35,432 nucleotides of DNA from Rhodobacter sp. (GTDB lineage Bacteria; Pseudomonadota; Alphaproteobacteria; Rhodobacterales; Rhodobacteraceae): assembly GCA_020251025.1 (NCBI GenBank), contig JADCDI010000042.1:1-35432 (forward strand), given 5' to 3'. The notes below the pieces were generated by a model. That model had not been told where the DNA came from. It saw only the letters and a program-made list of their open reading frames with translations, and did no database searches. Below are positions 1 through 35,432 of the stretch, in pieces; position 1 is the first letter of the stretch; every line of letters starts with the position of its first letter. The translations under genes and the position numbers were made by a program.

Positions 1-310
1 GGCCATCGCCGCTGCCATAGCGCCACGCTGGCATCAGGACCGGCCGGGGGCCAAAGCCCCCGGCCAGCGCCCGCCCCGCCCCCGGCGGGCGCTTCCCGCC
101 CGCCGGGTCGGGCGCTGGCCTCTGTGTCTCCCGGACCAACCGGTCTACAGGGCACCGTCCCGAGCGGGCGGGGGAAACGCGGGTCGCGTTTCCTGTTCCC
201 GCCCGAACGGGCGAAGGCACCATCACCGCTTCTCTGGCAGGGGCAATCGCCCCTGCCACAGCGTCCCGCTGCCCCCTCGCCCGGCCGGGGCCAAAGCCCC
301 CGGCCGACAT
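1..310 (-). repeat. Dispersed GC-rich repeat, copy A
   Basis: Non-coding repeat that, read on the minus strand, matches the right end of the window (copy D) over about 300 bases, with most positions identical by eye. It holds three perfect or near-perfect hairpins: arms TGGCAGGGGC at 235-244 and GCCCCTGCCA at 249-258; GGAAACGC at 173-180 and GCGTTTCC at 186-193; and a GC-rich stem around 40-65 with loop CAAA (TTTG on the minus strand). The GC-rich stem recurs near 280-306, so the unit repeats with a period near 240 bases. Long open frames across it, such as 124-786, are by-products of its composition. Confidence 0.85.
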
Positions 311-550
311 CTGCCGGGGGGCGGGCCGGGGGCTGGTCTGCGTCATGCTTGCATGATGGGTCCTTTGCAGTGTTGGTTGCCAAGCCAGCGGGCAAGCGCG
401 GTGCATTTCCTTGCCCGGCCGGAACCGCAGGCCACTTCGGCGGCATCAGGATGATGTTCCCACCCGGCACGCGGGGGGATGCTGTTTCGGCACCTTGTCG
501 GGGGCCCGCCGGCGACGAAGCGTCAACCCCCCCGCATCCGAGCGAAATGC

Positions 551-578
551 TTGCGCCAAAGGCTGATCTGCGTATGCT
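551..578 (+). promoter_or_regulatory. Putative promoter of the PPDK-like gene
   Basis: A -35-like TTGCGC (551-556) and a -10-like TATGCT (573-578) are 16 bases apart. They would start transcription about 17 bases before the GTG start at 602. This is seen as a motif match only. Confidence 0.35.
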
Positions 579-601
579 GCGCCCAAGCAAGGAATGCCGC
601 A

Positions 602-3154
<2,553 letters not shown>

Positions 3155-3158
3155 AAGG

Positions 3159-3188
3159 CCGGCCCGGGGCCGCGCCGCGCGGGGCCGG
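3159..3188 (+). terminator. GC-rich hairpin after the PPDK-like gene
   Basis: CCGGCCC (3159-3165) can pair with GGGCCGG (3182-3188), with further GC pairing in the loop, starting 5 bases after the stop codon. No T-tract follows, so a factor-independent terminator is uncertain. Confidence 0.35.
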
Positions 3189-3390
3189 AAATGACACGAT
3201 CCGCCCGCTTCGGGGCGGGGAACGCGCCTGCGGCGGGCCGGGAAACCCGCCCTTTGCCCCCGGGGCCGGTGCCGGTGGCGCAGGGCGGCCGCTTTTGCGC
3301 CATGTCGCGGCCCTTGCCTTGGCTGCCGCCCTTGGGATAGGGCGCGGGCACCGGGAATGATACCCTTGCCGCATCCGCGCGGGAGAACCG

Positions 3391-4290
3391 ATGACAACCG
3401 ATATCCGCCTTGCCTTTGCCCACCCCGAAGAGCGGGCCGAGGCCAGCGCAGGCGCCGACCCGCGCGACAGGATCAGTCTGCGCGGCCATGTGGTCGAGGT
3501 CGAGATCGGTGCCTTCCAGCAGGAACGCGGGCAGCGCCAGCGTGTGCGCCTTGACGTGGTGGTCGAGGTGCGCCCCCATCCCGCCCCGCTGCAGGATGAT
3601 GTCGACCGCATCCTGTCTTATGACCGCATCACCGAAGCCATCGCGGCAGAGCTGGCATCAGAACGCCTGAACCTTCTGGAAACGCTGGCCGAACGGATCG
3701 CCGAGCGCATCCTGGCGGAACCCCATGCCATGCGCGCCTTTGTGCGGATCGAAAAACTGGACCGGGGGCCGGGGGCGCTGGGGGTGGAAATTGTCCGCTC
3801 GCGCGCCGAAGTGCCGGTGCGTGCGGCGGATGACGGCGCGGCGCTGCATCCGGTCGTGGTGTTCTTCGACAACGCCAGCCTGGCCGCGCCCGATCTGTCG
3901 GCCCGGCTGGACGCCCTGCAGCAGCGCGGCGCGCCGGTGATCCTGACCGTCGGCCTGCCGGACCTGGCCCGCGCCCGCACCGGTCACCGGCCCACGCAGC
4001 GGCGCATTGACCTGCTGGCGATCGAACAGAACGCCTGGGTGCTGGCCGCGCGGGACCCGCGCTGCCTTGTGGTGGCAACGCGGACCGAGATCGACTGGGC
4101 GATGAAAAACGGGCGCATGATTGTCTGGGCACCGTCCAAGCTGGTGCTTGATGCGGTGGACGGACCCAAGGGCAGCGATCCGGTGGCTTTGGCGCTGTGG
4201 CTGGCCGAACATCTGGCGGCGCAATGCCTGGTGCTTCACGGCGCTGCAACAGGTCCGGCAGGAAGCCGCGTGCCCGTCGAACGCGGCTGA
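3391..4290 (+). CDS. folB: Dihydroneopterin aldolase with extra C-terminal domain
   Basis: 299 aa, about 2.5 times the usual 115-125 aa of FolB, which converts 7,8-dihydroneopterin to 6-hydroxymethyl-7,8-dihydropterin in folate synthesis. Residues about 28-145 form the FolB domain: ISLRGHVVEVEIGAFQQER with the substrate-contacting Glu, the LSYDRITEAI stretch, the NLLETLAERIAERIL helix, and the RIEKLDRGPGALGVEI strand with the conserved Lys. Residues about 150-290 are a second domain starting VVVFFDNASL and running through ILTVGLPDLARARTGHRP and CLVVATRTEIDWAMKNGRM; its family is not recognised. The ATG at 3391 has GGGAG at 3381-3385. folP follows 44 bases later, and co-transcription through glmM is likely. 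Confidence 0.85.
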   Translation: MTTDIRLAFAHPEERAEASAGADPRDRISLRGHVVEVEIGAFQQERGQRQRVRLDVVVEVRPHPAPLQDDVDRILSYDRITEAIAAELASERLNLLETLAERIAERILAEPHAMRAFVRIEKLDRGPGALGVEIVRSRAEVPVRAADDGAALHPVVVFFDNASLAAPDLSARLDALQQRGAPVILTVGLPDLARARTGHRPTQRRIDLLAIEQNAWVLAARDPRCLVVATRTEIDWAMKNGRMIVWAPSKLVLDAVDGPKGSDPVALALWLAEHLAAQCLVLHGAATGPAGSRVPVERG

Positions 4291-4334
4291 GTGCATGTCT
4301 TGCCAAGCGGCCCGGACCGGGGCATGGCTGGATC

Positions 4335-5342
4335 ATGGCCCATTACCGCCCCATCGTGATGACCGACACCGCCCGTCCGCCGCAGGCCCAGGCACTTGCC
4401 GGGGGCCGGTGCTGGTTTGCCACGGTCGAGGTTCTGGACCGGGGCCGCCCGGCGCGTCTTGTCCCTGTGTCCGGGGTTCCGGATGCCGTGCTGGCCCGCC
4501 TGACCGCGCCGCGCGCGCCCGTGGCGGGGCTGGCGATGGACCGCACGCAGATCATGGGCATCCTGAACGTGACCCCTGACAGCTTTTCCGACGGCGGGCG
4601 GTTCCTCGACCCGGCGGCAGCCCTGGCGCAGGCCCGGGTCATGGCGGCCGAAGGGGCGGCCCTGCTGGACATCGGCGGCGAAAGCACGCGGCCAGGTTCT
4701 GCCGAGGTGCCGGTGGCAGAGGAAATCGCCCGCACCGCGCCGGTGATCGCGGCGCTGCGGGACGCGGGCCTGCCCCTGTCCATTGACACGCGCAAGGCTG
4801 CGGCGGCCCGCGCCGCGCTGGCGGCGGGGGCGGGGATGGTGAACGATGTCTCGGCGCTGACCTTTGATGCCGGTCTGGCCGGGGTGGTGGCGGCGGCAGG
4901 CGTGCCGCTGGTGCTGATGCATGCGCAAGGCACGCCCGCCACGATGCAGGACGCCCCGGCCTATGACGATGTGCTGCTGGACGTCTACGACTGGCTGGAG
5001 CATCGCATCGCGGTGGCCGAGGCTGCGGGCATCGCGCGCGGGCGGATCGTGGTGGACCCCGGCATCGGCTTTGGCAAGACGGCGGCGCATAATCTGGCGC
5101 TGATCCGGGGGCTGTCGCTGTTCCACGGGCTGGGCTGCCCCGTGCTTCTGGGTGCCTCGCGCAAGCGGTTCATCGGGACGATCAGCGGCCAGGAGCGGCC
5201 CGACCGGCGCGTGGCCGGATCGCTGGCGGTGGCGCTGGCGGCGGCGGCACAGGGGGTGCAGCTGCTGCGGGTCCATGACGTGGCCGAAACCCGGGCGGCG
5301 CTGGCCCTGTGGCAGGCAATCCTGGCAGGAGATATGGCATGA
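4335..5342 (+). CDS. folP: Dihydropteroate synthase
   Basis: 335 aa. FolP condenses 6-hydroxymethyl-dihydropterin diphosphate with p-aminobenzoate to form dihydropteroate, the step blocked by sulfonamides. All family signatures are present: [18 protein letters not shown] near residue 74, GESTRPG near 115-121, [41 protein letters not shown] and [10 protein letters not shown]. About 70 residues precede the TIM-barrel core, which is longer than in short FolPs. The start is not certain: ATG 4335 is chosen, but ATG 4359 is also in frame and neither has a strong Shine-Dalgarno. The stop overlaps the glmM start, a common proteobacterial folP-glmM pairing. Confidence 0.95.
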
Positions 5343-6682
5343 CACGGAAACTCTTCGGCACCGACGGCGTGCGCGGCACCGCCAATACCCATCCCATGAC
5401 CGCCGAAATGGCGCTGCGGCTGGGCGAGGCGGCGGGGCGGTTTTTCCGGCGTGACGGCAGAGGCGCACACCGGGTGGTCATCGGCAAGGACACGCGGCTG
5501 TCGGGCTACATGCTGGAAAACGCGCTGACGGCGGGGCTGACCGGCACCGGCATGAACGTGCTTTTGCTGGGGCCGGTGCCGACGCCGGCGGTGGGGTTTC
5601 TGACGCGGTCGATGCGCGCCGACCTTGGCGTGATGATCTCGGCCAGCCACAACCCCCATCAGGACAACGGCATCAAGTTCTTCGGCCCCGACGGGTTCAA
5701 ACTGTCCGACGAGGCCGAGCAGCAGATCGAGGTGCTGGCCGAAAGCAAGGTCGCCCTTGCCCCGCCCGAAGAGATCGGTCGCGCCCGGCGGATCGAGGAT
5801 GGGCGCGGGCGCTATCAGGAATATGCCAAGACCACCTTCCCTGCGGGGCTGCGGCTGGACGGGCTGAAGGTGGTGATCGACTGCGCCAATGGCGCGGCTT
5901 ACCGCGCCGCCCCCGAAGTGCTGTGGGAACTGGGGGCAGAGGTGATCCCCGTGGGCGTGGCCCCCAACGGCACCAACATCAACCTGAACTGCGGGTCCAC
6001 CCATACCGATACGGCGGCGCAGGCGGTGGTGGCCCATGGCGCGGATGTGGGCATTTGCCTCGATGGCGATGCCGACCGGGTGATGATCCTGGACCAGACC
6101 GGCCGGGTGGCCGACGGCGATCAGATCATGGCGCTGCTGGCGGGCCGCTGGGCCGACGAGGGGCGCCTGAACGGCGGCACGCTGGTGGCAAGCGTCATGT
6201 CGAACCTTGGGCTGGAGCGGTTCCTGACCGGGCGGGGCCTGCGGCTGGAACGGGCCCCCGTAGGCGACCGCTATGTGGTCGAGGCGATGCGGCGGGGGGG
6301 GTGGAACCTTGGCGGCGAGCAATCGGGCCATATCGTGATGACCGATTATGCCACCACCGGCGACGGGCTGATCGCGGGCTTGCAGTTCCTGGCCGAAATG
6401 GCCCGCACGGGACAGCCCGCCAGCGCCCTGGTGCAAAGCTTTGAGATGGTGCCGCAACTGCTGAAGAACGTGCGCTACGGCGCGGGGGCAGAGCCGCTGG
6501 CATCGCCTGCCGTGCAGGCTGCAATCCGGGGCGCCGAGGCGCGGCTCACCGGGCGGGGGCGGCTGCTGATCCGCAAATCCGGGACGGAACCGCTGATCCG
6601 GGTCATGGCGGAATGCGAGGATGAGGCGATGCTGGTGGAGGTGGTGGAGGGGATTGTGGAGGCGGTCAGGGGGGCGGTGTGA
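5339..6682 (+). CDS. glmM: Phosphoglucosamine mutase
   Basis: 447 aa, the normal family length. GlmM interconverts glucosamine-6-phosphate and glucosamine-1-phosphate on the way to UDP-N-acetylglucosamine for peptidoglycan and LPS. It begins [10 protein letters not shown], has the phosphoserine loop [16 protein letters not shown] with active serine S103, the Mg-binding loop DGDADR at 242-247, the sugar-binding GGEQSGH stretch and the phosphate-binding [11 protein letters not shown] at the C-terminus. The start is well supported: AGGAG at 5327-5331 sits 7 bases before the ATG, which overlaps the folP stop. A perfect hairpin 8 bases after the stop probably ends the folate/glmM transcript. Confidence 0.97.
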
Positions 6683-6689
6683 GGGAGTG

Positions 6690-6706
6690 CCCCTGTGGGA
6701 CAGGGG
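6690..6706 (+). terminator. Hairpin after glmM
   Basis: CCCCTGT (6690-6696), loop GGG and ACAGGGG (6700-6706) form a perfect 7-bp stem just after the glmM stop. It is followed by a G-rich rather than T-rich tract, so it is a terminator by position more than by class. Confidence 0.5.
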
Positions 6707-6726
6707 GGTGGAGTATGGGATATCAA

Positions 6727-6766
6727 GGGGTTACGGGGGCGGGTTAAGGGGGTTGGCAAGGGAGGG
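6727..6766 (+). other. G-run cluster, possible G-quadruplex
   Basis: Runs of 4, 5, 3 and 5 G are separated by loops of 4, 1 and 4 bases (6727-6752), followed by two further GGG runs. This fits the usual G3+N1-7 quadruplex rule on the plus strand. It lies between the glmM hairpin and the IS remnant. Folding is inferred, not shown. Confidence 0.4.
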
Positions 6767-6784
6767 TGCTACGCTCTAGCAGCC

Positions 6785-6813
6785 TTGACAATCAACAGTC
6801 AGCGGTGTTCGAT
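6785..6813 (+). promoter_or_regulatory. Promoter-like sequence before the IS remnant
   Basis: A consensus -35 TTGACA (6785-6790) is 17 bases from TTCGAT (6808-6813), pointing into the IS element. It may be a promoter whose original gene was removed or displaced. No gene with a clear start lies just downstream outside the IS. Confidence 0.35.
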
Positions 6814-6839
6814 AAAGGCGGCCCAACTTGATGATCTTT

Positions 6840-6860
6840 CAGGGCTCTGTTGCACAAATC
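6840..6860 (+). repeat. IS left terminal inverted repeat
   Basis: Exact reverse complement of 7914-7934. Confidence 0.9.
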
Positions 6861-6906
6861 GCCTGAGGGGATTCATCTGGTGAATCCCGTGTGGCAGCTG
6901 GACTGC

Positions 6907-7964
6907 ATGAGCAGACCGACATCCCCGACCGACAAGACCCTGACCTGGCCGGCGTACGACAAGGCGCTCAAGCGCCTTGGCTCGCTGACGATCTGGTTCG
7001 ACCCCACCATGACCTGGGAAGCCGCGCCAACCTGCAAGCGTGGCCGTCAGCCCGGATGCAGCGACGACACGGTCCAGACCTGCCTGACGATGACGGTGTT
7101 GTTCGGGATGGCGCTCAGCCAGACCACAGGGTTCGTCGAGAGCCTGCTTCGGCGGATCGGCCTGGACTGGGCGGTGCCGGACTTCAGCACGCTGTCGCGG
7201 CGCCACAAGACCCTGAAGGTGACCATCCCCCTGTCGCAGCCCGGACGGCCCGCTGCATCTGCCGGTCGACATCGAGCCGGTAAGCGCCACCGGTTCGAGC
7301 GAACCGGCGAGGGGGCATCAAGGTTGAGGGCGAAGGCGAGTGGAACGCCCGCAAGCATGGCGGCTCCAGGCGGCGGATCTGGCGCAAGATCCACATCGGG
7401 ATCGACGGGAAGACACTGGAAATCCGGGCGGCCGAGTTCACGACCGGCGACATCGGTGATGCACCCACGCTGCCCGGGTTGCCCGACCAGATCCCGCCGG
7501 AACAGGAGATCGCCAGCGTCACAGCCGACGGTGCCTTCGATACCCGCAAGTGCCACGACGCCATCGCCGCCCGAGGTGCCGCCGCAATCATCCCGCCCCG
7601 CAAGAACGCCAAACCCCGGAAACCTGACACCGCCGGTGCTGTCGCGCGCAACGAAATCCTGCGCACATCGAAGCGCGTGGGTCGAACCATCTGGCGACGA
7701 TGGAGCGGGCACCACCGCCGAAGCCGCGCTGAAACCGGGATGCACCGCGGCAAGCTCCCCGGGCAGCGCCTGTCCGCAAGAGACTCCGACCGTCAGCTTG
7801 CAGAGGTCCAGGTCCGTATCGCCGTCCGCAACGGCTTCACCGCCCCCGGCACACCCATTACAGGGTTCGCAGGACAGGTCTGTCCGGGAAAAGGGGACGT
7901 CAGACCGTCACCAGATTTGTGCAACAGAGCCCTGCCGGACGGCCCTTTGAACAGCACATTGTAA
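6907..7964 (+). pseudogene. IS5-family DDE transposase, frameshifted
   Basis: The expected protein can be read only by changing frame twice. Frame 1 from 6907 gives MSRPTSPTDKTLTWPAYDKA through DWAVPDFSTLSRRHKTLKV. A small indel near 7230-7246 moves it to a short stretch GPLHLPVDIE. From about 7314 a third frame gives GIKVEGEGEWNARKHGG, TADGAFDTRKCHDAIAARGA and GRTIWRRWSGHHRRSRAET, then continues past the usual end and through the right inverted repeat to a stop at 7964, so the original stop also seems lost. DDE candidates are the Asp of PVD, of TADGAFD, and the Glu of RAET. The break at the first Asp is caused by roughly 35-40 extra bases (about 7272-7312) centred on the palindrome CCGGTTCGAGCGAACCGG (7290-7307). 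It is inactive as it stands. Confidence 0.85.
7914..7934 (-). repeat. IS right terminal inverted repeat
   Basis: Exact reverse complement of 6840-6860. The junction with the truncated methyltransferase is directly outside it. Confidence 0.9.
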
Positions 7965-8074
7965 CTGGCGTTGGAATTGAACGGCGGGTCCAAATAGATC
8001 AGGTCAACCGAAGACTCGCGTATCTGCCCGCGAAGAACCGTCAGGTTGTCGCCGCAATACAGATGTTTGCCCAT
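7935..8074 (-). pseudogene. N-terminal fragment of a DNA methyltransferase, truncated by the IS
   Basis: Only about 47 codons survive, starting at ATG 8072-8074 on the minus strand. They read [16 protein letters not shown] and then [20 protein letters not shown]. The DPPF box (residues 29-32) is the catalytic motif IV of N6-adenine/N4-cytosine methyltransferases, and the surrounding sequence is typical of the N-terminus of beta-class, type III Mod-like enzymes. The frame then runs into the inverted repeat of the IS. The S-adenosylmethionine-binding FxGxG region and the rest of the protein are not found on the other side of the IS or elsewhere in the window, so this is a remnant without activity. 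It is divergent from rimO. Confidence 0.8.
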
Positions 8075-8270
8075 GGGCAGGTTGTCTCACCCGGTGCCCG
8101 CGGCCCCCAACATGTCGGGGGGATGGTAACCGAAACCCTGACCGGTGCCCCCTTGCGCCTCAACACCGTAAAATTCCTGGAACCCGCCCCCACAACCCCC
8201 TGATATCCCTTGCCGCGCCATCCCGCCCGCCGGGCGACGCGCCTGCCTTCCCCCCGGCCCGCCTTTCCGC

Positions 8271-8276
8271 TATACC
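8271..8276 (+). promoter_or_regulatory. -10-like box close to the rimO start
   Basis: TATACC ends 7 bases before the rimO ATG, and no purine-rich Shine-Dalgarno is present. If it is used, transcription would begin at or next to the start codon (leaderless mRNA). Confidence 0.35.
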
Positions 8277-8283
8277 GCGCCCC

Positions 8284-9693
8284 ATGTCGCAGAACCCGCC
8301 CGGCCTTCGCCCCGACACCGTCACCGCGCGCGTCCCGCGCGACGCCCGCGCCGTCCTTCGCGATGACCGGCGGGCGGGCCAGCCCACCATCGGCATGGTC
8401 AGCCTGGGCTGCCCCAAGGCGCTGGTGGACAGCGAGCGTATCCTGACCCGCCTGCGCGCCGAAGGCTATGCCATCAGCCCCGATTACCAGGGTGCCGATG
8501 CGGTGATCGTGAACACCTGCGGCTTTCTGGACAGCGCCAGGGCCGAAAGCCTGGATGCCATCGCCGAGGCACTGCGCGAGAATGGCCGCGTCATCGTCAC
8601 CGGTTGCCTGGGGGCCGAACCCGATTACATCACGGGCGCACATCCCAGGGTCCTGGCCGTCACCGGCCCGCACCAATACGAACAGGTGCTGGACGCCGTC
8701 CATGCCGCCGTGCCGCCTGCGCCCGATCCCTTCATCGATCTGCTTCCCGCGTCCGCCGTCACGCTGACACCGCGTCATTACAGCTATCTGAAGATTTCCG
8801 AAGGCTGCAATCACAAGTGCAGGTTCTGCATCATCCCCGACATGCGCGGCCGGCTGCAAAGCCGCCCCGCCCATGCGGTGCTGCGCGAGGCGGAAAAGCT
8901 GGTTGACGCGGGGGTTCGGGAACTTCTGGTGATCAGCCAGGATACCTCGGCCTACGGCGTGGACCGCAGGCATGATCTGTCGCCCCGGAAGGACCGGCAG
9001 GTGCGCGCCCATATCACCGATCTGGCGCGCGAGCTGGGCGGGCTCGGGGCCTGGGTGCGGCTGCATTACGTCTATCCCTATCCGCATGTGCGCGAGCTGG
9101 TGCCGCTGATGGCCGAAGGGCTGATCCTGCCCTATCTCGACATCCCTTTTCAGCACGCCCACCCGGAAACGCTGCGCCGCATGGCGCGCCCCGCCGCCGC
9201 CGCCCGGACATTGGATGAAATCGCCGCCTGGCGCGCTGTCTGCCCCGACATCACGCTTCGATCCACCTTCATCGTCGGCTATCCCGGCGAGACGGAAGAG
9301 GAATTCCAGACCCTGCTGGACTGGATGGACGAGGCGCAGCTCGACCGGGTCGGCTGTTTTCAGTATGAAAACGTCGCCGGTGCCCGTTCCAACGCGCTGC
9401 CCGGCCATGTTCCGGAAGAGGTCAAGCAGGACCGGCGGGATCGCTTCATGCAAAAGGCCCAGGCCATTTCCGAAGCAAAGCTGGAGGCCAGGGTCGGTTC
9501 GGTCATCGAGGTGATCGTGGACGAGGTCGACGCCGAAGGTGCCACCTGCCGCACCGGGGCCGATGCGCCGGAAATCGACGGCAACCTGTTCATCGACGAA
9601 GGATTCGAGGGGCTGACCCCCGGCCAACTGCTGACCGTCCGGGTGGACGAGGCCGGCGCATACGACCTGTGGGGCACCCGTCTCGGGGCATGA
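8284..9693 (+). CDS. rimO: Ribosomal protein uS12 methylthiotransferase
   Basis: 469 aa, near the usual 440-470. RimO is a radical-SAM methylthiotransferase that adds a methylthio group to an Asp of ribosomal protein uS12. The N-terminal MTTase domain carries the three auxiliary-cluster cysteines, C43 ([12 protein letters not shown]), C79 (NTCGFLDSA) and C108 (TGCLGAE). The radical-SAM cluster motif CNHKCRFC is at C175, C179 and C182, followed by [11 protein letters not shown]. The C-terminal TRAM domain covers roughly residues 400-469. VSLGCPK and the DMRGRLQSR pattern favour RimO over MiaB. It stands alone, divergent from the truncated methyltransferase. Confidence 0.95.
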
Positions 9694-9866
9694 CGAAAGT
9701 TTCTTCCCGTGCCGCCCTGCCGCCGGTCCCCTTTGGGCGACAGTATATCCTAAAGGGCGGATAGATTACGGCTTTGTGTTGATTTATACATAAAGCCAAC
9801 ACTTTTCTGTGACCGTTTTCGAAAGGGTCAGGGGTGACAGGGGCGCGACACAACCGGAACCGGGCC

Positions 9867-10517
9867 ATGCGGCGGCTGCGCGCCGTGACGCTGATCGAAA
9901 GCGTTCTTTTTGTCTCCGTGGCGCTGGGGTTGATCGTGGGCGGTCTCGCGGTTTACCAGCAATCGTCGCTGTCGGAACGCTCTTCCAGCCAGATGCGGAT
10001 GCTGGGTTCCATCGTCGCCGAAACCCGGTCGCTGTATGAGCAGAAGCTGAACCTGCCCAGTCTGGCCAGCACGGCCGATCCGATGTTCCTGTCGGCTGTG
10101 GTAGATGACGTGCTGATCAGCGCGGATGCCGTTGCGGCAACATACCTCGATGCAAGCGCCCCGCCAAACCGTCTTGGATGGGCCTCGCCGATCCGTCACG
10201 GCTGGAAGGGGGCCATGAACATTCTTGCCGTAAGGCGGGACGGATCAGTGCCGCATATGCTGGTTTATATCGAGGATATCCCCTCAGAGGTCTGCGTGCG
10301 GCTTTCCTCGATGACCGCAACCGGCAAAACCGGCTTTGTCGAGCAGATGACAGAGATTGTCTTTCAGGTACCCGACGGAGGTGGTGGCTTCAATATCGCA
10401 AAGCTGCCGTCCGTGACCTATCCGCTTCCCATCACCCCGGACGATCTGGCGCTTCCCGCCCACTGCGGACCTGCGGGCGGGCGCGTGAACGTGATCTACT
10501 GGGTGCCGCTGGACTAG
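9867..10517 (+). CDS. Type IV prepilin-like protein (PilS-type N-terminus)
   Basis: 216 aa from ATG 9867. This start leaves a short basic leader, MRRLRA, before the class III signal VTLIESVLFVSVALGLIVGG, with Glu at +5 and a following hydrophobic helix (residues about 7-28), as in pilins cut by prepilin peptidase. Residue -1 is Ala rather than the usual Gly. An upstream in-frame GTG at 9834 would give a 17-residue leader. The globular part has two cysteines far apart (EVCVRLSS and PAHCGPAGG) that could form a C-terminal disulfide, and contains VIYWVPLD at the end. It resembles type IVb PilS-like pilins, but no pilus assembly gene is near. The upstream 130 bases are AT-richer than the rest of the window. 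Confidence 0.65.
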   Translation: MRRLRAVTLIESVLFVSVALGLIVGGLAVYQQSSLSERSSSQMRMLGSIVAETRSLYEQKLNLPSLASTADPMFLSAVVDDVLISADAVAATYLDASAPPNRLGWASPIRHGWKGAMNILAVRRDGSVPHMLVYIEDIPSEVCVRLSSMTATGKTGFVEQMTEIVFQVPDGGGGFNIAKLPSVTYPLPITPDDLALPAHCGPAGGRVNVIYWVPLD

Positions 10518-11180
10518 GGATTGTTCTTTTGTTCCTGACTTCAGCGTGATCATGGGTTGGGGCGGGTGCTGCGGCCAGTGCGCGCAGCCCGCCGTGCGGC
10601 GGCGCTCACGCCGCGCGTGACGGGTTCAATGCCGTCGATTGCATCAAAAGGGCCGACGCCGGGTTTACCTGGCAAAGCGCATTGCGGCCGTCTTTCGTGG
10701 CGCCTCACAAGGGTGCAAGGCCGTCTTTCACACACCGTCCGGTGCCCCGGCAGAGGATACCCTGTTCATTCCGTCATGTGGCCTTCGCAAGGTCGTTCAT
10801 CCGCCCGACTTTGCGACAGGGCCTGATCAAAGCCCAGCCTGCGGCGGGCCACGTTTGCGGCTTGATGCGCACTGCCGCGCCCAGGGACAGATGGTGTCGT
10901 CGCCCGTGCGGGTGCCGCCGCAGCAGCGCAGGACGATCATGACAACCTGCCATCATCCTTTCGCCGGGAACCTATCCCAAAGGATAGGATCCTTTCTGAT
11001 GCGGCTTGCCCAGGAAGGGCGCTTGTTCCCGGAATTCAGGCGGCCCAGACAGGCCTCCACACCGGCAGTCCTTCGCACCGAACCCTGCGACATGCCAAGG
11101 CCAGACCCGCAATCCCTGTGGCCCCATCAGGACCCTGATCCATTCGGCAGGTCCGTCGCCGCCTTGCCGCCATGGCCGGG
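10518..11180. other. Gene-poor stretch
   Basis: About 660 bases with no recognisable gene on either strand. A possible reading frame from TTG 10639 has no familiar motif and runs into the antisense of the downstream cysteine protein. An 11-base direct repeat GGCCGTCTTTC occurs at 10686-10696 and 10719-10729. Nested palindromes lie at 10971-10993. Confidence 0.5.
10971..10993. repeat. Nested inverted repeats
   Basis: CCTATCC (10971-10977) pairs with GGATAGG (10982-10988) across a CAAA loop. The overlapping arms AAAGGAT (10979-10985) and ATCCTTT (10989-10995 by direct reading) form a second palindrome. It could be the terminator of the minus-strand DUF6455-type gene, or an alternative-pairing element. 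Confidence 0.4.
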
Positions 11181-11432
11181 TCAGGCCGGGGCGAGGGACT
11201 CGATCCCGGATTTGTTGGGGCAGTAGTCCGGCAGCGGGGGCTGGCGGGCCACTGCCAGCCAGCGAAGGCAGCGGGCGGACTGGCCGCAACTCTGGCAGCG
11301 TCCGACCAACTGCGCAAGCTCGGACCGTGTCAGCCAGCCCTCGACGACCGCTGCGGGCAGGTTTACCCCCGCCAGACGCGCCATGCCCTGTGTCAGACCC
11401 CAAGCTTGCGGGCCTTCCGTAAAGCCGATCAT
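11181..11432 (-). CDS. DUF6455-type small cysteine protein
   Basis: 83 aa. It resembles the DUF6455 family of small Rhodobacterales proteins with no assigned function. Four cysteines are spaced C46-x2-C49-x5-C55-x15-C71 in GRCQSCGQSARCLRWLA and PDYCPNK, a pattern that could bind zinc or an iron-sulfur centre (inference). The start at ATG 11430-11432 is preferred over ATG 11457-11459 because GGGAGG lies 7 bases upstream of it. A perfect FNR box (11487-11500) is centred about 61 bases upstream of this start, so oxygen-dependent expression is likely. The M48 lipoprotein gene lies upstream in the same direction but is separated by this box. Confidence 0.75.
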   Translation of the reverse strand: MIGFTEGPQAWGLTQGMARLAGVNLPAAVVEGWLTRSELAQLVGRCQSCGQSARCLRWLAVARQPPLPDYCPNKSGIESLAPA

Positions 11433-11486
11433 CCCTTGCCCTCCCGTACCGCACCCCATGCTGGAACGGGACGCCCGGTGTGGTCC

Positions 11487-11500
11487 TTGATCCAGATCAA
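11487..11500 (-). promoter_or_regulatory. FNR/FnrL binding site
   Basis: TTGATCCAGATCAA matches the FNR consensus TTGAT-N4-ATCAA at all ten defined positions. It lies between the M48 gene stop (11507) and the DUF6455-type gene, centred ~61 bases before that gene's start. This is compatible with a class II site at -41.5 and a ~20-base leader. Confidence 0.75.
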
Positions 11501-11506
11501 GCAGGC

Positions 11507-12217
11507 TCAGCGAAGGGTCTGCATTGTCTGGACAACCACCTGGTACCGCTGCCCCATCGGCGGGTGCGTGCCCAGGAAGCGGTTGCCCGGGTCGGGCAGG
11601 CGGTTGAAGAACTGTGCGCCGACCAGCGGATCAAACCCGGCGCGCCAGGCGATTTCTGTACCAAGGGCGTCCGCCTCCAGCTCGAACCCCTTGGAAAAGC
11701 GGCGCGCACCAAGTTCGGCACCCATGTCCTGCGCGGCGCGGATCGTGGCCTGATCGCCTCCGCCCAGCGTCGCCAGCGCGCCGGCCACAAGCGCGCCCTG
11801 CATCATTCCGGACTGCTGCCGGGCAATATGGCCGGCGATGTGATGCGCGGTCTCGTGGCCCATGACAAAGGCAAGCTCGTCGGGGTTGCGAATGTCCATC
11901 AAAAGCGGCACGTTGAACGCGATGATGGGGTTGCCCTGATCGTCCAGGGTCTGAAAGGCATTCGGGGACTGTCCGGGGCGGTCGTCAATGGCGATCTGGA
12001 AGCTGCAGGGCACGTTGCGGGTGCGTTCAAGGCAAATCGCCTCGGCCACCGGCACAACGCGGTCAACCACGTCGACAAAGGTGCGGGCTGCCTGTTCCGG
12101 CGTGGGGGCTGCGGCGAACTCGGCCGGGGGCGGGCCACCGCCGGGCGGTGCCATCGGCACCGTGCAGCCGGCCAGACCCGCCGCCGCAATCACCCCGCCA
12201 AGCCAACGTCCAAGCAC
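11507..12217 (-). CDS. M48-family metalloprotease lipoprotein
   Basis: 236 aa from a GTG start. A lipoprotein signal is clear: a basic N-terminus, a hydrophobic stretch, and lipobox LAGC with C18. The predicted mature protein is anchored to a membrane facing the periplasm. The zinc motif HETAH (H121, E122, H125) sits in VMGHETAHHIAGHIARQQ, and the third ligand is probably the Glu in GFELEADALG. The C-terminal stretch THPPMGQRYQVV is typical of the family (HtpX/Oma1/LoiP-like). LoiP and BepA-like members degrade or quality-control envelope proteins, but the substrate here is unknown. The gene is monocistronic by position and divergent from the 78-aa protein gene. Confidence 0.88.
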   Translation of the reverse strand: MLGRWLGGVIAAAGLAGCTVPMAPPGGGPPPAEFAAAPTPEQAARTFVDVVDRVVPVAEAICLERTRNVPCSFQIAIDDRPGQSPNAFQTLDDQGNPIIAFNVPLLMDIRNPDELAFVMGHETAHHIAGHIARQQSGMMQGALVAGALATLGGGDQATIRAAQDMGAELGARRFSKGFELEADALGTEIAWRAGFDPLVGAQFFNRLPDPGNRFLGTHPPMGQRYQVVVQTMQTLR

Positions 12218-12309
12218 GCCCGCGTTTCCCCGCCCAAACCTGCTTTACGGTAGCGCGGTCGCCTCGTGGATGCATCCCCTTCACGGTGATTTGCACAAAG
12301 GTTTGCCCA

Positions 12310-12338
12310 TTGGGCCGGGCCGCCGGGCCGCGTAAGCT
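12310..12338 (+). promoter_or_regulatory. Putative promoter, leaderless type
   Basis: TTGGGC (12310-12315) and TAAGCT (12333-12338) are 17 bases apart, and the -10-like box ends 6 bases before ATG 12345. There is no Shine-Dalgarno, so a leaderless transcript is possible. Confidence 0.35.
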
Positions 12339-12344
12339 GCGCCC

Positions 12345-12581
12345 ATGTTCACCATCGAGCATGATTTCGACGCGACCGTGATCACCCTTGTTGACGAGGG
12401 TGGGCCCAGGCTTGAGGAAGACGTGATCATCCTGGCCTTTGAGGATTGCGTGACCGTCGGGCAGTTCGACCCGCGCCGGGACGAGGTGGTGAAGATCACC
12501 CTGTCGAACGCGCAGCTGAGCGAACTGGCGGCGGCACTGAACCTGCCGGAGGGCAGTTACCGGCTGGCGAAAAAGGCGTAG
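12345..12581 (+). CDS. Conserved-looking 78-aa protein, function unknown
   Basis: A compact acidic protein that begins MFTIEHDFDATVITLVDEGG and ends LAAALNLPEGSYRLAKKA. No signal peptide, membrane segment or catalytic motif is visible. The N-terminal half looks like beta-strands and the C-terminal LSNAQLSELAAALNLPEG like a helix plus loop. It resembles small hypothetical proteins of Rhodobacterales as I remember them, though this could not be checked. Codon use matches that of neighbouring genes. It stands alone, divergent from the M48 lipoprotein gene. No function is proposed. Confidence 0.75.
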   Translation: MFTIEHDFDATVITLVDEGGPRLEEDVIILAFEDCVTVGQFDPRRDEVVKITLSNAQLSELAAALNLPEGSYRLAKKA

Positions 12582-13756
12582 GCAGAGGCAGGACGAAGAT
12601 CGTCTGGCGGTGCCGGTCGGTCTGGCCAATGTCGGCGGTTTTGCAAGGCAAACAGACCGGTGCAGCCGACGTTTGGGCGGATCATTCCCTGCACCGGGCG
12701 CGTTTCGGAAATGTCCGGATCCCGGCCGCACCCTTCAGGGTTAATGCGGTATGCCAGCCGCCTGACAGGATCGCCGGACCGGGGCCTGCGGACGGCGAGG
12801 CAGCCGTCCTTTTGCATCCTGCCGGCAAAGGGCAGGCGTCGGTCAAGCTGAGCTTCGATGTCATGGATGGTACCGCGTTCTGTCTTGCGGCCCTGCAGGA
12901 AGGTCTGGCCCCCGGTCCCAGGGATCAGGCATCAGGCAGGCGGAGTTGTGTTCGCCAACGCCCGGGGTCCGTCAAACACCTTTGCATCCGTCTCCGGCCG
13001 GGCGTCTGCGCTGGCTGATCTATCCCGGAATGCGCATGGCGGCGGATGTCCGGCGCGCTTTGTCACGATCAGGGAAAGGCTCTGCAGGCCTAACGCGCTG
13101 CAGGACCCGAAAGCAAAGGTGCGGTGACCCTTTTGCGGTTCCGGATGCCAAAGGGCATGGCACCCTCGGGCAGGGTTAAGGGGCCGCCCTGCGTGCAAGT
13201 GCCGCGGCGGGACACCACCCCACTTGCGCCTGCAAACTCCGTCACGGCGCGCTTGGCGTTGCAGCCTGATACCGGCCACGCCGACCCCCTTTGCTTCACC
13301 CGCAGCACCCTGCCCCGCCCGCTCATGCCCCGCCCCGGCACGGCCATGGGGGAAGCGGGGCAGCCGGGTTCGCCGCCGCCAGCCGTTCCGGATGCCCGGG
13401 GATGCCCGCGCACCAAAGGGCACCGGCTGGCATATCCGCAAAAGGCGCGCCCGCCCCGGTGCGCTTTGCCCATGCTTGTGTGACCTGGCCCGCCCTGCCC
13501 GGCCGGATTTGCGCAGCAAAGGCACGGCACCTTCCCGTTGCGAACGGCATCGGCACGGTTGATGCCCGTGCAAGCCCCGGCTTGATCTGCGCTATCGCGC
13601 AGGTCAATCAAGATAAGGCACTTCTGCGCGCCCGGACCAGGACCGGTCAGCCCGAACGCACGTTTTCCGCCGTGACCGGGACTGATCGCCGCAGCAACCG
13701 GGGCGCGGAAGGACGGCTTTCGCGCCGGAATGCGCGCCTTCTGCGATGCACGCCTT
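12582..13756. other. Gene-free stretch of about 1.2 kb
   Basis: No convincing gene on either strand. Several open frames exist (for example on the minus strand 13090-13812), but they lack recognisable domains, consistent start signals or normal residue composition. The stretch separates the 78-aa protein gene from ppsA, and part of it could be the ppsA 3' region. An inverted repeat at 13581-13612 stands out. Confidence 0.5.
13581..13612. repeat. Inverted repeat with FNR-like half sites
   Basis: CTTGATCTGCGC (13581-13592) and GCGCAGGTCAATCAAG (13597-13612) are imperfect reverse complements around TATC, differing by a 4-base insertion. Each arm carries a TTGAT half site, but the spacing does not fit an FNR box. 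It could be the ppsA terminator or an operator. Confidence 0.35.
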
Positions 13757-16171
13757 TCAGCCTTTGGGCACCGCATTGCCTGGGCCTGCCACCCCTTCGG
13801 CACGGGCGACATGGCGTTTCACGGCGACAAAGCTGTCCGGCGACACCGAGATCGAGTCGATCCCGGCCTTGACCAGCAGTCCGGCGAAGGCCGGGTCATT
13901 GCTGGGCGCCTGACCGCACAGCCCGACCTTGGCACCAGCCTTGTGGGCGCGCGCGATCAGGCTTTCGATCATCCACAGCACCGCCGGATCGGATTCGTCG
14001 AAAAGTGCGGCCAGCTCCTCTGAGTCGCGATCAACCCCCAGGGTCAGTTGCGTCAGGTCGTTCGATCCGATCGAAAACCCGTCGAACCGTCTGGCGAAGT
14101 CTTCCGCCAGAATGACGTTGGCCGGAATCTCGCCCATCACATAAACCTCAAGCCCGTCCACACCCCGCTTCAGCCCGTGCTTTTCCATCACCTGCAGCAC
14201 CCTGTCCGCCTCAATCGGGGTGCGGCAGAACGGGATCATCACCACGACATTGTCAAAACCCATCTCCTTTCGCAGGCGCAGGATCGCCCTGCATTCCAGT
14301 GCAAAGCCTTCTTCGTACTGCGGCGAGTAATAGCGCGACGCCCCGCGCAGGCCAATCATCGGGTTTTCCTCGTGGGGCTCAAACTCGCGCCCGCCCAGAA
14401 GTTCGGCATATTCGTTGGTCTTGAAATCGCTCATCCGCACGATGACCGGTCTGGGGTAGACGGCCGCCGCAATCTGCGACAGGCCCCGCGCCAGGTTGTC
14501 GACAAAGAACCCGGTCTTGTCGGTATAGCCCTTGGTCATCCTGGCGATTTCGGCCTTGGCGGCCTGGTCCTTCAACCGGTCGAAATGCACCAGGGCCATC
14601 GGATGAACCTTGATCGCGTTGTTGATGACAAACTCCATCCGCGCCAGTCCGACGCCGTCACAGGGCAGCCGCCACCAGCGGAACGCAGCCGAAGGATTCG
14701 CCATGTTCAGCATGATCTGTGTTCTGGTCTTCGGCAGATCGTCGATCCGCAGGTCTTCGACATCGATCTGGGCAATTCCTTCGAAGATCACGCCTTCGCC
14801 ACCGCCCGCGCAGGATACGGTGACCTCCTGTTCATCATGCAGGATCTGGGTGGCCGTGCCGGTGCCCACGATTGCCGGCAGGCCCAGCTCCCGGCTGACA
14901 ATCGCGGCATGGCTGGTGCGCCCGCCATGATCGGTCACAATGGCCGAGGCGCGTTTCATGATGGGCACCCAGTCAGGATCGGTGGTCGAGGTGACAAGGA
15001 TCGAGCCGTCGACAAAGCGGTCGATGTCCCTCGCGCTTTCGATGATGCAGACCCGTCCCGCAGCAACGGCACTGCCAACGCTGAGCCCGCTGAGCAGCGT
15101 CTTGCCCGCCTTTCTGACCGTGTAGGATTTGATCGCCCCCGCATCGGCGCGCGATTGCACCGTTTCGGGGCGGGCCTGCACGATGAACAACTCTCCCGTG
15201 TCGCCGTCGCGGGCCCATTCCATGTCCATGGGCTGGCCGTAATGGGTCTCGATCGTCACCGCCATTCGCGCCAGTTCAAGGATCTCGGCATCGCTCAGCA
15301 CCCAGGCCGCGCGTTCGGCCTTTGACGTCGGCACGTTGCGCGTCTCGCCGCCCTCGCGGTTGGCATAGATCATCTTGATTTCCTTTGCGCCCAGCCGTTT
15401 CCCGACAATCGGTGTCACGTCCCGCGCATCAAGGAAGGGCTTGTAGACCTGGTATTCATCGGGGTTTACCGCGCCCTGAACCACATTTTCGCCCAAGCCC
15501 CAGGCCGCGTTGATCAGGGCGATCCTGTCAAATCCGCTTTCGGTATCGATCGAGAACATCACGCCCGAACCGCCGGTATCCGACCGGACCATCCGCTGCA
15601 CCCCGATCGACAGCGCGACCTTGGCGTGGCCGAACCCCTTCATCTGGCGATAGCTGATCGCCCTGTCCGTGAAAAGCGAGGCATAGCAGCGCTGGCAGGC
15701 GGTCAGCACGGCCTTTTCCCCGCGCACGTTCAGGTAGGTTTCCTGCTGACCGGCGAAGCTGGCATCGGGCAGATCCTCGGCCGTGGCGCTGGAGCGAACG
15801 GCAACCGGCAGGTCCGCCACCCCGGCCCGGGCCGACAGGTCGCGGTAGCTTTGCAGAATGTCCGCCTCGATCCCGGCGGGCCAGTTCCCGGCAAGGATCA
15901 TGGCGCGCACCCGGGACCCCGCCTCGTGCAGGGTAATCCTGTGATCCTGCCATTGACCGATCACGTCATCGATGCGGGCATCAAGCCCGTTGGCGGTCAG
16001 GAAGGTGCGATAGGCATCCGCCGTGGTCGCAAAGCCCGATGGCACCCGGATACCCTTCTGGCCCAGTTGCCGGACCATTTCGCCAAGGGAACTGTTCTTG
16101 CCACCGACCAGTGCAACATCCCCTCGGGTCAGCTCTTCGAACCACATGACGTTCACGCGCTTCCCCGTCAT
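13757..16171 (-). CDS. ppsA: Phosphoenolpyruvate synthase
   Basis: 804 aa from ATG 16169-16171, the usual PpsA length (about 790-810). PpsA converts pyruvate, ATP and water to PEP, AMP and phosphate in gluconeogenesis. The ATP-grasp domain is intact: ALVGGKNSSLGEM, VAVRSSATAEDLPDASFAGQ, SIDTESGF and IVQARPETV. The phospho-histidine is H421 in DHGGRTSHAAIVSRE. The PEP/pyruvate barrel includes GVGLARMEF, ENPMIGLRGASRY, GSNDLTQLTLGVDRD and catalytic C752 in GLCGQAPSND. The frame stays open upstream to 16243, but homology begins after 16171 and the FNR box lies in between. It is divergent from the 120-aa protein gene. Confidence 0.96.
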   Translation of the reverse strand: MTGKRVNVMWFEELTRGDVALVGGKNSSLGEMVRQLGQKGIRVPSGFATTADAYRTFLTANGLDARIDDVIGQWQDHRITLHEAGSRVRAMILAGNWPAGIEADILQSYRDLSARAGVADLPVAVRSSATAEDLPDASFAGQQETYLNVRGEKAVLTACQRCYASLFTDRAISYRQMKGFGHAKVALSIGVQRMVRSDTGGSGVMFSIDTESGFDRIALINAAWGLGENVVQGAVNPDEYQVYKPFLDARDVTPIVGKRLGAKEIKMIYANREGGETRNVPTSKAERAAWVLSDAEILELARMAVTIETHYGQPMDMEWARDGDTGELFIVQARPETVQSRADAGAIKSYTVRKAGKTLLSGLSVGSAVAAGRVCIIESARDIDRFVDGSILVTSTTDPDWVPIMKRASAIVTDHGGRTSHAAIVSRELGLPAIVGTGTATQILHDEQEVTVSCAGGGEGVIFEGIAQIDVEDLRIDDLPKTRTQIMLNMANPSAAFRWWRLPCDGVGLARMEFVINNAIKVHPMALVHFDRLKDQAAKAEIARMTKGYTDKTGFFVDNLARGLSQIAAAVYPRPVIVRMSDFKTNEYAELLGGREFEPHEENPMIGLRGASRYYSPQYEEGFALECRAILRLRKEMGFDNVVVMIPFCRTPIEADRVLQVMEKHGLKRGVDGLEVYVMGEIPANVILAEDFARRFDGFSIGSNDLTQLTLGVDRDSEELAALFDESDPAVLWMIESLIARAHKAGAKVGLCGQAPSNDPAFAGLLVKAGIDSISVSPDSFVAVKRHVARAEGVAGPGNAVPKG

Positions 16172-16233
16172 CCCGGCCCCCCATCCCTGAGACTTTGAAG
16201 GCCTCAGTATGACCCCCCCGGTTCCTTGCTGCC

Positions 16234-16247
16234 TTGATATCAATCAA
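16234..16247. promoter_or_regulatory. FNR/FnrL binding site between divergent genes
   Basis: TTGATATCAATCAA fits TTGAT-N4-ATCAA at all ten defined positions. It is centred about 60 bases before the + gene at 16301 and about 70 before the ppsA start, so it could serve either or both. Confidence 0.75.
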
Positions 16248-16300
16248 ACGGCGGCCCGCGCTGTTGTGGTACACCTCCGCTGGCGGGGCAGGGGCGTGAC

Positions 16301-16663
16301 ATGATCAATTCCCGGATTGAACGGCTGATCGGGGAGGCAGAGGGTGCGGCCCAGTTGGACAGCGCCATGCTGGAGCGCGCCGCCGATGTCCTGCGCCGGG
16401 TCTTTCCGGAAGCAGACCTGCCGGTTGCGGCACCCTCTGATCCGGTCGGGCAGGCCCTGCATCTGGTTGAAGCGTTTCTGCCGACCTGGACGATCCGGCT
16501 TACCGGCAATGCGACCGGGCCGGACGGCCACTGGCACTGTTCGCTGCGGGAAAGCCCGGGCAGCGATGAAGACGAGTTGATCGGCTTCGGCTCCGGTCGC
16601 GTTATCGGCCTGGCGGTGGTTGCCGCCTTGCTGCGCGTGGCGCGCGCAAGGGCGGCGCACTGA
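16301..16663 (+). CDS. 120-aa protein of unknown function
   Basis: It begins MINSRIERLIGEAEGAAQLD and has a helical N-terminal half. A beta-rich part with TWTIRLTG and HWHCSLRESPGSDEDELIGF leads to a C-terminal helix, VIGLAVVAALLRVARARAA. The order of a Trp-containing strand, acidic turn, G-x-G and terminal LAL-AALLRA-like helix recalls the phage-related alpha-beta-alpha sandwich proteins, but that link is tentative. There is no signal peptide. It is divergent from ppsA, with a perfect FNR box ~60 bases upstream of its ATG. A short TACACC near the expected -10 position fits FNR activation. No function is assigned. Confidence 0.65.
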   Translation: MINSRIERLIGEAEGAAQLDSAMLERAADVLRRVFPEADLPVAAPSDPVGQALHLVEAFLPTWTIRLTGNATGPDGHWHCSLRESPGSDEDELIGFGSGRVIGLAVVAALLRVARARAAH

Positions 16664-16890
16664 TGCAGGCCCCGTCCGGGGTCCGGCGGTGCCCCGGCCG
16701 AAAGGAACCGCGCATCACCCGCCGCGCCGCCGCCCATCTTCATCCCAGGACCGAAAGACTCAAGGAACCGGAGGCGGGGGCAAGGGCGGGAAGACCATTC
16801 GCCGCCGCGCCGATGCCCGGGGGCGGCGCAAGGTCGCCGCTTCGGGCGGAAAGCCAGGCGGGCCATTGCGGCCAGCATGAGCCGGGTTCA

Positions 16891-17150
16891 AACGGGTGCT
16901 GAAACAGCAATCCGACCGCTTGCCTGCCGGGAAAATCCTTCCGGGTCCGGGGAAAGGGATTGCAACGGGGGCGGGTGCTGGCCGGGGCTGTTGCCCCCCG
17001 GCCGGGCAAGGGGCAGCGTGGCGCTGTGGCAGGGGCCATCGCCCCTGCCGGGATGCGCAAGGCGCGCGCAGGCGGATGGGTGCCCGCTTTCCGGCCGGGC
17101 AGCCCGTGCTGCCGGAATCTTTCCGGCACCCGGTTCAAGGGCATACTCCG
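16891..17150 (+). repeat. Dispersed GC-rich repeat, copy B
   Basis: Intergenic repeat related to copy C (30690-31010) along its whole length. It opens with a small hairpin (TGCTG 16897-16901, CAGCA 16905-16909), then shares TTGCCTGCCGG and TCCGGGGAAAGGGATTGC with C. A GC stem follows near 16979-17004, then the hairpin GGCAGGGGC (17028-17036) with GCCCCTGCC (17041-17049), then GGTGCCCGCTTT-like sequence. The two middle hairpins are shared with copies A and D, while the outer parts are specific to B and C. It lies between the 120-aa protein gene and mtnP. Confidence 0.8.
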
Positions 17151-17205
17151 GCCCTGTCAAGCCTGCGCAAGATCGTGAAAAGAACTGACACACAGCCGCA
17201 TTCCG

Positions 17206-17235
17206 TTGGCCAGACCGGGCGAACCCGGTTAGTCT
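17206..17235 (+). promoter_or_regulatory. Putative mtnP promoter
   Basis: TTGGCC (17206-17211) and TAGTCT (17230-17235) are 18 bases apart, which would give a leader of about 20 bases before ATG 17262 that contains AGGGG. Confidence 0.35.
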
Positions 17236-17261
17236 TGCCCCGCAACATCAAGGGGCCGGCC

Positions 17262-18137
17262 ATGCAGACAGGAACCATGATCGGCGTCATCGGCGGATCG
17301 GGCCTGTACCGGATCGACGGGCTGCAGGGTGCCCGCTGGATCACGGTGACCACCCCCTGGGGGGATCCGTCTGACCAGGTGCTGGTCGGGCAGCTTGACG
17401 GCATTGCGATGGCCTTCCTGCCGCGCCACGGGCGGGGGCATGTCCTTTCCCCGACCGAGGTGCCCTACCGCGCCAATATCGATGCCATGAAACGCCTGGG
17501 CGTGACCGACCTGATCTCGGTCTCGGCCTGCGGCTCTTTGCGCGAGGGCTTTGCGCCGGGCGACTTCGTGATTGTGGACCAGTTCATCGACCGCACCTTC
17601 GCCCGCGAAAAATCCTTTTTCGGAACCGGCTGTGTCGCCCATGTCAGCCTGGCGCATCCCACCTGCCCCCGGCTGGGCGCGGCCTGCGCCGGGGCGGCGC
17701 GGGCCGAAGGCATCACGCTGCATCAGGGCGGCACCTATCTGTGCATGGAGGGCCCCCAGTTTTCCACGCTGGCCGAATCGCGGATGTATCGCGGCTGGGG
17801 CTGCGACCTGATCGGGATGACCAACATGCCCGAGGCCAAACTGGCGCGCGAGGCCGAGCTGTGCTATGCATCTGTCGCGATGGTGACGGATTACGATTGC
17901 TGGCACCCCGGCCATGATGCGGTGGATGTGGCGCAGGTCATTGCCGTGCTGGCCGGCAATGCCGCCCGCGCAGGCGGCATGCTGGCACGCCTGCCCGCCC
18001 TTCTTGGGCAAAACCGCACCCCCTGTCCGCATGGCTGCGACCGCGCGCTCGACTTTGCCCTGATGACCGCGCCCGACCGGCGCGATCCGGCGCTGCTGGC
18101 AAAGCTGGATGCCGTCGCAGGCCGCGTGCTGGGATAG
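17262..18137 (+). CDS. mtnP: S-methyl-5'-thioadenosine phosphorylase
   Basis: 291 aa, the normal length for the family. It phosphorolyses methylthioadenosine (from polyamine synthesis) to adenine and 5-methylthioribose-1-phosphate. Family motifs are present: IGVIGGSGLY at 7-16, PRHGRGHVLSPTEVPYRANI, SACGSLREGFAPGDFVIVDQFIDRT, GGTYLCMEGPQFSTLAESRMYR, GMTNMPEAKLAREAELCYA and the TDYDCWHP base-binding stretch. ATG 17262 is chosen because AGGGG lies 6 bases upstream. A second ATG at 17277 has a Shine-Dalgarno too close to use. The adjacent apt gene would recycle the adenine product, so the two form a salvage pair. Confidence 0.95.
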   Translation: MQTGTMIGVIGGSGLYRIDGLQGARWITVTTPWGDPSDQVLVGQLDGIAMAFLPRHGRGHVLSPTEVPYRANIDAMKRLGVTDLISVSACGSLREGFAPGDFVIVDQFIDRTFAREKSFFGTGCVAHVSLAHPTCPRLGAACAGAARAEGITLHQGGTYLCMEGPQFSTLAESRMYRGWGCDLIGMTNMPEAKLAREAELCYASVAMVTDYDCWHPGHDAVDVAQVIAVLAGNAARAGGMLARLPALLGQNRTPCPHGCDRALDFALMTAPDRRDPALLAKLDAVAGRVLG

Positions 18138-18188
18138 CGCGCCCGCGTCTGTCCGCTTTCCGCTGTCGAACAAGGCAAAGACCGACCC

Positions 18189-18722
18189 ATGAAAAAGACT
18201 GTCAAAGACTATATCCGTACCATCGTCGATTTCCCGCACGACGGAATCCTGTTCCGCGACGTGACCACGCTTTTTTCCGATGCGCGCGGCTTTCGCATGG
18301 CAATCGACCAGTTGCTCACGCCCTATGCCGGGCTGCGGATCGACAAGGTGGCCGGGCTTGAGGCGCGCGGCTTCATCCTGGGCGGGGCGGTGGCGCATCA
18401 GCTTTCGACCGGCTTCGTGCCGATCCGCAAGAAGGGCAAGCTGCCCGGACGGACCATCGCGCAAAGCTATACCCTGGAATACGGCGAAGCGGTGGTCGAG
18501 GTGCATGACGATGCCATGCAACCCGGCGAAACCGTGCTGCTTGTCGATGACCTTCTGGCCACCGGCGGCACCGCCGAGGCCGGTATCCGCCTGATCGAGC
18601 GGCTGGGGGCGCAGGTCATCGGCTGCGCCTTTGTCGTGGACCTGCCCGATCTTGGCGGGCGCACCAGACTGGAAGCGATGGGAATGGAAGTGCACGCGCT
18701 TTGCGCCTTTGACGGGCACTGA
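18189..18722 (+). CDS. apt: Adenine phosphoribosyltransferase
   Basis: 177 aa, the standard length. Apt converts adenine and PRPP to AMP. The PRPP-binding motif [14 protein letters not shown] is at residues 116-129. Upstream, [15 protein letters not shown] and [15 protein letters not shown] are the usual adenine-binding and type I PRTase features, and [10 protein letters not shown] is the flexible loop. The start ATG is 51 bases after the mtnP stop in the same direction, so co-transcription is likely. The product of MtnP (adenine) is the substrate here. Hairpins follow in the convergent region with the FAD oxidase gene. Confidence 0.96.
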
Positions 18723-18782
18723 AGGTTCAATTCCGGTCCCGCGCTAACACTTTGGCAATCGAATCGGCCTAGCTCTGACGGG

Positions 18783-18801
18783 GTCCGGCAGATCACCGGA
18801 C
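18783..18801. terminator. Small hairpin after apt
   Basis: GTCCGG (18783-18788) pairs with CCGGAC (18796-18801) across a 7-base loop in the convergent intergenic region. Confidence 0.35.
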
Positions 18802-18839
18802 GACACTCGCACCATGTTGTAACCCCACACTCCCAAAGT

Positions 18840-18863
18840 CCCCGCCGATTCAGCCCGGCGGGG
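18840..18863. terminator. Putative bidirectional terminator
   Basis: CCCCGCCG (18840-18847) and CGGCGGGG (18856-18863) form a perfect 8-bp stem with an 8-base loop between convergent apt and the FAD-oxidase gene. There is no T-tract. Confidence 0.5.
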
Positions 18864-18887
18864 CAAACCCTGCGGGGGCAGGCCGCC

Positions 18888-20315
18888 CTACCCTGTCGGC
18901 TGGCCGCGCAGAACGGCACCGGGGTTCATGATGCCACCAGGGTCCAGCGCCGCCTTGATCGCGCGCATCGCCGCCAGCTTCGCCGGATCGCCGTAACGTT
19001 CCAGATCATTGACCTTCAGCCGCCCGATGCCGTGCTCGGCGCTGACCGATCCGCCCATGCCATGGACCATGTCATGCACCAGCCGCTTCACCGGCTCGCG
19101 CAGCGCCGCGTCATCGGCGCGGGTCCGTCCCCGCTGCGGGAAGACGTTGTAGTGCAGATTGCCGTCGCCCAGATGCCCGAAGCAGTTGATCCGCACATCG
19201 CCCAGCGCCCGCAGCGCAGGCCCGGCGCGCGCGATGAAGTCGGGTATCGCCCCCAGCGGCAGCGAAATATCGTGGCTGGAAATGGCCCCGATCCGCCGGT
19301 TCGCCTCGGGGATCATCTCGCGCAGGTGCCAGAACGCATCGCGCTGCGCCTGCGAGGTGGCGATCAGCCCGTCGCTGACCAGGCCCGCCCCGGCCCCGTC
19401 CGCGTAGAGATCCTCCAGCACCGCCCCGGGCGACAGGCCTGCGGGCAGGCCCACATCCACCAGAACCATCCAGTCGGGCGGGTCGGCAAAGGGCTGGCGC
19501 AGGTGCGGCAGCACCTCGGCCAGGAACTGCAGGCCGGTCCCGCCGATCAGCTCGAAGGCGGTGATCAGCCCGCCCAGCCGCGCTTCGGCCCGCGACAGCA
19601 GCGCCAGTGCCGCAGCCGGGCCCGACACCGCCAACAGGGCGGTGCCTTCGGCCGCAGGCACCGGATGCAGCCTCAGGCTGGCCGCCGTGATCACGCCCAG
19701 CGTGCCTTCCGCCCCGATCAGCAGATGCCGCAGGTCATAGCCGGTGTTGTCCTTGCGCAGCCGCTTCAGCCCGTGCAGCACCGACCCGTCCGGCAGGACC
19801 GCCTCGATCCCCAGGCACAGGTCGCGCGCATTGCCATAGCGCAGCACGTTGACCCCGCCCGCATTGGTCGACAGCACCCCGCCAAGGCACGCCGACCCCT
19901 GCGAGGCCAGCGTCAGCGGAAACCGCCGGGCCACGGCCTGCGCATGGGCCTGGGCCTGGGCCAGCGTCATGCCGGCCTCGACAACCATCGCATTCTCGTC
20001 CGGCAGGATCGCCCGCAGCGCCGCCATGCGTTCCAGCGACAGGATCAGTGGCGCGGGGCCGTCCTGCATCACCTGACCGCCGACAAGGCCGGTCCCGCCG
20101 CCCCAGGGGATGATACCCACCCCGGCCCCGGCGCAGGCCCGGACAATGGCGGCCACCTCTTCCACCCGGCGCGGCCGGGCGACAGCCGCGCCAACGCCCT
20201 GCCAGCGCCCGCGCGGTTCGCTCAGAAAGCGCGGCTCGACCGCGCCCAGCGTGCCCCCGGGCAGGCGCGCGGCAAGATCGGACAGAAAGGCAGGCCCGGC
20301 GGGGATCAAGCGCAT
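18888..20315 (-). CDS. FAD-linked oxidase of the GlcD/D-2-hydroxyacid dehydrogenase family
   Basis: 475 aa. The N-terminal FAD-binding domain (PCMH type) has IIPWGGGTGLVGG at about 68-80, TLASQGSACLGGVLSTNAGG, and GAEGTLGVITAASLRL. The C-terminal FAD-oxidase domain has GHLGDGNLHYN (H381), SAEHGIG and DPGGIMNPGAVL. This architecture fits D-lactate, glycolate or D-2-hydroxyglutarate dehydrogenases that pass electrons to a carrier. The exact substrate cannot be read from the sequence, so no symbol is given. ATG 20313-20315 is chosen because homology begins there. A TTGCAC/TAAGCA promoter lies just upstream, after the stop of the metallo-beta-lactamase-fold gene. Confidence 0.88.
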   Translation of the reverse strand: MRLIPAGPAFLSDLAARLPGGTLGAVEPRFLSEPRGRWQGVGAAVARPRRVEEVAAIVRACAGAGVGIIPWGGGTGLVGGQVMQDGPAPLILSLERMAALRAILPDENAMVVEAGMTLAQAQAHAQAVARRFPLTLASQGSACLGGVLSTNAGGVNVLRYGNARDLCLGIEAVLPDGSVLHGLKRLRKDNTGYDLRHLLIGAEGTLGVITAASLRLHPVPAAEGTALLAVSGPAAALALLSRAEARLGGLITAFELIGGTGLQFLAEVLPHLRQPFADPPDWMVLVDVGLPAGLSPGAVLEDLYADGAGAGLVSDGLIATSQAQRDAFWHLREMIPEANRRIGAISSHDISLPLGAIPDFIARAGPALRALGDVRINCFGHLGDGNLHYNVFPQRGRTRADDAALREPVKRLVHDMVHGMGGSVSAEHGIGRLKVNDLERYGDPAKLAAMRAIKAALDPGGIMNPGAVLRGQPTG

Positions 20316-20320
20316 GGCCC

Positions 20321-20348
20321 TGCTTAGCGAACCCCGCCCCCGGTGCAA
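20321..20348 (-). promoter_or_regulatory. Putative promoter of the FAD-oxidase gene, leaderless type
   Basis: On the minus strand TTGCAC (20348-20343) and TAAGCA (20326-20321) are 16 bases apart. The -10 box ends 5 bases before the ATG, so transcription would start at or inside the start codon. Confidence 0.35.
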
Positions 20349-20352
20349 GCCG

Positions 20353-21168
20353 TCAGTTCGGCCACGACGGCTCCAGCACCAGGATCGTTGGCTGCGACGG
20401 CAGGTCTGACAGCGCCACCTCGAGGCTGCCGGTCCCTGCCCGCACAACGGGAAAGGCACCGTCCATATCGGCCAGAAACCGCTCCAGCGAGGCACCGGAA
20501 AACCAGTGCATCGGCAGCACCACGGATGACCGCAGATGCTTGACCACCCCGGCCATGCTGGCGGTGTCCATGGTATAGCCGCCGTCCACGGGAACCATCA
20601 CCACGTCCAGCCGCCCGATCATCGCATAGTGTTCGGGGCTGGGCACCTGATGCAGATGCCCCAGATGCCCGATGCACAGGCCCGCCACCTCGAAGATGAA
20701 AATCGAATTCCCGTCGCGCCGGATGCCCTCGCCCATGCGGCTGCGCAGGTCTGTCGTCACGTTGCGCACCAGCATCTCGCCCAGATCAAGGGAAATCTCT
20801 GCCGGGTTGGTCCCGTCGCCCCAGCCGCGCAGCACATGGGCAATGCGCGGGTCGGGGCTGTCGGTCCAATGCGTGGAATGGGCGTTGTTCATCGTCACCA
20901 CATCGGGGATCACATCGGCACCGCCCGGAAAGCCGGTATAGTCGGTTGCCGCCACAAGCCCGCCCGGCGTTTCGATCAGGAAGGTCGCATGACCGGCATA
21001 GCTGATCCGCACCCTGTCCCCGGCCAGGGGGGCGCCGAAGGATGCCGGGCGGATCACCTCCACCCCCGGCACGCCCTGCGCCAAGGCGATGCAATGGGAC
21101 GGGATGCGTTCCTGCGCGGCGGCGGGCAGGCCCAGCAGGGCGGCGGCAAAGAGAACGGCTTTGTGCAT
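20353..21168 (-). CDS. Exported metallo-beta-lactamase-fold protein
   Basis: 271 aa from ATG 21166-21168 with AAGGA about 7 bases upstream. A Sec signal peptide is clear: MHKAVLFAAALLGLPAAAQE, probably cut after AAA or AAQ, so it should act in the periplasm. The core resembles the Lactamase_B_3/UlaG-like group: RISYAGHATFLIETPGG, then TDYTGFPGG, an IGHLGHLHQ stretch, DVVMVPVDGGYTMD and a final VVLPMHW. The usual HxHxDH metal motif is replaced by NNAHSTHWTD, and the later motif reads HLGHLH rather than HLGDLGH. It may therefore bind metal differently or be inactive. It lies upstream of the FAD-oxidase gene in the same direction with its own promoter. Confidence 0.8.
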   Translation of the reverse strand: MHKAVLFAAALLGLPAAAQERIPSHCIALAQGVPGVEVIRPASFGAPLAGDRVRISYAGHATFLIETPGGLVAATDYTGFPGGADVIPDVVTMNNAHSTHWTDSPDPRIAHVLRGWGDGTNPAEISLDLGEMLVRNVTTDLRSRMGEGIRRDGNSIFIFEVAGLCIGHLGHLHQVPSPEHYAMIGRLDVVMVPVDGGYTMDTASMAGVVKHLRSSVVLPMHWFSGASLERFLADMDGAFPVVRAGTGSLEVALSDLPSQPTILVLEPSWPN

Positions 21169-21191
21169 GACAGGGTCCTTCCTGCACAAAG

Positions 21192-21219
21192 ATACTAGGG
21201 CAGGCGGACGCCGTGCCAA
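21192..21219 (-). promoter_or_regulatory. Putative promoter of the MBL-fold gene
   Basis: On the minus strand TTGGCA (21219-21214) and TAGTAT (21197-21192) are 16 bases apart, about 24 bases before the ATG, with a good Shine-Dalgarno between. Confidence 0.5.
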
Positions 21220-21301
21220 GACCCGCGCGGCAGCCGGTTCACCCCGCGCCCGCCCCTTGGGCAGGTGCCGCCTTGCCCCTGTCGGTCGCACAGATGTTCC
21301 G

Positions 21302-21323
21302 CGCAAGGATGATCGCAAGGATG
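21302..21323. repeat. Short tandem direct repeat
   Basis: CGCAAGGATG occurs at 21302-21311 and 21314-21323. It lies in the gap between the acetyltransferase stop and the MBL-fold gene promoter. A role is unknown. Confidence 0.4.
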
Positions 21324-21429
21324 CACACCTTCCAGGCGTTCCGGCGCACAGGGCGCGGTCTGTATCCGGGCCGGGCGGCGTGCCCCCCGCCCCGGCCGCG
21401 ACATCCCGCGAACCGGGGGGCCTTCACCC

Positions 21430-22014
21430 TCAGCCCACATCCGTCCGCCCGCGCCGGTCGCTGCGCAGGTTGGCATAAAGCACATGGTTGCGCCAGCGCC
21501 CGGCGATCTGCAGATAGCTTTGCGCCACGCCTTCGTACTTGAAGCCGCATTTTTCCAGCACACCGCGCGAGGCGGCGTTTTCCGGCAGGCAGGCGGCCTC
21601 AACGCGGCTCAGGTCCATCGCGGTGAAAGCATGATGCACAAGGGCAAGGATCGCCTCGCGCATATAGCCCTGGCGGGCATGGGCCTGTCCCATCCAGTAG
21701 CCCAGCGTTCCGGCCTGACTTGGGCCGCGCCGGATATTGTCCAGGGTGATCGCCCCAAGAAGGGCGCCATCCGCGCGCCGGATCAGCAGCAGCGGCAGCG
21801 CCGTGCCCTGGCTGGTTGACCGGTTGGCCCAGTAGATGCGGCTGGTAAATGCCTTGCGCGACAGATGATCCGCCGCCCAGATGGGTTCCCAGGGGGTCAG
21901 GAACGGCGCGCTTTGGTCGCGCAGCGTGCTCCAGGCCCGGAAATCGCCATGCTGCGGCAGGCGCAGCGTCATGCGTTCCGTTTCGATCCTGACGCGCCGT
22001 GCTGCGCCAAGCAT
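21430..22014 (-). CDS. GNAT-family N-acetyltransferase, RimJ-like
   Basis: 194 aa. The sequence fits the RimJ/RimL branch of GNAT acetyltransferases, which acetylate N-termini of ribosomal proteins or small substrates using acetyl-CoA. It starts with RRVRIETERMTLRLPQHGDF, has GTLGYWMGQAHARQGYMREA containing the acetyl-CoA pyrophosphate loop (about residues 104-120), and NAASRGVLEKCGFKYEG near the C-terminus. The ATG overlaps the stop of the M16 peptidase gene by one base (TGATG), so it is translated as the last gene of the oxidase/thrC cluster. The substrate is not known. Confidence 0.85.
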   Translation of the reverse strand: MLGAARRVRIETERMTLRLPQHGDFRAWSTLRDQSAPFLTPWEPIWAADHLSRKAFTSRIYWANRSTSQGTALPLLLIRRADGALLGAITLDNIRRGPSQAGTLGYWMGQAHARQGYMREAILALVHHAFTAMDLSRVEAACLPENAASRGVLEKCGFKYEGVAQSYLQIAGRWRNHVLYANLRSDRRGRTDVG

Positions 22015-23273
22015 CAGGCGGCAAGCCCCTTGCGGATGGCATCCAGGCCGGGCGCGCCCGCAACCGGGCCATAAAGCGCCAGCGCCGATCTTGCCTGCGT
22101 CAGCACGCCCGCATAGCTGCGCACATCCTTCAGCGACACGGCATCGATCCTGGCCACAGTCTCGTCCAGATCGGGCACGCGGCCCCAGATGGCCAGCAGC
22201 CGGGCCGCGCGCTCGGCGCGGCTTGACGGGCTTTCCAGCCCCATCAGCAGCCCCGCCTTCAGCTGCGCGCGGGCGCGGGCGACCTCGACTTCGGTCATGT
22301 CATCGCAAGACCGCTTCAGTTCCTCCAGCGTCAGGCGGGTGAGTTCGCCGATTTCCTCTTCGGACGTTCCGGCATAAAGCGTGATCTGGCCGGTATCCTC
22401 ATAGGCCGCCGATTGCGCGAAGATCGAATAGCACAGCCCGCGCTGTTCGCGGATTTTCTGGAACAGGCGCGATGACATCCCGCCCCCCAGGGCCATGGCA
22501 TAGACCTGTGCCGTATAGACATCGGGCGCGTGGTAGCCCGGCGCTTCGAAAGCCAGGGCGAAATGCACCTGCTCGAGGTTCTTTACTTCGCGCCGCTCGC
22601 CGCCCCGGAAGTCGGCGGGCTGGACCGGCACTGCGCCGACCGGTTTCAAACCGCCAAAGACAGCCCTGGCTTCGGCCACGATCCTGTCATGGTCCACCCC
22701 GCCTGCGGCGGACAGGATCATCTGGTCCGGCCCATAGTGCTGGGCCACGAAGCCTGTCAGATCCTCGCGCCCAAAGGACGATACCCGTTCGGACGGTCCC
22801 AGAATGGTGCGGCCAAAGGCCTGGTCGGGATAGCTTGCCTCTTGCAGCCAGTCGAAGATCACATCGTCGGGCGTATCCAGGGCCTGGCCGATTTCCTGCA
22901 GGATGACGTGGCGCTCCACCTCGATTTCCTTGCTGTCGAAGACCGGATTCAGCACGATGTCGGAAATCACATCCAGTGCCAGCGGCACATCGTCCTGCAG
23001 CACGCGGGCGAAATAGGCGGTCATGTCGCGGCTGGTATAGGCATTGATGTAGCCGCCCACATCTTCGATCTGCTCGGCAATCTGCAACGCGCTGCGGGTC
23101 CTTGTGCCCTTGAACGCCATGTGCTCCAGGAAATGCGCGATCCCGTTCTGCTCGGGGCGCTCGTGCCGCCCGCCCGCCGTGACCCAGACCCCAAGCGCGG
23201 CGCTTTTGAGCCCCGGCATGTTTTCGGTCACGATACGAAGGCCGTTCGGCAGGGTTGTCAGGCGCAGGGTCAA
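22014..23273 (-). CDS. M16-family zinc peptidase (processing-peptidase-like)
   Basis: 419 aa. The inverted zinc motif HFLEH is at 47-51 (NGIAHFLEHMAFKGT), and the distal Glu is in the EIEVERHVILQEI helix. The following DDVIFDWLQEASYP and LGGGMSSRLFQKIREQRGLCYS are typical of the mitochondrial processing peptidase beta/PqqL-like group. No signal peptide is seen, so it is probably cytoplasmic. The start overlaps the thrC stop by four bases (ATGA), and the stop overlaps the acetyltransferase start. It is a standard member of this Rhodobacterales cluster, and its substrate is unknown. Confidence 0.93.
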   Translation of the reverse strand: MTLRLTTLPNGLRIVTENMPGLKSAALGVWVTAGGRHERPEQNGIAHFLEHMAFKGTRTRSALQIAEQIEDVGGYINAYTSRDMTAYFARVLQDDVPLALDVISDIVLNPVFDSKEIEVERHVILQEIGQALDTPDDVIFDWLQEASYPDQAFGRTILGPSERVSSFGREDLTGFVAQHYGPDQMILSAAGGVDHDRIVAEARAVFGGLKPVGAVPVQPADFRGGERREVKNLEQVHFALAFEAPGYHAPDVYTAQVYAMALGGGMSSRLFQKIREQRGLCYSIFAQSAAYEDTGQITLYAGTSEEEIGELTRLTLEELKRSCDDMTEVEVARARAQLKAGLLMGLESPSSRAERAARLLAIWGRVPDLDETVARIDAVSLKDVRSYAGVLTQARSALALYGPVAGAPGLDAIRKGLAA

Positions 23274-24661
23274 CGACCGGTCCTTTCGCGGACAAGGGCC
23301 TCGAGGGCGGCAAGATCATCGGGCGCGCGCGTCACCCGTTCGGGGCGGTCGAACAGATCGGCCAGGCGCGGCGGCAGCGCCGGGCGCAGGCCCGTCGCGG
23401 TCTCGACCGCATCGGGGAACTTCGCCGGATGCGCCGTGGCCAGCGTGATCATCGGCACTGCGCCCAGATGTTCTTCGGCCACCTTCACCCCCACGGCGCT
23501 GTGCGGGCACAGGATTTCACCCGTCTGCGCGAAGGTCCGCCGGATCGTCTCCACCGTTTCCTCTTCGCTGCAGCGGCCCGAGGCGAACTGCGCGCCCAGT
23601 GCTGCCATTGCCTTCGCACTGATGTGAAAACCGCCCCGTTTGAGATCCGCCATCAGCGCCGCCACGGCAGACCCGTCGCGGCCATAGGCGTCAAACAGGG
23701 CACGCTCGAAGTTGGACGATACCTGAATGTCCATCGACGGGCTGATCGACGGGCGCACACCCCGGGTCGTATAATCGCCCGTGCGCAGCGCGCGGTCGAG
23801 GATATCGTTCTGGTTCGTGGCAATCACCAGTTTTTCAATCGGCAGGCCCATCTGGCGGGCGATGGAACCGGCAAAGATATCGCCGAAGTTGCCCGTGGGC
23901 ACGGTAAAGCTGACAGGACGCCCCGGCGCGCCCAAGGCCACAGCCGCGTAGAAGTAATAGACCACCTGCGCCAGAACCCGCGCCCAGTTGATGCTGTTGA
24001 CACCCGCCAGACGCACCTCGTCGCGGAAGGCAAAATCGTTGAACATGTCCTTCACGCGGGCCTGACAATCATCAAAATCACCCGACATGGCAATGGCATG
24101 GACATTTGCCTCGACCGGTGTCGTCATCTGGCGGCGCTGCACCTCTGACACGCGGCCATGCGGATACAGGATAAAGACATCCACATTGCCCAGGCCGCGG
24201 AAGGCCTCGATCGCGGCCGATCCGGTATCGCCGCTGGTGGCACCCACGATCGTCACACGCTCGCCCGTCCGCGCCAGGGCGGCCTGGAAGAGCTGGCCGA
24301 TCAGCTGCATGGCAAAGTCCTTGAAGGCCAGCGTCGGCCCGTGAAACAGTTCCAGCAGGAAATGATTGCTGCCCAGCTGCACCAGTGGCGCGCGGGCGGC
24401 ATGGCCGAAGCCGGCATAGGCGGCGGCGATCAGGCGGCGGAACGCGTCATCGTCAAAGGTGCCGCCCAGAAAGGGCCGCATCACGCGAAAGGCCGTTTCC
24501 TCGTAAGCCAGACCGGCAAGCGCCGCGATATCCGCCTGCGCCATCACCGGCACGGCCTCGGGCACGTAAAGGCCGCCGTCGCGCGCAAGCCCCGTCATCA
24601 TCGCCTCGTCAAAGCGCAGAACGGGTGCCGCACCCCTGGTCGAGATGTAGTGCATGTCCAT
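23270..24661 (-). CDS. thrC: Threonine synthase
   Basis: 463 aa, matching the long bacterial class of ThrC. It converts O-phospho-L-homoserine to L-threonine with pyridoxal phosphate. The start YISTRGAAPVLRFDEAMMTGLARDGGLYVPE is characteristic. The PLP lysine is K114 in GPTLAFKDFAMQ, and GATSGDTGSAAIEA is the phosphate-binding stretch. VPTGNFGDIFAG and VATNQNDIL follow. ATG 24661 is used, although an in-frame ATG two codons later is equally possible. surf1 ends 7 bases upstream, and the M16 peptidase start overlaps the stop, so it is within the oxidase operon. Confidence 0.96.
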   Translation of the reverse strand: MDMHYISTRGAAPVLRFDEAMMTGLARDGGLYVPEAVPVMAQADIAALAGLAYEETAFRVMRPFLGGTFDDDAFRRLIAAAYAGFGHAARAPLVQLGSNHFLLELFHGPTLAFKDFAMQLIGQLFQAALARTGERVTIVGATSGDTGSAAIEAFRGLGNVDVFILYPHGRVSEVQRRQMTTPVEANVHAIAMSGDFDDCQARVKDMFNDFAFRDEVRLAGVNSINWARVLAQVVYYFYAAVALGAPGRPVSFTVPTGNFGDIFAGSIARQMGLPIEKLVIATNQNDILDRALRTGDYTTRGVRPSISPSMDIQVSSNFERALFDAYGRDGSAVAALMADLKRGGFHISAKAMAALGAQFASGRCSEEETVETIRRTFAQTGEILCPHSAVGVKVAEEHLGAVPMITLATAHPAKFPDAVETATGLRPALPPRLADLFDRPERVTRAPDDLAALEALVRERTGR

Positions 24662-24668
24662 CCCCGTC

Positions 24669-25340
24669 TCAGTCCGTCCGACGCCTGATACGCCACAGCA
24701 GAAGCCCTGTCATCCCCGCCCAGACCGCCGCAAGGGAAAACCAGGTCACCGCATAATTCAGGTGGTTGTTCGCAATGCCCTGCGTATCCACCGGCAGCGG
24801 TGTTATGCCGTCGCCCGTCGTCTCGCGCGCCACGATCAGGACGGGTTCGGTCTGCAACACCGCCGCCATGGCCGGCACGTCGCGCGCGAACCAGATCGCG
24901 CGGGCGGCATCGGGGGGCGGGGTGAAGCTGTCGGTCTCGTCCGGCCAGTGCAGGGTGCCCAGGATTGACACCACCGTGGCCTTTCGCGGGCGGTCCCGCT
25001 GATCTTCGGGCAGGAATCCCCGGTCGATCATGATCCTGCGGCCGTCGTCCGTCTGAAAGGCTGCGATCACGCGGTATCCCGCGCCGACCCCCCTCAGGCT
25101 GGCCAGAACGTCGATCCCGGTCCCGGTAAAGCGGCCCGTGACGCGCACCGGCAGGTACTTGTCCACGGTCGGGTCCGGCATCGCCGGCAGGGCAACGGGG
25201 GTATCGGCCAGCCGCGCCGAGATCTGTGCGATGATGGCCTGCTTCCAGGCAAGCCGCTGCATCTGCCAGCTTCCGAGTGCGATCAGAATCGCGCAGCCCG
25301 CAAGGCCGAACAGCAGGGGCAGGATCATCCGGCGGGTCAT
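24669..25340 (-). CDS. surf1: SURF1-family cytochrome oxidase assembly protein
   Basis: 223 aa. Two transmembrane segments bracket a periplasmic domain: residues about 5-23 (ILPLLFGLAGCAILIALGSWQ) and about 192-213 (AVTWFSLAAVWAGMTGLLL). The family signature GSWQMQRLAWK follows the first segment. RVTGRF, GYRVIAAF, RIMIDRGFLP and the NNHLNYAVTWFSLA end are also conserved. Surf1 helps insert heme a into subunit I of aa3 oxidases. It lies between ctaE and thrC, about 100 bases after ctaE. Confidence 0.93.
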   Translation of the reverse strand: MTRRMILPLLFGLAGCAILIALGSWQMQRLAWKQAIIAQISARLADTPVALPAMPDPTVDKYLPVRVTGRFTGTGIDVLASLRGVGAGYRVIAAFQTDDGRRIMIDRGFLPEDQRDRPRKATVVSILGTLHWPDETDSFTPPPDAARAIWFARDVPAMAAVLQTEPVLIVARETTGDGITPLPVDTQGIANNHLNYAVTWFSLAAVWAGMTGLLLWRIRRRTD

Positions 25341-25443
25341 GGCACGGCCTTGTGCAGAACCGGACAGGCGCGCGCCGCTATGGCCCGCGCCCGCCCGGAC
25401 AGGGAACGCCCGGCGGGGAAGTGCCCCGCGAACCGGGCTGCGG

Positions 25444-26244
25444 TCAGCGGCCCCAGATATAGATCGATGCGAACAGGAACAGCCAGATCACGTCCACAAA
25501 GTGCCAGTACCAGGCGGCAGCCTCAAACCCGACATGACGTTCGGGCGTGAAGTGACCCTTCATCACCCGGAACAGGCAGACCGCCAGAAATATGGTGCCG
25601 ACGATGACGTGAAAGCCGTGAAAGCCCGTCGCCATGAAGAAATTGGCCCCATAGATGTTCCCGGCAAAGCCAAAGCCGGCATGGGTGTATTCATAGATCT
25701 GGAAGATGGTGAAGATGACCCCCAGCACAATCGCCAGGATCAGGCCGTTCTGCAGGTCCTTGCGGTTGTTTTCATGCACCAGCGCGTGGTGCGCCCAGGT
25801 CGCCGCAGCACCCGAGCACAGCAGGATCAGCGTGTTCATCAGCGGCAGATGCCAGGGATCGAACGTCTCGATCCCTTCGGGCGGCCAGACCCCGTCAACC
25901 ATCGGGCTGAGCGGCCCCATGGGGTACAGCGCGTGCTTGAAGAAAGACCAGAACCAGGCGGAAAAGAACATCACCTCGGACAGGATGAACAGCAGGAAGC
26001 CATAGCGCAGACCTATCACCACAACCGGCGTGTGATCGCCCGCATGGCTTTCGGCGATGACATCGCTCCACCAGGCGAACATCACATAAAGAACCATGGC
26101 CAGACCGATCAGGCCCAGCCAGGGCCCCGAGCCGTGCATCCACAGGACGGCACCGAACAGCATCACGAAGGCACCGACCGCCGCGATAAAGGGCCAGATC
26201 GACGGCGGCAGGACGTGATAATCATGGTTCTTGGCGTGGGCCAT
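25444..26244 (-). CDS. ctaE: Cytochrome c oxidase subunit III
   Basis: 266 aa with seven hydrophobic segments, as expected for subunit III of aa3-type oxidase in the inner membrane. Conserved stretches include [78 protein letters not shown]-like [33 protein letters not shown] and [13 protein letters not shown]. Subunit III stabilises the complex and supports proton uptake. It is encoded downstream of ctaG and upstream of surf1. Confidence 0.97.
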
Positions 26245-26310
26245 TCGGCGTTCCCTTGTATTCTCTCGTATCTTCCTGTGTCCCGGTCCTGACGGCTGCC
26301 GGGGCTGGTG

Positions 26311-26898
26311 TCAGTTTACCGGTGCCTGAACGCCGGGGGCAAGGGCCGCCTGTTCGTCGGGCAGTTCGGTTTCGTGAAAAGTGTAGGACAGCGTGATTTC
26401 CTTGACATAGCGGCTGTCCCTGCCGGTGACGATTTCCGGATCGACATAGAAGGTCACCGGCATCTGCACCCGCTCGCCCGGTTGCAGCACCTGCATCTCG
26501 AAGCAGAAGCAGGCGATCTTGTCAAAATAGGCTCCGGCGGCATCCGGGGCCACGTTGTAACTGGCGGTACCCGCAACAACGCGATCGGTGGGATTGTAGG
26601 CCTCGTAAAAGGCAAGGCCGGTTTCGCCGATGCGCAGGGTCATCTCGCGTTCGACCGGGGTGAATTCCCACGGCATGCCACGCTCGACCGAGGCGTCAAA
26701 GCGCACCTTGATCGTGCGGTCCAGGATCACGTCCGATCCGGTCTCGGCCAGGCCGGTGGTGCCGCCAAAGCCCGTGGTGCGGCAGAACCAGTCATAAAAC
26801 GGCACCGCCGCAAAGGACAGTGACACCATCAGCACCGCCACACCGGCCAGCTTGGCCGCCGTGCGGTTCACCCCGGTCAGGCGCGGCAACAGCTTCAT
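26311..26898 (-). CDS. ctaG: Cytochrome c oxidase assembly protein CtaG (Cox11)
   Basis: 195 aa. Cox11/CtaG delivers copper to the CuB centre of subunit I. One N-terminal membrane segment (about residues 16-34) ends in VPFYDWFCR, with a conserved Cys at 39. The copper motif CFCF (C130, C132) is in KIACFCFEMQVLQPGE, followed by MPVTFYVDP and ITLSYTFHE. The protein should face the periplasm. Its ATG overlaps the stop of the 63-aa gene by four bases, and ctaE follows after 66 bases. Confidence 0.96.
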   Translation of the reverse strand: MKLLPRLTGVNRTAAKLAGVAVLMVSLSFAAVPFYDWFCRTTGFGGTTGLAETGSDVILDRTIKVRFDASVERGMPWEFTPVEREMTLRIGETGLAFYEAYNPTDRVVAGTASYNVAPDAAGAYFDKIACFCFEMQVLQPGERVQMPVTFYVDPEIVTGRDSRYVKEITLSYTFHETELPDEQAALAPGVQAPVN

Positions 26899-27086
26899 TG
26901 CGTCCCCTCCTGCGGCACAAGGCCGGGCTGGACCACATGATCATAGCCCTGGATCGGCCCGCTTTCGGTAACTTTCACAACCGTCAGCCCGAAGATGACG
27001 GCAGCAAAGGCCACCAGCGTCAACCCAAGGCCGACATTGCGCCCCAGACGGCGCCTGTGGATTTCATGGTCCGGACGGAACGACAT
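26895..27086 (-). CDS. Small membrane protein of the oxidase operon
   Basis: 63 aa from ATG 27084-27086, reading MSFRPDHEIHRRRLGRNVGL then GLTLVAFAAVIFGLTVVKVT. It has a basic cytoplasmic tail, one membrane segment (about residues 17-38) and a short external end. A small single-span ORF at this position between ctaB and ctaG is common in Rhodobacterales and is often annotated only as hypothetical. A role in oxidase assembly is inferred from context. It overlaps the ctaB stop by one base and the ctaG start by four, so translation is coupled. Confidence 0.85.
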   Translation of the reverse strand: MSFRPDHEIHRRRLGRNVGLGLTLVAFAAVIFGLTVVKVTESGPIQGYDHVVQPGLVPQEGTQ

Positions 27087-28030
27087 CACCAGCCCCCCAT
27101 TCCGACCCCGCGCAGGGCCGCTTCCACAAGAAAGGCCCCGAAGTGCAGGAAAAGATAATACAGCGAAAAGCGGAACACCCGCTTTTCCACGCGGTAGCCG
27201 TCCGCCTCGGCCACGGCCTCGTTCCGCTGCCAGATGCGCCATGCGCCATAAAGAAACCCCGCGTTCAGCAGCGCCGAGACCGCCAGATACACCGGCCCGC
27301 CGATCGGGGTGAAGGCCGCCCCGACCGCAACCGGCACCAGCAGGATGGTATAGACCAGCACATGCGCCCGGGTCGCTTTGCGCCCGTGCGTGACCGTCAG
27401 CATCGGCACGCCGGCCCTTGAATAGTCATCCTTCATGAACAGGGCCAGCGCCCAGAAATGCGGCGGCGTCCACATGAAGATCAGCGCGAACATCAGCGCG
27501 CTTTCGATGGAAACGCCGCCGGTCGCCACCGCCCAGCCGATCACCGGCGGAAATGCCCCGGCAGCCCCGCCGATCACGATGTTCTGCGGTGTCAGGCGCT
27601 TGAGCCACATCGAATAGACCACGGCGTAAAAGAAGATGGTGAAAGCCAGCAGACCCGCGGCGAGGAGGTTCGACGCCAGTCCCAGCATCACCACGGCAAT
27701 GCCCGACAGCGCCAGACCGAGGCCCAGCGCTTCGCCCCCCGCGACGGTGCCCGCAGGCACGGGCCGCCGGGCAGTGCGGCGCATGAGCGCGTCGATATCG
27801 GCATCCCACCACATGTTCAGCGCGCCCGAGGCCCCCGCCCCCAGCGCGATGAACAGAATCGAAGCCAGGGCCACCACCGGATGCACCGGGACCGGTGCCG
27901 CCAGAAGGCCGACCAGCGCCGTAAAGACGACAAGCGACATGACGCGCGGCTTGAGCAGCGCCACATAATCCCCAAAGCCGGCTTCGCCGGGCCGGGGCAT
28001 GGTCTGGTCAAGGGCCCGGATATCGCTCAT
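27086..28030 (-). CDS. ctaB: Heme O synthase (protoheme IX farnesyltransferase)
   Basis: 314 aa, UbiA-family prenyltransferase with about nine membrane segments. It attaches a farnesyl group to heme B to give heme O, the precursor of heme A for aa3 oxidase. The first Asp-rich motif NMWWDADIDALMRRTARRP is at 72-90, with N72, D76 and D80. DYVALLKPRVMSLVVFTA opens the family, and the second motif region is IFMWTPPHFWALALF with MKDDYSRAGVPM. It follows ctaC by 31 bases and overlaps the next small gene. Confidence 0.97.
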   Translation of the reverse strand: MSDIRALDQTMPRPGEAGFGDYVALLKPRVMSLVVFTALVGLLAAPVPVHPVVALASILFIALGAGASGALNMWWDADIDALMRRTARRPVPAGTVAGGEALGLGLALSGIAVVMLGLASNLLAAGLLAFTIFFYAVVYSMWLKRLTPQNIVIGGAAGAFPPVIGWAVATGGVSIESALMFALIFMWTPPHFWALALFMKDDYSRAGVPMLTVTHGRKATRAHVLVYTILLVPVAVGAAFTPIGGPVYLAVSALLNAGFLYGAWRIWQRNEAVAEADGYRVEKRVFRFSLYYLFLHFGAFLVEAALRGVGMGGW

Positions 28031-28061
28031 GTTTCGCTCCCGCCCGCAGGGCTTGCAGCCG

Positions 28062-29003
28062 TCAGTTGGCCGCAGCCACTTTCACATCGCCCGAAGGCGC
28101 CGCCAGCGACGAAAGCTGCACATCTCCGGCCTTTGCCGACTCCAGCCACCGGGCATAGGCGGCCTCGGACACCACCTTGACGGTGATCGGCATGTAGGCA
28201 TGGCTCTTGCCGCACAACTCTGAACATTGACCGAAATAGATGCCCTCACGCTCGGGCTTGAACCAAAGCTGCGCAATCCGGCCGGGCACCGCATCCTGCT
28301 TCACGCCGAAGGCCGGGATCGTCCAGGAATGGATCACGTCCGCCCCGGTCACCTGCATGACGACCGTCTTGTTTACCGGCACGACAACCGCCGTATCGGT
28401 CGCCAGCAGGAAATCATCGCGCGTGTAGCCCAGCGCCTCCAGCTTCATCACCGCGATGTCATCAAGGACCTGCGGCTGGCCAATCGGCTGATCATCGCCA
28501 AGCGCCTCGACCTTGGTCGACCCGTCGACAAGGAAGCTGGAAAATTCGACGCCTTCGTCCACATATTCATAGCCCCAGTACCACTGGTAGCCCGTGACCT
28601 TGATGGTCACGTCACCCTCCGGGATTTCCTGCTGCTTGAACAGGACCGGCAGGGAATAGGCCCCGATGAACACCAGGATCAGGATCGGAATCACGGTCCA
28701 GCTGACTTCCAGCGGGGTGTTGTGGGTAAAGCTTGCCGGGTCGGGGTTGGACCGGCGGTTGAACCGCACGACCACGATGGCCAGAAGCGCGGTCACGAAC
28801 AGCGTGATTGCCGAAATGATCACCAGCAGCATGAAATCGAGGTTCTGCAGGTCGCGCGCCAGTTCTGTGGCGCCGAACTGAAATCCCGTCTCGCCGTTCA
28901 CCGGGCGCCCGACGACCTCAAGCGTTTCCTGCGCGCGCGCGCCCTGGGCTGCAACGCTTGCCGCAATGCCGGCCAGAAGGCCCGAACGAAAGGTAAGTGG
29001 CAT
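28062..29003 (-). CDS. ctaC: Cytochrome c oxidase subunit II
   Basis: 313 aa. The signal peptide ends near ARA (residue 24), and two membrane segments follow. The CuA domain is complete: H225 in DVIHSWTIPAFGVKQ, C260 and C264 in FGQCSELCGKSHAYM, with H268. The aromatic stretch GYQWYWGYEY is the electron-entry patch. Compared with Paracoccus-type subunit II there are about 20 extra residues between FSSFLVDGS and EALGYTRDDFLLATD. ATG 29001-29003 has AGGAA about 7 bases upstream. It is the first gene of the oxidase cluster, and its subunit I gene is not in the window. Confidence 0.97.
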   Translation of the reverse strand: MPLTFRSGLLAGIAASVAAQGARAQETLEVVGRPVNGETGFQFGATELARDLQNLDFMLLVIISAITLFVTALLAIVVVRFNRRSNPDPASFTHNTPLEVSWTVIPILILVFIGAYSLPVLFKQQEIPEGDVTIKVTGYQWYWGYEYVDEGVEFSSFLVDGSTKVEALGDDQPIGQPQVLDDIAVMKLEALGYTRDDFLLATDTAVVVPVNKTVVMQVTGADVIHSWTIPAFGVKQDAVPGRIAQLWFKPEREGIYFGQCSELCGKSHAYMPITVKVVSEAAYARWLESAKAGDVQLSSLAAPSGDVKVAAAN

Positions 29004-29098
29004 CTTCAATTCCTGTTCTGGCACGGCCCTTCCGGGCCGCCGTGTGGTCCCGGCTTCATCCCCGCCGGACGCCCGTTGTTTCGCGCCCCCCTGAAACC

Positions 29099-29104
29099 AT
29101 ATTA
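29099..29104 (-). promoter_or_regulatory. Putative ctaC -10 box
   Basis: TAATAT on the minus strand, about 95 bases before the ctaC start. The AT-rich tract just upstream offers only a weak -35. The leader includes a 6-bp GC hairpin (29024-29039). Confidence 0.3.
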
Positions 29105-29170
29105 GGGACAGATCGACAAGCAAAACGATTGCGGCAAAGAGACGCCGCCGAACCGGATCAAGGATACAGC

Positions 29171-30592
29171 ATGACAGACGCCCCGTTCCGCCCGTTTGAA
29201 ACCCGCCTGGACGAAGCGGCGGCGCTGTCGGTCCTGCGGGCGGCAACCCTTGGTGCAGAAGACGGCGAACTGTTCCTGGAGCGCAGCCGTTCGGAATCGC
29301 TGGTCCTGGACGATGGCCGGATCAAGACGGCAAGCTATGATGCTTGCGAAGGCTTCGGCCTGCGCGCGGTAAAGGGCGAGGTTGCGGGCTATGCCCATGC
29401 CACCGAAATCTCGGAATGCGCGCTGCGCCGGGCGGCGGAAACCGCGCGTCTGGCCGTGGGCGACGGCGGCGGAACGATGGCCCCGCCCCCCGCAGGCACC
29501 AACACGCGGCTTTATGGCGATGCCGACCCGATGGCGGATGCCACGTTTCCGGTCAAGATCGACATGCTGCGCGAGATCGATGCCTATGCCCGCGCGCTGG
29601 ATCCGCGCGTGGTGCAGGTGTCGGCCAGCCTGGCCGCCGGTCTGCAGGAGGTGGAGATTCTGCGCCCCGAAGGTCTGCGCCTGTCGGACGTGCGCCCGAT
29701 GTGCCGGATCAACATCTCGGTCATCGTGGAATCGAACGGGCGCCGGGAAAGCGGCGGCACGGGCGGCGGCGGGCGGTTCGGCCTGGCCCGCCTGATGCAA
29801 AAGGACCACTGGCAGGGCCTGGCGCGCGAGGCTTTGCGCATCGCGCTGGTCAATCTGGATGCCGTCGCGGCCCCGGCAGGCACCATGGATGTCGTCCTTG
29901 GTCCGGGCTGGCCGGGCATCCTGCTGCACGAGGCGATCGGCCACGGGCTGGAAGGCGATTTCAACCGCAAGAAGACCTCGGCCTTTGCCGGGCTGCTGGG
30001 CAGCCGCGTGGCGGCCCCCGGCGTGACGGTGCTGGATGACGGCACCCTGCCCGACCGGCGCGGGTCGATCAGCGTCGATGACGAAGGCACGCCGTCGGGC
30101 CGCACCGTGCTGATCGAGGACGGCATTCTTGCAGGCTACATGCAGGACCGGCAGAACGCCCGCCTGATGGGTGCGGCACCCACCGGCAACGGGCGCCGCC
30201 AAAGCTTTGCCCATATCCCGATGCCGCGCATGACCAACACCTACATGCTGGCCGGCACGACCGACCCCGCGCAGATTCTGGCAGACCTGAAGGACGGCAT
30301 CTATGCCGTGGGCTTTGGCGGCGGTCAGGTGGATATCACGAACGGCAAGTTCGTGTTCAGCTGCACCGAAGCCTACCGGGTCCAGAACGGCAGGATCGGC
30401 GCGCCGGTCAAGGGGGCCACGCTGATCGGCGACGGGCCGACGGCACTGCGCCATGTGCGGGCGATCGGCAATGATCTGGCGCTGGACCCCGGCATCGGCA
30501 ACTGCGGCAAGGCGGGCCAATGGGTGCCCGTCGGTGTGGGCCAGCCGACGCTGGCCATCGGCGGCCTGACCGTGGGCGGCTCCGCCGCCTGA
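29171..30592 (+). CDS. tldD: Metalloprotease TldD
   Basis: 473 aa. TldD pairs with TldE/PmbA to form a metalloprotease that processes small peptides such as microcin or antitoxin precursors. The zinc motif HEAIGHGLEGD (253-263) contains HExxxH. Other family stretches are YDACEGFGLRAVKGEVAGYA, GTMDVVLGPGWPGILLHEAIGH, GSISVDDEGTPSGRTVLIE and GQVDITNGKFVFSCTEAY. ATG 29171 is supported by AAGGA at 29160-29164, six bases upstream; the frame stays open further upstream without homology. No tldE/pmbA partner is in the window. It is divergent from ctaC. Confidence 0.96.
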   Translation: MTDAPFRPFETRLDEAAALSVLRAATLGAEDGELFLERSRSESLVLDDGRIKTASYDACEGFGLRAVKGEVAGYAHATEISECALRRAAETARLAVGDGGGTMAPPPAGTNTRLYGDADPMADATFPVKIDMLREIDAYARALDPRVVQVSASLAAGLQEVEILRPEGLRLSDVRPMCRINISVIVESNGRRESGGTGGGGRFGLARLMQKDHWQGLAREALRIALVNLDAVAAPAGTMDVVLGPGWPGILLHEAIGHGLEGDFNRKKTSAFAGLLGSRVAAPGVTVLDDGTLPDRRGSISVDDEGTPSGRTVLIEDGILAGYMQDRQNARLMGAAPTGNGRRQSFAHIPMPRMTNTYMLAGTTDPAQILADLKDGIYAVGFGGGQVDITNGKFVFSCTEAYRVQNGRIGAPVKGATLIGDGPTALRHVRAIGNDLALDPGIGNCGKAGQWVPVGVGQPTLAIGGLTVGGSAA

Positions 30593-31572
30593 CAAGGCGG
30601 GTCTGATCCTGCCGCTGTCCGGTCAATGATGACGGCGGCGGTCCCATCCCGGAAGGCAGTACGGCTGCTTTCCTGATCAGGTGCGGCTTCACAGGCTGCT
30701 GAAACAGCAGTCCGAATGCCTGCCTGCCGGAAGATATTCCCGGTCCGGGGAAAGGGATTGCCCCTTCGGGCGGGACCCTGCCACAAGGGGCGTCTTCACC
30801 CGCACCGGCGGAAGGCCAGCGCCCGCCGGGGGCGGGGCGGGCGCTGGCCGGGGGCTTTAGGCCCCCCCGTCTGGACAAGGATCGGCCGTGGCGCTGCGGC
30901 GGGGGCCATGGCCCCCGCCGGGACAAACAAGGCGCGCGGGGGGGAAAGGTGCCCGCTTTGCGGTCAGGCAGCCCCTGCGACCGGCAGCTTTTCGGCACCC
31001 TGGTCAGGCTGTGCCAGCCCCTTATCGCCTGCACGGGTGATTTGCTGTCCAGGGCCGATTGGGGAAGTTGCCGATTGCAAAGCCGGACATGGCGGTGCGG
31101 CGTGGTTTCCGGCTTTTCGCCGGAACGGAAGGGGCGGCTTTGCAGCACCTGCTTCCATGCGGCCATTGAAGCGCCCGGCCATGCCGCCGGTCTGGGGTGA
31201 TCCCGGCGCGGTCAGGCGGTGCCCGCTGGCAGGCCCGGCGCAGAGCCTGGCGAACCCGTGCGCACCCGATGCGGCACGCTTGCGCCAGCTACACCACTCC
31301 ACGGGACAGCATCGAAGTCCTTGCCGCAGCATGTCGGAAGCGGTGCGCTGAAGAGGCCCTGCAGGATCGCCGCACGCACCTTCGGTGTTGCCCCAGCCTG
31401 CTTGTGAAGATCGGTCCGCATCCTCGCACCTCATTCCCAATGTCCCTCAGGATCGATCTTGCCATGAAAAGCGCCGATCACCGGGCAGAAATGTGATCAT
31501 CCGGGATGTGACAGGTTTCCCCGGCGGGTGAACTGGCCGCAGGCCAAAAGGGGGGCAGACAGCCCCGCCCCG
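30593..31572. other. Gene-free stretch holding repeat copy C
   Basis: About 980 bases between tldD and truA without a recognisable gene. Repeat copy C occupies 30690-31010. The rest (31011-31572) shows no domain or start signal that supports a gene; long frames there have the residue bias of antisense GC-rich DNA. Confidence 0.55.
30690..31010 (+). repeat. Dispersed GC-rich repeat, copy C
   Basis: Related to copy B along its length. It begins with a hairpin (CTGCTG 30696-30701, CAGCAG 30705-30710), shares GCCTGCCTGCCGGAA-like and GTCCGGGGAAAGGGATTGC sequence with B, and carries an extra module (GGCCAGCGCCCGCC to GGGCGCTGGCC) also seen in A and D. The central hairpin here is GGCGGGGGC (30898-30906) with GCCCCCGCC (30911-30919). 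Relative to the other copies both arms changed together (A to G, T to C), keeping the stem paired. Confidence 0.8.
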
Positions 31573-32346
31573 TCACACGGCATCGAAAGGATCCTCCGGA
31601 TAGCCCACCCCCACCAGATAGAGGCCCTGCGGCGGGCAGACCGGGCCGCAGGCCGCGCGGTCGCGCGCGGCCAGGGCGCGGGCGACATCCCCGGGGTGCC
31701 AGGCTCCGGCCCCGACCCGTTCCAGCGTGCCCACGATGGAGCGGACCTGATTGTGCAGAAAGCTGCGGGCGCGCAGGTGAAAGCGGAATTCCCATCCTCC
31801 GGGAACGGCAGACGTCTCGATCCGCACCTCGTCCAGTGTCTTGATGGCCGAGGCCGCCTGGCAAGAGGCCGACCGGAAGGTGGTAAAGTCCTGCTTGCCC
31901 AGCAGATGCGCCGCACCGGCGCGCATCGCATCGGCATCCAGCGGGTTGAGCACCTGCCAGACCCGCCCGCGGTCATGTGTCAGCGGCGCGCGGCGCTGGA
32001 CCAGGCGGTACAGATAGCGCCGCTCCATCGCCGAAAACCGTGCGTGAAAGCCCTCTGCAACCCGTGCTGCGGCCAGAATGGCAATCGGGGCCGGGCGCAG
32101 ATGGGCGTTCAGCGCCCCGGCCAGGCGGAACGGATCCCAGTCCCGCGCAAGGTCCGCATGGGCGACCTGGCCCGTGGCATGCACGCCCGCATCGGTGCGC
32201 CCGGCCCCGGTGATCTGCGGGGCGGCGGGGTCCAGACGGGCCAGCGCCGCCTCGATGGCCGATTGCACCGATGGCGCGTTCGCCTGCCTCTGCCAGCCCG
32301 AAAACGGGCCGCCGTCATAATCGATCTTCAGCGCGAATCTGGGCAT
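31573..32346 (-). CDS. truA: tRNA pseudouridine(38-40) synthase
   Basis: 257 aa, the standard length. TruA converts uridines 38-40 of tRNA anticodon arms to pseudouridine. The catalytic motif [11 protein letters not shown] has D52. [15 protein letters not shown] opens the protein, and [15 protein letters not shown] and [15 protein letters not shown] are conserved in the family. The ATG is on the minus strand at 32344-32346, divergent from ycjX; no strong Shine-Dalgarno is seen. It is monocistronic by position, with repeat copy C downstream. Confidence 0.96.
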
Positions 32347-32450
32347 TCTGCGGGGGTAGCCGATGCCCCGCGCGCTGGCAACCGGGGCTTGCCCCTGTCA
32401 TTTGTCCCCGGTCCCGCCTATCTTTGCGGGCGGGCAACAGGGGGCAGGAC

Positions 32451-33863
32451 GTGCTGGGACCGATCGCGGAAGGGCTGACGCGCAGCGTCGAAGGGGCCTT
32501 CGCCACCCTGTCGGGTGCCTTTTTCGAACCTGTCATCCGGCTTGGCGTTACGGGTCTGTCGCGGTCAGGCAAGACCGTGTTCATCACCGGGCTGGTGGCC
32601 AACCTGATGGACCGGGGCCGGATGCCGCAGCTTGCCGCCGCCGCCGGGGGGCGGATTTCGGCAGTCTGGTTGCAACCGCAGCCGCACGACACCGTCGCGC
32701 GCTTTGATGTGGAGGCGCATCTGGCGGCGCTGGGCGGCGATGCCCCGCGATGGCCCGCCTCGACCCGCAGCGTGTCGGAACTGCGCCTGTCCTTCCGGGT
32801 GCAGCCTCTGGGCCTTCTTGCCAGCGTGGGCGGGCCGCGCACCGTTCATCTGGACATCGTCGATTATCCCGGTGAATGGCTGATGGATCTGGCGCTGATG
32901 GATAAATCCTATGCCGACTGGTCCGACGACACGCTGTCGCGCATCGCCAAACGCCCCCAGGCCGCAGCCTACATGGCCCAGGCCAGGGCCGAGGATGGCA
33001 GCCTGATGCTGGACGAGGGGCGCGCACAATCGCTGGCGGCTGCCTTCACCGCCTATCTGCAGGCGGCGCGCGAGGCAGGCTTTTCCGATTGCACGCCGGG
33101 GCGGTTTCTGATGCCGGGCGATCTGGCCGGGTCCCCCGCGCTGACCTTCGCGCCATTGCCGATGCCTGCGGCATCGCCGCGCGGCTCGTTCTGGCGCGAG
33201 ATGGACCGCCGCTATGACGCCTACCGGCGCGAGGTGGTCCGCCCCTTTTTCCGCGATCATTTCTCACGCATCGACCGGCAGGTGGTGCTGGTCGATGCGC
33301 TTGGCGCGATTCACGCCGGTCCCCCGGCGGTGGAGGATCTGCGCCGCACCATGGCCGGAATCCTGACGGCGTTCCGCCCGGGGCGAAACGCCTTTCTTTC
33401 GTCGGTCTTCACCGGGCAACGGGTGGAAAAGGTGCTGTTTGCCGCCACCAAAGCCGATCATCTGCACCACACCCAGCACCCGCGCCTGACCGCGATCATT
33501 GACGCCATGCTGCGCGATGCGCGCGACCGCGCCGATTTCGCCGGGGCGCAGACCGCCGGCATGGCCATCGCCTCGATCCGGGCCACCGTCGAGGAAGAGG
33601 TGATCCGCAATGGCCGGACGGTCCCCGCCGTGCGCGGGCGGCTGCAAAGCACCGGCAGGATGGCCACGATGTATGCGGGTGAATTGCCCGCCGACCCCGC
33701 CCGCCTGATGGCCCCGGCGCGCGAAGGGGCCGAACGCTGGCTGGATGCCGATTATCAGGTGATGTCCTTTGCCCCCGCCCGCATGACGCTTGCCCCCGGC
33801 CATGGGCCGCCCCACATCCGGCTCGACCGCGCTGCGGAATTCCTGATCGGAGACCGGCTGTGA
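32451..33863 (+). CDS. ycjX: YcjX-family GTPase-like protein
   Basis: 470 aa from GTG 32451, preceded by a G-rich tract at 32440-32444. The Walker A motif GLSRSGKT is at 35-42 in VTGLSRSGKTVFITGLVANL. The DIVDYPGEWLMDLALMD stretch acts as switch/Walker B, and KADHLHHTQHPRL is typical of the YcjX (DUF463) family of stress-linked, predicted NTPases. TMYAGELPADP and the final HIRLDRAAEFLIGDRL are also family features. The biochemical role is not settled. The stop overlaps the next gene by four bases (GTGA), an arrangement known as the ycjX-ycjF pair. Confidence 0.93.
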   Translation: MLGPIAEGLTRSVEGAFATLSGAFFEPVIRLGVTGLSRSGKTVFITGLVANLMDRGRMPQLAAAAGGRISAVWLQPQPHDTVARFDVEAHLAALGGDAPRWPASTRSVSELRLSFRVQPLGLLASVGGPRTVHLDIVDYPGEWLMDLALMDKSYADWSDDTLSRIAKRPQAAAYMAQARAEDGSLMLDEGRAQSLAAAFTAYLQAAREAGFSDCTPGRFLMPGDLAGSPALTFAPLPMPAASPRGSFWREMDRRYDAYRREVVRPFFRDHFSRIDRQVVLVDALGAIHAGPPAVEDLRRTMAGILTAFRPGRNAFLSSVFTGQRVEKVLFAATKADHLHHTQHPRLTAIIDAMLRDARDRADFAGAQTAGMAIASIRATVEEEVIRNGRTVPAVRGRLQSTGRMATMYAGELPADPARLMAPAREGAERWLDADYQVMSFAPARMTLAPGHGPPHIRLDRAAEFLIGDRL

Positions 33864-34855
33864 CCGATGCCCCGCCGCTGAGGCCCCTGCTGATCGAACG
33901 CGACGAGGATCCGCACGCGCCCACCCCCGCCAGCGTCCCCCCCGTGCCGGATACGGACCACCCCCAGGTGCCGGCCCGTCTGCCCCCGCCGCCCGGCCCG
34001 GCACTGACGCGGGCCGCGCTGTGGGTGTTCGGGGCGCTGTTTTCCTTTGTGCTGTCGGTCGCGGCCTGGGATTTCGTGGCCGGTCTGCTGACGCGCGACA
34101 GCCTGCTGGGCACGGTGGCCCTTGTGCTGGTGGGACTGGCGGTGGTGATGGCGCTGGCGCTGGCGCTGCGCGAACTGGCGGGGTTTGCCCGCATGGCGCG
34201 CATCGATACGCTGCGCCTGCGCGCGGTCGGGGCAGCGTCGACAGCGGATATCAAAGAGGCGCGCAGCGTGGTCGCGGGGCTGGAGTTGCTTTATCGCGAC
34301 CGCCCCGAATTCGCCCCGGCGCGGGCGCGGCTGAGGGCGCGCGGTGCCGAAGTATTCGATGCCGACGGCCTTTTGTCACTGGCCGAGACCGAGCTGATGG
34401 CCGCGCTTGACCAATCCGCCCGGCGCGAGGTGGAGGCTGCGGCGCGCCAGGTGGCCACCGTCACTGCCCTGGTGCCCCTGGCACTGGCCGATGTGGCCAC
34501 CGCATTCTATGCCAATGTGCGGATGATCCGGCGGATTGCGGCAATCTATGGCGGGCGGTCGGGAACGCTGGGGTCCCTGCGGCTGATGCGCGGCGTCTTC
34601 ACCCATCTGGCGGCCACGGGCGCGCTGGCGGTGGGCGATGACATGATCCATTCGGTCGCGGGCGGCGGACTGCTGTCGCGCATCTCGCGCCGCTTTGGCG
34701 AAGGCGTGGTCAATGGCGCGCTGACGGCCCGCGTCGGTGTGGCGGCCATGGACGTGTGCCGCCCGCTGCCCTTTCGCGCCCTGCCCCGCCCCAGGACGAC
34801 CAACCTTGTCTCCCGCGGCCTGGCCGGGCTGTTTGCCGAGACCGGGGAAAGCTGA
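33860..34855 (+). CDS. YcjF-like membrane protein (TIGR01620/DUF697)
   Basis: 331 aa from a GTG start overlapping the ycjX stop, with GGAG about 8 bases upstream. It has a proline-rich cytoplasmic N-terminus (residues 1-50), then two close membrane segments (about 53-79 and 85-105), and a C-terminal DUF697-like region: ATVTALVPLALADVATAFYAN, MIRRIAAIYGGRSGTLGSLRL, RRFGEGVVNGALTARVGVAAM and CRPLPF. It belongs to the YcjF/TIGR01620 family linked to ycjX. Function in envelope stress is inferred from the family. Repeat copy D follows the stop. Confidence 0.9.
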   Translation: MTDAPPLRPLLIERDEDPHAPTPASVPPVPDTDHPQVPARLPPPPGPALTRAALWVFGALFSFVLSVAAWDFVAGLLTRDSLLGTVALVLVGLAVVMALALALRELAGFARMARIDTLRLRAVGAASTADIKEARSVVAGLELLYRDRPEFAPARARLRARGAEVFDADGLLSLAETELMAALDQSARREVEAAARQVATVTALVPLALADVATAFYANVRMIRRIAAIYGGRSGTLGSLRLMRGVFTHLAATGALAVGDDMIHSVAGGGLLSRISRRFGEGVVNGALTARVGVAAMDVCRPLPFRALPRPRTTNLVSRGLAGLFAETGES

Positions 34856-35030
34856 CGTCAGGGCGCAGGGACTGTGGCTTGGGGCCGGTGCGGCGACGGC
34901 TGCGGCAGGCCCTGCCGATGGCGCGGCAAGGCGGTCGCGGCGGTGATCTGTGCCATGAGGGGGGCGGCAGGTTCTGACCTGACCCTGCGCCCCTTCCGGG
35001 CGGGGTCAGGAAATGCGGCAGGTTTGCCCG

Positions 35031-35432
35031 CCCGCAGCGGGCGCTGGCCGGGGGCTTTGGGCCCCCGGCTGGCAAAGGATCATCGTGGCGCTGTGGCAGG
35101 GGCGATGGCCCCTGCCATTGAAGCGGTGCGGGTGCTGTCATCAGTTCGGGCGGGAACAGGAAACGCATTGCGTTTCCCCGCCCGTGCGGAACGGTGCCCC
35201 GTAAAGCGGAAGGTCCGGGAAAGACAGAGGCCAGCGCCCGACCCGGCGGGGGCGAAGCGCCCGCTAGGGGCGGGGCGGGCGCTGGCCGGGGGCTTTGGCC
35301 CCCGGCCAGTCATGATGCCAGCGTAACGCCGTGGCAGGGGCGATGGCCCCTGCCATTGGAGCGGTGAGGGTGCTGTCCTCAGATCGGGCGGGAAAGTGAA
35401 GGTACCTTCGCCCGTCCGGGCGGGGACAGGAA
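35031..35432 (+). repeat. Dispersed GC-rich repeat, copy D (tandem, runs off window)
   Basis: At least 1.6 tandem units with a period near 240 bases. The GC stem recurs at about 35043-35071 and 35282-35309, the latter a perfect 12-bp stem with loop TTTG. The hairpin TGGCAGGGGC recurs at 35094-35103 and 35332-35341, each with a GATG loop. GGAAACGC (35159-35166) pairs with GCGTTTCC (35170-35177). The plus strand here matches the minus strand of 1-310. The last unit is cut by the window end. Confidence 0.88.

Follow-up and report, generated by a model that had tools for sequence, protein, structure and literature searches.

Capped arrays of a 238-base hairpin unit in Rhodobacter, a probable MITE-like mobile element whose ends often lie directly behind stop codons

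The window analysed here is the whole of one contig (G000:C69), 35,432 bases in length, from a Rhodobacter genome assembly of 3.32 Mb in 131 contigs. It carries copies A to D of a GC-rich, hairpin-forming repeat (Table 1); copies A and D are arrays ended by the contig ends, and B and C are complete but short. The initial annotation had described a tandem unit with a period near 240 bases at 35031..35432 and the same unit inverted at the window start. The data showed that positions 35037-35156 recur at 35275-35394 with 84% identity and a spacing of 238 bases, which bears out the tandem GC-rich unit of copy D and corrects the exact period to 238. Positions 1-176 and 186-326 hold copy D sequence in inverted form (arms 88% and 76% complementary), so the inverted unit is present as well, as the two minus-strand units of copy A. 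The repeat does lie where it had been placed, but most of it is found elsewhere (1-497, 16892-17133 and 30692-31002), together with caps outside the unit. The tip of copy A at 497 faces the 5' end of a gene for a PEP-utilising enzyme, 104 bases away. The right flank of copy C (31003-31200) is related, at 73-77% identity, to several diverged sequences in other species (G001:C15 and C45, G005:C59 and C113), and copy C thus seems to lie inside another repeat.

Table 1 Features of the hairpin repeat in the window
Feature	Position	Strand	Evidence or remark
Copy A, two units (1-232, 235-426)	1..426	(-)	nhmmer profile matches, inverted arms; truncated at the contig's first base
Copy A left cap	416..497	(-)	cap profile match, tip position
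Copy B, short complete element, 242 bases	16892..17133	(+)	unit and cap profile matches
Copy B parts	left cap 16892-16968; core hairpins 16968-17049; right cap 17054-17133	(+)	
Copy C, short complete element, 311 bases	30692..31002	(+)	unit and cap profile matches
Copy C parts	left cap 30692-30774; core 30793-30918; right cap 30927-31002	(+)	
Copy D, partial first unit	35036..35117	(+)	nhmmer profile match
Copy D, full 238-base unit in the rotation used here	35118..35355	(+)	profile matches, folding, stem counts
Copy D, further unit, start only	35356..35432	(+)	matches 35356-35400 and 35396-35432; truncated at the contig's last base
Hairpin H1 of copy D full unit			stems GGGCGGG, GGAAACGC
Hairpin H2 of copy D full unit			GGCCAGCGCCCG...CGGGCGCTGGCC
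Hairpins H3 and H4 of copy D full unit			H3 GGCCGGGGGC...; H4 GGCAGGGGC...

The full unit of copy D (35118-35355) had a folding energy of -150.8 kcal/mol, whereas 200 dinucleotide shuffles averaged -120.4 +/- 5.4 (z -5.6); the reverse strand of the unit gave a z of -5.2. The stem GGAAACGC/GCGTTTCC, which has the loop ATT in copy D and GGGTC in copy A, had been cited as a case of stems kept while loops differ. Over 142 aligned units its arms showed a mean identity to the commonest base of 0.968 and 0.971 and its loop 0.596, in agreement with that description. Stem pairing was tallied by script over 142 near-complete units: of 7,448 stem cells, 6,875 were Watson-Crick, 148 G-U and 142 A-C. Watson-Crick cells exceeded column shuffles in six of six stems, by a shuffle control that ignores relatedness, and compensatory cells were few (54 across the six stems, 31 of these within one stem). 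The further claim of selection on structure is weakly favoured by the conserved stems and the Watson-Crick excess, and is held back by the relatedness-blind control, the few compensatory cells and the parity of G-U and A-C.

Several readings of the unit were rejected. Since G-U and A-C mismatches are equally common (148 and 142), nothing points to a functional RNA strand, and stem changes were without strand bias. A coding origin was discarded because the period of 238 is 1 mod 3 and the arrays sit between gene calls, as expected of the non-coding intergenic repeat first proposed. In keeping with the view that it is not a named family, the window gave 0 Rfam matches at gathering score, and the REP/BIME and CIR features examined here were lacking. 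In a relaxed Rfam search of six loci every match lay below the gathering score, and a known Rfam RNA was accordingly rejected. The hairpin core of another genus (L060 of G250, 1372-1448) reached 54.7 bits against the mir-605 model, whose gathering score is 98; we take this as a chance match of a GC-rich hairpin.

Sequence outside the arrays was also conserved. The arrays start at unit position ~15-20 and mostly stop at 233-234 unless a contig end intervenes, and the composite element consists of a left cap (~84 bases), n units and a right cap (~80 bases), with inverted-repeat ends CAGGGTGCTGAAA. Its tips are inverted, reading CAGGGTGCTGAAA... at one end and ...TTTTTCAGCACCCTG at the other. The initial annotation described the unit, the interior of this element, and missed these inverted-repeat caps, which often abut stop codons. 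Cap profiles seeded on copies B and C, by which the element end is defined here, matched 36 left and 40 right caps in 61 loci of the own genome (G000). The 38 elements with both ends measured spanned 228 to 1,029 bases, and 36 of them pair one left with one right cap. With up to 2 mismatches, TGACAGGGTGCTGAAA occurred at 82, 47, 85 and 99 places in the four array genomes and at 2, 4 and 2 places in G002, G003 and G006, with 0-3 for the reversed control. Allowing one mismatch, the tip motif occurred in 58 of 395 genomes of the wider family; two of the 58 belong to this genus and the others have few matches at most, and the reversed control of the motif matched in 15 of the 395; perfect tip matches in G003, G071 and G206 came without a cap and were set aside as chance. 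Outside their right caps, L105 and L125 resemble each other over a stretch (GCATTTGGGGCTYTGATATC..GGTTTCGATTGAA) that may be a second small repeat. The window also contains, at 6840-7934, an insertion-sequence-like open reading frame (6850-7950, 366 codons), which we presume to be IS5-like, within inverted repeats CAGGGCTCTGTTGCACAAATC... of ~30 bases that are 87% complementary; the CAGGG tip of this feature resembles the tip of the hairpin-array element.

We then searched for the unit more widely, as had been proposed, and the prospect that no other copies exist was refuted by many copies in the own genome and its relatives. The own genome gave at least 112 BLAST matches to the unit (40 of 317 candidates scored), and the core pattern GGGCGCTGGCCGGGGGCTNTNGCCCCC, with up to 3 mismatches, occurred at 261 places (129 forward, 132 reverse; reversed control 0). 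Among the matches listed, 169 pattern places formed 115 clusters, none of which mixes strands and 46 of which start no more than 420 bases from their contig's first base. The 61 own loci held 174 unit matches scoring 25 bits or more, which make up 76 head-to-tail arrays of 1 to 5 units each. With 40 candidates scored per genome, unit matches numbered at least 106 in G000, 104 in G001, 94 in G004 and 97 in G005; G006 had one weak match, and G002 and G003, of the same genus, had no unit match, so that arrays are found in 4 of 7 genus genomes. At least 50 of 395 family genomes matched the unit at E 1e-8 (two candidates scored each), two of the 50 belonging to this genus; many of these matches cover the H2-H3 hairpin core only (query positions ~88-154), and in G018, of another genus, a unit is accompanied by a partial left cap. 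When genomes of named species were scanned for CAGGGTGCTGAAACAGCANTCCG, the 11 stretches recovered belonged to just two metagenome assemblies of Rhodobacter sp., JADCEL and JADCEF. No match was found at E 1e-5 among 72,556 plasmid and 50,697 phage records, and an origin from either was rejected on this ground.

Both ends of the window, positions 1 and 35432, lie inside arrays, and its limits are likely assembly breaks at the repeat. With the window ending in arrays and 46 of the 115 clusters near contig starts, assembly breakpoints are likely explained by the repeat; arrays are not the sole cause of short contigs, because G006 is fragmented (250 contigs) without them.

Genes were called with a purpose-written codon-score script. 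The 76 arrays lie in gaps between gene calls, except that one, in L127, overlaps a weak call (score 21) and one, in L119, touches a call by 2 bases. Where both neighbours were called, 11 of 22 arrays lay between convergent genes, compared with 8 of 83 array-free gaps. The median distance from arrays to genes was 135.5 for 3' ends and 356 for 5' ends, and array strand was independent of gene strand (32 and 28 of 60 3'-facing ends).

Tip positions were measured for 149 ends in loci of G000, G001 and G004, regions picked for holding units or tips; 96 ends face a gene 3' end, 44 face a 5' end and 9 are without a gene call of score 25 or more. Among the 96 3'-facing ends, 31 start immediately behind the stop codon (distance 0: 14/43 in G000, 6/33 in G001 and 11/20 in G004), and 3 more at -1. 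The next nearest stand at 6, 8, 8, 8 and 12, and in one case the gene call overlaps the end by 39; the nearest of the 44 5'-facing ends is 13 bases away. The 34 stop-adjacent ends (distance 0 or -1) amount to 29 distinct ones by gene tail, because some sites are common to several species. Three elements, L110 in G000, L262 in G001 and L296 in G004, have both ends on the stops of convergent genes. The stops look native, since the protein, counted from the match start, has an unchanged length in 6 of 6 G001 orthologs without an element after the stop. This comparison took in 13 gene ends, all 13 at distance 0 in the own-loci measurement; L107 and L089 had no ortholog among the loci compared, and L124 had one in G001 alone, with tip-like sequence there too. 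Absence of the element after the six G001 stops was judged by eye, and at one of the six, L110 left, the G001 sequence begins CGGGGTCTGG, which is somewhat tip-like.

The stops at distance-0 ends were TGA in 20 cases, TAG in 10 and TAA in 1, while those of the 352 gene calls in the measured loci were TGA in 268, TAG in 57 and TAA in 27; TGA is therefore not favoured at stop-adjacent ends (20/31 vs 268/352). Ends off stop codons show an outer C-T-G-A consensus, with an outer triplet TGA in 38, TAA in 6 and TAG in 2 of 114, and the 5'-side ends have an outer TGA in 10 of 44. Since ends off stop codons, including those on the 5' side, show CTGA, the tip or the target has a CTGA preference of its own. 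TAG is common on stop-adjacent ends (10/31) and rare among stop triplets elsewhere (2/46). At 1-200 bases, 22 of 40 3'-facing ends are in frame with the gene, in similar shares with a boundary stop triplet (11/19) and without one (11/21). A DNA motif by itself can hardly account for ends placed base-exactly behind native stops of three kinds. Such placement offers a testable case of a selfish repeat that reaches high copy number without harming genes. In the open-access papers searched, at the level of titles and abstract openings, we found no description of this 238-base repeat, nor of a bacterial element so placed on stops.

Filled and empty sites were found between species. For the left gene of L110, G005 has an identical CGG TAG and no element, and gene X of L357 in G000, a 635-codon open reading frame ending in TAG and followed at once by a left cap, has no element there in G001, G004 or G005; both comparisons are one-sided. 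Two G004 elements have flanks that are contiguous in G001 and thus give two-sided empty sites. At one, G004 has CTG TAG followed by 339 bases and G001 reads CTG TAA; the other stands at two convergent stops, and its joint is approximate because the flanks are only 71-75% identical to G001. As regards loss of a target hairpin of the IS1272 kind, the joined flanks and the empty site around the joint were of equal length at one G004 site and differed by 4 bases at the other. The flank comparison took in 6 of 12 prepared flank pairs and the element comparison 8 of 38 pairs. Target duplications were sought in ten pairs: GGTTCAA stands on both sides in one (copy B), with no consistent pattern. The outer triplets at element ends are inverted, TGA and TCA.

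We consider it probable that the family of capped intergenic hairpin arrays is mobile and MITE-like, a non-autonomous element served in trans by a putative transposase. This reading draws on the anatomy of cap, array and cap, the number of copies, the tandem order on a single strand, the stop adjacency, the filled and empty sites and one rearrangement, described below. The element likely lands where it is harmless, and would also shuffle gene order. The enzyme would act at the CAGGGTGCTGAAA ends; a CTGA-type target preference, together with loss of insertions inside genes, would leave elements on stop codons, and the arrays may have grown by repeated insertion or an early burst rather than by recent local duplication. 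A search for a transposase with the element's ends, covering the transposase family Y1_Tnp, found none; one facing pair of ends lies 1.3-6 kb apart in the loci, with three gene calls between. The prediction of a pure TGA target fails, as TGA is not enriched at stop-adjacent ends. A CTGA preference with selection would place elements on stops, but it does not explain the frequency of TAG there (10/31 vs 2/46). On that unexplained TAG excess rests a different and rather improbable account, in which integration recognises stop codons as such, landing behind TGA, TAG or TAA and on both sides of convergent pairs at no cost of a residue to the host, perhaps coupled to translation or the message 3' end, and builds the capped hairpin arrays there.

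Other explanations dispense with present mobility. The arrays might be BIME-like structural DNA, kept at gene ends for gyrase or IHF binding or for bidirectional termination, with mobility in the past only. Such a role would suit the enrichment in convergent gaps (11/22 vs 8/83), the independence of array and gene strand (32 and 28 of 60), the closer position to 3' than to 5' ends of genes (medians 135.5 and 356) and the conservation of stems without strand bias; we nevertheless think it unlikely, since it would not need exact abutment on stop codons and G002 and G003, of the same genus, do without arrays. That the arrays are transcribed and their ordered hairpins act as structured RNA appears very improbable. 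The folding z of -5.6 and -5.2 and the Watson-Crick excess in 6/6 stems would be in keeping with it, but neither strand is preferred (G-U 148 vs A-C 142), array orientation is random relative to genes, and the window holds no Rfam family at gathering score.

The ages of the copies bear on a last alternative. Mean unit identity was 0.847 within the same array (31 pairs), 0.846 between different arrays (2,972 pairs) and 0.840 for G000-G005 unit pairs. As these values are alike, sequence divergence suggests that most copies probably predate the split of those species and that the arrays are not recent local duplications. Satellite-like expansion in place, by slippage or unequal recombination and with the caps as mere conserved flanks, would account for the head-to-tail order and the variable unit number (1 to 5 per array), but the comparison of units within and between arrays disfavours it, more than 100 clusters are dispersed, many with the same caps, and empty sites exist; we give it hardly any credence.

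Like MITEs, the element is short and non-coding, has inverted-repeat ends and many, mostly intergenic copies, and is present or absent between species (PMC10969869). Its terminal inverted repeats are the CAGGGTGCTGAAA sequences, inverted at both ends; a transposase gene inside is lacking and copies are many and dispersed (one weak gene-call overlap among 76 arrays; 115 clusters); and filled and empty sites exist, one-sided at L110 left and gene X and two-sided at two sites in G001. MITEs are typically AT-rich (PMC10969869), whereas this element is GC-rich, it is filled by an array of long hairpin units, its tips lie exactly behind stops, no target duplication was recognised, and a search covering Y1_Tnp gave no parent insertion sequence; the excerpted text of the MITE review (PMC10969869) does not mention stop codons. 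With the IS1272/IS1182 family it shares inverted-repeat ends and may share palindromic targets and the lack of a target duplication (PMC5678879), but IS1272 encodes a transposase and takes the place of a stem-loop at the target (PMC5678879), and the hairpin-array element has no transposase gene inside. Intergenic palindromes in high copy recall REP and BIME sequences (PMC2817692), and for some REPs the distance to a stop codon is 1-20 bases (PMC12306157). BIMEs alternate in orientation (PMC2817692), in contrast to 238-base units all on one strand (0/115 clusters mixed) with inverted-repeat caps. The RAYT domain (Y1_Tnp, PF01797) had no match in 7 of 7 genus genomes, with the control matched in 5 of 14, and REP/RAYT membership was rejected for want of PF01797 in the genus and of alternating orientation. 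CIR, a repeat of Caulobacter and other alphaproteobacteria, is likewise intergenic and alphaproteobacterial (PMC10969869); membership was rejected because CcrM sites (GANTC) are depleted in the units, with 3 in 30,968 unit bases (0.10/kb) vs 302 in 354,679 own-loci bases (0.85/kb).

Recombination between copies of the proposed mobile element would reshuffle the chromosome. Two flanks that adjoin a single element on either side in G001, G004 and G005 are found ~11 kb apart and mutually inverted in G000:C27, and each separated flank still adjoins an element cap. From gene X as far as the left flank, G001, G004 and G005 are collinear with G000:C27, and the sequence past the second element lies elsewhere in them; one inversion does not explain all these joints. 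The flanks of copy B map to different contigs in G004 and G005, a result of limited weight because contigs break at arrays. If recombination between copies drives rearrangement, the family would be a motor of gene-order change in the clade. The gene end left of the L144 element has two matches in G001 within ~1 kb (G001:C2:21492-22630), a local duplication.
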